From Chthoniobacteraceae bacterium (GTDB taxonomy: Bacteria; Verrucomicrobiota; Verrucomicrobiia; Chthoniobacterales; Chthoniobacteraceae): a DNA stretch of 48,811 bases. Made by a program: the position numbers and the translations under genes. Position 1 is the stretch's first letter. Each line of letters begins with the position of its first letter. The DNA is taken from NCBI GenBank assembly GCA_947476045.1, contig CANJNZ010000028.1, positions 1 through 48,811 of the forward strand. Reading direction: 5' to 3'. The notes under the pieces were generated by a model. The model worked only from the letters and a program-made list of their open reading frames with translations, was not told the DNA's origin and did no database searches. This document shows positions 1 through 48,811 of the stretch, piece by piece.

Positions 1-1
1 A

Positions 2-130
2 CTCCGGCATCGAATGAGGGACACCCTGCAACGTTACTGGGAGGACGCCAAATCCGTCCTCCAACTCATCGGTCGCGACTGGCTGCTGGTTCAACTAAAC
101 GCTATGCGGAAAACTCGAATGTCTGTTTAA
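2..130 (+). CDS. C-terminal end of an unidentified ORF, cut by the left edge
   Basis: One frame is open from the window edge to a TAA at 128-130 and encodes about 42 residues, including the stretches RDTLQRYWEDA and IGRDWLLVQLNAMRK. It is basic and probably helical. I do not recognise the family. Bases 40-62 inside it form a perfect 8-bp inverted repeat with a 7-base loop (GGAGGACG/CGTCCTCC). The end of the frame overlaps the small leftward ORF at 102-221, so at most one of the two is likely to be real. Low confidence because only the tail is visible. Confidence 0.25.
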   Translation, partial: LRHRMRDTLQRYWEDAKSVLQLIGRDWLLVQLNAMRKTRMSV

Positions 131-221
131 TTTGAGCAGATGGTATGAGAGGGTCAGCTGCGAATGCAGCGGACGTGAAAAGCGCAAGTAACGCGATGTA
201 AATGTAGTGTCGAAGTGTCAT
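102..221 (-). CDS. Very short ORF with a signal-peptide-like start; possible gene remnant
   Basis: From the ATG at 221 the product is 39 residues: MTLRHYIYIALLALF, then TSAAFA followed by ADPLIPSAQ, and a stop soon after. This is a textbook signal peptide shape (basic start, hydrophobic core, AxA site), but the mature part is only about 18 residues. It lies 92 bases downstream of the stop of the PSCyt gene on the same strand. It may be the 5' remnant of a secreted protein gene whose body was lost by rearrangement, a genuine small secreted peptide, or chance. A longer in-frame start exists at 290. Confidence 0.3.
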   Translation of the reverse strand: MTLRHYIYIALLALFTSAAFAADPLIPSAQIKQTFEFSA

Positions 222-313
222 AGCGAGAGACTGTGCACGGCGGCGGAGCGATTCTGGAATGTTGACGTTTAGTAAGCTCATAATGACCAAACTATACGCA
301 GAAAATCATTCGG

Positions 314-3300
314 TCACATCCGCGTGATGGTCTCGTGGAGATTGAGGATGACGCGGGCGATGCTGGTGTAGGCGGCGGTTTCGCTCTTTGCGCCGTCGCG
401 GCCTTGCGGGGCGAGGCCGATGTTGAGCAGGGCGTCGGCGCTGGTGTTGTCGGCGGTGAAAGTGGCGAGGTGTTTGTCGTAGAGGGCGCTGAGGGTGGCG
501 ATCTCGGCGGGCTTTGCGGGGCGGGCGGTGGCGGTTTTCCATGCCCAAGCGATGCGGTCGGCGGGCGTGTTGCCGCCTTCTTTGACCATGCGGGCTGCGA
601 GGGCGCGCGCGGCTTCCACGTATTCGGGGTCGTTGAGCAGGGTGAGGGCTTGCTGGGGGATGTTGGAGCGGGTGCGGTCGGCGGCGCATTCTTCGCGGGT
701 GGGGGCGTCGAGCGCGAGCATGGCGGGCTGGAGATAGCTGCGCTGCCACCATGTGTAGAGGCCGCGGCGCCATTGGTCGGGGCCTTTGTCGTTTGCCCAT
801 TCACGGACGGGGAAGTTCAGATTTTCCCAGTAGCCGGCGGGCTGGTAGGGCTTGACGCTGGGGCCGCCGATTTTGTCCACGAGGAGGCCGGAGATGGTGA
901 GGGCGTTATCGCGGACGAATTCCGCATCGAGCCTCCAGCGGCTCTGGCGTGCGAGGTCGCGGTTAAATGGATCGCGGTCTGCGCCGGGTGCGTTGCTGGT
1001 CTGGCGGTAGGTGCCGGAGGTGACGAGTGTGCGGACGAGGTGTTTGATGTCCCATCCGCTGTCCATGAAATCCACGGCGAGCCAGTCGAGCAGCGGTTGC
1101 ATTTGCGGGACTTCGCCCTGCGTGCCCATGTCCTCGAGGGTCTTGCTGAGGCCGGTGCCGTAGAATTGTTTCCAAAGGCGGTTGGCGAAGACGCGCGCGG
1201 TGAGCGGGTTTTCGCGTTTGACGAGCCATTGCGCGAGGTCGAGGCGCGTGAGGCGTTTACCATCCACGGGTTGCGCGGTCGCACCGGGCAGGTAGTGCGG
1301 CGTGGCGGGCTGCATGACGTCACCTTTGTCGTTTTGCCAGTCACCGCGCGGCAGGACACGGACGGTGCGGCTGGCTCCGCTCTCGGTGATGAGGCACTGG
1401 GCGAAAGTCTTTTCAAATGCGGCGCGCTCTTTTTGCACGGCGGCGATCTCTTTTTTCACTGCCTCTAAAATGGGGGCGATGGTGCGATAGTGACCGGCGA
1501 GTTTCTGCTTTTGATCGGGCGTGCGTGCGGGAGTTTTGATGATGGCGAGGATGTCCGCGGGCAGGGTGCTCTTGGGCACCATGACGGGACGCTTGTCGTC
1601 GGTGGAGAAGAGGCGGAATTTTCCGATGGTGTGGTTCGTGCCGTTGGTCTGGTGGAGGGTGACGGTGATGGCTTCGTCCGCAGGGAGCGCGCCGCCGAAG
1701 TCGAGGTAAAGCGCGGCTTCCTTGCCGGTGTTGCCGATGATGCCCCAGCCGTTTTTCGGATCGTTGAGTTTGCCGTCCACGGCGCTCTTTGCGAGAAAGC
1801 CGGGTTGCTCAAATGTGGCGGTGGCGCTGAGTCGCATGGGCTGACCTTCGCGTTCGAGGGCGATTTCGTTGAGGACGAAGCTGCCGTCCGCCGCGCGACC
1901 GGGGCCGCTCGCGGGGAGCGAGGGATCGGGGAGGACTTCAAGCTTCACGCCGGTGGTTCCTTTTTTCATCGGCACGGTGAGCTTGTAGGAATCCGCCTCG
2001 GGATTTTCCGCAACCGCGACGCTGATGGAGGCGTCATCGTTTTGCGTGAACTTCGACGCGCCGGCGATGCCGCCCGGCTTGAGTGCGATCCACGGGTAGT
2101 CTTTCATGCTTTCGGCGATTGTTTTTTCCCACGCGGCCTGCGCGGTTTCCAACTCAGGCGAGGAGGTGACCAGCTTCTCCTGCAAGCCGGTGATTTTGGC
2201 GTCAAATTCCTTGATTTTTACCTCCTGCTCTGGCGTGGGGATGCGCGCTCCGGCTTCGCGGGCACCGATGGCGTTTTCCTTGATGTCGGTGAAGAACGCG
2301 CCGAGTGCGTAGAAGTCGCGCGTGGTGACGGGATCAAATTTGTGGTCGTGGCATTCGCAGCACATGAAGGTCTGCGCGAGCCATGTGGTGCCGATGCTTT
2401 TCACGCGGTCGGTCACGGCTTTGGCCTCGTATTCCTTGGCCTGCGCGCCGCCTTCCTCGGTGGTGAGGATAAGGCGGTTGTAGGCGCTGGCGACGCGTGT
2501 TTCGTTAGAAACATCGGGCAGCATATCGCCGGCGATTTGTTCGATGGTGAATCGGTCGAAGCGTTTGTTCGCGTTGAAAGAACGGATGACGTAGTCGCGA
2601 TACGGCGAGACGTTTCGGGGGTTGTCGGAGTGATAGCCGGTGGTGTCGGCGTAGCGGACGAGATCCAGCCACCACACAGCCATGCGCTCGCCAAAATGCG
2701 GAGAGGCGAGGAGTTTCTCGACGAGCTTTTCGTAGGCGTCGGGAGCGTTGTCGTTCACGAAAGCGTCGAGTTCCTGGGGCTTTGGAGGGAGGCCGGTGAC
2801 GTCGAGATAAACACGGCGGCAGAGTGTAGCGCGGTCGGCCTCCGGGGCGTGTTTGATGCCGAGCGATGCGTGGCGTGCGAGGACAAAAGTATCAATCGCA
2901 TTGCGCGCGAAGGCGGGCTCGCTCGCTGCGGGCGGCGTCGGTTTTTCCGCCGGGATGTATGCCCAGTGCGGCTGATACTCCGCGCCTTGCTGGATCCATT
3001 TCCGCAGGATTTGTTTGTCGCGCCCGCTGAGCTGGCGGTTCTGCTTTTTCGGCGGCATCACGTCGTCCTCGTCCTTGGTCGTGATGCGTTTCCACACTTC
3101 GCTGTCGTCGGGCTTGCCGGGGATGATGGGAAAAACGTCGTCGAGCTTTGCGATGGCATTTTCGCGGATGTCCAGACGAAGATCGGCCTCGCGGGATTTT
3201 GGGTCAAAGCCGTGACACTTGAAACAATTGTCCGCGAGAATCGGGCGGACATCACGGTTGTATTCCACTTTCGCCGGGATCGGCGCTTCGGCGGCAAACG

Positions 3301-3358
3301 AATGCGCGGCGAGGAGCAGGGTTGAAAAACAGAGTTTCACGATGGGAATGTAACGCAT
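314..3358 (-). CDS. Secreted PSCyt1-PSCyt2 (DUF1549)-PSD1 (DUF1553) cytochrome-type protein
   Basis: The 1014-residue product begins with a signal peptide (MRYIPIVKLCFSTLLLAAHSF) and then a planctomycete cytochrome C domain with one CxxCH haem site, C45-F-K-C48-H49, in DNCFKCHG. It continues with the DUF1549 block (for example WWLDLVRYADTTGYH and FTIEQIAGDML), a variable middle that includes a coiled stretch and a beta-rich region, and the DUF1553 block (YTWWQRSYLQPAM, NIPQQALTLLNDPEY). This architecture is typical of Planctomycetes and Verrucomicrobia and is often linked to polysaccharide degradation; the substrate is unknown. The usual DUF1501 partner is not seen downstream. I chose the ATG at 3358 because it gives a signal peptide; the frame stays open upstream to 3763, but that part overlaps the next gene and is basic and low-complexity. 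Confidence 0.93.
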   Translation of the reverse strand: MRYIPIVKLCFSTLLLAAHSFAAEAPIPAKVEYNRDVRPILADNCFKCHGFDPKSREADLRLDIRENAIAKLDDVFPIIPGKPDDSEVWKRITTKDEDDVMPPKKQNRQLSGRDKQILRKWIQQGAEYQPHWAYIPAEKPTPPAASEPAFARNAIDTFVLARHASLGIKHAPEADRATLCRRVYLDVTGLPPKPQELDAFVNDNAPDAYEKLVEKLLASPHFGERMAVWWLDLVRYADTTGYHSDNPRNVSPYRDYVIRSFNANKRFDRFTIEQIAGDMLPDVSNETRVASAYNRLILTTEEGGAQAKEYEAKAVTDRVKSIGTTWLAQTFMCCECHDHKFDPVTTRDFYALGAFFTDIKENAIGAREAGARIPTPEQEVKIKEFDAKITGLQEKLVTSSPELETAQAAWEKTIAESMKDYPWIALKPGGIAGASKFTQNDDASISVAVAENPEADSYKLTVPMKKGTTGVKLEVLPDPSLPASGPGRAADGSFVLNEIALEREGQPMRLSATATFEQPGFLAKSAVDGKLNDPKNGWGIIGNTGKEAALYLDFGGALPADEAITVTLHQTNGTNHTIGKFRLFSTDDKRPVMVPKSTLPADILAIIKTPARTPDQKQKLAGHYRTIAPILEAVKKEIAAVQKERAAFEKTFAQCLITESGASRTVRVLPRGDWQNDKGDVMQPATPHYLPGATAQPVDGKRLTRLDLAQWLVKRENPLTARVFANRLWKQFYGTGLSKTLEDMGTQGEVPQMQPLLDWLAVDFMDSGWDIKHLVRTLVTSGTYRQTSNAPGADRDPFNRDLARQSRWRLDAEFVRDNALTISGLLVDKIGGPSVKPYQPAGYWENLNFPVREWANDKGPDQWRRGLYTWWQRSYLQPAMLALDAPTREECAADRTRSNIPQQALTLLNDPEYVEAARALAARMVKEGGNTPADRIAWAWKTATARPAKPAEIATLSALYDKHLATFTADNTSADALLNIGLAPQGRDGAKSETAAYTSIARVILNLHETITRM

Positions 3359-3408
3359 GGCGGCAAGATGTCTAAATCCACTGTGGGCTTCCTGCTTAGT
3401 GACGGCGG

Positions 3409-3798
3409 TCACTCTTTCTTCACGTCTTTCGCGCGCAGCACGCCCTTGTCGGCGACTTCCACTTTGAAAAGGAACCGCTGCCCCTTGCGCATATCGAGGT
3501 GATTGAACTCCGCAGGCACCAGCAGGCTCACGGGCTCGTTCGCGACTTCCACTGCGAAAAGGCGCGCGGTGGCGGTGTATTGCAGTTGGTCGCCGATGAC
3601 ACCATCGAGCTTGTAGGTGTTTCCGCGTAGCGAATTGGAATTTTGCATATAATCCGCAATCGGAAACACAGGCAGCGTGCGGAAAGGATCGGACACTTTC
3701 CCTTTCAACATCATACCGCCAACGATGGCTGCGACAACGACGATGCCAACGACGAGAAACCAAATGGGATTGATGGATGAACTGGCGCGACGGGCCAT
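3409..3798 (-). CDS. Small membrane-anchored protein, possible OB-fold domain
   Basis: The product is 129 residues. An N-terminal membrane segment (INPIWFLVVGIVVVAAIVGG, about residues 9-28) is followed by a soluble domain of about 95 residues rich in beta-forming stretches: NTYKLDGVIGDQLQY, RLFAVEVANEPVSLLVP and RFLFKVEVADKGVL. The pattern suggests a small beta-barrel of OB type held at the outer face of the membrane, but I do not recognise the family. The start at 3798 (MARRASSS) places the membrane segment at the N terminus; the frame is open further upstream, through the inverted repeat at 3828-3874 and the start of yqgE, which is unlikely to be coding. It lies 50 bases upstream of the PSCyt gene on the same strand and may share its transcript. 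Confidence 0.7.
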   Translation of the reverse strand: MARRASSSINPIWFLVVGIVVVAAIVGGMMLKGKVSDPFRTLPVFPIADYMQNSNSLRGNTYKLDGVIGDQLQYTATARLFAVEVANEPVSLLVPAEFNHLDMRKGQRFLFKVEVADKGVLRAKDVKKE

Positions 3799-3827
3799 AA
3801 AGCGCGGGAAGCTAGTGGAGGCACGCG

Positions 3828-3874
3828 GCGGGTGTCGAGTGGCGAGTATCGCGCACTCGTCACTCGACACCCGC
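3828..3874. repeat. 20-bp inverted repeat between divergent genes
   Basis: Arms at 3828-3847 and 3855-3874 pair at 19 of 20 positions around a 7-base loop. The core word is GTGTCGAGTGRCGAGT. It lies between the leftward membrane protein (start 3798) and yqgE. Related TGACGAGTG/CGTCATTCG words recur near 12572-12662, 23422-23456 and 31200-31250, suggesting a dispersed repeat family. It could also act as a hairpin in the yqgE leader. Confidence 0.75.
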
Positions 3875-3897
3875 TGTGTTGCGGCTATCTTCTGCGC

Positions 3898-4461
3898 GTG
3901 CGGGAATCGGCATCCAATTCGCTTCAACTGGCGGGCAACATCCTCATCGCCCACCCCTCCCTGCTCGACCCGAACTTCCACAAAAGCGTCATCCTCCTCG
4001 CCGACCACAGCGCCACGGCGGGCGGCTTCGGCCTCATCGTGAACCGGCCGACCGGCAAAGTCGTGGGTGATTTACTCAAGGAAAGCGAACTCGGGCATCT
4101 CGCGCGTGTGCCGGTCCTCGCAGGCGGCCCGGTGCAAACGGACCAACTGATGCTCGTCGCATTCCGCTGGCATCCGCAAACGCACCGGCTCGAATGCCGC
4201 CACCACATTTCGCTCGAAGAAGCCGAGCAACTCACCACCGCGCAACACCACACCGTGCGCGGCTTCATCGGCTACTCAGGCTGGAGCACCGGCCAGCTCG
4301 AGGCGGAGATCACGCAGCGCTCGTGGCTCGTGCACAAGTCGGATCAGGAGGAATTGCTCGAAACAGAACGCGCCCCGAGCCTCTGGTGTGACCTCACAAG
4401 CACGTTCGGCCCGTGGTTCAAGTTGGTCGCCGAAGCGCCGGATGATCCGTCCACGAATTGA
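3898..4461 (+). CDS. yqgE: YqgE/AlgH family protein
   Basis: A UPF0301 (YqgE/AlgH) protein of 187 residues from the chosen start. Family signatures are visible in order: LAGNILIAHPSLLDPNF, KSVILLADHS, GFGLIVNRPTG, the VLAGGPVQTDQL loop, and RGFIGYSGWSTGQLEAEI near the end. In Pseudomonas the AlgH name comes from effects on alginate regulation; the biochemical role is not settled. I chose the GTG at 3898 because it matches the usual family N terminus and leaves the 20-bp inverted repeat in the leader. An ATG at 3832 in the same frame would place that repeat inside the coding sequence and add 22 residues without family resemblance. It is followed by alanine dehydrogenase after 31 bases. Confidence 0.88.
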   Translation: MRESASNSLQLAGNILIAHPSLLDPNFHKSVILLADHSATAGGFGLIVNRPTGKVVGDLLKESELGHLARVPVLAGGPVQTDQLMLVAFRWHPQTHRLECRHHISLEEAEQLTTAQHHTVRGFIGYSGWSTGQLEAEITQRSWLVHKSDQEELLETERAPSLWCDLTSTFGPWFKLVAEAPDDPSTN

Positions 4462-4492
4462 ACGGCCAGTCTTTTTTTCCCTCTAACCCCCT

Positions 4493-5596
4493 ATGAAAAT
4501 CGGCGTTCCCAAGGAAATCAAAGCGCAGGAAGACCGGGTCGCGCTGCTGCCCAGTGCGGCGTATCAACTCATTGGGCGCGGACACACAGTCATCGTCGAG
4601 GAGGGAGCAGGAGCAGGGAGCGGCTTTGCAGATGAACAATACAAGCAGGCGGGCGCGGTGTTGGTGCCGAAACACGAGGAAGTCTTCGAACGTGCAGACA
4701 TGATCGTAAAAGTGAAAGAACCGCTCGAAAGCGAGTGGCCATTGCTGCGCGCTGGGCAGATTCTTTTCACCTACCTCCATATCGCCGCGAGCAAGCGACT
4801 CACGGAGGCATTGATGGCGGCGAAGGTGACCGGCATAGCCTATGAGACGGTGGAGGTGAATCGCCGCCTGCCCCTGCTGGAACCGATGAGCGAAATCGCG
4901 GGGCGCATGAGCGTGCTGGTGGGCGGTTACTTTCTACAAAAACACACGGGCGGCTGCGGCGTGCTGCTGGGCGGCGTCCCGGGAGTCCTGCCGGGGAAAG
5001 TGGTCGTCATCGGCGGCGGCACGGCGGGTGTGAATGCAGCCCGCATGGCACAGGGCCTCGGCGCGGATGTGACGATTCTCGAAGTGGACGTTGAGCGGAT
5101 GCGCTATCTCGACATCACGCTGCACACGGCACACACACTCTATTCCAGCCCTGCGCACATCCTGGAAATGCTTCCGGAGGTGGATTTGTTGATCGGTGCA
5201 GTGCTGGTGCCGGGAGCGCGTGCGCCAAAGCTGATTAACCGCGAAATGTTGCGCGTCATGAAACCGGGGAGCGTGTTTGTGGACATCGCAATCGATCAGG
5301 GCGGCTGTGCGGAAACCTCGCGCGCCACAACTCACCACAACCCCGTTTTCGTGGAGGAGGAAGTGACACACTACTGCGTGGCAAACATGCCCGCCGCCTA
5401 CGCGCGAACAGCGACTCAGGCGCTAACGAATGTAACCTACAGATACATCGAATTGATCGCTGACTACGGAGTGCCCGGTGCTTTCATTAAGGATGGGAAT
5501 CTACTGGGTGGAGTGAATTTGCACGAAGGAAAGGTAACTTGTCGCGCAGTTGCAGAAGCTCACGCCTTGGAATTGCACTCACCGTTTACCAGATAG
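4493..5596 (+). CDS. ald: Alanine dehydrogenase
   Basis: NAD-dependent alanine dehydrogenase (L-alanine + NAD + water to pyruvate + ammonia + NADH), 367 residues, the normal family length. Substrate-binding residues seen in characterised enzymes are at their usual positions: R15 (QEDRVALLP), K75 (IVKVKEP) and H96 (FTYLHIAAS). The Rossmann nucleotide-binding loop is [17 protein letters not shown] near residues 170-186, followed by the acidic ILEVD that selects NAD. A C-terminal [14 protein letters not shown] matches the family. The product is cytosolic and links alanine catabolism to nitrogen supply. The start ATG is preceded by a pyrimidine-rich stretch with no clear Shine-Dalgarno sequence. 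The gene converges on the pseudopilin gene with 11 bases between stops. Confidence 0.95.
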
Positions 5597-5607
5597 TCAC
5601 ACCCCGA

Positions 5608-6075
5608 CTACCACTCGAGCACGTAGATGTATTTGTTGCCCGACGTCTGCCGGAACGCACCGGTGGTAAGTATCCCGTCGTCGAAAATCGCATCCACACC
5701 CTGCATGCGCGTCGGATCGTTGTAGGCACCAGTAAGATTGACGGCGATTGCCGCTTTCACGCCGCCGACGTTGTATTCCCAGTCCCAAGCTCCGCCTACT
5801 GGTGTCGCATTGAAAGCAATCCGATTGCCTAAAAATAATTCCATGCCGGGCGGTATCGTGCTGGGGCCAGCCTCAGCCGGCCAGCGGTTACGCTCTGCCG
5901 CATACTGCTCGAAAGCACCACTAATCACACGGATATCATTCGCGAACTGAGTGTTCTGCTCCCGGAGCCGCGCACGTGCAAAAGAAGGTAGAACCATGAC
6001 TGCCAAATCGGCAATGATCGCGACGACGATCAGTATCTCGACCAGAGTAAAGCCGTTGTTTCTTAACTTGCGCAT
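5608..6075 (-). CDS. Type II secretion/type IV pilus-like pseudopilin
   Basis: A pseudopilin of 155 residues starting MRKLRNNGFTLVEILIVVAI. The prepilin peptidase site is G8/F9 with the conserved E5 of the mature protein (E13) and a hydrophobic helix behind it. The rest looks like a small GspG/H-type globular domain with TQFANDIRVISGAFEQYA and a C-terminal beta region. Verrucomicrobial genomes carry many such solitary pseudopilins, and no secretion genes lie nearby, so its partner machine is unknown. The frame stays open into the tRNA gene, but starts upstream of 6075 would put unrelated residues before the leader peptide. It lies 44 bases downstream of tRNA-Arg on the same strand. Confidence 0.88.
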   Translation of the reverse strand: MRKLRNNGFTLVEILIVVAIIADLAVMVLPSFARARLREQNTQFANDIRVISGAFEQYAAERNRWPAEAGPSTIPPGMELFLGNRIAFNATPVGGAWDWEYNVGGVKAAIAVNLTGAYNDPTRMQGVDAIFDDGILTTGAFRQTSGNKYIYVLEW

Positions 6076-6119
6076 GGCTCCCAAAAAGCAGGTCATGGGC
6101 CACGTCCAAAATAGTTTTA

Positions 6120-6196
6120 TGGTGCAGCCGGCGGGGGTCGAACCCACAACCTTCGGCTTCGGAGACCAACGCTCTATCCAGTTGAGCTACGGCTGC
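6120..6196 (-). tRNA. tRNA-Arg (anticodon CCG)
   Basis: Read on the minus strand, the acceptor arms GCAGCCG and CGGCTGC pair perfectly. The D-arm uses GCTC/GAGC, the anticodon stem is TTGGT/GCCGA around the loop CTCCGAA, and the T-arm GTGGG/CCCGC encloses TTCGACC. The anticodon CCG reads CGG (Arg). The discriminator is A and the 3' CCA is encoded (6120-6122). Total length with CCA is 77 nucleotides. Confidence 0.96.
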
Positions 6197-6339
6197 ATTT
6201 GAAACCGCAGAAATCTTGTGCGAGGCAGGCAGACTGTCGAGGGAAAGTTTTTCCGACGGACGATAACTGACATTTTACCAGCACAGACGTTGCACATGGC
6301 ATTGCAGCCGCTAGGCTTTGCGGAAATCTTCAGACCGAA

Positions 6340-8247
6340 ATGCATACCCAGACTTTAATAGCCGCTGCGATTTTCTGCGTGAGCACCGCTCTCGCGCAAG
6401 TGCCGGACGCAGCACCCGCTCCGCAGTCTCAGGGATCACCCGCGCCTGTGGGTCAGGCTCCTGTCGGGCAAAAGCCCGCGCCCCAAGCCGGCGCTCCGAA
6501 GCAGCAAAACTCTCCATTCGGACAGGAAGTCCCAGTTCTCGATCCGGGGACGGAGGTGGTCGCTTTCAACGGGAAAAATTACTCCGTTTCAAACAATCCC
6601 GTCTTCCAAGCCCGATTCGAGAAATTCCTGAACGCCCCCGAGGCGACGAACAAGGAGGACGCCGATTACCGCACGATCCTAGACCGCATTCTCGCGTGCC
6701 TTGCTCCGGGAAATGCCACGGTTCAAAACATAGATATCGCTTTCAAACTCCTGCCCTACGCGGCGCGCTACGACATTGATGCTCATCTCTGCGATTCGCT
6801 TGCCGACGCCGTTTATGCGGTGTGGCAGGCACAGCGAAATCAAGCGCGCCTCAGCAACGCAAACGTGGCTCTCGAAGAGGAACTGCGGCGGCTGGAATGG
6901 AACCTACAGACCGTATCAGAAGGGAAAAAGATCCAGGCACCTGCTGCTGGGGCAGGTGGCAGGGCCAATGGTGGCGGCGGCAATGGGGGAGCGAGACAGG
7001 GCGGTGGAGCCGTGAACCCCGCAAACGGCACCGACTACCAGACTGCGAGCTACACCCGCCGCCACGCCGAGCGCCTTGTTGCGATAAAGGGCAACGAGGT
7101 AAAAAAGGCGCTCTCGGAATTGCAGGCGAAGGTCGAGTTTCAAACCATGATGGTGCAGTTCCTCCTCCAGCGCCGCTTCCAGCACGTCATCATGTCCACG
7201 CGTTTCTATCGTGCGCTTTTCACCGACGGCGACTCGAAGCTCAACCTCGGCAAGGACGCGACCGATCTTTTTGCAAAAAGCACCGGGATGCCGCCGACGG
7301 TCAGCGTCATTGATTCCGTCGCCAATGAAGCCATCCGTGACGTGCGCGAGGGCGTAAAGGCTTTCGATTTCCTGCTCACAAAAAACGAAATGGAGGGAGC
7401 AACAAAACAGCTCCGGCAGGCATTCCTCATCGGCGAATATATGCCCGAAGTGCGCCTCGTGCAGCGCGACAAAAAACGGCAGTGCCTCGATTTTGCGCAC
7501 AAAAGCTTTCAGCTCATCTCGGCGATCAATGTGCGCGATTACGGTCGTGCTGAATCGCTGGTGAAAGACTTGAAAAAAGTCGCCAACGACTTCGACGACT
7601 CACAACCAACAGCCGCCATCGAAGGCGCGAGAATCAAAGCGCGCGCACTGATCGGCAAAGCGAGACAGGCCGCGCTGAGCAGCGATCAAGTCACTCTCGA
7701 ACGCGTAATGACCGAGGCCGGCGAAATCTGGCCAGGCAACCCGGAGTTCAAGGAGGCAATGGAAAAACTCTTCACGCAGGGCGACGTGGTGCAGAAGGCG
7801 TTGCTCGATTTTGACCAACTGCTGAGCCAGAAAAACTACCGCCAAATCTGGGCCGATAAAGTCCGCTTCATCGCCGCCGTCGCCGTGAACCCCGAACGCA
7901 AACCTGCGCTCGAAAAAGTGATGAACGACATGCAAACCATCGAAGCCGCGCTCATGCGCGCCGAGGAAATGGCCCGCCAGGGAGTCTATGCCGGCGCGTG
8001 GGAAACCCTAGAACGCTCGTGGGCGCAGTTCCCCGACGACGCCAAACTCAATCAGCAGCGCGCCGACATGACCACGCGCGCCAGCGATTTTGTGAAAGTA
8101 GTCCGCAACGCCGAGGAGTTGGAAAAGAAAGAGCAATTCGGCAGTTCGCTCGCCCATTTTCTGAAAGCGCAAAAACTATATCCCGCCAGCGACTTCGCCC
8201 GCGACGGCATCTCCCGCCTCGTCAAACAAGTCCTGCCCGAGAGTTAG
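6340..8247 (+). CDS. Secreted helical protein of unknown function
   Basis: A 635-residue product with a signal peptide (MHTQTLIAAAIFCVSTALA, cleavage before Q20). A Pro/Ala/Gln-rich linker follows (about residues 21-65). A first helical region with a stretch near EELRRLEWNLQTVSEG that could coil comes next, then a Gly-rich linker (AGGRANGGGGNGG, near residue 205). A long helical region with TPR-like helix pairs runs to the end (SLVKDLKKVANDF, LERVMTEAGEIWPGNPEF, AWETLERSWAQFPDDAKL, SLAHFLKAQKLYPASDF). I do not recognise a named family; it looks like a periplasmic or outer-membrane scaffold. The gene ends in a convergent overlap of stop codons with the DUF817 gene (TTAG, 8244-8247). Confidence 0.75.
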   Translation: MHTQTLIAAAIFCVSTALAQVPDAAPAPQSQGSPAPVGQAPVGQKPAPQAGAPKQQNSPFGQEVPVLDPGTEVVAFNGKNYSVSNNPVFQARFEKFLNAPEATNKEDADYRTILDRILACLAPGNATVQNIDIAFKLLPYAARYDIDAHLCDSLADAVYAVWQAQRNQARLSNANVALEEELRRLEWNLQTVSEGKKIQAPAAGAGGRANGGGGNGGARQGGGAVNPANGTDYQTASYTRRHAERLVAIKGNEVKKALSELQAKVEFQTMMVQFLLQRRFQHVIMSTRFYRALFTDGDSKLNLGKDATDLFAKSTGMPPTVSVIDSVANEAIRDVREGVKAFDFLLTKNEMEGATKQLRQAFLIGEYMPEVRLVQRDKKRQCLDFAHKSFQLISAINVRDYGRAESLVKDLKKVANDFDDSQPTAAIEGARIKARALIGKARQAALSSDQVTLERVMTEAGEIWPGNPEFKEAMEKLFTQGDVVQKALLDFDQLLSQKNYRQIWADKVRFIAAVAVNPERKPALEKVMNDMQTIEAALMRAEEMARQGVYAGAWETLERSWAQFPDDAKLNQQRADMTTRASDFVKVVRNAEELEKKEQFGSSLAHFLKAQKLYPASDFARDGISRLVKQVLPES

Positions 8248-9038
8248 TCGTGGCCTGCGCTCACCGCCGCGTCGCCTTCGCGGACGTGTTTCAGATCAGC
8301 GACGATGATGAACGTCACGATGACCAGCAGCGACCACGAACTGATCTTGCTGGCATCCACTGCGCTCCATCCAGTGCGCTGATTGGGATACACCCACGCG
8401 CCGAGGAATGTGGCCATATTTTCTGCTACCCACACAAAGAAACCGATGAGCACAAAACTGAGCACCATTGGCATTGCGCGCTCTCGTTCCAGCACGGTGA
8501 AATGCACACGCGTCCGGGCAAAAACGACGACCACTGCAGCAACGAGCCACCAGCGGAAGTCACCGATGAAATGGTGCGTGAAGAAGTTCACGTAAATCGC
8601 AGCGCTGATGGAGATGCTCAGCGCGTGCGCGGGGTATCCGGTGAGTCGCAACTTCATAATACGCCATGACTGGCACATGTAGCTGGCGACTGCCGCATAC
8701 ATGAATCCGCTGAAAAGCGGCACCAATCCGATTTTCAAAATGCCGGGCTCCGGGTAGCTCCACGAATGGATTCCGGGTTGGGTTTTGAAAAGCTCAAGCC
8801 CCAGCCCGAGCGCGTGAAAAACTGCGAGCACTGCGGCTTCTGCCAGCGTCTCAATGCGCGCGGCCAGAAGTGCGAACTGGATGAGCATCGTGGCCACGAG
8901 GATGAAATCGTAGCGTGCCAACCCGACGAAATGGACGTGCCTCGAGAAGAGCAGAACGAGAAAAAACAGCCCGGCAAAAACACAGGCGCGTGCCTGCTTG
9001 AATCCAAACACGAAAAACTCATGAAGGAATTCGCGCAT
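8244..9038 (-). CDS. DUF817 family integral membrane protein
   Basis: A DUF817 membrane protein of 264 residues with about seven or eight hydrophobic segments. Recognisable family stretches are FLHEFFVFGFKQARACVFAG at the start, LELFKTQPGIHSWSYPEPG and LVPLFSGFMYAAVASYMCQS in the middle. The function of the family is unknown. I chose the ATG at 9038; a GTG one codon earlier is also possible. The gene sits 18 bases downstream of the DUF4407 gene on the same strand, so the two are probably cotranscribed. Confidence 0.88.
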   Translation of the reverse strand: MREFLHEFFVFGFKQARACVFAGLFFLVLLFSRHVHFVGLARYDFILVATMLIQFALLAARIETLAEAAVLAVFHALGLGLELFKTQPGIHSWSYPEPGILKIGLVPLFSGFMYAAVASYMCQSWRIMKLRLTGYPAHALSISISAAIYVNFFTHHFIGDFRWWLVAAVVVVFARTRVHFTVLERERAMPMVLSFVLIGFFVWVAENMATFLGAWVYPNQRTGWSAVDASKISSWSLLVIVTFIIVADLKHVREGDAAVSAGHD

Positions 9039-9056
9039 CACGCCGCTGGACGTTCG

Positions 9057-10724
9057 TTAAACCTCGTCCTTCTCAACGACACGGGGCAATCGGCGCGGGT
9101 GGCTTTGCACCAAGCGATGCGCAGCAGGATCTTCCGCCATGCCGAGATTCGACCAGTCGGTCGCGTGCTCTCCGTATTTCGCGCGGAAAGCGCGCATATT
9201 TTCCCCGGATATAAATTCCGGGTGATCCACGAGGACATCGTAAGGGCCGGGGCGGGAGAAAATTTTGGCCATAATCGGGACGAGATCCAAAACGAACAGC
9301 GTGCCGAAAATGACGAGGAACTGGAACACACCAGCGATCCACTTGCCCTTGTTCTCCGCACGTTCCTCGGCAGTTGCGTCAGGGGCCGGCTCGAAGATCA
9401 CTTTATACAGCCCGATGGTTTCCTCCATCGGATCAAACACGCCGCCCTGCTTGTTTTTGAGTAAGGTGAGCTGGGGGAGATATTTGTCGTCGTGCCGCTT
9501 GGCCGCGATGGAATGATCGGTCTCAAGCGCGGCAGTGTGTTGGGCGAGCTTACCGACGCGCGCGGTGTGATCCGCTTCCAACTCCGCAATCTGCGCAGTG
9601 ACCTTTTGGAGTTTATCTTTGCGCATGCGCTCTTTCTCGTTGCCCTCGGCGACAAAGGCATCGCGCTTCGCTGAGAGGCCATCCAGATAGGCGTTGCGAT
9701 CCACGAGACGCGCTGCGGCGAGTTGTTTGTCGCTCGCGATGAGCGCGGCTTGCTGGACGGTGGAGGCGGTTTCCAGTCGCCGGACATCCACGACCACAGC
9801 GCGGTCGCGTGCCTGCATATCCTTCAAACGCGGACCGTCGCCCGGCTTCTTTTTTTCGGGGTAAAATTCGTTCGGCTGCCCAAGCGCTTCGCGAGCGATG
9901 GCCTCCACGAGTCGGCGGTGAAGGTCCTCCTTGCCCTCCAGCTCCGTGTTGGTTTTGGAAAGTGTCTCCTTCTGCGCTTCGATCTGCGAAATGACGGTGC
10001 GTGTCGCGCCGCTCGCCGGGGCGACAAACTCGGGATCGCTCGCCCTTTTGCGCTCAGCCTCCATGCGCTCATCGGCGTAGTCCTCGGGATTCAGGATCAC
10101 TTTTTGCAATTCGGGCAGCTGTGCAGTGAGCGCGTCGTTCTGCGTGCTAAAATCATCGTTGAGTTGCTTGCGCGCGGCCTCGTTGTCTTCGCGGATTTTT
10201 TCCAGCGTCGTGGTGAGTTCGCGGCGTCCTGTGGATTCCTGCTCGCTGAGAATGTCGAGTTTAGCCTGATATTTCTGCTGATAGTAATACGTGATCGCAG
10301 GCCGGTATTGATCGAGGCAGAATGGGAACGAAATCGCCACGCTCACCACACCAGCGAGCGCGAAACGAAATGATACCTGCATGAGTTTCCGCCACCACGG
10401 CTGAAAGGGCCGGTAGGTTGCGAGCAGGATGCGATCGGTGTTCAGGATCACAAACGCCCATGCGAGCGCGATGCCGGTCACGGCCAGCCAGGGCGGCTCG
10501 TGAAAGCGGCTCTTTGCGTAAAAGATCATGCCGAGAAAAGACATGATCGTAGGGATGAGCACGGTGCTGCCGAGCACGGCGATACGCTCACGCTCGGTGG
10601 CGGGGCAATGTTTCAGTGTTTCCCAGCGCGCACCGGCCAGCCAGTAAAGCGGACGCATCCAGCGATCCCATCGTGGGGGAGCGTCGGCTTCGAGTGGAAG
10701 TTCGTGATCGGGTTGCCAGTGCAT
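9057..10724 (-). CDS. DUF4407 family membrane protein with a long coiled coil
   Basis: The 555-residue product has the DUF4407 layout. Three hydrophobic segments lie in the first about 145 residues (IAVLGSTVLIPTIMSFLGMI, WLAVTGIALAWAFVILNTD, FALAGVVSVAISFPFCL). A long charged, heptad-rich region of about 270 residues follows (for example LTTTLEKIREDNEAARKQL and KLQKVTAQIAELEADHTARV). A fourth hydrophobic segment (FQFLVIFGTLFVLDLVPIM) comes near residue 475, and then a cytoplasmic-looking tail. Function is unknown; the architecture suggests a coiled coil held at both ends in the inner membrane. It lies between the DUF817 gene and the rhomboid-like gene, all leftward. Confidence 0.85.
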   Translation of the reverse strand: MHWQPDHELPLEADAPPRWDRWMRPLYWLAGARWETLKHCPATERERIAVLGSTVLIPTIMSFLGMIFYAKSRFHEPPWLAVTGIALAWAFVILNTDRILLATYRPFQPWWRKLMQVSFRFALAGVVSVAISFPFCLDQYRPAITYYYQQKYQAKLDILSEQESTGRRELTTTLEKIREDNEAARKQLNDDFSTQNDALTAQLPELQKVILNPEDYADERMEAERKRASDPEFVAPASGATRTVISQIEAQKETLSKTNTELEGKEDLHRRLVEAIAREALGQPNEFYPEKKKPGDGPRLKDMQARDRAVVVDVRRLETASTVQQAALIASDKQLAAARLVDRNAYLDGLSAKRDAFVAEGNEKERMRKDKLQKVTAQIAELEADHTARVGKLAQHTAALETDHSIAAKRHDDKYLPQLTLLKNKQGGVFDPMEETIGLYKVIFEPAPDATAEERAENKGKWIAGVFQFLVIFGTLFVLDLVPIMAKIFSRPGPYDVLVDHPEFISGENMRAFRAKYGEHATDWSNLGMAEDPAAHRLVQSHPRRLPRVVEKDEV

Positions 10725-10824
10725 GGGCTATTTATTGAGTAGAAGCTAAAGGACGGGGGCAAAGAACAAATGCTTTTCTTCGGGTTTCCTTAGTGAATTA
10801 GCCATGTCGGTAGGGGAGCTTGGA

Positions 10825-11649
10825 TTAAGGCTCACTCTCCGCTGCAATTTTTTTGCTTCCGAGTTCCAAAATACGGCGCTCATCCCGTGTGAGGCTGGCG
10901 ATTCCCTCACGGCTGATTTTTTCGAGAATCGGATCCATTTCCTGGTTTACGAACTCCTCCGCGCTCATGTGCAGCCATCGCACTTCCGTATTTCGTTTTT
11001 CGATGCGGCGGAGCTGAAAATGGAATGGACGGCCAAACCCAAGTGCACGCGCCCACGCCCAGCCAATCGCGCACCCCGCCAGCACACCCGGCGCACCATA
11101 AATCCCGCCGACTTGAACAATCGTGCCGAACAAAGCCAGCGCAGCCAGTGCCCATACGATGTGTTTCGCACGGAAACGCCCCAGCAGCCCGAAAAGAAAC
11201 GCATCCATTTCGGGCAGGATCACCGCGTAGGCCGTGAGCACGGCTGCGGCTGCGGCAGACGCTCCGAAAACAGTGAGATCCGGCAGCGCGAGCCAGCAGG
11301 CGATGCCGCCGAAGAAATTTGCGGCGAGACACAGACCGAGGAAATGTCGCCGCCCGATGATGGGTTCAATTTCTCGGCCCACAAAAATGAGCACGAGGAT
11401 GTTCGCCGCAAGGTGGACAAGGTTCGTGTGGAGAAGTTGGAAGGTCAGCAGCCGCCAATACTCACCAGCGCGCATTCCTAGTCCATCGAGCACCAGTGTG
11501 TCCCGCAGCGCACCGACGCCAAACGCCCAAAAGACCATCTGCGCCGCGCCCCAGCTTCCCATCATCGTAGTAAACAGCATGACGCCCGATGGACGCGCTG
11601 GTGTCCACACGCTGGGAGTAGCCGATGTTTGTCTGCGACGGAGGCTCAT
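10825..11649 (-). CDS. Rhomboid-family membrane protein, apparently lacking the catalytic histidine
   Basis: A 274-residue rhomboid-fold protein. Transmembrane segment 2 carries the H74-x4-H79-x3-N83 pattern (HTNLVHLAANILVL) typical of rhomboids, and the GxSx serine motif is present as G129-A-S131-A. The segment that should contain the catalytic histidine (normally H-x-G-G-x-x-x-G) reads GAPGVLAG at 185-192, with glycine where His is expected. If this alignment is right, the protein has the serine but not the dyad. A soluble tail (DPILEKISREGIASLT, about 239-254) matches a short C-terminal segment found on other rhomboids. The start ATG is 42 bases downstream of the stop of the lipid kinase gene. 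Confidence 0.82.
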   Translation of the reverse strand: MSLRRRQTSATPSVWTPARPSGVMLFTTMMGSWGAAQMVFWAFGVGALRDTLVLDGLGMRAGEYWRLLTFQLLHTNLVHLAANILVLIFVGREIEPIIGRRHFLGLCLAANFFGGIACWLALPDLTVFGASAAAAAVLTAYAVILPEMDAFLFGLLGRFRAKHIVWALAALALFGTIVQVGGIYGAPGVLAGCAIGWAWARALGFGRPFHFQLRRIEKRNTEVRWLHMSAEEFVNQEMDPILEKISREGIASLTRDERRILELGSKKIAAESEP

Positions 11650-11691
11650 GGCACCCAGAAGTTGGGCAGACGCGCAGGACAGTGCAAGGGC

Positions 11692-12567
11692 TTATTGAGC
11701 CGGAACTCCGCCCGCTCCGGGCACGCACACACGCATCCGCCCTGCCATGCGAAAGTCCACCGGAGCCACACCGGAAAGTTCGCCATCCACTTCCACCGGG
11801 ACTTCGTCCTTGCTATGAACCCGGACCTCACGTGTTTGAAAATACTCCACGTCGGCGAGCTTCGTGTGCGCTCCAATGATTACGCCGCCGAGATAGCGCG
11901 CGATGTCGATGTAGCCGAGTTTTTTGAAAACGAGCACGTCCAGCAAACCGTCATCGGTCTTGGCATCGGGAAAAAGGACGATCCTCGCGCCGTAGTATCG
12001 CCCGTTGCCCACAAGCACGAACGAGCCCTCGTGGACCGCCCCCCCCGATTCGACAACCAGCTTCGGTGGCGTGCGGGAGACGACCTGCGCTGCGCTGATG
12101 AGATAGCTCAGCGCCCCAAAGCGTTTCTTGGATTCCCAATTCGTCTCCATCACCACCTGCGCATCGAGCCCCACGCCCGCGAGCTGGATAAAATGCGCAT
12201 CATTCGCAATCGCGAGGTCGATCTCCCGTGTCGTTCCCGCGCGTATTACAGCGAGAGCAGCTTCAAGCTGCGACGGAATCGCGTGCTCCTTGGCAAAAAC
12301 ATTCATCGTCCCCATCGGCAAGACGCCAAGCGCGGCAGCGCTGCCTGCAAGACCGCTCGCCACTTCATTCACAGTGCCGTCTCCGCCCGCCGCCACGACT
12401 ACGCGAAATCCATCGCTCGCCGCTTGTGCTGCAAGTCTTCGCGCATCACCCGCAGCCTCCGTGAGCAACAACTCCGCATCGGGAACAAGCCGCCTCAACT
12501 CATCAACGAGACTCAGCGCACGTTCACTCCGGGCGCGTGGATTTAAAATGACTGCGATGTCTGGCAC
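11692..12567 (-). CDS. Diacylglycerol/lipid kinase family protein (YegS/DgkB-like)
   Basis: A 291-residue DAGK-catalytic-domain protein. The nucleotide-binding signature is GGDGTVNE at residues 61-68, with the second conserved loop LPMGTMNVFAKE (about 83-94). Other family features are GVGLDAQVV and FVLVGNGRYYGARI. These soluble kinases phosphorylate diacylglycerol, sphingoid bases or related lipids; the substrate cannot be told from sequence. The start codon is GTG at 12567 and the product begins PDIAVILNPRARSE, a normal N terminus for this family. It is the first gene of the leftward run kinase-rhomboid-DUF4407-DUF817. Confidence 0.9.
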   Translation of the reverse strand: MPDIAVILNPRARSERALSLVDELRRLVPDAELLLTEAAGDARRLAAQAASDGFRVVVAAGGDGTVNEVASGLAGSAAALGVLPMGTMNVFAKEHAIPSQLEAALAVIRAGTTREIDLAIANDAHFIQLAGVGLDAQVVMETNWESKKRFGALSYLISAAQVVSRTPPKLVVESGGAVHEGSFVLVGNGRYYGARIVLFPDAKTDDGLLDVLVFKKLGYIDIARYLGGVIIGAHTKLADVEYFQTREVRVHSKDEVPVEVDGELSGVAPVDFRMAGRMRVCVPGAGGVPAQ

Positions 12568-12571
12568 AGGC

Positions 12572-12662
12572 GCGAAATGACGAGTGCGAAATGAAAAATG
12601 TCGAATGAAATCACCCGGCCGGTGTCAAAGAGAACGCCTGTTCACCATTCGTCATTCCATTT
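12572..12662. repeat. Dispersed repeat words flanking an imperfect inverted repeat
   Basis: The interval between the divergent lipid kinase and AsmA-like genes holds AAATGACGAGTGCGAAATG at 12576-12594, the related TGTCGAATGAAATCA just after it, and the inverted word CATTCGTCATTCCATTTTC at 12646-12664. The two sides form an imperfect hairpin. The words resemble those at 3828-3874, 23422-23456 and 31200-31250. Promoters for both genes must also lie here; I cannot assign them. Confidence 0.5.
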
Positions 12663-12689
12663 TCAACCGCCGTCGCTAGCTTCCCGCGC

Positions 12690-14150
12690 GTGAAACGCCT
12701 CGCAAAAATTCTGATCATCACTGCCATCGTGCTGGTGCTGGCGCTTGCCGTGGGCGTTTGGGGGCTGAACCGCTGGCTGAAATCCCCCGAGATGCATGCC
12801 CACGTGGAGCGGGAACTGAGCAAGGCGCTGCGTGTTCCGTTGAAATTCGAAAGCCTCGAACTTTCACTCTGGGGCGGATTGGATGCGAAGGGAATCACCG
12901 TCCCGGATCAAAAGGGCAATTTTTTTGAGGTAGCCGGATTCTCCGCAAAACACAGCATTCTATCACTGCTGCGCGGACAGCTCGTCTTTAGGGACGTCGT
13001 CCTGGACAGCCCTAAATTCATCATCACCCAACGCAAGGACGGAAGCTGGCAGACACCGGAGCTTCCCGCCGACCTGCAGGCTGAGCTTGATGCGAAAAAG
13101 AAAAACAAAACCGCATCAAAGAACGACCAGCCGAAATCCCCGAAACCCGAGGTAACAGCCACGCCAAAACCAAAAAAAGGCCCCGAGGTCAGCTTCGCAA
13201 AAATCGGTGTCACAAATGGAATCGTCGAGCTGATTGACAAAGATGGAAAACCCTACGTAAGCGCCACAGGGCTGCGCACGATGTTGACGAACGTGAACGG
13301 CGAAAACATCGAGGGATGGGTGAGCGTTGCGCGACTATTGCTGCACGGTCAATTCATGCTCACCGATCTCAGGGGAATCGTGAGCAATACGCAGAAAGGT
13401 TTCATCATCCCCGAGATGAAAGCGAATCTCGGCGGGGGCACTTGCGTCGTGGGTTTTTCCAGCAAACCCGACCAGACCGGCACGCCTTTCACCACGAAGA
13501 TCAAGCTCGATAACGTGAATCTTTCGCAAGCTGCAAGCGACGCCGATGCAGAGCCTCCAAATCTCGAAGGCACGCTGAATGCCTCACTGGAAATGAAGGG
13601 TATCGGCGATAATCGAAAAACTTTTACAGGCAAAGGAAGCCTCACGCTTCGGAATGGAAGATGCCGCGAGATGGATGCCATCCGCGACGTAGGGGAGGTT
13701 TTTCAGATGGAGCAGATAGCAAACTTCGCAATCAGCGAAGCAAAGTCGGACTTCGAAATTGGCATGGACCGCGTCTTCATCCGCAAGCTTTCGATCGAAG
13801 CTGCGCCGCTTGGCATCACCGCCCAGGGCAGTGTGCGTCTGGACGGAAACAAGCTGAACCTGACCGCCATGTTCAATGCGGATGAAAAACTCATCGCCAA
13901 GCAAATACCCGAACTCCAGAAACAGTTCCTCCCGCCCGATGAAAAACATCAGCGCGGCGTCGCCTTTGAAATCGAAGGCTCGCTCACAAAGCCGAAGAAC
14001 AATCTGATTCAAAAAATTACCGGGACGAAGGATCGAAAGAAACAAAAGGTTCTTGCGGTCGAGTCACTCATTTTGAGCACGCGCCCGGATAAACAGCCGG
14101 ACAAGCCCGACGAGGATAAACCCGAACCGGCGCCCTCGGAAAAACCATGA
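12690..14150 (+). CDS. AsmA-like envelope protein
   Basis: A 486-residue membrane-anchored protein: an N-terminal segment (ILIITAIVLVLALAVGVWGL, residues 7-26), then a beta-rich periplasmic body. The N-terminal block HVERELSKALRVPLKFESLE and LSLWGGLDAKGITVPD resembles the AsmA/DUF748 start, and the late block LTLRNGRCREMDAIRDVGEVF with FEIGMDRVFIRKLSIEAAPLG resembles AsmA C-terminal repeats. A Lys/Pro-rich linker (about 130-165) separates the two parts, and the tail is a charged Pro/Asp/Lys run. AsmA-like proteins are implicated in outer-membrane lipid transport. The start is a GTG at 12690. The stop overlaps the rsmD start in ATGA, so the two are translationally coupled. Confidence 0.8.
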   Translation: MKRLAKILIITAIVLVLALAVGVWGLNRWLKSPEMHAHVERELSKALRVPLKFESLELSLWGGLDAKGITVPDQKGNFFEVAGFSAKHSILSLLRGQLVFRDVVLDSPKFIITQRKDGSWQTPELPADLQAELDAKKKNKTASKNDQPKSPKPEVTATPKPKKGPEVSFAKIGVTNGIVELIDKDGKPYVSATGLRTMLTNVNGENIEGWVSVARLLLHGQFMLTDLRGIVSNTQKGFIIPEMKANLGGGTCVVGFSSKPDQTGTPFTTKIKLDNVNLSQAASDADAEPPNLEGTLNASLEMKGIGDNRKTFTGKGSLTLRNGRCREMDAIRDVGEVFQMEQIANFAISEAKSDFEIGMDRVFIRKLSIEAAPLGITAQGSVRLDGNKLNLTAMFNADEKLIAKQIPELQKQFLPPDEKHQRGVAFEIEGSLTKPKNNLIQKITGTKDRKKQKVLAVESLILSTRPDKQPDKPDEDKPEPAPSEKP

Positions 14151-14704
14151 GAGTCATCGCAGGAACCGCAGGTGGAATCCCCCTCCACGTCCCGCGCAGC
14201 GAACTGCGCCCCACGATGGACATGGTGAAAAACGCTATCTTCAACGTGTTGATGGAATCCATCCCCGGCGCACGAGTGCTCGATCTTTTCGCAGGCACCG
14301 GCGGCCTAGGGATCGAGGCGCTCAGTCGCGGCGCAGCCACGTGTGTGTTTGTCGAAAGTGATCGTCGCGCCTGCGAAAGCATCCGCAAGAACCTCGATAA
14401 AACACGGCTCGCTGGCGGCGAAATCGCCCCGGCAGACGTGTTCAGTTGGTTGGATCGCATGTCCCGTCCCGGCGAATTCGCGCTCATTTTCGCCGATCCT
14501 CCCTACGCAAAGCGGCAGGGCGAACGCGACTTCACTCCCGAACTGCTCGCCAGCGACAGCCTGCGCCTCGCGCTGGCTCCAAGCGGACTTTTCATCCTCG
14601 AATACCTGCCCGGCGCGAAACTCCCGCTCGGCAAAACATGGCAGTGCCTACGGCAAAAACGCTACGGCGCAACCGAGGTGGCGATCCTGCGCGTTGCTGG
14701 ATAA
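14147..14704 (+). CDS. rsmD: 16S rRNA (guanine-N2)-methyltransferase RsmD
   Basis: RsmD methylates G966 of 16S rRNA (E. coli numbering) in the small subunit. The 185-residue product has the family start MRVIAGTAGGIPLHVP, the RPTMDMVKNAIFNVL block, the S-adenosylmethionine loop VLDLFAGTGGLGIEALSRGA and the catalytic DPPY tetrapeptide in LIFADPPYAKR. Length is normal for the family. The start ATG overlaps the AsmA-like stop by four bases (ATGA). trmB follows after 50 bases, giving an RNA-modification pair in one transcription unit. Confidence 0.95.
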   Translation: MRVIAGTAGGIPLHVPRSELRPTMDMVKNAIFNVLMESIPGARVLDLFAGTGGLGIEALSRGAATCVFVESDRRACESIRKNLDKTRLAGGEIAPADVFSWLDRMSRPGEFALIFADPPYAKRQGERDFTPELLASDSLRLALAPSGLFILEYLPGAKLPLGKTWQCLRQKRYGATEVAILRVAG

Positions 14705-14754
14705 GACAAAGGCCGCACTTGCGCAACGGCTCTCCCCTTCCCTACACCGCCCGC

Positions 14755-15375
14755 GTGAACAAACAGCAGCACGCCGCATTTATCGCCGCCTCAGAGCGCG
14801 CACTATGGACGCCAAAAGATCATTTCCAACGCGCTGAACTGGGTGAGATTTTCGAGCGCACAGCACCGCTGGAAGTTGACCTCGGCTGCGGTGACGGCGC
14901 TTTTCTCCTCGCAATGGCGAAGCGTTATCCGGAGCGAAATTTCCTCGGCACAGAGCGACTGTTGGGACGCATCGAAAAAGTCTCCCGCGCCATCGGTCGC
15001 GCTGGATACGATAATGCCCGAATCCTACGACTCGAAAGTCTATACGCAGCACAGTGGCTACTGCCCGTCGGCTGTGCAGAAGTGGTTCACATTGGCTTTC
15101 CTGATCCCTGGCCAAAGCGCCACCACCACGAACGACGTTTGTTTCAAGACGCGTTCATGATCGCGCTACATCAACTCGTCGCGCCCGGCGGCGAAGCGCG
15201 GCTAAAAACCGACGACCTCCCGTATTTTCAGTGGATCGAAAAAGTGCTCGCGCGCGCGAAAGGTTTTGAGCGCATCGAGTGGCCCGAGGAGCCGGACTAC
15301 CCCCGCACCGATTTCGAGCAGCACTTCCTCGCACAAGGCCTCCCCATCCACCGCGCGCGGCTGAGGAAAATATAG
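14755..15375 (+). CDS. trmB: tRNA (guanine-N7)-methyltransferase TrmB
   Basis: TrmB adds the 7-methyl group to G46 of tRNA using S-adenosylmethionine. The 206-residue product shows the cofactor motif EVDLGCGDGAFLLAMAKRYP, then NFLGTERL, and the diagnostic IGFPDPWPKRHHHERRL that contributes the tRNA-binding and catalytic surface. Near the C terminus, TDFEQHFLAQGLPIHRARLR matches the substrate-binding T-x-[FY]-E motif. The frame is open far upstream, through rsmD, but family similarity begins at the GTG at 14755 (VNKQQHAAF). The gene converges on comEC with only four bases between stops. Confidence 0.93.
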   Translation: MNKQQHAAFIAASERALWTPKDHFQRAELGEIFERTAPLEVDLGCGDGAFLLAMAKRYPERNFLGTERLLGRIEKVSRAIGRAGYDNARILRLESLYAAQWLLPVGCAEVVHIGFPDPWPKRHHHERRLFQDAFMIALHQLVAPGGEARLKTDDLPYFQWIEKVLARAKGFERIEWPEEPDYPRTDFEQHFLAQGLPIHRARLRKI

Positions 15376-15379
15376 CCGT

Positions 15380-17689
15380 TCACCGAACGACTGGCGCGAC
15401 ACTCACCTCTCCAGCGGCGCGTAGTTCGATTTGCACGGCTCCGCATTGTTGCTGTGGAAAAACTCGCACCCCTTTTTGTTCGAGCGCGGTTGACCACACG
15501 GCAAATTTGTCTGGAGTCGTGCCAAATGGTGGCTCGGAGCAGACGACTGCACGCGGCTGCACCTTTGAGAGAAAATCCGGTGTGCCGCTGAAGTCCTTGT
15601 CGTGCCAGCCCATGATGAGCACATCCGCATGCAAGTCCGGCTCATTGGCGAGCAGCCATTGCTCTGTGAAAAAACCTGCGTCCGACATGAGCAGCACGCG
15701 AAGTCCTTCGGCTTCGACGGAGCAAACCAGCGCCTTGTCATCTGAAGAGTTTCGCAGGATTTCCGGCGGCGGATAGAGCACGCGTAACTTCGCACTTGGC
15801 GAAAGCGCTACTTCGTCGCCACGTTTGAAAATACGGCGTCCGCTTTTGCGTGCTGCAATTTCCACGTGCAAATCCCTCCGTGAAGACGAGCGATCCATAA
15901 ATGGCGTGTCCGCAATCCACATGGGAGAAAAGTCCGTGATCAATGGAATCGCTCCGCCGATATGCGAGCTGTCGCCGTGACTCAGGATAAGACCGTCGAG
16001 ACGATTCACTCCACGGGAGCGGAGATAAGGCAGGACCGTGCGTTCGTAGTCGCGCAGATGCCCGCAATCGAACATCCAGTCGCCACGTCCAGCGCGCAAA
16101 TGAATGGCCGCGCCCTGACCGACATCCAGCGCTGTAATTTCGCAAAGCGGTGTAGGCCCGATTCGCGGATACTCAACGTAAATATGACCGCCGGGCACAC
16201 GGGCAAAGAACGCCACAACCAACAGCAGTAACTTTGCACACGCCCAGTTCGCGCAGTTCACAACAGTCAGCAGCGGCACACTCAAAAAACTCACGATCAG
16301 TGACATCAACCCGAGCGCTAGAACGAAGAACGCCAGCGGCACTGCAATCGAATTGGCGACAATGGCCACGGGCGAGATGAGATGAAAATACCCCGCCATA
16401 AAAAACAGCGAGCCCAGCCACGCTGCGATGGTCACGCCCGTCGCCTGCGACAGTATTTTCCAAAGCGTCATGCGTGTTTTCTGCGAAGCAGTCCATAATT
16501 CCACGGGGATAAAGTCGTCGGGCTTTGCGATGCGCTCAACGCGCCGCGAGATTGGCTCCGCAAGCAGCATGATCATCAGCACGAGCACGAACGAAAGCTG
16601 GAAACCCGGCGAGAATAGTTCGTTGGTTTCCCATGCGAGAATCGCCAGTGCTGCTGCGGCGATGCTGTTCAGTGGCACCGCCGGACGGCCCGCGATCGGT
16701 GCAGCCAGAAAGAACCCGGCCATCACCGTCGCGCGCACGCAACTCGCACCAAGGCCCGTCGCGATTGCGTAAGCGATGAGTAGAGGCATGATCACAAAAA
16801 ACGCCCCCGCCCGCGAAAAGCGCAGCGGCTTCAATAAATACCACGCAATGGCTGCGAGCATCGCCACGTTCAGTCCGCTCACGGCGAAAAGATGCAGCGT
16901 GCCAGTCTTTTGAAACATCGCCTTCATCTCGGCGGGAGTTTCACCGCGCATCCCGAGCACCATGCTCTCGATCAGCGCCGTCTCATTTGGCGCATCAGCG
17001 AGACCGATTTCCAATCGCTCCTTCACCCACGCTCTCGCTGCAATGGCAAATACTTGAATTGGACTCCCCTCGCCTTTGCCGACAATTTCGCAATCGCTCT
17101 CGTTGCGCGTTGCGATCTCAAAATTAACCCCATGCCGACGAAGCCACGCGGCATTGTCGAATTCCCCCGGATTTCGCAACCCCGCGAGCGGACGCGCAGC
17201 ACCCTTAAGCGAAACCACATCCCCGTATTTCGGAGCCAATCCGCTCCATCGCACGAGACATAGAGCGCCCGCACAAACATCTTCCGCACCCGCGTGCAGC
17301 GTTCGCAATTTAAGTTCAAACCGTGCGTGCTTCTCTCCACGCCCGCCCACAAAACTTTCCGGTTCCGACCAGACCACGCCTGTCGCCACAGCCGTCTGCG
17401 ACCCTGACTCCAGCGTGCGCGCAAAATCAATCTCACCCCCCTGCTGCCTTAGTGAATGGAGCGCAAAAAACACAGCGCCCGTGAACACACGACAAATCCA
17501 CGTGTTTCTCCAAATCAAAAGCAGCGCGCCCACTGCGCCCGTTCCGCAAATCACGAACCACGCAGGCTGCGGCCATCGCTCCGCCAGCGCGATCCCGGCC
17601 AGCGCAAAGAGCGCGAGGCCGACGAATGGTTTACGAGGTCGGAGGGAGCATGGACTCATGTGCGGAGCAACAGCAGTCGAATGAATCAT
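15380..17689 (-). CDS. comEC: ComEC/Rec2 DNA-uptake channel protein
   Basis: A 769-residue ComEC-family protein: N-terminal membrane segments and an OB-like (DUF4131) region, the Competence membrane domain (from FAVSGLNVAMLAAIAWYLL through several helices) and a C-terminal metallo-beta-lactamase-like domain beginning ITALDVGQGAAIHLRAG. In transformable bacteria ComEC carries one DNA strand across the inner membrane. The metal-binding motif, usually SHxDxDHxGG, reads SHGDSSHIGG, so the second Asp is Ser, and the late HHGS motif appears as GWHDKDFSG. The soluble domain may therefore be inactive as a nuclease. The start at 17689 is the longest; M11 at 17659 is an alternative. Other competence genes are not in the window. 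Confidence 0.92.
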   Translation of the reverse strand: MIHSTAVAPHMSPCSLRPRKPFVGLALFALAGIALAERWPQPAWFVICGTGAVGALLLIWRNTWICRVFTGAVFFALHSLRQQGGEIDFARTLESGSQTAVATGVVWSEPESFVGGRGEKHARFELKLRTLHAGAEDVCAGALCLVRWSGLAPKYGDVVSLKGAARPLAGLRNPGEFDNAAWLRRHGVNFEIATRNESDCEIVGKGEGSPIQVFAIAARAWVKERLEIGLADAPNETALIESMVLGMRGETPAEMKAMFQKTGTLHLFAVSGLNVAMLAAIAWYLLKPLRFSRAGAFFVIMPLLIAYAIATGLGASCVRATVMAGFFLAAPIAGRPAVPLNSIAAAALAILAWETNELFSPGFQLSFVLVLMIMLLAEPISRRVERIAKPDDFIPVELWTASQKTRMTLWKILSQATGVTIAAWLGSLFFMAGYFHLISPVAIVANSIAVPLAFFVLALGLMSLIVSFLSVPLLTVVNCANWACAKLLLLVVAFFARVPGGHIYVEYPRIGPTPLCEITALDVGQGAAIHLRAGRGDWMFDCGHLRDYERTVLPYLRSRGVNRLDGLILSHGDSSHIGGAIPLITDFSPMWIADTPFMDRSSSRRDLHVEIAARKSGRRIFKRGDEVALSPSAKLRVLYPPPEILRNSSDDKALVCSVEAEGLRVLLMSDAGFFTEQWLLANEPDLHADVLIMGWHDKDFSGTPDFLSKVQPRAVVCSEPPFGTTPDKFAVWSTALEQKGVRVFPQQQCGAVQIELRAAGEVSVAPVVR

Positions 17690-17759
17690 CGTGCACTCGA
17701 CAAGACGGAAACCACATTCTGCGGTGGAAAATTGTGATGTGCTGCTTCACGTTCGCTCC

Positions 17760-18428
17760 ATGCAGCCAGTGCATGACGAACATTTCGTGAGTTGGAACCA
17801 GTCGCCCGAGCAGATGGATGCGTTGTGGCTTACAGGCTGGCGTCATTTCGGGCCGATCTTTTACCGCTATCGCGAAGCGGTGACGACGGACGGGCTGCGG
17901 CACGTCATGCCGCTGCGGATTGATGTGGAACGCTTCATCGCCAGCAAAAGCCAGCGCCGTGTGCTGCGCAAAAACGAGGATCTGGTCGTGAAAGTAAAAC
18001 GCGCGGTGATTGACGATGAGCGGCAGCGGCTCTTCGACGCACACAAGATGCGTTTCAAAGACAACATTCCGAATTCGCTCGAAGATTTCCTCGGCCCGGC
18101 TCCACATGCCGTGCCGTGCATCACTCTCGAAATCGGCACCTATGTCGCTGACCGTCTGATTGCCGCCAGCTACATGGACGTAGGCGCGACCGGCGTCTCT
18201 GGTCTCTACGCTTTCTTTGATCCCAATGAATCACGCCGCTCGCTCGGCACCGCGACGATGCTCTGGGAACTCACCGTCGCTCGACGCGCCGGCAAACGCT
18301 GGCACTACCCCGGCTACTGCTACCGCGAGCCTTCTATCTACGATTACAAAAAACATTTCGGCCCGATGGAGTGCTACGATTGGGAACATTGGAAGCCGCT
18401 GATAATATCGCCTGCAGAAAATCCATGA
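17760..18428 (+). CDS. Arginyl-tRNA-protein transferase-like protein without the usual cysteine cluster
   Basis: A 222-residue protein from the chosen ATG that resembles the ATE/Bpt aminoacyl-tRNA-protein transferases. Matching blocks are LTGWRHFGPIFYRY, MPLRIDVERFIASKSQRRVL, RKNEDLVV, then AASYMDVGATGVSGLYAFFD and RRSLGTATMLWELTVARRAG, and the C-terminal YDYKKHFGPMECYDWEHW. These enzymes attach Arg or Leu to protein N termini to mark them for degradation. The Cys-x2-Cys-x2-Cys cluster normally just before the PLR[IV] motif is absent (REAVTTDGLRHVMPLRI). Start choice is open: GTG codons at 17691 and 17739 extend the frame by 23 and 7 residues. The stop overlaps the next start in ATGA. Confidence 0.8.
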   Translation: MQPVHDEHFVSWNQSPEQMDALWLTGWRHFGPIFYRYREAVTTDGLRHVMPLRIDVERFIASKSQRRVLRKNEDLVVKVKRAVIDDERQRLFDAHKMRFKDNIPNSLEDFLGPAPHAVPCITLEIGTYVADRLIAASYMDVGATGVSGLYAFFDPNESRRSLGTATMLWELTVARRAGKRWHYPGYCYREPSIYDYKKHFGPMECYDWEHWKPLIISPAENP

Positions 18429-18778
18429 GCCTTCGCGTTTACACCTACGAAAAATGCAGCACCTGCCGGAAAGCCGTGAGCTTTCTGAATGCACACAACA
18501 TCCCATATGAAGTCATCCCGATCCGCGAGCACCCGCCGACCATAGCGGAGCTTCGTGCGATGCTTGGCCACGTCGGCGAACTCCGTCGTTTGTTCAATAC
18601 AAGCGGCCTCGACTACCGCGCGATGAAACTCAGTGAGCGCCTTCCAGCCATGAGCCTCGACGAAGCGCTCGCACTGCTTGCGAAGAACGGCAACCTCGTG
18701 AAACGACCCTTTGCGCTCACCGCAAAAAGTGGGGCCGTCGGCTTCAATGAAGCAGATTGGGCGCGGCTTTTTGCGTAG
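18425..18778 (+). CDS. ArsC/Spx/MgsR-family thioredoxin-fold protein
   Basis: A 117-residue protein of the ArsC/Spx superfamily. It starts MSLRVYTYEKCSTCRKAVSF, with a CxxC motif (C11-S-T-C14) as in Spx/MgsR-type proteins rather than the single-Cys pattern of classical arsenate reductase. The rest matches the family: VIPIREHPPTIAELRAML, then LRRLFNTSGLDYRAM, the LL-x-x-NG-x-LVKRP block (LAKNGNLVKRPF) and the final GFNEADWARLF. It could be a reductase or a redox-sensing regulator; the sequence does not decide. The ATGA overlap with the arginyltransferase-like gene implies coupling. The longer frame from 18371 lies inside the upstream gene and is not needed. Confidence 0.85.
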   Translation: MSLRVYTYEKCSTCRKAVSFLNAHNIPYEVIPIREHPPTIAELRAMLGHVGELRRLFNTSGLDYRAMKLSERLPAMSLDEALALLAKNGNLVKRPFALTAKSGAVGFNEADWARLFA

Positions 18779-18780
18779 GC

Positions 18781-19683
18781 CTACTTCACCGGAGTCTCAG
18801 CAATCTCGTAGGCGTAGCGGTGACGGGTTTTGATGTTCACTTTTACCGTCTCGCCGTCGCGATCTATTTTTCCGCCGGATTCCGCTTCGATTTTCACCTG
18901 TAATTTCACCCGACTCGACACTGCCGCGGGGTCCACGGGAATTTCTGTGTCGTCGCTCGCTTCCATCGAGAAATGCTTCGTTTTGATCTCATCGGGATTG
19001 CGCGGCATTTTCATCTTGGCACTGCTGACTTTGAGCACGCCACGAAATCTCAACGCCGACTGGCCGTCGAGCGTAGTGGTTTCCACGAACTTGGTCGTGC
19101 CCTTGATGTCGCCAGCTTTCATTCCTTCAAAGCCCTCCTCGCTCCAACTCTTGGCCGCGAGCTCCGAGTTCATCGGCCACTCAGCGCCAGGTGCGACTTT
19201 TTCCTTCGTGCCATACACCTCGTCGTCGGTCGGCTCGGTATCGCTCGCGACCGAAAGCAAATCGTCAATCACCGCGCCCTGTAATTCATCGGGCTCGTCG
19301 CCATTCACCTCCACCACTTTTTCTTCACGATCGTAGCGCAGATGAATCACATCGCCGGATTTGAAAAAATCTGCCTTGGCACTATCGTTCACGCACTCGA
19401 CATCGGAGATCTTGAGCTTCAATTCACTCACGAGTCCCTTCGGTGTCACGGCCACCACACCCAGTTCGCCGGTGAGTTTGCAGGCTGCGTTCATCTTCTC
19501 CACATCTGCATCCTCATTGTCAAAAGTGGTGGAAGTCTCGCTCTCAATGGCGATCTTAGCGGCGATACGAAAGCGGTCGCCTGCTTTTGCCGGACGATGC
19601 AGCCGAACCTCGTATGTTTCCTCCGCCCTCACGGACAAAAGCGTGGAGAAAAATATCGCGATGAGCAGTCGGAGCGAAGTCAT
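18781..19683 (-). CDS. Secreted protein of unknown function
   Basis: A 300-residue product with a signal peptide (MTSLRLLIAIFFSTLLSVRA, cleavage before EETYE). The mature part is acidic and beta-rich: YEVRLHRPAKAGDRFRIAA, LKLKISDVECVNDSAKADFF, VIHLRYDREEKVVEVNGDE, LRFRGVLKVSSAKMKMP and a C-terminal RHRYAYEIAETPVK. I do not recognise a named family; the build suggests a two-domain beta-sandwich in the periplasm. The ATG at 19683 gives a clean signal peptide; the frame can start at a TTG at 19698. It converges on the ArsC/Spx gene with two bases between stops and lies 54 bases downstream of the beta-propeller gene on the same strand. Confidence 0.7.
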   Translation of the reverse strand: MTSLRLLIAIFFSTLLSVRAEETYEVRLHRPAKAGDRFRIAAKIAIESETSTTFDNEDADVEKMNAACKLTGELGVVAVTPKGLVSELKLKISDVECVNDSAKADFFKSGDVIHLRYDREEKVVEVNGDEPDELQGAVIDDLLSVASDTEPTDDEVYGTKEKVAPGAEWPMNSELAAKSWSEEGFEGMKAGDIKGTTKFVETTTLDGQSALRFRGVLKVSSAKMKMPRNPDEIKTKHFSMEASDDTEIPVDPAAVSSRVKLQVKIEAESGGKIDRDGETVKVNIKTRHRYAYEIAETPVK

Positions 19684-19737
19684 AGTTGTTGTTACCAAAG
19701 CAAGTCAGGTGCAAGCGAGCCCAACCATTGTCACCCG

Positions 19738-20814
19738 CTACTGCTTCCTTCCGAGCCCGAACTGGTCGCCGACCGCCACGACCTTTCCGTCTTTGAACAC
19801 CACCTCGATGAACTTCGAGCTGCATACCGGCTTCCCGCTTTCGTCCTTTAGCGTAGCGACGATCTTTTTTGTCTTCGCATCAATCACGTCCGCCGTGTGG
19901 CACCACGCGTAGCGACCATCGAGGCTGAACGTCACCCAGCCGTGCCCGCCCGTGCTCAAGTCCACATGGCCAGTCTGCACCGGCGGTGATTGCGTCGCGT
20001 CGAATACATAAAGCCGCTTGCCGTCCTGATCACTCATCCACAATTCACTCTCGTCCGGCGTGAGCGCGCAGCCGTGTGTGCGATGGGTGATTTCCTTGCC
20101 CGTGTCGTCTTTGGCCATGATGCGCGTGATGATTTTCCCGCTCTCCAAATCCGCGATGTCCACGCCGACGTGGCCGCCGAGACAGATGTAGGCGCGGGTG
20201 TTTGCGTGATTCACCGTGAATGGAAACACGCCCTTTTCCCCGATGGGCGCGATCGTCTTCACCTCCGTGTCATCGCTCGTCTGCCAGACGTGAAAAGTCG
20301 TCTCCGAACCACCGAAAACCCATTTCCCATCGAGGCTCGCGATGGTGTTGTGCGCGCCAACATTTGTCGGCAGCTTCTTCAGCACATCGCCCGTCGCCGC
20401 ATCGGCCACAAACCATCCCGTCCCCTCTCCGCGCTGCCACCATCCGGTCGGCACGTAGATTTTTTTTCCATCGGGCGTGATGGCCGCACGGTCACAGCCT
20501 GTCTCGTAGCGCCGCTCCCACACCACCTTTTCACTTTCCAAATCAAACGCACCCATCAGTCGCGTCGTCGTCGTGTAATACGCGCAATGCGTCTTCGCGT
20601 TCGCGCAAAACCCGCGCATCCCGCCGTCCTTGAACGACGGCACTTCGATGCGCTTCACGAAGCGGTGCCCGTCATCAATATCGAACACCATGATGCCCGA
20701 ACCGAACCCGCCTGGCTGCGAACCGTCGGGGCTCGATAGATAGAGCAGATGTTTTTCACCGGACTCAGCAGCGAGGGCGGTCGTGGCGAGGAGGATGAGG
20801 AGTAAAGCGCGCAT
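19738..20814 (-). CDS. Secreted YVTN/YncE-like beta-propeller protein
   Basis: A 358-residue product with signal peptide MRALLLILLATTALAAES. The mature part consists of repeated four-stranded blades of about 45 residues, with recurring aromatic-Gly and Asp-Gly turns: GIMVFDIDDGHRFVKRIEVP, then LMGAFDLESEKVVWERRYE, AAITPDGKKIYVPTGWW, GWFVADAATGDVLKKLPT, VGVDIADLESGKIITRIMAK and CALTPDESELWMSDQDGKRL. This is typical of periplasmic YncE/YVTN propellers, whose ligands are mostly unknown. The start at 20814 places the signal peptide at the N terminus. It diverges from the next gene, with starts about 95 bases apart. Confidence 0.8.
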   Translation of the reverse strand: MRALLLILLATTALAAESGEKHLLYLSSPDGSQPGGFGSGIMVFDIDDGHRFVKRIEVPSFKDGGMRGFCANAKTHCAYYTTTTRLMGAFDLESEKVVWERRYETGCDRAAITPDGKKIYVPTGWWQRGEGTGWFVADAATGDVLKKLPTNVGAHNTIASLDGKWVFGGSETTFHVWQTSDDTEVKTIAPIGEKGVFPFTVNHANTRAYICLGGHVGVDIADLESGKIITRIMAKDDTGKEITHRTHGCALTPDESELWMSDQDGKRLYVFDATQSPPVQTGHVDLSTGGHGWVTFSLDGRYAWCHTADVIDAKTKKIVATLKDESGKPVCSSKFIEVVFKDGKVVAVGDQFGLGRKQ

Positions 20815-20908
20815 CCCTTTCACATGGCGCAGACGCGCAGTCCAAGTCGAGCAGCCATTGTGCATCGCCAGCTTGACGTCGCTCATTTTGAAAGCTCACC
20901 CTCCCCGA

Positions 20909-21277
20909 ATGAAATCACTCCTCACAGCACTCCTTCTCTCCGTCTCCACACTCATCGCCGCCACACCGACTAAAAAACCGCTCACGTCAGAAACCGACTA
21001 CGCCGGTATCGTCACCGTCGTCAGCGATACGAGCATCAGTATAAAAGGCGAACAAGGCACACGCGTCTTCCAAATCCATCCCGGCACTCTCTACGGCTCG
21101 CGCGCCAAAGGAAAACTCACTGACTTCCCCGTCGGGGCCATCGCCATCGTTTCATTCAGCAAAGAAGGCTCCGTGCGAAAAGCCGAGAACATCCACAAGC
21201 CTCGCGCCAATAGCAAAGTGGCAAAAGTCTTCGCCGAGAAGCAGGCCAAGCTGCCTTCTCCCCCTCCGCCCAAGTAG
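20909..21277 (+). CDS. Small secreted protein of unknown function
   Basis: A 122-residue product with signal peptide MKSLLTALLLSVSTLIAA. The mature part contains a compact beta domain (DYAGIVTVVSDTSISIKGEQ, RVFQIHPGTLYGSRAKG, FPVGAIAIVSFSKEGSVRKA) resembling the small OB-like domains of secreted DUF5666-type proteins, followed by a basic helical tail ending in a Pro run. The ATG at 20909 was chosen because it begins the signal peptide; the frame is open upstream to 20783, which overlaps the divergent propeller gene. About 120 bases separate it from the PhoH gene; I see no terminator there. Confidence 0.65.
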   Translation: MKSLLTALLLSVSTLIAATPTKKPLTSETDYAGIVTVVSDTSISIKGEQGTRVFQIHPGTLYGSRAKGKLTDFPVGAIAIVSFSKEGSVRKAENIHKPRANSKVAKVFAEKQAKLPSPPPPK

Positions 21278-21400
21278 CTCTAGACCGATTTTTCAGCACA
21301 GTTCAGCAATAACGGCGAACGCGCTTTCGGATTGTCACGAGGCGTGGAGTGTTTGGCATTGCGTCGAAAGGCGGCACGCGCCACGTTCCGCACGAATTTA

Positions 21401-22915
21401 ATGCCACCGAAGAACGCTCCCGCGACAACTCACAAAAACTATCTCCTCGATACGAACGTCCTGATCCACGACCCCGGATCGCCGTTTCAATTTCAGGAAA
21501 ACACGGTCTGGATACCGGTGGAGGTCTTTGAGGAGCTGGATCGTTTCAAAAGCGAAAGCTCCACGCGTGGCGCGAACGCGCGCGAGGTTCACCGCAGGCT
21601 GAGTGAGAAATTTCGCAACGCCGAGGACATGCAGAAGGGCGTGAAGTTGGAGAACGGCGGCAGGCTCCGCGTCTGCGTGAACCCGCTCGCGCAATTCAGA
21701 AACGGCGTGTGGAGCCTCGTGAGTGATTCGCCGCGCTTCCACATGCTTCGCGATTTGTTCCCGGATTTGTCGAGCGTGGACAACCGCATCCTCGCCGCTG
21801 CGTGCGCCGTGGCGGATGCAGAGAAGGACCCCGTCATCCTCGTGACGAAAGACCTGAACATGATCCTGAAGGCGCGCACGCTCGGACTCGAAGCACAGGA
21901 CTATCGCACCGATCGCGTGGAGGACACGGACATCCGCCTCACGATGAAGCAGAAGAACGAGGAGTATGAGACGTTCGACGTGTCTGGTCACTCGCTCCAA
22001 GCCTTCGCGAGTCAGGAAAGCATGGTGTTTGAAAAAGCCGCGCACTATCCGCCGAACCACTACCTGCTCGTTCGCAACGAAGAGGAGCCGACGCATGCAA
22101 TCCCCGCGCGGCACGTCGGCGGCGGCTCGCTCCACAAACTGCGACGCGACCGCATCACGATTCGCGGCGGGCGCTGGCTCACGGCGCTGAATCTCGGCCA
22201 GCGGTTTTTCCTCGATGCGCTCTACGACCCGGCGATCTCGCTCATCACCGTCTATGGCAAAGCAGGCACGGGCAAAACGCTCATGAGCGTGGGGGCCGCG
22301 CTCGAGCTGGTGCAGACGGGCGAGTTCGAGAAGATGCTCATCACTCGCGTTATCATGCCCACGGGAAAAGACATCGGCTTTCTCCCCGGCGGCATCATGG
22401 AAAAAATGGCGCCGTGGGTGCAGCCGGCGTTCGATGCGCTGGAACTCCTGCTCACACGCCCACGCAAGCCGGAGGATTTCGAGAACAAAAAACAGAGCCA
22501 GCGCAAGAACGACGACAAACGTGATCCGCGCGATCAGCGCGAGACGCCATCACCATTTAGCGGCCCCAAGCCCGCCGGCAGGCCGTGGGAGCCGATGATC
22601 GCGAATGGGCAGATCGAAATCGAAGCCATCACGCACATCCGCGGACGCAGCATTCCGAACGCGATCTTCATAGTGGACGAAGCGCAACAGCTCACGCCGC
22701 ACGAATCGAAGACGCTCATCACGCGCATGGGCAAAGGGAGCAAAATCATCCTCATCGGCGACCTCGGGCAGATTGATAATCCCTACGTGGACGCGCACAC
22801 CAACGGCCTCGTCTACGCCCGCAACCGCCTGCAAGGCCAGCCGTGGATGGCGCACATCAATCTCTTCAAGGGCGAACGCAGCGAGATGGCGGAAGTGGCG
22901 GCCAACCTCATGTAA
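21401..22915 (+). CDS. PIN domain-PhoH family ATPase
   Basis: A 504-residue protein fusing an N-terminal PIN-type nuclease domain to a PhoH P-loop ATPase, as in YlaK/PhoH2 proteins. The PIN part shows the acidic active-site pattern: YLLDTNVLIHDP, VFEELDRFKSES, SSVDNRILAAACAVAD and VILVTKDLNMILKARTLG. The ATPase part has the Walker A motif GKAGTGKT (near residue 288) and Walker B IFIVDEAQQLTPHE. A charged insert of about 45 residues (FENKKQSQRKNDDKRDP and following) precedes the Walker B strand. PhoH2 proteins unwind and cut RNA in mycobacteria. I chose the ATG at 21401; upstream residues in the frame look non-coding. The GT9 gene follows after nine bases. Confidence 0.93.
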   Translation: MPPKNAPATTHKNYLLDTNVLIHDPGSPFQFQENTVWIPVEVFEELDRFKSESSTRGANAREVHRRLSEKFRNAEDMQKGVKLENGGRLRVCVNPLAQFRNGVWSLVSDSPRFHMLRDLFPDLSSVDNRILAAACAVADAEKDPVILVTKDLNMILKARTLGLEAQDYRTDRVEDTDIRLTMKQKNEEYETFDVSGHSLQAFASQESMVFEKAAHYPPNHYLLVRNEEEPTHAIPARHVGGGSLHKLRRDRITIRGGRWLTALNLGQRFFLDALYDPAISLITVYGKAGTGKTLMSVGAALELVQTGEFEKMLITRVIMPTGKDIGFLPGGIMEKMAPWVQPAFDALELLLTRPRKPEDFENKKQSQRKNDDKRDPRDQRETPSPFSGPKPAGRPWEPMIANGQIEIEAITHIRGRSIPNAIFIVDEAQQLTPHESKTLITRMGKGSKIILIGDLGQIDNPYVDAHTNGLVYARNRLQGQPWMAHINLFKGERSEMAEVAANLM

Positions 22916-22924
22916 CGATAGACG

Positions 22925-23836
22925 ATGAAGCCCCGCATCCTCGCCATCCGTGGTGGCGCGATAGGCGACTTCATTCTCACGCTCCCCGCGCTGCGCCTGC
23001 TGCGCGAGGCATTCCCGCACTGCCACCTCGAAGTCCTCGGCTACCGCCACATCGCCGCGCTCGCGCTGCACGGCGGCCCCGAGCCCGGCACGACCTACGC
23101 CGACGCCACGCGTAGCATCGAATACGGACCGCTCGCCGGCTTCTTCGCGCGCAACGGCAACCTCTCGTCCGAACTGTGCGAATACTTCGCGTCATTCCAG
23201 CAAGTCGTAAGCTGGCTCTTTGATCCCGACGGCATCTTCGAGACCAACGTGAAGCGGGCCGGAGTAAAAAACTATCTCTCCGCCTACACACCCATCACCG
23301 ACGAAAACCACGCCAGCACACAACTCGCACGCGGCCTCGAAAGCATGGCCCTCTTCCTCGACGACCCTGCGGCAAAGCTCATCCCCACCCCCGAATCCCA
23401 CCAAGCCGCCGAAACGTTTCTTTCGTCATCCGCCATCCGAAATTCGTCATTCACCGCCATTCACCCAGGCAGCGGAAGCCCGCGAAAAAACTGGCCCTTG
23501 GAAAAATGGCGCGCCCTCGCCGGAGAAATCAAAGATCCGCTACTCATCATCGGCGGCGAAGCCGACACCGCATCGCTCGATTCACTCGCCCCGCACGCCA
23601 CCCTCATCGCCCGCGACCTGCCACTGCCCACGCTCGCCGCGCTGCTCACGCGCTCCACACGTTATTTCGGCCACGACACCGGCATCTCCCATCTCGCCGC
23701 CGCAGTGGGAGCAAAATGCACACTCCTCTTCGGCCCCACCGACCCCGCCGTGTGGGCACCGCAGGGCACTCACGTAAAAATCCTGCGCACACCCGATCTC
23801 TCCACGCTCACACCAAAAGATGTGCTGCGGAATTAA
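22925..23836 (+). CDS. Glycosyltransferase family 9 (heptosyltransferase-like)
   Basis: A 303-residue GT9 protein like the ADP-heptose:LPS heptosyltransferases. Visible signatures are MKPRILAIRGGAIGDFILTL at the start (the GGAIGD acceptor-side loop), ALRLLREAFP, HPGSGSPRKNWPLEKWRAL (nucleotide-sugar side), FGHDTGISHLAAAVGA and TLLFGPTDPAVWAP. Such enzymes build the lipopolysaccharide core at the inner face of the inner membrane. Residues about 166-178 (FLSSSAIRNSSFT) are encoded by a short copy of the dispersed TTCGTCATTC repeat and fall between conserved blocks, so they look like an in-frame insertion. A bidirectional hairpin terminator lies just downstream. Confidence 0.92.
   Translation: MKPRILAIRGGAIGDFILTLPALRLLREAFPHCHLEVLGYRHIAALALHGGPEPGTTYADATRSIEYGPLAGFFARNGNLSSELCEYFASFQQVVSWLFDPDGIFETNVKRAGVKNYLSAYTPITDENHASTQLARGLESMALFLDDPAAKLIPTPESHQAAETFLSSSAIRNSSFTAIHPGSGSPRKNWPLEKWRALAGEIKDPLLIIGGEADTASLDSLAPHATLIARDLPLPTLAALLTRSTRYFGHDTGISHLAAAVGAKCTLLFGPTDPAVWAPQGTHVKILRTPDLSTLTPKDVLRN
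23422..23456. repeat. Dispersed repeat words inside the GT9 coding sequence
   Basis: Bases 23422-23456 contain TTCGTCATCCGCCATCCGAA and, overlapping its end, AATTCGTCATTC: two tandem copies of the TTCGTCATYC word also seen in intergenic form near 3828, 12572 and 31200. Here it stays in frame and encodes a Ser-rich linker just before the conserved HPGSGSP block. Confidence 0.55.
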
Positions 23837-23840
23837 CCCA

Positions 23841-23880
23841 AAACAAAACGCCGCCCGGCTCTTGCGAGACGGACGGCGCG
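23841..23880 (-). terminator. Rho-independent terminator of the aminotransferase gene
   Basis: Read on the minus strand, a GC-rich stem (CGCCGTCCG ... CGGGCGGCG, nine pairs with one G-T) is followed at once by TTTTGTTTT. It begins about 40 bases after the aminotransferase stop at 23917. On the plus strand the same hairpin stands 12 bases after the GT9 stop but has no run of T, so it is mainly a leftward terminator. Confidence 0.85.
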
Positions 23881-23916
23881 GTTTGAAAAATCAGACCCGT
23901 TTGGCGGGCTGAAGGT

Positions 23917-25080
23917 TTACAGCGAGCGGCAGAATTCCTCGAACCGGTCGAGGCCCTTCTTGATGATGTCGAGGCTCGTAGCGTAGCTGAAGCGCACGGT
24001 GCGGTCGTCGCCGAATGCAATGCCGGGGACGACGGCGACGTGGTGCTTGCCGAGCAGACGATCTGCAAAGTTGGTCGAACTCAAACCGAAGCCGCTGATA
24101 TCGGCGAGGACGTAGAACGCGCCCTGCGGGGTGACAACTTTGACTTTCGGGATGCTGGTGAGGCGCTCGACCATGTATTGGCGGCGGATGTCGAATTCCG
24201 AACGCATGTCCTCCACGGGACTCTGGTCGCCTTTCAACGCGGCGAGTGCGCCTTTTTGTGCGAAGCTCGTGCAGCCGCTGGTGCTGTGGCTCTGGATGGC
24301 GTCCACGGCTTTGGCGATGGCCTCGGGTGCACCGAGGTAGCCGATCCGCCAGCCGGTCATCGCGTAGCTTTTGCTGAAGCCGTTGACGGTGATGGTGAGG
24401 TCGTAAAGTTCTTTGCTCAGCGATGCGATGGAGACGTGTTTCACGTCGTCATAAGTGAGTTTCTCGTAGATTTCGTCGGACAAAATGATGATGTCCTCAG
24501 CGAGTGCGACTTCGCCGAGCGCTGCGAGTTCCTCGCGGGTGTAAACGGCGCCGGTCGGGTTGCCAGGGCTGTTGATGATGACCATCTTGGTGCGCGGCGA
24601 CATGGCGGACTCGAATTCCTCGGCGGTCATTTTCCAGCCGTTCTCGGCTTTCGTTTCCACGATGATGGGCTCGCCACCGGCGAGGCGCACCATTTCAGGA
24701 TAGCTGAGCCAGTAAGGCGCGGGGATGACGACTTCATCGCCTTCGCCGACGCAGGCGAGAATGGCGTTGAGGCATGAGTGCTTCGCGCCGTTGCTCACGA
24801 CGATCTGGCTGGGCTTGTAGTCGAGTTCGTTGTCTTTTTTGAACTTCTCGCTGATGGCCTGGCGCAGTTCGGGGATGCCGCTGCTCGGGGCGTATTTGGT
24901 GAAGCCGGCTTTGAGAGCCTCGATGCAGGCGGCTTTGATGTGCTCGGGCGTGTCGAAGTCCGGCTCTCCTGCGCCGAAACTGCAAACATCAATGCCTTCG
25001 GCTTTCATCGCCTTGGCTTTGCTGTCAATGGCGAGCGTGAGCGAGGGGCTGAGAATAGTGGAACGATGGGCGAGTGACAT
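23917..25080 (-). CDS. aspC: Aspartate aminotransferase-type class I aminotransferase
   Basis: A PLP-dependent class I aminotransferase of 387 residues, close to the bacterial subgroup Ib aspartate/prephenate aminotransferases. Features are GAGEPDFDTPEHIKAACIEA, TKYAPSSGIPELRQAI, SPGNPTGAVY (the NPxG loop), SDEIYEKLTYD, and the cofactor lysine K237 in NGFSKSYAMTGWRIGYLG. The C-terminal VRFSYATSLDIIKKGLDR carries the arginine that binds the substrate carboxylate (R in VRFSYA). It transfers amino groups between aspartate and 2-oxoglutarate and may also serve aromatic amino acid synthesis. It lies 33 bases downstream of the ndk-like gene on the same strand and ends at the terminator described above. 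Confidence 0.92.
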   Translation of the reverse strand: MSLAHRSTILSPSLTLAIDSKAKAMKAEGIDVCSFGAGEPDFDTPEHIKAACIEALKAGFTKYAPSSGIPELRQAISEKFKKDNELDYKPSQIVVSNGAKHSCLNAILACVGEGDEVVIPAPYWLSYPEMVRLAGGEPIIVETKAENGWKMTAEEFESAMSPRTKMVIINSPGNPTGAVYTREELAALGEVALAEDIIILSDEIYEKLTYDDVKHVSIASLSKELYDLTITVNGFSKSYAMTGWRIGYLGAPEAIAKAVDAIQSHSTSGCTSFAQKGALAALKGDQSPVEDMRSEFDIRRQYMVERLTSIPKVKVVTPQGAFYVLADISGFGLSSTNFADRLLGKHHVAVVPGIAFGDDRTVRFSYATSLDIIKKGLDRFEEFCRSL

Positions 25081-25113
25081 GGTGATATAGGATGTTTTGG
25101 ATTTTTGTTTTGG

Positions 25114-26283
25114 TTACTTTTTGGCGAACCAGCCATCCACGAGTGTGCGGAAATTGTTTTCGTTGATCTGGACGATGCCCATCTCGCGCTGCGCATTTTC
25201 CGGCGCATCGCTGGCGTGGGCGGCGTTGACCATGATGGTCTCGCCAAACTCGCGGCGGATGGTTCCGTGCGGGGCCTTGGCGGGGTCGGTCGGCCCGAGG
25301 ACTTCGCGGATTTTGCGCACCGCATCCACGCCCTGATAAATGAGCGCAAGGATTTTTGCCGTGCCGGGTTCGTTACGAAGGTCGGCAGGGCAGGTGCTCG
25401 GGCGGCGACCGGACATAAACTCCACGATGTCCTCCCAGTTTTCGCGGCCATTCAGCGGCCCGAGGATGTCGCCGAGTGCTTTCTCCGTCTCGGGGGTAAA
25501 AGCGATCTCGAACAGCGGTTCGAGCGCCTTCTTTGCAACGCCTGCCGCACGACCGCGCAGCTTGTCCTGCAACACGGCGAGCACAGGGCCGTAAAACTCC
25601 TCGGCCTGCGCGCAGCTCATGTGGTGAACCTTGGCCGCGATGATGTAGAGGCCGGTGCGGCTGAAGAGATCGATCACGCCGCCGGGACGCGCGTTCGGGA
25701 AACGGAAGTTGTCCGGCTTGATGAGCACGAGCGTCTTTTCGACATTCGAGCCCTGCGGAAAATCAATCACCTTGTCGAGCAGGCCGCCTTCGCTGTCGGA
25801 GTGCTGCGCCCAAATTTTGAGGTCGCGTTCGGCGCTGGCGGCATCCTGCGGAGCGAGCACGCCGGGCTCGAAATAGGAAACGTGTCCGCTGGCGTCGTTG
25901 ATGTAATCGCCATAGGTGTCGCGGATGGTTTCACCCGCAGTGCGCTCATTGAGAATGTGACCGACGCACTCCTTGATTTTTGCAACCGCATCTTCGCCTT
26001 TGAAAACAAACATCAACACACGGGGCTTGGTGCCGCCTGCCTTCGGGGTGAAATTGGCGAGCACGTATTTTTGAATCATCTCCTGAGCCGCGCGATGGCT
26101 CACATCGCTATCGGTCACGACGCCTGCAGCATATCTCTCAGCAAGCTCCTTGCTCGGGGCAAACATCCGTGCTGCGACAAGGTCGAGACCGGTGCGAGAG
26201 ATGAGACGGGAAATAATCCCGCCCGTCCGCGATTTGCGAATCGTGTAAGGTGTAAATAGGACGTAGGAAAGTTCGACTGCCAT
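25114..26283 (-). CDS. ndk: Double-domain nucleoside diphosphate kinase-like protein
   Basis: A 389-residue protein with two NDK-fold halves, against about 140 residues for a normal enzyme. The first half (about 1-165) starts VELSYVLFTPYTIRKSRTGG and has ISRTGLDLVAARMF and GETIRDTYGDYI, but the active-site region reads SGHVSYFEPGVLAP, without the NxxHxSD motif. The second half (about 190-380) starts EKTLVLIKPDNFRFPNARPG, has GLYIIAAKVHHMS, GPTDPAKAPHGTIRREFG and the intact motif NAAHASDAPENA with H356, the residue phosphorylated in known enzymes. It also has an insert of about 60 residues before LALIYQGVDAVRKIREVLG. It probably makes NTPs from NDPs using only the second half. I chose the ATG at 26283; an in-frame TTG at 26325 would run through the leader hairpin. 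Confidence 0.85.
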   Translation of the reverse strand: MAVELSYVLFTPYTIRKSRTGGIISRLISRTGLDLVAARMFAPSKELAERYAAGVVTDSDVSHRAAQEMIQKYVLANFTPKAGGTKPRVLMFVFKGEDAVAKIKECVGHILNERTAGETIRDTYGDYINDASGHVSYFEPGVLAPQDAASAERDLKIWAQHSDSEGGLLDKVIDFPQGSNVEKTLVLIKPDNFRFPNARPGGVIDLFSRTGLYIIAAKVHHMSCAQAEEFYGPVLAVLQDKLRGRAAGVAKKALEPLFEIAFTPETEKALGDILGPLNGRENWEDIVEFMSGRRPSTCPADLRNEPGTAKILALIYQGVDAVRKIREVLGPTDPAKAPHGTIRREFGETIMVNAAHASDAPENAQREMGIVQINENNFRTLVDGWFAKK

Positions 26284-26289
26284 AAGACT

Positions 26290-26331
26290 AAAAAACCCGC
26301 GTTGCCCGCTGAAATCGCTCAGCAAACAACG
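26290..26331 (-). promoter_or_regulatory. Terminator-like hairpin in the ndk leader (possible attenuator)
   Basis: On the minus strand, CGTTG/CAACG and GCTGA/TCAGC pair around a small internal loop and a six-base loop (26300-26331). Four bases later a run of six T follows (26295-26290), and the ndk ATG comes only six bases after that. No Shine-Dalgarno sequence is visible. An intrinsic terminator just before a start codon suggests transcription attenuation or another leader control. Confidence 0.4.
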
Positions 26332-26496
26332 TAGGTCGCGTGTTTTTGTTTAAAGTTTCGGTAAGCTAGCGGGCGGGGAAACTAGTTGGTGAGAAAAAAG
26401 CGTCAACGATTTTTGCGCTACTTTGGCGCTCCTACGTCAAATAGCAGCCACGTTCCTATTTGACCCCACGGGCGCGCCCAAGCACCCTGCGCCCAC

Positions 26497-27888
26497 ATGG
26501 GTGCCATCCGCTTTACCAACCTCACCGGAGCCGTTGAAATCGGCTCCAACTGCTATCTCCTCGAACACGGCGGCAAGCGCGTCCTGCTGGATGCGGGCTA
26601 CCATCCAAAAAAATCCGGCATCGAAGGGCTGCCGCGCCTCGATCTCATTCCGGATGACTCGGTGGATTCGATTATTCTCTCTCACTCCCATCAGGATCAT
26701 CTCGGCTCACTGCCGGTCGCGATGCGCAAACATCCGCGCGCCACGGTGCTGATGACTGAGGCGACGCGACTGCTCAGCGAGGTGATGCTGCACAATTCGG
26801 TCAATGTCATGATGGCCGAAAAGGCTGCGAATGAATCATCCGAACCGGTGCTCTTTACACATCGTGAAATTGACGGCGGGCTCCGTCGCTGGATGGGCCG
26901 ACCGCTGGGGCAGCGGTTCGACATCACTGGCGAACGCACCAATGAAAGCGACCCTACGCTCTCCGTGGAATTTTTTGACGCCGGGCACATCCTCGGCAGC
27001 GCGGGCACGCTTTTGCGCGCGGAAGGGCGCAGCGTTTTCTACGCAGGCGATGTTCAGTTTGACGACCAGACCATTTCCAGCGCGGCCACGTTTCCAGATT
27101 TCGCAGACGAACCGTGCGACGTGATGATCATGGAAAGCACGAACGGCGAGCGCGTGACGCCGCCGGGCTTCACGCGACAGAGCGAGCAGGAGCGTTTTGC
27201 AAAAGCGATCCAGTCAGCGCTGTTGCGCGGTTGTCTGCTTATCCCGCTGTTTGCGCTGGGGAAAACGCAGGAAGCACTCGGGATGTTTTATACTTTCCGC
27301 CGCGACGGCGTGATTCGTCAGGACTGCCCCATCTACATCGGCGGCCTCGGCGCGAAGCTCACCGAAATCTACGACAAACTCGCCCAGCGCGTCCCGCGTC
27401 ACTTTCCAAAACTCGATCTGCTCGACGACGTGGATCCTTACATCGTCGGCGGTCGCAACGCGGCGGACATCCGCCTCAAGCCCAGTCGCATCTTCGCACT
27501 CAGCAGCGGCATGATGACCGAAAAAACCCTCAGCAATTTCGTCGCGCGACAGTTCCTGTGCAGGCCGGAAAACAGCATCTTCTTCATCGGCTACGCGGAC
27601 CCCGACAGCCCTGCCGGAAAACTGCGTGCCGCCAAGCCGGGCGACTTGGTTTCACTCGGCGTAGATCACGCCCCCGAGCCGCTGAAATGCCACATCGAGA
27701 CTTTCAACTTCAGCGCGCACAGCAATCGCGAAGGCATCCGCGCATACGTGAACCGGGCGCGTCCCAAGAAACTGATCCTCGTCCACGGCGACCCAAACGC
27801 CATCGGCTGGCTTGCGCAGACGTTGCAGGCCGATTTGCCGGAGACTCAGGTCATCATCCCCGCGCCCGGCGTGACGCTGGAACTGTAG
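26497..27888 (+). CDS. MBL-fold/beta-CASP RNase-like hydrolase
   Basis: A 463-residue metallo-beta-lactamase protein of the beta-CASP class (CPSF73/RNase J relatives). Motif 2, HxHxDH, is H63-S-H-Q-D-H68 in LSHSHQDHLGSLPV. Further metal ligands are in FFDAGHILGSAGTLL and VFYAGDVQFDDQ. The beta-CASP region contains LIPLFALGKTQEALGMFY and IFALSSGMMTEKTLSNFV. The closing motifs are FNFSAHSNREGIRAYV and LILVHGDPNAIGWL. Relatives cut RNA endonucleolytically; some in bacteria have no known substrate. It diverges from the ndk-like gene across about 210 bases and converges on dedA with nine bases between stops. Confidence 0.9.
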   Translation: MGAIRFTNLTGAVEIGSNCYLLEHGGKRVLLDAGYHPKKSGIEGLPRLDLIPDDSVDSIILSHSHQDHLGSLPVAMRKHPRATVLMTEATRLLSEVMLHNSVNVMMAEKAANESSEPVLFTHREIDGGLRRWMGRPLGQRFDITGERTNESDPTLSVEFFDAGHILGSAGTLLRAEGRSVFYAGDVQFDDQTISSAATFPDFADEPCDVMIMESTNGERVTPPGFTRQSEQERFAKAIQSALLRGCLLIPLFALGKTQEALGMFYTFRRDGVIRQDCPIYIGGLGAKLTEIYDKLAQRVPRHFPKLDLLDDVDPYIVGGRNAADIRLKPSRIFALSSGMMTEKTLSNFVARQFLCRPENSIFFIGYADPDSPAGKLRAAKPGDLVSLGVDHAPEPLKCHIETFNFSAHSNREGIRAYVNRARPKKLILVHGDPNAIGWLAQTLQADLPETQVIIPAPGVTLEL

Positions 27889-27897
27889 CCGCCGCTG

Positions 27898-28581
27898 CTA
27901 CGCCTTTTTCGCGGAGCTAAGACGCATCGCGACGAAGTAAAGCACGCACACGACACCGATCGCCACCATGATCCAGAGCGCCTCGTGCTTCACGGCGTTG
28001 ATGAGCGCGGAGATGTCCACACCCTTGCCGGTCTTGAGTGCTTCCAGTTGTGTGGGTGAAAGCGTTTTTCCCACTTTATCGCCCAGCGCGGCAAGCACCC
28101 AGCACCAGATCAACGACCCGGCAATGGTGAGATTGCTGAACTTCAAGAAATCCATGCGGATGATCCCGGCAGGAATCGAGATAAGATGCCGGAGCACCGG
28201 CAGCAAGCGCGCGAAGAAAATACCGCCCGCTTCATAACGGTGCATGAAGCGCTCGGCACTCTCCACTTTCGCCGGAGGCATCAAAAAATAGCGCCCATAG
28301 CGCATGACGATTGGCCTCCCGATGGCGAGCGCGACCCAGTAGGTGATGGCTGCCCCGATCCACGAGCCGATGGTTCCGGCGATGACGACTCCGGTGAAAG
28401 ACATATTGCCGCCTTGCGAGGCGAGGATGGCTGCGGGCGGGATGACGAGTTCGCTGGGCACTGGGAAAATGGAGGACTCCATCGCCATCAAAATGATGAC
28501 GCCGATATAACCCCAGTCGTGAACCCAATGAAACCATGTCACCAGACAAGAATTAAAAATTTCAACGAGCGAATGAAACAT
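27898..28581 (-). CDS. DedA family membrane protein
   Basis: A 227-residue DedA (SNARE-associated/VTT) membrane protein. Typical stretches are ILMAMESSIFPVPSELVIPP (the E-x-x-x-x-P-x-P-x-E motif), ASQGGNMSFTGVVIAGTIGS, ERFMHRYEAGGIFFARLLPV and LRHLISIPAGIIRMDFLKF, which includes the conserved F-x-R-x-x-P-x-x-R block. About five hydrophobic segments are visible, and the tail ends in a further helix (MVAIGVVCVLYFVAM). Family members act as undecaprenyl phosphate or phospholipid flippases or in membrane homeostasis. It is separate from the cytochrome gene by about 60 bases. Confidence 0.93.
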   Translation of the reverse strand: MFHSLVEIFNSCLVTWFHWVHDWGYIGVIILMAMESSIFPVPSELVIPPAAILASQGGNMSFTGVVIAGTIGSWIGAAITYWVALAIGRPIVMRYGRYFLMPPAKVESAERFMHRYEAGGIFFARLLPVLRHLISIPAGIIRMDFLKFSNLTIAGSLIWCWVLAALGDKVGKTLSPTQLEALKTGKGVDISALINAVKHEALWIMVAIGVVCVLYFVAMRLSSAKKA

Positions 28582-28641
28582 GAGCGCGCGGGTTTAGCAG
28601 GGAAGCGCGGTGCGGCAAGCGGAAGTGCGTAAAATACGCCG

Positions 28642-31167
28642 CTATTTCTTTGCGGACGGTGCTCCGTATGGAGCGAGTTCCTCCGCCGTCCACGCTTTCG
28701 TGCGATCTTTGTGCTCGGTGCGGATGGCTTTTATGGTCTCGACGGAAACGGGCGAGGCGGTGTGCTCCCACTCGCGGCGGATGTAGGTGACGACACCGGC
28801 GATTTGCTCATCGCTCAGTGCTGCGCCGAGCGGCGGCATCTCGAATGCCCACGTTCTGCCGTTCACTTTGATCGGGCCTGCAAGTCCGTGGAGCACGATG
28901 CGCGGGAGCACGTCGGGTTTGCCGAGCACCCACTCGCTGTCCGCAAGCGCAGGCGCGAGGCTGTCCATACCCTGCCCGTTCGCCTGATGGCACGCGGTGC
29001 AGAGCGTGGAATACACCTGCTTGCCGCTATCAAAAAGCTGCTGCTCGACGGCGGTGAGCGGAATCACGACCGGCGGGGGCGGCACTCCACGTTTGCCGGG
29101 CCATGCGATGCGCGCATCGAGAGCAGCGACGAAAGATTTCGTTTTTCCATCGGCGTTGTCGGCGAGTTTGGCGAGTTCGGGTGCCTCGGCATCGAGATAG
29201 AGCAGCTTCACCTTCGGCGAACCCTTGGGGGCGTTCTTGCCACTGGCTCCCTGGAGCATCGCGACCTGCGTGGGCGAACCGGCGGGTTGCGCTGCGATCA
29301 AAGTGAGCAGCTTTTTCACGCGCGCTGCGCGGCGTTCGTTGAGCACAGCGCTGGCGAGTGCGCTGAGGATTTCCGCGGGCGCGGTCTTGTCTCCGGTCGT
29401 GACAAGCGCTTCAAGGATTTCGAGTTCGCGCCCGCGCAGTCCGCTGAGGATCGCATCGCGGACGAGGAGATTTTTTCCAGCCGCGCGGGCGAGAACGAGC
29501 ACAGCTTCCTGCGCCTCGGGAAATGCGCTTGCGGTGAAGCCGAGGGCGATTTGCACATCCACGCTCGTGTCGCTGGCGAGCTTGAGCAATTCCCCTGCGA
29601 GCGAACGGTCGGCGAGGCGGACGGCGGTGGCGCGGACTTTCGCATCAGCGTCTTTCAACGCGATGCTGGTGACATCGGGCGTGAGGGCCGACATGCCGTC
29701 GAGCGTCCACAGCGCGTGAATTTTCGCGAGCGGGCTGCCGGCTTTCACGAGCGCGGCGAGGTCGGGCACGATGGCGGCGTCCTTTTTCTCCACGAGCAGG
29801 CGCTGCGCGGTGTCGCGCACCCAGCCGTTCGCGTGGTTGAGGAAAGTGACGAGCTTGGCTGGCTCCGTGGGCAGATTCACCGGCGCGGGCTTTGCGCCGT
29901 CGGGGACGACACGCCAGATGCGCCCTTGGTTGAGCGGCTGCTCGAGATTGCGGTCCTTGATGTTTGCGATGAGATAATGCGTGAGGAAGGCCTTGTGCTG
30001 GATGAGCCCGCGATACATGTCCACGATGTAGAGCGCGCCGTCGGGGCCGGTGTAGGCGTTCACGGGGCGAAAACGCTCGTCGCTCGAAGTGAGGAACTCG
30101 GTCTTGTCGTAAACATTCTCAGCGGTGAGCGCGCCGTCCTTCTCGACGATGCGCACGCGCTTCACGAGATTGCCCGCTGTCTCGGGGACGAAAACATTGC
30201 CCATGAAATCCGGCGGAAATAGCGCACTGCGATAAACACCCGCGCCGCACGTCGAAGTGGAATACGCAAGCGTGCCGTCTTTCCGCAATTGAGTCGGGTC
30301 GTAGCCGCGATTCACGCCGGGCGTCGGGTGCGACGGCCAGCAGGACTGATCTTGCAGCACGGAAACTCCCACGCCGCTTCCGCCGGGGAAATTCGGATTC
30401 CGCTTGTAGAGCGGCTCCGAGACGAAATTCGCGCTGAGAAAGTCGCCGCTGTAATTGTAAAACGGACGCCCGTAGTCGTCCTGCGAAAGTCCCCACTGAC
30501 CGCGCGACAACACCGCATCCGTGATCCATTTCCCGTCTTTAAAACGATAGCGCGAACCGTGGTTGGCGCAGTAAATCCAGTTGTCGAGAAACCACGTCGG
30601 CGAATTCGCCATGTGCTCCGCCTGCCCTTGCCGCGAGCCGAACGATCCATCCACCAGCTCCTTCACATCCGCCTTCCCGTCGCCGTCCGTGTCCTTGAGA
30701 AACCATAGCGCCGGCGGCTCGCCAACCAGTGCGCCGCCATTCACACACATCACCGCGCGCGCCATCACGAGGCCATCCGCAAAAACTGTGCTCTTGTCCA
30801 TTTTTCCATCGCCATCCGTGTCCTCCAAAACGCTCACCCGGCAGTTCGGCTGGTCTTCGCCCTTGCCGTCCACATCGTGCATGTAGCCGCGCATCTCGAC
30901 CACGAAAAGACGCCCCTTTTCATCCCAGCACATCGCCACCGGGCACTCGATCAACGGCTCCGCCGCCACCAGCTCCACGTGAAAACCCTGCGGCACCTTC
31001 ATCGTCGCCAGCTCATCGGCGGGGGAAAGCGGCGCGGGCGGCGGCAGCTTGAATTTAATCTCAATTTTCTCCGGCCCCGCGTTCGATGGATGCAGCGCCC
31101 GCAACGTGGCAGGCACCGCAGCAGCGGCGAAAACGAGAGCGAGGACCGAAAACGACTGGCGATTCAT
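28642..31167 (-). CDS. Secreted beta-propeller/HEAT/cytochrome c protein (PVC-type haem-binding)
   Basis: An 841-residue secreted protein. After the signal peptide (MNRQSFSVLALVFAAAAVPA) comes a propeller domain of the sorbosone-dehydrogenase type seen in PVC bacteria: FHVELVAAEPLIECPVAMCW, EDTDGDGKMDKSTVFADG (a calcium-loop-like repeat, found again as KDTDGDGKADVK), NAYTGPDGALYIVDMYRGLI. The middle (about 430-650) is HEAT-like helices. The C-terminal cytochrome c domain has C723-T-A-C726-H727 and the distal methionine M777 in WAFEMPPLGAAL. It is expected to oxidise a sugar-like substrate in the periplasm and pass electrons to the haem; the substrate is unknown. The gene diverges from pta. 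Confidence 0.92.
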   Translation of the reverse strand: MNRQSFSVLALVFAAAAVPATLRALHPSNAGPEKIEIKFKLPPPAPLSPADELATMKVPQGFHVELVAAEPLIECPVAMCWDEKGRLFVVEMRGYMHDVDGKGEDQPNCRVSVLEDTDGDGKMDKSTVFADGLVMARAVMCVNGGALVGEPPALWFLKDTDGDGKADVKELVDGSFGSRQGQAEHMANSPTWFLDNWIYCANHGSRYRFKDGKWITDAVLSRGQWGLSQDDYGRPFYNYSGDFLSANFVSEPLYKRNPNFPGGSGVGVSVLQDQSCWPSHPTPGVNRGYDPTQLRKDGTLAYSTSTCGAGVYRSALFPPDFMGNVFVPETAGNLVKRVRIVEKDGALTAENVYDKTEFLTSSDERFRPVNAYTGPDGALYIVDMYRGLIQHKAFLTHYLIANIKDRNLEQPLNQGRIWRVVPDGAKPAPVNLPTEPAKLVTFLNHANGWVRDTAQRLLVEKKDAAIVPDLAALVKAGSPLAKIHALWTLDGMSALTPDVTSIALKDADAKVRATAVRLADRSLAGELLKLASDTSVDVQIALGFTASAFPEAQEAVLVLARAAGKNLLVRDAILSGLRGRELEILEALVTTGDKTAPAEILSALASAVLNERRAARVKKLLTLIAAQPAGSPTQVAMLQGASGKNAPKGSPKVKLLYLDAEAPELAKLADNADGKTKSFVAALDARIAWPGKRGVPPPPVVIPLTAVEQQLFDSGKQVYSTLCTACHQANGQGMDSLAPALADSEWVLGKPDVLPRIVLHGLAGPIKVNGRTWAFEMPPLGAALSDEQIAGVVTYIRREWEHTASPVSVETIKAIRTEHKDRTKAWTAEELAPYGAPSAKK

Positions 31168-31199
31168 AAAGTAAAAAGAGAATTGCCAAGGAACAACCC

Positions 31200-31250
31200 G
31201 TGACGAGCGCGAAGTTTAGCCGCGAAGCTCCCAGACTTTTCACTCGTCAC
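31200..31250. repeat. Imperfect inverted repeat upstream of pta
   Basis: GTGACGAGCGCGAAG (31200-31214) and CTTTTCACTCGTCAC (31236-31250) pair at 12 of 15 positions. The words match the repeat at 3828-3874 (CACTCGTCACTCG). It lies in the space between the divergent cytochrome and pta genes. Confidence 0.5.
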
Positions 31251-31279
31251 CCGCGGCTCCCATCGTGAAAGTCCTCGCC

Positions 31280-32317
31280 ATGCGATTCATCGAGACCGTT
31301 TACGAAAAACTCAGAAAACACCCCAAGCGCATCGTCTTTCCCGAGGGAACCGAACCCGCCGTCCTCCGCGCCGCTGGACGTTTCGCCCGCATGGGCCTCG
31401 GCACGCCCATCCTCATCGGCAACCGCGCCGAAGTCGAAAAAGTCGCCGCCGCCGAACACATCAGACTCACCCACATCGGCATCGTGGACCCCTCCACATC
31501 CTCCGAAATGGAAACCTTCATCCCCCGTCTCGAAAAACTCGCCCGCTACCGCAGCCTCGGCCACGACCAAGTGCGCGAAACTTTGCTCATGCCGACTTAC
31601 TTCGCCGCCATGATGCTCCAATACAACCTCGTGGACGGCCTCGTCGTCGGCGCCGGCCTCACCCCCGCCAACACATTGCGCCCCCTCATCACCCTCATCA
31701 AGCCCCTCCCCGGCATCTCCACCATCTCCAGTTGCCAGATGCTCGACCTCAGCAACAAACGCTACGGCGAACGCGGCGTCATCTTCTTTGCCGACTGCGC
31801 CGTCATCCCCGAACCCACCGTGGACCAGCTCGCCGGCATCGCCATCGAGACCGGCAAAGTCTGCCGCCAGCTCACCGGCAACAAACCCCGCATCGCCTTC
31901 CTCAGCTACTCCAACAAAAGCGGCTCCACCCGCGCCGCCGTCCAGAAAATCTCCGCCGCCACCGCCCTCGCCAAACAACGCGCCGCCGAAGCCGGACTCG
32001 AGATGGAAATTGACGGCGAAATGCAGGCCGACACCGCCATCGTCCCCGACCTCGCCAGCATCAAAGGCGGCGACTCCCTCGTCGCCGGAAAAGCCAACGT
32101 CCTCATCTTCCCCGACCTCAACAGCGCCAACATCGCCAGCAAACTCGTCAAATACCTCGCCGGCGCCGAAGCATACGGCCAGCTCCTCCTCGGCATCTCC
32201 AAACCCTGCGCCGACCTTTCGCGCGGTGCCACCGACGACGAAATCCTCGGCGTCGCCGCCACCATAGGCCTCCAAGCCATCCAATACCGCAGTCTCTACC
32301 CCGAGACAGCCGCGTAG
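31280..32317 (+). CDS. pta: Phosphate acetyltransferase, catalytic domain only
   Basis: Phosphotransacetylase (acetyl-CoA + phosphate to acetyl phosphate + CoA), 345 residues. The whole protein is the PTA_PTB catalytic domain: RIVFPEGTEPAVLRAAGRFA, LIGNRAEVEKVA, NLVDGLVVGAGLTPANTLRP, ITLIKPLPGISTISSCQML, IAFLSYSNKSGSTRAAVQKI, IDGEMQADTAIVPDLAS and NVLIFPDLNSANIASKLVKY. It corresponds to the C-terminal half of the long E. coli enzyme or to the short Methanosarcina-type enzyme. The N-terminal P-loop/DRTGG half is found separately at 33865-34956. I chose the ATG at 31280; a GTG at 31265 adds five residues. No acetate kinase gene is in the window. Confidence 0.93.
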   Translation: MRFIETVYEKLRKHPKRIVFPEGTEPAVLRAAGRFARMGLGTPILIGNRAEVEKVAAAEHIRLTHIGIVDPSTSSEMETFIPRLEKLARYRSLGHDQVRETLLMPTYFAAMMLQYNLVDGLVVGAGLTPANTLRPLITLIKPLPGISTISSCQMLDLSNKRYGERGVIFFADCAVIPEPTVDQLAGIAIETGKVCRQLTGNKPRIAFLSYSNKSGSTRAAVQKISAATALAKQRAAEAGLEMEIDGEMQADTAIVPDLASIKGGDSLVAGKANVLIFPDLNSANIASKLVKYLAGAEAYGQLLLGISKPCADLSRGATDDEILGVAATIGLQAIQYRSLYPETAA

Positions 32318-32364
32318 CGGCTTACAGATAGCTGGATGTCGCAATACAATTAACCACCTATCAT

Positions 32365-33729
32365 ATGCTCTCCAAACAGCAGCCCAGTAAACTTTCCCCT
32401 GACTTCGCGAAGTCAGGGGAAAAAGCTAACAACGACTTGGCTGTCGCATTCAAAAGCGTGGATTCGGGACTTATTGCACTCCGAGCCCGGCACGATGCGT
32501 TTATCAAAGCTACAAAGGGGAATTTTAATCTTTTCACCGTTCTTCGAGAGGTAGGTGAAGAAGTGGGTTTGCATTCTCGGTGGCTGGCATTTTTGCTCAA
32601 TCCGAATGCTACGCATGATTGCGGCACCCTATTTCTGAGTTTGTTTTTAAAAACTCTGCGTCAGGGCGTTCAACCACACGAGGATGATGCTGCGCCATGC
32701 GAACTCGAAGGCCTTGATTTGTTTGCTTGCGATACGGCAACCGTCCGTATCGAGGTCAACAGCGAGGAAGGGCGAATGGATATAGTAATTGAGAGCCTTA
32801 AATGGGGCATTATTGCTATAGAGAATATGGTTTGGGCAGACGAGCAGAAACTACAAATTGAGCGCTATGCAAAAGAACTCGAACGAACCTGCGAGCATTT
32901 CCACCGCAAATCGCTGCTAATATATTTAACGACGGACGGTCGAAAATCAGAGCAGGCTGGAACACGTTCAGGCAAATACTACCGTGCCTCATACAGCCAC
33001 CACATCCTGCATTGGCTCGAAGAGTGCCTGCGAGCAACGTATCGCTTCCCGAATATCAATCTAGCAATCCAACAATACGCTGCTTTGGTGAGACACATCA
33101 CTGGTAGCGGTGGTGATTACGAGTTTATGAAAGACGTTATCGAACTACTCAAAGTGCACCCCTCGCTTATCGAAAATATGCAGAATCTCCGCAGCGCCTA
33201 TGAGCAATTGCGGTCAAATTTTTGGAAGGAATTCGTATGCGAATTACAATTGCAGCTTCGTTCTCTCGGAATCGAGTGTGGGGAACCAAAACCCTCGCGA
33301 TCTCGACATATTCAAATCTATCTGGGGGCGAAACATTTTGTGTCATTTGATACGAACACTGAGCTGCGATTCATGATCGAAAGGCAGGATGGTGTTCCAG
33401 GCCTGTGGTTCGGGCTCGCTATCCACCATTACGGCGATGAAACAAAAAAAATTGGGAATCGCATTACGAAAAATGCAGCTCAATTTGTTACGATAACATC
33501 ACAATGGTTGACGGACTTTCCATCGCGATTCCGTGGCATTGTGAATGAATGGTGGCCGCTTGGTCATTTAGTCATTTCGGATGATTTTCTTTCGGAAAAA
33601 TATCTAGCTGAAAATGCGACTAACGGCAGCAAACCCGTTGCCGAACAAGTTAAGAAATTTTGCGCGGACATCGTTACTTTCTTAAAACCTGTTGAGACCC
33701 TTTGGCCCAAACGCGGAAAAACACTTTAG
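32365..33729 (+). CDS. PD-(D/E)XK nuclease superfamily protein (PDDEXK_4-like), low GC
   Basis: A 454-residue protein resembling the PDDEXK_4 group. Features are a conserved N-terminal block REVGEEVGLHSRWLAFLLNP (61-80), the acidic strand GRMDIVIES with D139, and IIAIENMVWADEQKLQIERY. In that last block the usual E-x-K appears as E153-N-M155, so the lysine is replaced by methionine. The C-terminal part (from about 290) is beta-rich and unassigned. Possible roles are defence or mobile-element nuclease; the altered motif leaves activity uncertain. Hand counts give 26/60 and 25/60 GC at 33481-33540 and 33601-33660, against 38/60 at 34201-34260 in the next gene, pointing to acquisition from elsewhere. 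Codons 10-20 contain a perfect 30-base palindrome. The ATG at 32365 is the only early ATG. Confidence 0.75.
   Translation: MLSKQQPSKLSPDFAKSGEKANNDLAVAFKSVDSGLIALRARHDAFIKATKGNFNLFTVLREVGEEVGLHSRWLAFLLNPNATHDCGTLFLSLFLKTLRQGVQPHEDDAAPCELEGLDLFACDTATVRIEVNSEEGRMDIVIESLKWGIIAIENMVWADEQKLQIERYAKELERTCEHFHRKSLLIYLTTDGRKSEQAGTRSGKYYRASYSHHILHWLEECLRATYRFPNINLAIQQYAALVRHITGSGGDYEFMKDVIELLKVHPSLIENMQNLRSAYEQLRSNFWKEFVCELQLQLRSLGIECGEPKPSRSRHIQIYLGAKHFVSFDTNTELRFMIERQDGVPGLWFGLAIHHYGDETKKIGNRITKNAAQFVTITSQWLTDFPSRFRGIVNEWWPLGHLVISDDFLSEKYLAENATNGSKPVAEQVKKFCADIVTFLKPVETLWPKRGKTL
32393..32422. repeat. Perfect 30-base palindrome inside the nuclease-like coding start
   Basis: Two 15-base arms meet with no spacer: TTTCCCCTGACTTCG followed by its exact reverse complement. 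It encodes about LSPDFAKSGEK at residues 10-20. Neither side has a T run, so it is not an ordinary terminator. It may be a palindromic element or a translation-controlling hairpin. Confidence 0.9.
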
Positions 33730-33827
33730 TAAAACTAGCTTTATGTCCGCCAGATTGGGCGTTGAGCAGCGGGCGCGTCTGTGCGTGTATGGGCGAGTGA
33801 TGTTTTCCAACCATCAAGTTGCGATGT

Positions 33828-33862
33828 TGTTTCGGATTCCGGGCTTCGGGCTTCGGGCTTTG
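33828..33862. repeat. Short tandem repeat before the DRTGG gene
   Basis: TTCGGATTCCGGGCTTCGGG runs on as CTTCGGGCTTTG, giving three copies of the GGGCTTC word in tandem directly upstream of the ATG at 33865. It lies in the space between the nuclease-like gene and the DRTGG gene. Similar TTCGG-type tandem words are common in intergenic repeats of related bacteria, but I cannot confirm a family from one window. Confidence 0.45.
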
Positions 33863-33864
33863 CC

Positions 33865-34956
33865 ATGAACTCGGTCACGCCACGCATTTTCATCGCTGCC
33901 ACGCAGCAGAACGACGGAAAGACGACGGTGGCGCTGGGGCTTTTCAATGCGTTGCGGAAGACACATGGGCGCATCGGGTTCATCAAGCCGGTGGGGCAGC
34001 ATTTCGTGGAAATCGAGGGGCACAAGATTGACGAGGACACGGTGCTCATTGACCAGACTTACGGGATTTTTGCGCCGCTGGATGCGATCAGCCCGGTCGC
34101 GGTGGAGCCGGACTTTACGCGCAAATTCATCCAGCAGGCGAACACGGATATGCTGGTGCGCCGGATTCAGAATTCGTTCGACCGCGCGGCGTGGGAGAAG
34201 GATTTCGTCATCATCGAAGGCACGGGGCACGCGGGCGTGGGCTCGGTCTTTGACCTCTCGAATGCGCGGGTGGCGAAGCTGCTCGGCTCGAAGGCGATCA
34301 TCATCACCGAGGGCGGCATCGGCAGGCCGATTGACGAGGTGGCGCTGAGTCACGCGCTGTTTGAAAAGGAGGGCGTGGAGGTGCTCGGCGTGGTGCTGAA
34401 CAAGGTGCTGCCGGAGAAATACGATTACGTGGTGGAGTTCGCGGGGCGTGGTTTCAAGCGACTCGGCATCGAGCTGCTCGGGGCGATTCCGAGTGATGTG
34501 ATGCTTTCACACCCGACGCTGGGGCAGGTGTGCAAGGCGGTGAAGGGAGAGTTCATCAATGCGCGCACCAGTTCGCGGCGTCTCGCGCGACGCGTGCTCA
34601 TCGGCGACATGGAGACGGGGCATATGCTTTCGCATTTCACGCCCGGCACGCTCGTGATCACGCCCGGCGACCGCGAGGATGTGGTGCTCGCTGCGGTGTC
34701 GCTCGTGGGCCAGCACGCACGCGGGCTTTGCGGGCTGGTGCTGAGCAGCGACCTGCGCCCAAACGAGACTGTGATGCAGGTTTTGCACGACAGCGATCTC
34801 CCGGCCATCGCTTCGCCGCTCGACAGCTACACCATCGCGAGCCGCATCCATTCGATGACGATCAAAACACTTCCCGGCGACACGGAGAAAATCGAACGCA
34901 TCCAGGCGCTCACGGAAAAGCACATCAACCTAGAGCGGCTGCTCGGGAAGTTGTAG
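33865..34956 (+). CDS. Pta N-terminal-type P-loop/DRTGG protein
   Basis: A 363-residue protein with the two domains that form the N-terminal half of long phosphotransacetylases. The BioD-like P-loop domain (about 1-210) has IAATQQNDGKTTVALGLF with G18-K19-T20-T21, FIKPVGQHF, VIIEGTGHAGVGSVFDLSN and IIITEGGIGRPIDEVALSHA. The DRTGG domain (about 225-325) shows ARRVLIGDMETGHMLSHFTP and TLVITPGDREDVVLAAVSL. In E. coli Pta this half is regulatory. A catalytic PTA_PTB half is absent here but encoded at 31280-32317. It may regulate Pta in trans or have an independent role. The ATG at 33865 directly follows tandem GGGCTTC repeats (33839-33860); upstream residues in frame come from these. Confidence 0.85.
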   Translation: MNSVTPRIFIAATQQNDGKTTVALGLFNALRKTHGRIGFIKPVGQHFVEIEGHKIDEDTVLIDQTYGIFAPLDAISPVAVEPDFTRKFIQQANTDMLVRRIQNSFDRAAWEKDFVIIEGTGHAGVGSVFDLSNARVAKLLGSKAIIITEGGIGRPIDEVALSHALFEKEGVEVLGVVLNKVLPEKYDYVVEFAGRGFKRLGIELLGAIPSDVMLSHPTLGQVCKAVKGEFINARTSSRRLARRVLIGDMETGHMLSHFTPGTLVITPGDREDVVLAAVSLVGQHARGLCGLVLSSDLRPNETVMQVLHDSDLPAIASPLDSYTIASRIHSMTIKTLPGDTEKIERIQALTEKHINLERLLGKL

Positions 34957-34975
34957 GCGTTTTCTACGACTGCCG

Positions 34976-35626
34976 TTACTGCTGCGGCTTTGGCTCGCCC
35001 TCGGCTGGCTTCGCTGGCTCGGGAGTCGCAGGTTTTGCGGGCTCTGGAGCAGCAGACTCAACGGGTTTGGCAGCTTCTGGCGCAGCGGGCTTGGCGGGTT
35101 CCGCCGCCGGTGTCGGCTTGGCAGCTTCGGGAGTTGCAGGAGGGAGAGGAGCAGCGCCGGGTTCGGGCTTCGGCTGAACGGCAGGTGTGGGTTCCTTTTT
35201 GATCAGAGCGTCCTTGATGGCGTCCTCCGTGGATTTCACATCGGCAGGAGCAGGAGTCGCAGGCGTCACTTTTGCAGCGGCTTCCTCGGCAGCCTTCTTA
35301 GCTTCTTCCTGTTTGTCGCGTTCGGCTTTCTCGGCATTCGCCTTTGCGATGAACTCAGTCACCTTCCCCTTGGTATCCTTGTCGTGAGTGCCAAGGACGG
35401 CGATGAGCAGACAGAGCGCGAGAAAGATGCCGCCAAGCCAGCGCGTGAGAACAGCGAGGACGTTGGTCGTCTGTGCGCCGAAGATGTTGCTCGCGGTGTC
35501 GCCGCCGAAAGCCGCGCCAAGGCCCTCGTTTTTCGGGCGCTGAAGCAGCACGACGAAGACGATGACGATGCTCACAATGACTGTGAGAACTTTGAGCAGG
35601 CTGATGAGAATACCGATCCAGTTCAT
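34976..35626 (-). CDS. secG: Preprotein translocase subunit SecG with a long C-terminal extension
   Basis: SecG, the small non-essential subunit of the SecYEG channel, is recognisable in the first about 85 residues. The first membrane helix is LISLLKVLTVIVSIVIVFVV, followed by the diagnostic LLQRPKNEGLGAAFGG cytoplasmic loop and the second helix GGIFLALCLLIAVLGTH. The product then continues for about 130 residues of Lys/Glu/Ala helix (KANAEKAERDKQEEAKKAAE) and an Ala/Pro/Lys/Glu-rich tail with repeated PAKPA and PEAAKP units. The total of 216 residues is about twice the usual length. Such extensions are known in some Verrucomicrobia and Planctomycetes; the function is unknown. It converges on the DRTGG gene with 19 bases between stops. 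Confidence 0.9.
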   Translation of the reverse strand: MNWIGILISLLKVLTVIVSIVIVFVVLLQRPKNEGLGAAFGGDTASNIFGAQTTNVLAVLTRWLGGIFLALCLLIAVLGTHDKDTKGKVTEFIAKANAEKAERDKQEEAKKAAEEAAAKVTPATPAPADVKSTEDAIKDALIKKEPTPAVQPKPEPGAAPLPPATPEAAKPTPAAEPAKPAAPEAAKPVESAAPEPAKPATPEPAKPAEGEPKPQQ

Positions 35627-35717
35627 AAAAAGGGCGCGGAATATGGGCGGGGGCTTTCAGGAAGGCAAATGGGAATTCCACTCATTTCAGGGCATGAGAT
35701 GCCTCCCGAAAAGCCCA

Positions 35718-35763
35718 CACCCGGCCCTGGCGGGAGGGCTGACTCCCCACGGGAGTCCGGGTG
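35718..35763. repeat. Three-way-junction inverted repeat between secG and the HEAT-like gene
   Basis: An outer stem CACCCGG/CCGGGTG (35718-35724, 35757-35763) encloses two inner hairpins: CCCT/AGGG around a six-base loop, and GACTCCC/GGGAGTC around a three-base loop. All three stems are perfect. It lies in the 160-base gap between the HEAT-like gene stop (35787) and the secG start (35626). It may be a REP-like element or a terminator, although a T run is missing. Confidence 0.7.
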
Positions 35764-35786
35764 CGGCTAAATATTTCGCGTATTGT

Positions 35787-36866
35787 TTACAGTCCCTCTG
35801 CTCCGTCCGTGCCGCGGAAGGCAACGATGGTGCGCTTTGAAAGTTCCGTGAGTCGCTGATCTAGAAAGGTAGCGGCTTGAGCGGCTGATTTGCCTAGCTC
35901 GGTATCCACTCCGAGTTCTTCTGAGAGCGTGCGAAGAAGCGGCAAGGCCTCGGGGCGCTGTGTATCGGCGAGGGCCTGAATTGCGCTCATGCGAAAGACG
36001 ACGTGCGTCTTCGTTTCGCGAACCCATTTTGGAAGCATATCGATGGCGACATCGGGATAAAAGCGGGCGATCCCGAAAAGCGCATAGTGTCTTGTGCCGG
36101 GGTCGCCATTGAGGAGTTCATGTTTCCAGAAGTCCCATTCCCTTTCCTCGCTGATGCCATAGTAGCGCTTCGCGGCTTCGCGGCTGAGTGGCTCGATCAT
36201 AGCCTCGATGCGAAGCTGCGGGTCCAGAGTGAGTGCAACCGTTTCCATTTTCACACCGCTGTCGCGAAGCGCAGTAAGCGCTGCGAGCAGGTCTGCGGTT
36301 TCAGTGCGAAACGCATCCGTATCGAACTTGCTGGCAACGCCATTGGCGGGAGCAAACTTCGCAAGCGCATTCAGCGGGAGATTTTCCGTGATGGAAAGAA
36401 CGACGACCTGCGCTGCCGGCGTGGAAAGTTCGGGGTGGTCGGCAAGCCATGTGATGAAGGTTTCGAGTTTGGGTGCGCTTTGGTAGGAGAGTTTGTAGGC
36501 GCTGTTTCCGAGTTTGTTCGTGCTGTGAATGGCAGCGGTCGCGATGGAAATCTCGGCGCTCTGCGCAGGCATCAGTTCGAGTTCCATGACGCGAAGTGCG
36601 ATGACACTATTGCGCCCACTCTCGAGCACCTGCCCGGCAGGAACATGAATGCGGAGCGGTGTGGGTGAGTTATTGCGAAGTTTTGCGGTGATCAGGTCGC
36701 GACCATTTCCCACAAGACTCGCCTGCACGATGCCCTGCTGGACACCTGTAATGAGTTCGGAGGTTTCAAATTCAACGGCCGGCGCTGCGGTGGCAGGTTT
36801 GATGTCGGCGGCCGTCGCAAAAGCGGCGAACGCGGTTGTCAGCGTGAGTTGGATAAAGGCTTTCAT
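35787..36866 (-). CDS. Secreted protein with HEAT-like C-terminal region, unknown function
   Basis: A 359-residue product with signal peptide MKAFIQLTLTTAFAAFATA. The first half contains a beta-rich region (VEFETSELITGVQQGIVQAS, LITAKLRNNSPTPLRIHVPA, LRVMELELMPAQSAEISIAT) resembling an immunoglobulin-like sandwich. The second half is helical and ends with HEAT-type helix pairs (GTRHYALFGIARFYPDVAID, HVVFRMSAIQALADTQRPEA, ELGKSAAQAATFLDQRLTEL). I do not recognise a named family. The ATG at 36866 begins the signal peptide; an in-frame ATG at 36884 lies inside the palindrome at 36871-36886. It is 63 bases downstream of the kinase stop and may be read from the same transcript. Confidence 0.68.
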   Translation of the reverse strand: MKAFIQLTLTTAFAAFATAADIKPATAAPAVEFETSELITGVQQGIVQASLVGNGRDLITAKLRNNSPTPLRIHVPAGQVLESGRNSVIALRVMELELMPAQSAEISIATAAIHSTNKLGNSAYKLSYQSAPKLETFITWLADHPELSTPAAQVVVLSITENLPLNALAKFAPANGVASKFDTDAFRTETADLLAALTALRDSGVKMETVALTLDPQLRIEAMIEPLSREAAKRYYGISEEREWDFWKHELLNGDPGTRHYALFGIARFYPDVAIDMLPKWVRETKTHVVFRMSAIQALADTQRPEALPLLRTLSEELGVDTELGKSAAQAATFLDQRLTELSKRTIVAFRGTDGAEGL

Positions 36867-36870
36867 GCCG

Positions 36871-36886
36871 CCATGCATGTGCATGG
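36871..36886. promoter_or_regulatory. Perfect palindrome just upstream of the HEAT-like gene start
   Basis: CCATGCATGTGCATGG: arms CCATGCA and TGCATGG are perfect complements around a two-base centre, five bases upstream of the chosen ATG. It could be an operator or a hairpin hiding the start. It also contains an alternative start codon. Confidence 0.35.
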
Positions 36887-36929
36887 GGCGTGCCAGAAGC
36901 GGCGCGAAATTGGATGCCCGCCCGGACGC

Positions 36930-37919
36930 TCAATTCCTGATTCCAGAAAAGAGCTGCTGAAGCTTGGTGCGAAGCTGATCGGGCTTGAATGGCTTTTGCA
37001 GAAAACCCGCGAGACCCTTCCCTGTGAAACGGTTGATCGCCTCCTGCTCGTTGAAGCCGCTCATTAATATGACATGCACTCCGGGGTCCAAGGCCCGGAG
37101 CTGGCGGAAAGTTTCCTCGCCATCCATATGCGGCATCGTGAGATCCATGAGCACGGCGGAAATTTCAGCGCGCTGCGCCTTGTAGCGCTCGACTCCCTGC
37201 AGCCCATCCACAGCAAGAATTGCCTTGAATCCAAACGACTCCGCCATACGCGCGCACACCGTTCGCACCGTCTCCTCGTCATCCACGATCAGGATGGTTC
37301 CCGAGCCCTTCCATTTCGCTGCATTCGCGGTATCTTGCTGGATGGTCTGCGCACGTCCATCGGCTACGGGAAAGAGCAGCTTGAACATCGTGCCCTTGCC
37401 CGCCTCGCTATAGACTTTCATCGCGCCTTTGTGCCCGCGAACAATCCCCAGCACGGCGCTCAGCCCAAGACCGCGGCCCGTGAATTTCGTGGTGAAAAAT
37501 GGTTCGAAGATATGGCTCTTCATCTCGGGACTCATCCCGCAGCCATTGTCAGCGACTTCGAGGAAAACATAATCCCCTTCAGCTACCTGATCGGCGAGGA
37601 CAGCGCTATTGAGGTAATCTTTGTCCACGCGGACAACGCCAGTATTCAGTGAAATGGTCCCGCTCTTTCCTCCAAGTGCTTCGCTGGCGTTGATGACAAG
37701 ATTCATCACCACCTGCCTGAGTTGAGTCGGGTCGGCCTTAATGGGCGGAAGATCTTTTGCGAGGTTGAACCGGAGCACCGCCCCTTTGGCGATGGAGATG
37801 CTGAGAAGCTGGGTGGTCTCCTGCACGATGGTGCTGACATCTAGAAGATGCACGGAGAACCGGCCCTTGCCGGAGTAAGCGAGCATTTGCTTGCAGAGAT
37901 CGGCTGCGCGAACGGCCAC
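36930..37919 (-). pseudogene. Hybrid sensor histidine kinase, 3' part (ATPase and receiver), out of frame with the 5' part
   Basis: This frame holds the C-terminal half of the hybrid kinase: end of the dimerisation helix ([19 protein letters not shown]), ATP-binding domain with N box (MNLVINASEALGGKSG), G1 (EVADNGCGMSPEM), F box (IFEPFFTTKF) and G2 (GRGLGLSAVLGIVRGHKGA). It ends with a receiver domain (TILIVDDEETVRTVCARMAE) that has the phosphoacceptor Asp in VLMDLTMPHMDGEETF and a switch-region lysine in FLQKPFKPDQL. It cannot start well on its own: the GTG at 37919 cuts the phosphoacceptor helix hairpin. It reads on naturally from the upstream frame if one base is added near 37940-37950. 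It is either a mutation or an assembly error. Confidence 0.85.
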
Positions 37920-39247
37920 CTCCTCGATCTGGGCAAGATATTTGTGGCCTCATCGCCATGAGGGAGCGTCATCCGGGCGAGACTGGCATTACCCAGAACG
38001 CTGGTAAGTAGATTGTTGAAATCGTGGGCAATTCCTCCTGCGAGCACGCCGAGACTTTCAAGCCGCTGGGTTTCCTGAAGTTTGCGTTCAAACGCGGCTT
38101 TCTCCTCCTCTGCAAGCTTGCGAGCCGTGATGTCCTCCGTCACACCGCCGACACGCCTGACAGTGCCATCCGGACCGGGGACCGGGAATGATCGGTCGCG
38201 CAGCCAGCGAACAGAGCCATCTTTGTGGATGATACGATATTCTGTTTCGCGCGGGCGCTCCCGCTCGCCATCAAAAGCAGCGATGACGCGCTCTTTATCT
38301 TCGGGATGAATCGCGTCGCGCCAGACACTGCTCATAGTATGATACGACGTTTGAGAAACTCCGAAAATGCGCTCAAATATCTGATTTACGTAAACAGCAC
38401 GCCCCAGATCAAAATCGTAGAGCCAAAATATTTCACCCGCATTTTCTGCCATCTGGCGAAACCGCTGCTCGCTCGCGTTAAGTTCGCTGTTCCGCTGCTG
38501 AAGTTGCGCGGCCATCGAATCAAAAGCCTCTGCAAGCCGGGCAAGTTCGTCGCCGCCTGCCAGCCTCGCTCTTGCATCAAGATTGCCATTCGCAAGCTGC
38601 CGCGCGACCTCCACAATCCTTCGCACGCGGGCAGTCAGCATCCGGTGAAAGATGAATGAAAAAACGAGCGCGAGGCCGAGCAAAACAGCACTGCCAATCT
38701 GCAAACGGCGAATCTCCGAAGCGTGCATGATGGCTTTTTGCCAGCTCATATCGAAATCGAGCAACACCACTCCGACTTCACCCGTATTGACCCGGCTGGG
38801 GGCGACTATGGAAAACGGAAAGGCTCCAACCATGCCATTGCCGCCCCTCGTGATTTGGATTTTTGAGCAACTTTGTTTTCTCACGCTCTGGATGAGTTCC
38901 GCATGATTCGCCCCGAGTGATTCCGCGAGCTTCAAGCCGCGCTGATCGTAGCGCGTGGCAAATTGCACCTCGTCCTTCGCATTAAAAACCAGCGTATGCC
39001 GCAGCCCGGGACTTGTGCCGCTGAGACTAATTTCCCGCTGAGCTCCCTCGGGTGAATCCATCTCGACTAAAAAAGCGGTCATGCTCGACAGCTTCGTGCC
39101 GAGAAACTGCATACGCTCGGTGGTTGCTCTCTCTATAAATCGCTGATCCTGCCTTTTCTCGTATAAATATGAAATCACCCCAACAATCAGGCCGAACAGG
39201 ACAAGCACCAGCGGAATACCTATACGAAGTGGCGGGGGAAACTTCAC
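37841..39247 (-). pseudogene. Hybrid sensor histidine kinase, 5' part (sensor, HAMP, PAS, H box), frameshifted at its end
   Basis: The frame encodes a membrane helix ([20 protein letters not shown]), an extracytoplasmic sensor of about 150 residues, a second helix ([20 protein letters not shown]), a HAMP linker ([20 protein letters not shown]), a PAS domain with C-terminal motif ([20 protein letters not shown], then [20 protein letters not shown]) and the H box [20 protein letters not shown] with H408. After about N436 the frame runs into unrelated residues ([13 protein letters not shown]), while the next frame continues the family sequence ([16 protein letters not shown]). The intact protein would be about 771 residues. 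The GTG start at 39247 overlaps the stop of the solute-binding gene in GTGA. Confidence 0.85.
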
Positions 39248-40203
39248 TTGTCTGTCTCCTTAAGAAAGCTGTTTTCGAAAAGCTTCGCCGTCTGCACGGT
39301 CGATTGGAGCAACTGACTTGCCTGCATTAACGCGGTCATTTTCTTAACCAGTGCCAGCAGCGACGTTTCCCCTTTGGCCAGCATGCGGATGTTTTCCTGA
39401 CGGTCTAAAAAGCGCAGCAGCTTGAGCGATTCCAGAAATTGCGCGCTGGTGACCTGCTCGCGCACTGAGACGCGGCTCGCTGCATCCTCCGGCTTTTGCG
39501 TGAGATGCTGGATTGCAAGAAACCAACTGTTGATCAGTTTGCGCAACGTCCGCTCGTATTTTTCCAGCGCATCGGCACGCACAATCATGACATCGAGAAT
39601 TTCGGAGGGAAGTTCCGTGGTGTCAAAAATCTGCCTCGCCCCACGCGACAACAATCGCGAGCGATAGGGCTCATAGGTAACGACCGCATCCAGCGCCCCC
39701 TTGTTGAACTGATCCTCCAGCCGGTCCGCTCGAAGAGAAACATTGGTAATCTCGCCTGCTGCGACTCCGTGAATTTCCAGCGCACGACTGAGGATAAATG
39801 CACCCAGATTATTCGTTTCGATTCCGACTTTGCGGCCTTTCAAGGCTGCAATATTTTCTATTCCGGGCCGGGCGAGAATCGCATCCGCTCCGTTTGAATA
39901 ATCCATCAATAAAACGATGCGCAAATCGTGGCCCTCTGCAACCAGACGAAGAACCTCATCAAGCGTGACTGTGATGGAGTCCACCAACCCATTTTTAAAA
40001 GAAACCATGGAATCAGCAGCCGAGGGAAACTCCACGAGGTGCACTTCATTTTCAGAAAGCAATCCAAGGCTGCGCGCAATAAAAAGCGGCTCATAGCCTG
40101 GCCACACAAAAGTGCCGATGCGCATCGGCGCCAGCGGGGCTTCGCTACATGCGGCAAGCGCGAGCGCCGGGAGTGTAGCTGATAAGAATTGTCGCCGATT
40201 CAT
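39244..40203 (-). CDS. ABC-type substrate-binding lipoprotein (NMT1/SsuA-like)
   Basis: A 319-residue periplasmic binding protein of the NMT1/THI5/SsuA type. The N terminus [20 protein letters not shown] contains a twin-arginine-like RR-x-F-L and a lipobox (LAAC), so a lipid-anchored product is likely. Body motifs are [20 protein letters not shown], then [39 protein letters not shown] and [20 protein letters not shown]. The ligand is not known. No ABC permease or ATPase is nearby; instead the gene overlaps the hybrid kinase by four bases (GTGA) and endonuclease III by four bases (ATGA), suggesting it feeds a ligand-bound signal to the kinase. The longer frame from 40242 lies inside nth. Confidence 0.85.
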
Positions 40204-40871
40204 GCCCGTTTCTTCTTCGGCGCATTGTTCGCGCTGGGACACAGCATGGCAAGTTCACACTCAGAACATTCCGGCTTGCGCGCCTTGCATCGCCGGCGGC
40301 CATGCCAGATCAGCCAGTGGCTGAAAAGCGCCCATTGTTCGCAAGCAATCAGGCCCATCAGATCAGTTTCTATTTTCTCCGGCGTCGTTGCTTTGGAAAG
40401 CCCGAGCCGCTGACTGAGTCGCGAGACATGAGTGTCCACTACCACTCCCACATTCATTTCATATGCGTTGCCTAGAACGACATTTGCGGTCTTGCGGCCC
40501 ACTCCGGCGAGCTGCGTCAATTCATCCATCGTGCGCGGCACTTCGCCGCCGTGCCGGGCAACGAGCGCAGTGCAGCAGGCTTTGATGTTTTTCGCCTTGG
40601 CGCGGAAAAATCCCGTCGTCTTCACAAGTTCCTCCAGTTGCTCGATGGGAAGTGCGTCAAAGTCTGCGGCGGTCTTGCAGACGCGGAAAAGCTCCATTGT
40701 CACAATGTTCACGCGCTTGTCGGTGCATTGCGCGCTGAGGATGGTGGCGATGAGCAGCTCGAGCGGAGTTTTATAATCCAACTCACAGTGCGCATCAGGA
40801 TAAGCTCCCGCTAGAGCACGGCAAATCGCTGCTGCACGAGTTGCAAGGGCGGGGGAACTCTCGCGGCGCAT
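40200..40871 (-). CDS. nth: Endonuclease III
   Basis: Endonuclease III, a base-excision-repair DNA glycosylase/AP lyase for oxidised pyrimidines. The 223-residue product is of normal length. The helix-hairpin-helix LAGVGRKTANVVLGNA contains the catalytic lysine K127, and the conserved aspartate D146 is in VVVDTHVSRLSQRLGL. The 4Fe-4S cluster has the classic spacing C195-x6-C202-x2-C205-x5-C211. The start ATG overlaps the stop of the small lipoprotein gene by one base (TAATG), and the stop overlaps the next start in ATGA. It sits between envelope and sensory genes, an unusual place for a repair enzyme. Confidence 0.96.
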   Translation of the reverse strand: MRRESSPALATRAAAICRALAGAYPDAHCELDYKTPLELLIATILSAQCTDKRVNIVTMELFRVCKTAADFDALPIEQLEELVKTTGFFRAKAKNIKACCTALVARHGGEVPRTMDELTQLAGVGRKTANVVLGNAYEMNVGVVVDTHVSRLSQRLGLSKATTPEKIETDLMGLIACEQWALFSHWLIWHGRRRCKARKPECSECELAMLCPSANNAPKKKRA

Positions 40872-41125
40872 TACTTTTTCTTCGCTTCGAGCTGGGCGGC
40901 TTTTTGAAGTGCCTCTCCAGCGCGTGGGTGTTCCGGAAACTGCTGTGCCAGAATTTTGTAATTTTTTACCGCCTCCGCCCTCTTGGTTTCCCGAATGTCG
41001 GCGCGCAGTTCTTCGCTCTTCTGTTCCGCAGTTTTTTCACCGCAACCGGTGAGAAAATACGAAGCACTGATGACGGCAAGGACCGCAAGTTGTCGGGAAA
41101 TATGAAAAGGATTTAGTTTAAACAT
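40871..41125 (-). CDS. Small lipoprotein with one TPR-like unit
   Basis: An 84-residue product with a lipoprotein signal: MFKLNPFHISRQLAVLAVIS, then ASYFLTGCGEKTAEQ with the lipobox cysteine at C28. The mature part is a charged helical stretch (EQKSEELRADIRETKRAEAV) followed by one TPR-like helix pair (NYKILAQQFPEHPRAGEALQ). It is probably outer-membrane anchored. It follows the long TPR protein after 17 bases and may work with it, for example as a BamD-like or scaffold partner; this is inference. The stop overlaps the nth start by one base. Confidence 0.75.
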   Translation of the reverse strand: MFKLNPFHISRQLAVLAVISASYFLTGCGEKTAEQKSEELRADIRETKRAEAVKNYKILAQQFPEHPRAGEALQKAAQLEAKKK

Positions 41126-41142
41126 AGCTTGGGGCTTTCTGG

Positions 41143-44100
41143 TTATTTTTGAACCTCGGCGGGTTTAGCACTCTCTTTTTCGGCGGGCTTTCCGGCAGGC
41201 TTTTCCACATTGGCTGCATCCGGCTTCGCTGCCGGTTTTACATCCTTGTCCGGAGCTGCTTTTGGATCTTTTGGCCCGCTGGCTTTTGCATCCTTGTCAG
41301 CCGGTGCCTTTGGATCTTTCGCCGCTCCGGGCTTCGCATTTTTGTCGGCAGGAGCCTTGGGATCCTTTGGATCCCCTGGTTTAGTTTTTTCGGTTTCTGC
41401 CTTCACCTTATCCGCTGCAGCTTTTACTGCTGCCGCAGCTTTGTCGTTTGCGGCTTTTCTCTCAAGCGGAGTCAGGACTTTGATTTCTCCATTGGCTTGT
41501 TTTTCGAGGATTTGAGCGCCCTTCCATAGGCCGTCTCCTGCGATTCTCGGCACGGACTGGAACCGGCTGGAGATTTTCAAATAGGCTCCCACCGCGCTGT
41601 CATAATCCTTCAATTCCTCGTAGAGCCGGCCCATGAGGAAAAGCGCCTTGGCCTGTAGGTCAAAGGTCTTCGTGTTCGACATTTTTACGATGTCGGCAAG
41701 CCTTTGCAGGCGTTCACGGAGAGCGGCTTCTTCCTTTAATGTTCCCCTTTCGAGATCTCCGAGAATGACGCCGTAATCGGCCTCCATTTTCTTTGCGGAC
41801 TTGGGATATTTCTCTGCCAATTCACTGAACTTGGCACCAGCGGCGGCATTATTTCCCTGTTCCTGCAGTTCCTTACCTTCCCAATAAAGTGCGACCGCTC
41901 GCGCCTCAGCCAGGACATTCGCGGGGATGCTCTTGCTGTCTTCCGGATGCTCCGCGTTCATGCGCTTCATAATCTTGGAAACGTCGTCGTGTTTCTTCGC
42001 ATCAAAAAGCCCGCTGATATAGCGGTCGTAATCCAGCGGTGAAAAAGTTGGCGCAACACTGCCATCCTTGTCTTTGACGGCCTCCGGGACGTTACGAATG
42101 GCGTCCTCAATCACGTCGTAGGACCGCTTGGGATCGGCTTCCAAAAGAAACTCTGAAAGTTTTGCCTGGATTCGTCCTTTCACGATCGGGTCAGTGCCAT
42201 ATTTTACGGCGAGATCTTTAAAATACGACTCCACTTGGGCGGCATCCGTCTGCTGCGCCTTCACTCGCGCAATCTGCAACTTCACCAAGCGCTCCAATCC
42301 TTCGCCGAGACGCGAACCCTTGGGATAGTTTTTGAGTTGGCGCTCGATGGCGGCGATCACGTTGTCCACTATCTTCTGCCATGTGAGTTTCTGCTCGGGC
42401 GTGAGGGCCATGAAGGGCGGCATTTTTCTCAGTTCGTCGAGCCAGCGGTCTGCAATTTTCAGCAAAGCCGAATCGCCGCGCTTCACCTTCAGATCTTTAG
42501 CCATCTCATAATCCACAAAGCTATAGAGCTTCAGTGAACCGGCTTCGAGATCCTGAATGCTTGCTTTGCCTGCTGGAACTGTCTTCCCGTTGGCATCGGT
42601 CTTGGTGTTCAAGGAGCCCGCAAAGAGAAGCTCCGCCATGTTGCCGTAGGCGTAATATACGTTCTCGTGCGTGGGATACTTCGCAACGAATTCCTCCATC
42701 AGCTTCATGCACATCGGGTAATCGGGCTTCTCGTTGTAGATCTCAAAAATCTTGAAAAGCACCCCGGGCGCCGCCTCGCTCTCCGGCCATTTTTCAAGCA
42801 GGACGCGATAAGCTTTGATGGCATCCTCTTTGAGTTTGGGATCTTTTTCACCCAATTGCGTAAGGCATCGGGCGAGGAGATATTGTGCCACCGGGATGTT
42901 CGCTTTGGTGCTATCGCTCTTGCCGCTGCCATCTCCATATTTTGCGATGAATTGCTCCAGCTCCGTCTTCCCCTTGGCCGGTTCTTTTTCGGCGTGAATT
43001 TGCGCCATCGCAAACCACGAGTCCTCCGCCTTTGCATGCGTTGGAAATTTGTCGCGCACTTTCTGGAAAGTGATCAACGCATTATCCACATCCGCCGCAA
43101 CCCCCTCCTCCTTGCCTTTCTTTTGCAGGATTGTGGCCTTGAGGAAAAGAGTCTCCGCCTCGACTTCGGTGGTGAGAGTGGTGGTGGTGAGCACTTTTTC
43201 GACAAGCTCACTCGCCTTTGCGTAATCACCTTTCTTCAGCGCGACCGCGCAGAGGATGCGGAGCGATTCGGGTGCGAAGCGCCAGTCTTTGTAGTCCTCA
43301 AATCCTTGGTTGATGATTTCCTCCGCCTTCTCCGGCTTATCCTTGTCCACCAGGACATTTGCCACGATGAGCGCCAGGTTGTCCCCTATCTCGTTACCTT
43401 TGTATGCCGTGCGGAAAGCTTCGTAAGTCTCAAGGGCCTTGTCCGCATTTTTTTGATCCGCGTAGGTGAGACAGAGCATGGAAGCCACATTCGCCGCAGC
43501 ATCCTTGTCCTTCTCAAACACTTCTTTTTGCATCTGCAAAGCGCGCAGCAACACACGGCACTCGTCGTTCTTTTTCAAAAAGAGAAAAATTCGCGCGATG
43601 GCGAGACGCGCCGCGAGATACTGATCCTGTCCCTTTTTGTAGCCCTCGATTTTTTCCGTCTCGATACCGATCAGGTTTTCGATGCGGTTCTTCATCGGCA
43701 TATATTCCGGCGTGCCGGGCGCGATCATCGTCAGGGCTTGTTCGAGCCGTTTGATTTTTTCCTCCTGTGTGCCCACCACCTCTTCGACGCTCCGCACAGA
43801 GCGAAAAGCCTGCAGCCCCGCATTCATCAATTCCATCTGTCTCGCCTTGGTCTTTTCCTCGTCTTTGATGTTTACATGCTGGCTTCGCATAAGCTGCATC
43901 TGGCCGATGAAGAAAGTGGCATCATTTTGCAGGGCAACATCGCCGCTGCCTTGGTAGGTCGCCACGAGTGCGGATTCTGCGAGATCAAATGCAGCCAGTC
44001 CTTTTCTCACTTCCTCCGGTCCCGCCTCCTTGCCCGCCTTTGCCTTCAGCAGTGTGGCTCCCTGGATGAACTGGGCCTTTCCAATCCACATTTGTGAATC

Positions 44101-44718
44101 CCAGCGCAGCGGGCTGTTGGGATACTTTTGCAGCACGACTCCGAATGCCGGAACTGCCAGATCGTAGCTCTCCATCCCGACGAGAACCTGTCCCTTCAAA
44201 AAATTCGCACTGTCGCCGTCCTTCGACTGAGGGAAGCTCGCGATGTAAGCGTCATATTCAGCCAGTGCATTTTCCAGCGCCTTCTTCCGCGCCGCTTTCT
44301 GTGTATCCGTGTCAGTCACGGGGAAGCGCTCAAAGGCCAGCATCGTCATTGCCTTGGCGATGGAAAGCTGCGCCATCGCTTTACCATCAAGCCCCACATT
44401 TTTGTCTGCAATGAGATCGCGCAACTGCTTGACGCCCTCCTCGTAGGCTTTCGACTGGATGGATACGACCGCGAGCATGAGCTTCGCATCCTTCGAGCGC
44501 GGCGAGAATGTTTTGTATTTCTCGACGAAACGCTCGAGCGCGCTTCGGGCCTCCTTCCATTTTTGAGCCTCAAAGAGCGCTCTGGCTTCATTGAATTCTT
44601 TTGCGTCACTCGCCGTTACAGGCGGTGCCGCCGGAGCCTGTGCGTAAAGTTGTGGAGCTAGCGCGCAAGCGGTGAGAATATTCGCTAAAGCGAAGAGTGC
44701 GTGTTTTGGAAAATTCAT
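41143..44718 (-). CDS. Large secreted TPR-repeat protein with repetitive charged tail
   Basis: An 1191-residue product with signal peptide MNFPKHALFALANILTACAL (cleavage near YAQ/APAA). From about residue 38 to 1080 it is built of TPR/Sel1-like helix pairs spaced 35-40 residues apart, for example EARALFEAQKWKEARSALER, ALENALAEYDAYIASFPQSK, FQKVRDKFPTHAKAEDSWFA and AYLKISSRFQSVPRIAGDGL. The last about 90 residues are a repetitive Lys/Asp/Pro/Ala tail made of PKDPKAPADK-type units. It resembles the gliding and tol-pal-associated TPR proteins of the outer envelope. It is the first gene of the leftward operon TPR-lipoprotein-nth-binding protein-kinase. The 160-base gap to the divergent cyclophilin gene must hold both promoters. 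Confidence 0.85.
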   Translation of the reverse strand: MNFPKHALFALANILTACALAPQLYAQAPAAPPVTASDAKEFNEARALFEAQKWKEARSALERFVEKYKTFSPRSKDAKLMLAVVSIQSKAYEEGVKQLRDLIADKNVGLDGKAMAQLSIAKAMTMLAFERFPVTDTDTQKAARKKALENALAEYDAYIASFPQSKDGDSANFLKGQVLVGMESYDLAVPAFGVVLQKYPNSPLRWDSQMWIGKAQFIQGATLLKAKAGKEAGPEEVRKGLAAFDLAESALVATYQGSGDVALQNDATFFIGQMQLMRSQHVNIKDEEKTKARQMELMNAGLQAFRSVRSVEEVVGTQEEKIKRLEQALTMIAPGTPEYMPMKNRIENLIGIETEKIEGYKKGQDQYLAARLAIARIFLFLKKNDECRVLLRALQMQKEVFEKDKDAAANVASMLCLTYADQKNADKALETYEAFRTAYKGNEIGDNLALIVANVLVDKDKPEKAEEIINQGFEDYKDWRFAPESLRILCAVALKKGDYAKASELVEKVLTTTTLTTEVEAETLFLKATILQKKGKEEGVAADVDNALITFQKVRDKFPTHAKAEDSWFAMAQIHAEKEPAKGKTELEQFIAKYGDGSGKSDSTKANIPVAQYLLARCLTQLGEKDPKLKEDAIKAYRVLLEKWPESEAAPGVLFKIFEIYNEKPDYPMCMKLMEEFVAKYPTHENVYYAYGNMAELLFAGSLNTKTDANGKTVPAGKASIQDLEAGSLKLYSFVDYEMAKDLKVKRGDSALLKIADRWLDELRKMPPFMALTPEQKLTWQKIVDNVIAAIERQLKNYPKGSRLGEGLERLVKLQIARVKAQQTDAAQVESYFKDLAVKYGTDPIVKGRIQAKLSEFLLEADPKRSYDVIEDAIRNVPEAVKDKDGSVAPTFSPLDYDRYISGLFDAKKHDDVSKIMKRMNAEHPEDSKSIPANVLAEARAVALYWEGKELQEQGNNAAAGAKFSELAEKYPKSAKKMEADYGVILGDLERGTLKEEAALRERLQRLADIVKMSNTKTFDLQAKALFLMGRLYEELKDYDSAVGAYLKISSRFQSVPRIAGDGLWKGAQILEKQANGEIKVLTPLERKAANDKAAAAVKAAADKVKAETEKTKPGDPKDPKAPADKNAKPGAAKDPKAPADKDAKASGPKDPKAAPDKDVKPAAKPDAANVEKPAGKPAEKESAKPAEVQK

Positions 44719-44879
44719 GGCTACGGGGTCTTGGTCTTTTTGAAAGCTACAGCAGCGGCATTACGGCGGCAAAGGACAAGCTTGTTAGGCGAAGCAGATA
44801 CCTGTGCGCAAGAAGAGGCTTCAAAAAAGCATCAGTCCCTTGCGCCTTGCGCCAACCCGTATTACTTACGCCCGCCGCC

Positions 44880-46076
44880 ATGCCCGCCCTGTTACGTATC
44901 CTTTTCATCCTTTGCCTGTGCGCTTCCCGCCTCGTCGCGCAGGACGGAATTTTTGCTGATTTCTCGACGTCGCTGGGAAATTTCACCTGCCAACTCGCCT
45001 ACGATAAAGCACCGCGCACGGTCGCCAATTTCATCTCCCTCGCCACCGGCGAGCGGGCATGGCTCGACATTCCGACCGGTTCCGCGAAACGCACTCCCTT
45101 CTATAATGGACTGACTTTTCACCGCGTCGTCAGCGGCTTTGTGATTCAGGGCGGCTCGCCAAAAGGCGACGGCACGGACGGCCCCGGCTACACGTTCAAG
45201 GACGAATTCGACCCCACGCTCCGCCACAGCGCGGCGGGCGTGCTCTCGATGGCAAACTCCGGACTGCACTCCAATGGCAGCCAGTTTTTCGTCACGCTCA
45301 CGGCGACACCCCATCTCGACGACGTCCACTCCGTTTTCGGAAATGTGACCAGCGGCCTGAACGTCGTGCAGGCCATCGGCGCAGTCGCGGTGGATGGAAA
45401 CAGCAAGCCACTCACACCGGTCGTGATGAACAGCATCACCATCCGCCGCGTCGGCGCTGCCGCAAACGCCTTCAACGCCACCACGCAAGGCCTCCCAACC
45501 GTTGGTGGTGCCGCGCCGGTGCTGGTGAAGAGCGGCGCGAACTTCACGCTGCAATTCAGCCGCACGCTCAATAGCGACTACTGGGTTTACTACGGCTCCA
45601 ACCTCACCACATGGAACCGAGCGCATTTCGGTATCTACACGACCACCGTCCCCGCTGGAAATATTGACGTCACATCCACGACCATCGGCCAGTCACGATA
45701 TTTTTACCGTGTCCCTCATATTTCCTATCCCTCAACACTCTACACGCCCCAGAGCATCGCGGGGTCCACACTCACGCTGTATATCACAAACGTCGGCACT
45801 CTGACTTACGTATTCAATGCTGCAGGCACAGCAGCAACTTGCTCCTTCAATAATGGTGCGCTTGGCAGCGTAACAAGCGGAAGTTGGGTTCAGGAAGCGT
45901 ATCGCGGACGATTTAACGTAGAGCAGCAAAACTTTGATCCTATTCAGGCAGACTGTGCTTTCTCCAGCGCATCTAGCGGCGTCATCAAAGGAACTCGTTA
46001 TATCACTCCTGCCCCACCCAATACTACCTACACGCCCGTTCCCATCACCGGCACCTTCACCTACACCACGCCGTAA
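44880..46076 (+). CDS. Secreted cyclophilin-type peptidyl-prolyl isomerase with C-terminal extension
   Basis: A 398-residue product with signal peptide MPALLRILFILCLCASRLVA. The cyclophilin domain (about residues 25-180) shows YDKAPRTVANFISLATGERA, then FYNGLTFHRVVSGFVIQGGS (the F-H-R and Q-G-G core of the active site), GPGYTFKDEF, GVLSMANSGLHSNGSQFFVT and LDDVHSVFGNVTSGLNVVQA. It catalyses cis-trans isomerisation of prolyl bonds in exported proteins. The remaining about 210 residues are Ser/Thr/Gly/Tyr-rich beta repeats (DYWVYYGSNLTTWNRAHFG, STLYTPQSIAGSTLTLYITN, GTFTYTTP at the end) and are not part of the family. The ATG at 44880 begins the signal peptide. It converges on the kinase gene with two bases between stops. 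Confidence 0.92.
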   Translation: MPALLRILFILCLCASRLVAQDGIFADFSTSLGNFTCQLAYDKAPRTVANFISLATGERAWLDIPTGSAKRTPFYNGLTFHRVVSGFVIQGGSPKGDGTDGPGYTFKDEFDPTLRHSAAGVLSMANSGLHSNGSQFFVTLTATPHLDDVHSVFGNVTSGLNVVQAIGAVAVDGNSKPLTPVVMNSITIRRVGAAANAFNATTQGLPTVGGAAPVLVKSGANFTLQFSRTLNSDYWVYYGSNLTTWNRAHFGIYTTTVPAGNIDVTSTTIGQSRYFYRVPHISYPSTLYTPQSIAGSTLTLYITNVGTLTYVFNAAGTAATCSFNNGALGSVTSGSWVQEAYRGRFNVEQQNFDPIQADCAFSSASSGVIKGTRYITPAPPNTTYTPVPITGTFTYTTP

Positions 46077-46078
46077 GC

Positions 46079-48583
46079 CTACCGCTCCGGCACGAGCACA
46101 CAGCGGAATCCGAAAATCACATCGCGCTCCGTCCGATCCACCACATCGCGGTAGCCGAGTCGCAGTTCCTCCTGCTTGCTCGTCGCCCACGAGCCGCCGC
46201 GCAACACACCCCAATCTTTTCGCTGCGTGCCGCCGTTGTAGCTATCGGCCATCCACTGCCACACGTTGCCGGTCATGTCGAAAATACCGAGCTTGTTCGC
46301 TGGGAACGTCCCCACTGGCGACGTGCGCGGAAAGCCGTCGTTGTAACCAACAATGCTTCCCGTGCGACCTGCGCCCGGCGCGAGCTTGTAGGCGGTGTCG
46401 GCGAAATTTCCCACGTTCGGCGGAGGCGGCCACGTTTTTCCCCAAGCAAAATCCCGCACGACACCATCGCGCTTTTCCGGCGTCGCCCCGCCTTCGTCAG
46501 GAAGTCCTGCGGCGGCGCTCCACTCTGCATCGGTCGGCAAGCGGTAAAGCTGACCGTCATCAAGTTTGCCCGCCTTGAATTCGTGCTGCGTAAGCCATTC
46601 GCAAAACGCCGTCGCGTCCTCCCAATTGATGCGGACGATGGGATGATTTTCATCGTGCGCAAAATCCACCGGCAACCGCGGACGCCCCGTCTCTGCCGAA
46701 TACACCGCATAATCCCGCACACGCACCGGCCAGATGCCCACGAGGATATCACCCACGGGGACAAACTTCATCCCGAGCGAATTCTCCCAAGGCTCGCCAC
46801 GTCGCGCACCCGGTCTTGCCTCGAAACGCGCTGCCGCAAAAACCTGTTTGCCTGCCTCCACCACAGCGGAAACTTCGGACGGCTTGTAGCCTTCCAGTTT
46901 TAAAACATACCGCACTTCTCCGGGTTCGAGTTCTTCGAGCAAAAGCGGTGTGCGACCCAGCGATTTCTCCCCAGCAAAAATCTCCGCACTCTGCGGTGCG
47001 CTGGTGATTTTCACACTGCCCGGACTAAACGCGAACGCCACGCCATCGGGGCTGTTGTCCTGAATTGCCCGCGTCTGCTCCGGCCACGAGCGATGCCGCG
47101 CAATGAGTTGATGCGCCCCTTCGATCAAAGTGACTTCGCACGGCGCAGCGCCCACGCGCTTGCCATCCGCGAAAATCTCCGCACCCGGTGGCGTGCTGGT
47201 GATCGCGAATTTGCGCGAACCAAACTCCAGCTTCACCGGCGTCACTCCCTGGCGCTCGACCACCAGCGGCGCACGCTTTTCGCGCCCATCATTTCGCAAA
47301 AAAACCTCGTAAGTCCCCGTCGGCAAATCTGCAAAATCCGCAGGTGTCCTCCCCGTCTTCACCACGGTCTCACCATCGCGCACTTCAAATTCACACCCGT
47401 CCGGCTTCGACTCGATCCGCGCCGCGCCCACGAGCCGCTGAAGCACCAGCTTCGGCGGATGCGCCTCGCCGTTCGCGGCGATGGTGAATTTTACATCCAC
47501 AGCCGCGTAGCCGACCTTCATCACATGGGCGACGTGCTCGCCCGCAGCCACGTCCGCAAGCCGCGCCGGGCTTTGCATCCACCGCCCTTCCAAATCTTCA
47601 AAGCGCACCTGCGCCCCCGGCGGCTCCGTCTCGATCACCACGGCCCCCTTCCCCGCCACAACTGGGACCTCCGTTTTCCACCACGCAAACGCACCAGCGC
47701 CCGCAACCAGCATCGCAGCGAGCGGCCACCAGCGACGACGCCCCGGCCTGCCCAGCAACGGACGTCCGTCGCGCACACGCACAAGGTCTTCGTGCATCTC
47801 CTCCGCCGTCGCGTATCGCTGCTTCGCATCAAAGCAGCACGCGCGCAACAACACCTCGTTCAACCTCAGCAGCAACACGCGGTCGGGCAGTTCATCGAGT
47901 CGCGTATTCACCTCGGGAAAATCGAGCCGGTCCTTCCCCATCGCGATTTCGTAAAGCACCTTCCCGAGACTGTAGAGATCGGCCTGCACCGTGCCCGGCC
48001 CCTCCGCAGGCACGTAGCCCTCCGTTCCCACAAACGACTGCTGCCCCATTGCGGAAACGAGCCCGATGTCCGCGACCTTCGGAACACCGCCGCAAAAAAT
48101 AATGTTCGCCGGTTTGATGTCGCGATGCACCAGTCCGTGTCGGTGCAGCGCCGAAAGCGCAGTAGTCAGCGATAGACCAAGCGTGATCACTTCATCCGCA
48201 GGCAGCCGCGCGACGCGCTTCAATTCGCTCTTTAACGTCTTCGGCTGATACGCAGCGGGATCAAAAATTGGTCGCTGCACCGCGTCATCCGCCAGCTCCA
48301 TCACGTAGTAAAAAAACGCATCATCATCGCTGCGCCCCACGTGCAGGATGTCCACGAAGCCCTCGTGCTCGCGCGATAGCGGCTCAAATTTTGCCATCCC
48401 CTCAAACTCCCGTTCAAACGCCCGCTCATCCTCGAAGCGCCGACGATCCACAATTTTCACCGCACGCCACGCACCCGTCAGCGAACGCGCCAGCCATATC
48501 TCGCCGTAGCTCCCGCGACCAATCGCACGCGCCACCGCATGATGCGGGACATGAGGCGGTTTGCTCGTGGTAGCGCTAGACAT
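46079..48583 (-). CDS. Ser/Thr protein kinase-PEGA-SUMF1 fusion
   Basis: An 834-residue fusion. The N-terminal eukaryotic-type kinase domain (about 15-275) has the Gly loop IGRGSYGEIW, K43 in AVKIV, HRDIKPAN with D155 and N160, and D172-I-G instead of the usual DFG. A membrane helix (RRWWPLAAMLVAGAGAFAWW) follows at 283-302. Outside the membrane come four PEGA-type repeats (for example VVIETEPPGAQVRF, FAITSTPPGAEIFADGKRVG, VKITSAPQSAEIFAGEKSLG). A SUMF1/formylglycine-generating-enzyme-like domain (601-834) has NSLGMKFVPVGDILVGIWPV, then LPTDAEWSAAAGLP, FDMTGNVWQWMADSY and GFRCVLVP; only one of the two active-site cysteines is visible. It links an outside sensor or binding region to cytoplasmic phosphorylation. 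The ATG at 48583 was chosen; a GTG lies two codons earlier. Confidence 0.93.
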   Translation of the reverse strand: MSSATTSKPPHVPHHAVARAIGRGSYGEIWLARSLTGAWRAVKIVDRRRFEDERAFEREFEGMAKFEPLSREHEGFVDILHVGRSDDDAFFYYVMELADDAVQRPIFDPAAYQPKTLKSELKRVARLPADEVITLGLSLTTALSALHRHGLVHRDIKPANIIFCGGVPKVADIGLVSAMGQQSFVGTEGYVPAEGPGTVQADLYSLGKVLYEIAMGKDRLDFPEVNTRLDELPDRVLLLRLNEVLLRACCFDAKQRYATAEEMHEDLVRVRDGRPLLGRPGRRRWWPLAAMLVAGAGAFAWWKTEVPVVAGKGAVVIETEPPGAQVRFEDLEGRWMQSPARLADVAAGEHVAHVMKVGYAAVDVKFTIAANGEAHPPKLVLQRLVGAARIESKPDGCEFEVRDGETVVKTGRTPADFADLPTGTYEVFLRNDGREKRAPLVVERQGVTPVKLEFGSRKFAITSTPPGAEIFADGKRVGAAPCEVTLIEGAHQLIARHRSWPEQTRAIQDNSPDGVAFAFSPGSVKITSAPQSAEIFAGEKSLGRTPLLLEELEPGEVRYVLKLEGYKPSEVSAVVEAGKQVFAAARFEARPGARRGEPWENSLGMKFVPVGDILVGIWPVRVRDYAVYSAETGRPRLPVDFAHDENHPIVRINWEDATAFCEWLTQHEFKAGKLDDGQLYRLPTDAEWSAAAGLPDEGGATPEKRDGVVRDFAWGKTWPPPPNVGNFADTAYKLAPGAGRTGSIVGYNDGFPRTSPVGTFPANKLGIFDMTGNVWQWMADSYNGGTQRKDWGVLRGGSWATSKQEELRLGYRDVVDRTERDVIFGFRCVLVPER

Positions 48584-48701
48584 ATGCACAGGATGACACT
48601 GCTATAGTAAAATGTAGAGTTCAGCGAGTAGACGACTCCAATATCTCGGAAGGTAGTGCAATGTAAGCGTCACGCGTGGCACCGTTGAGTAAGCGTGGTC
48701 G

Positions 48702-48733
48702 TAGATTGCGTAGTCGTTACGCTACGCAATCTA
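48702..48733. repeat. 12-bp inverted repeat at the start of the IS-encoded ORF
   Basis: TAGATTGCGTAG (48702-48713) and CTACGCAATCTA (48722-48733) are perfect complements around an eight-base loop. It ends on the first base of the ATG at 48733, so the hairpin in the RNA would mask the start codon. This may limit expression of the transposition gene when it is read from outside promoters, a known strategy in insertion sequences. Confidence 0.8.
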
Positions 48734-48811
48734 TGAAACGGAAAGCGGAGCAGATATTGAAAGTGGATGTGATCGGGCGAGTGTGGACGCCGCGCGGGCA
48801 GCGGGAGGCGG
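48733..48811 (+). CDS. N-terminal part of an IS66 TnpA-like accessory protein, cut by the right edge
   Basis: The frame from the ATG at 48733 encodes MKRKAEQILKVDVIGRVWTP followed by RGQREA and is open to the edge. The shape (basic, with a short V-x-V-I-G-R-x-x-[TS]-P-R block) fits the accessory orf1/TnpA-type proteins of IS66 elements, and the flanking GTAAGCG terminus supports this. With 26 residues visible, the call rests mainly on context. Confidence 0.4.
   Translation, partial: MKRKAEQILKVDVIGRVWTPRGQREA

What the first reader, a model, noticed from the sequence alone, without database searches (positions are those of the whole stretch)
32393..32422. Perfect 30-base palindrome within the first 20 codons of the nuclease-like gene
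The two 15-base arms meet with no spacer and no mismatch; by chance this is very unlikely. It is in frame (residues about 10-20, LSPDFAKSGEK) and lies before the first conserved protein block. It may be an inserted palindromic element of the kind that stays open in frame, a binding site for the protein itself, or an mRNA hairpin controlling the gene.
Basis: seen in the sequence. Interest (0 to 1): 0.6.

Follow-up and report, generated by a model that had tools for sequence, protein, structure and literature searches.

The report
Lone palindrome before defence-like nuclease gene
A perfect 30-base DNA palindrome really does sit at the very start of a horizontally acquired, defence-like nuclease gene, but no second copy was found, the gene's relatives do not carry it and it lies outside the conserved protein, so it is most likely a local hairpin in the gene's leader rather than a new kind of element.

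Summary
Window 32393-32422 is a 30-base palindrome with no spacer or mismatch, beyond chance: 7e-5 expected per window; the longest arm in 200 simulated windows was 13. It looks single-copy: the 20-base core has no second place in its genome at up to 3 mismatches, the 22-base core no exact match in the species-genome or IMG/VR collections, and arms with 0-10-base loops occur in none of 56 relatives. That argues against a dispersed palindromic element.

The gene is PF14281 / PADLOC candidate PDC-S26, in a ~1.55-kb low-GC insert between two genes adjacent in its closest relative. Of 29 anchored homologue rows, 17 have an in-frame stop excluding equivalent residues; 8 of 8 annotated homologues examined start downstream of its left end, 6 of 8 beyond its right end. 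A TTG 14 nt after it fits the family N-terminus, so it is probably leader, or a private extension.

It is not terminator-like and no similar element precedes homologues. Best guess: a leader hairpin damping translation; a neutral relic is nearly as likely. The catalytic lysine is methionine, so the nuclease may be inactive.

The parts
32393..32422 (.). Perfect 30-bp zero-spacer palindrome (as RNA: 13-bp stem with CGCG loop in context)
32365..33729 (+). Longest ORF of the PD-(D/E)XK nuclease-like gene (454 aa; PF14281, PADLOC PDC-S26)
32437..32439 (+). Alternative TTG start (codon 25), 30 codons before the conserved N55 anchor, 14 nt after the palindrome; inferred, not shown
32770..32829 (+). 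Active-site region: D139 (GRMDI) to E153-N-M155; the catalytic Lys position is Met (ATG codon at 32827-32829)
32307..33857 (.). Low-GC insert (approximate ends); the nuclease ORF is the only listed ORF of 100 aa or more lying wholly inside it; empty site (18 nt) in closest relative G001/L013
31265..32317 (+). Upstream neighbour, phosphate acetyl/butyryl transferase domain (PTA_PTB)
33858..34956 (+). Downstream neighbour, AAA_26 + DRTGG protein, next to PTA_PTB in five of seven relatives' loci compared; listed ORF starts at GTG 33781, homology to L013 DNA resumes near 33858

Best explanation
The palindrome is a hairpin-forming sequence, single-copy as far as searched, in the leader (or a non-conserved N-terminal extension) of a horizontally acquired PDC-S26-type nuclease gene inserted into a pta gene pair. 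SHOWN: sequence, statistics, no second copy in the searches made, position before the family's conserved N-terminus, an insert with an empty site in the closest relative, no terminator-type T-run. INFERRED: translation starts at TTG 32437 (or elsewhere downstream of the palindrome); the transcript reads through from pta; the 13-bp stem (about -20 kcal/mol) just upstream of the start limits ribosome loading or marks the mRNA for processing, keeping expression of a potentially harmful nuclease low.
For: Hairpin -20.1 kcal/mol alone; the 171-nt region folds at z = -3.04 against shuffles. The family N-terminus maps to window residues ~13-30: PADLOC profile position 23 aligns to residue 42; the 8 plasmid homologues whose annotation I fetched (8 of 21 records matched) start 25-42 codons before anchor N55, against 54 for ATG 32365 and 30 for TTG 32437; 17 of 29 other anchored homologue rows have an in-frame stop nearer than 45 codons. 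One homologue (L081) is annotated from a TTG at the same distance of 30 codons. Same-strand insertion between genes adjacent in the closest relative.
Against: No relative shares the hairpin, so there is no conservation or covariation. 12 of 29 homologue rows are open 45 codons or more upstream of the anchor, so a longer N-terminus is not excluded. The outer stem that would pair the TTG is no better than with shuffled flanks (fractions 0.18-0.44). I see no Shine-Dalgarno-like motif at good spacing before any of the three starts (by eye), so the TTG has no support of its own from the DNA. Promoter-like matches in the region are at shuffle level, and one weak terminator-like site lies after the nuclease gene (33776-33795), so read-through is unproven. 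Zero-spacer perfection is not needed for an RNA hairpin (a self-complementary 4-base loop has about a 1 in 16 chance). The nuclease may be catalytically dead (K to M), which weakens the reason to restrain it.
Confidence: 0.36

Rival explanations
1. Neutral relic: a replication template-switch or hairpin-correction event made or perfected a short inverted duplication in an unconstrained stretch of a foreign, possibly decaying gene; it has no function.
For: No second copy and no counterpart found in relatives; residues not conserved; exact zero-spacer symmetry is what such events can leave (established knowledge, not tested); the catalytic Lys position is Met, and the nearest relative found, L116, is itself broken.
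Against: The ORF stays open through it; the 5' end of a gene is where cis-regulatory dyads are expected. No sister sequence without the palindrome was found to show the event.
Confidence: 0.34
2. DNA operator: a dimeric repressor (unlinked, or the product itself) binds the dyad and represses the gene, as WYL/BrxR or C-protein type regulators do for other defence genes.
For: Perfect even-centred dyad, expected for a DNA site; WYL-domain genes adjoin 3 of the 8 plasmid homologues fetched; BrxR operators are inverted repeats between promoter and gene (PMC9122601, passages).
Against: No other ORF of 100 aa or more lies wholly in the insert, so no linked regulator is apparent there; Pfam finds only PDDEXK_4 in the product; no similar site elsewhere in the held genome; no recurring dyad upstream of homologues. 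The BrxR boxes described are 11-bp imperfect repeats with a 5-bp spacer, unlike this.
Confidence: 0.17
3. In-frame mobile palindromic element (Rickettsia palindromic element / REP / MITE type).
For: 30 bp = 10 codons, stays open, residues absent from most homologues aligned.
Against: No second place in the own genome at up to 3 mismatches, no exact 22-base core in the species-genome or IMG/VR collections, near-matches in 213 order genomes at control level, arms with 0-10-base loops in 1 of 57 genomes, this one; no target-site duplication seen (by eye).
Confidence: 0.05
4. Pure coding coincidence or assembly artefact.
For: Draft assembly of 123 contigs; reads not available.
Against: Chance expectation 7e-5 per window; unlike a fold-back chimera, the symmetry ends after 15 bases and the frame continues on both sides.
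Confidence: 0.05

Closest known systems
Operator dyads of defence genes (e.g. BrxR/WYL boxes)
   Same: Inverted repeat at the 5' end of a defence-type gene
   Different: The BrxR boxes described are 11-bp imperfect repeats with a 5-bp spacer, the first downstream of a -10 box (PMC9122601, passages); here the arms are 15 bp, perfect and unspaced, with no linked regulator apparent
Rickettsia palindromic elements (recalled; only search listings seen)
   Same: Palindromic DNA that stays open in frame
   Different: RPEs are longer (~100-150 bp, recalled) and multi-copy (recalled); this is 30 bp with no second copy found
Intrinsic terminators
   Same: Strong GC-rich stem
   Different: No T-run after either arm; polarity is TTT-stem-AAA
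PDC-S26 (PADLOC) / PF14281 PDDEXK_4
   Same: Profile matches 1.1e-61 and 1e-28
   Different: Catalytic Lys position is Met; long private leader or N-terminal region

Membership tests
PADLOC PDC-S26 / PF14281 nuclease family | Near full-length profile match | tested here: met
   PDLC04983 1.1e-61 over residues 42-443; PF14281 1e-28 over 54-239
PADLOC PDC-S26 / PF14281 nuclease family | Intact D...ExK catalytic residues | tested here: not met
   D139 and E153 present, Lys position is M155; 35 of 38 distinct aligned local sequences have K, the others M (this gene), R and F
PADLOC PDC-S26 / PF14281 nuclease family | Anti-phage activity | not testable with these tools
   Candidate family by name; no paper in the library searched holds the term PDC-S26
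Dispersed palindromic element (RPE/REP/MITE) | Multiple similar copies in the genome or its relatives | tested here: not met
Intrinsic terminator | GC-rich stem followed by a T-run | tested here: not met
Operator (BrxR/WYL-like) | Linked regulator gene and recurring site | tested here: not met
   No other ORF of 100 aa or more wholly inside the insert; no second site in the held genome
Operator (BrxR/WYL-like) | Protein binding to the dyad | not testable with these tools
   Needs a gel shift
cis-acting mRNA leader hairpin | Stable stem-loop | tested here: met
   -20.1 kcal/mol; z -3.04 for the region
cis-acting mRNA leader hairpin | Lies in the leader, upstream of the real start codon | tested here: inconclusive
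   Homologue N-termini favour a start after it, but ATG 32365 is not excluded
cis-acting mRNA leader hairpin | Conserved or covarying stem | tested here: not met
   Not found near the start of homologues, including the nearest found, L116; no Rfam family above its gathering score

The most novel reading that the evidence does not exclude
A single-gene defence island whose nuclease has lost its catalytic lysine carries a perfect 30-bp dyad before its start that the protein itself binds: a former nuclease turned DNA-binding autorepressor that keeps its own dyad as operator.
Probability: 0.03. Interest if true: 0.65.

Novelty: new member of a known kind. Interest (0 to 1): 0.22.

Why it matters
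It shows how a striking palindrome inside an ORF can be a start-site question: relatives suggest that the ORF's first ~24 codons may be leader. If the hairpin does restrain a horizontally acquired nuclease, it would be a simple example of how one-gene defence islands are kept quiet inside a host operon.

Tried and rejected
Dispersed element: rejected for lack of copies (the last two collections by exact 22-base match only, and records very near this genome may be left out of them). In one search, 16 of 212 other order genomes have a place within 3 mismatches of the 20-base core, all at 3, against 20 of 213 genomes for the reversed control (my count from the list): chance level. One of the 16 (G455) is itself nearly palindromic; I did not follow it up. 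Near-matches of a single arm in the own genome number 8 besides the two arms themselves, against 3 for the control, a small excess that I did not pursue.

Terminator: rejected. Known RNA family: only sub-threshold matches, two to microRNA families and one to an mRNA 3'UTR stem-loop. Conserved upstream dyad: rejected. In one search (250 bases before the anchor, arms of 9 or more, loops 0-8) 1 of 29 other homologue rows has a hairpin, L077 with a 9-base arm; 10 further rows had a gap at the anchor and were dropped, and 16 duplicate rows were collapsed. In one search, 44 loci (158,381 bases) hold 9 hairpins with arms of 11 or more: 7 lie 3' of the gene (in L116 beyond the break), 2 lie upstream, in L088 about 520 bases before the open frame and in L114 about 225 bases before the likely start; neither resembles this palindrome, apart from polarity in L114.

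Two-tier structure hiding the TTG: looked attractive but no better than with shuffled flanks. AlphaFold2 with a 3-row alignment gave mean pLDDT 49.5, low at the N-terminus and low overall: inconclusive. Homologue searches with the single protein in genome contigs and viral contigs found no relative. Plasmid and phage DNA searches with a 50-base query gave 1 and 5 records at E of 3 to 4, that is chance.

Full report
WHAT WAS CLAIMED. A perfect 30-base palindrome at 32393-32422, in frame near the start of a nuclease-like gene. The sequence is exactly as described. It is the longest zero-spacer palindrome in the window and in a 448,811-base sample of its genome, where the next best has arms of 10. 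Expected number is 6.6e-5 per window and 0.006 per 4.37 Mb by base composition; 200 Markov-3 windows never gave arms above 13. Seven spaced hairpins with perfect arms of 12-15 occur in the same sample; four of them are followed by a T-rich run (by eye). This one has TTT before and AAA after the stem and no T-run on either strand, and the terminator scan does not list it.

IS IT A REPEATED ELEMENT? No sign of it. The 20-base core has no second place in the held 4.37-Mb genome at up to 3 mismatches. The 22-base core has no exact match in the species-genome collection (84,980 species) or in IMG/VR. Arms with any 0-10-base loop are found in 1 of 57 genomes, this one. Among 213 genomes of the order, near-matches are at control level: 16 of 212 others, against 20 of 213 for the control.

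THE GENE AND ITS SURROUNDINGS. The ORF 32365-33729 matches PF14281 PDDEXK_4 (1e-28) and PADLOC's PDC-S26 (1.1e-61; a candidate single-gene defence family by its label). GC drops from about 0.62 to about 0.46 over the gene. The closest relative genome (G001, 94-96% identical DNA on both sides) has 18 nt where the window has about 1,551 (homology ends near 32306 and resumes near 33858). Of seven relatives' loci compared, five (L013, L015, L017, L018, L019) match on both sides of the insert, so the PTA_PTB and AAA_26/DRTGG genes are neighbours there; L014 and L016 match on the AAA_26 side only. So a lone nuclease gene appears to have been inserted on the same strand into an existing gene pair. 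With the single protein, 1 of 56 related genomes has a weak match and 13 of 386 other phylum genomes have one; with the PDLC04983 profile it is 30 of 386, and the own genome has a second, weaker match on C71. The nearest relative found, L116 in IMG/VR, is 55% identical over 51 residues and 43% over 79.

WHERE DOES THE PROTEIN START? Taking N55 (FNLF) as anchor, ATG 32365 is 54 codons upstream, TTG 32437 is 30 and GTG 32458 is 23. The eight annotated plasmid homologues that I fetched (of 21 records matched) start 25, 25, 29, 30, 31, 32, 42 and 42 codons before the anchor. The palindrome spans codons 45 to 35 before it, so 8 of 8 start after its left end and 6 of 8 after its right end. Of 29 other homologue rows that could be anchored, 17 have a stop in frame less than 45 codons before the anchor and cannot encode an equivalent of residues 10-20; 12 are open further (10 rows with a gap at the anchor were dropped and 16 duplicate rows collapsed). 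In the alignment of eight, six of the seven homologues have gaps across window residues 3-18, and L074 has residues only from 11 on. So the palindrome lies in sequence that most of the family does not have: probably leader, otherwise a private extension. I see no clear ribosome-binding site before any of the three starts, so the choice of start is inference.

WHAT DOES IT DO? As RNA it forms a 13-bp stem with a CGCG loop in context (-20.1 kcal/mol alone; region z = -3.04). Only the palindrome itself is unusual: surrounding pairing, including a stem over the TTG, is no stronger than with shuffled flanks. No homologue row carries a similar element near its start (1 of 29 has a 9-base-arm hairpin), and L116 has no hairpin with arms of 9 or more in its first 300 bases. 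Seven of nine long hairpins in 44 homologue loci lie 3' of the gene and two well upstream. A leader hairpin restraining translation is my first choice (0.36), a neutral template-switch relic almost equal (0.34), an operator third (0.17). The operator idea draws on WYL-domain genes beside 3 of the 8 plasmid homologues fetched and on published BrxR boxes (PMC9122601, passages seen), but no regulator is apparent in the insert and the dyad is unlike those boxes. A survey of perfect inverted repeats (PMC13155455, passages seen) reports that bacteria favour 4-base spacers and positions downstream of genes and upstream of transcription starts; a 5'-end dyad is therefore not alien.

UNEXPECTED. The catalytic lysine of the ExK motif is methionine (IENMVW against IENKI; 35 of 38 distinct local sequences have K). 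The protein may be inactive as a nuclease, or the base may be an error in a draft assembly. This slightly favours the relic reading.

VERDICT. Real, non-chance, single-copy as far as searched, and outside the conserved protein; kind of feature known; function unproven. Interest 0.22.

Noticed in passing
window 32827-32829 (residue 155): Catalytic Lys of the PD-(D/E)XK motif replaced by Met in this gene; 35 of 38 distinct aligned local sequences have Lys.
   Followed up: partly
window 48702-48733: Perfect 12-bp inverted repeat with 8-base spacer, present at three places in the genome (C28:48702-48733, C59:79-110, C78:182-213), each within about 215 bases of a contig end: probably part of a multi-copy repeat or mobile element that broke the assembly.
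   Followed up: partly
window 31265-32317 and 33781-34956: PTA_PTB and AAA_26+DRTGG domains, fused in E. coli Pta (recalled), are separate neighbouring genes in this lineage and are split apart here by the nuclease insert.
   Followed up: partly
window 32226-32306 versus L013: The last ~80 bases of the PTA gene before the insert diverge much more from the closest relative than the DNA before them (alignment), hinting at recombination next to the insertion.
   Followed up: no
L112 (G000:C71, match at 8561-9001): A second, weaker PDC-S26-type match in the same genome (81 bits).
   Followed up: partly
L116 1-640 and 1000-2280: Nearest relative found of the nuclease is broken (frame change, truncation), with a gene that looks like a tyrosine recombinase downstream (by eye; no tRNA gene found).
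   Followed up: partly
L114 1701-1746: 19-bp-arm perfect hairpin with 8-base loop about 225 bases before the likely start of a PDC-S26 gene in a viral contig, same TTTT-stem-AAAA polarity but otherwise different sequence.
   Followed up: partly
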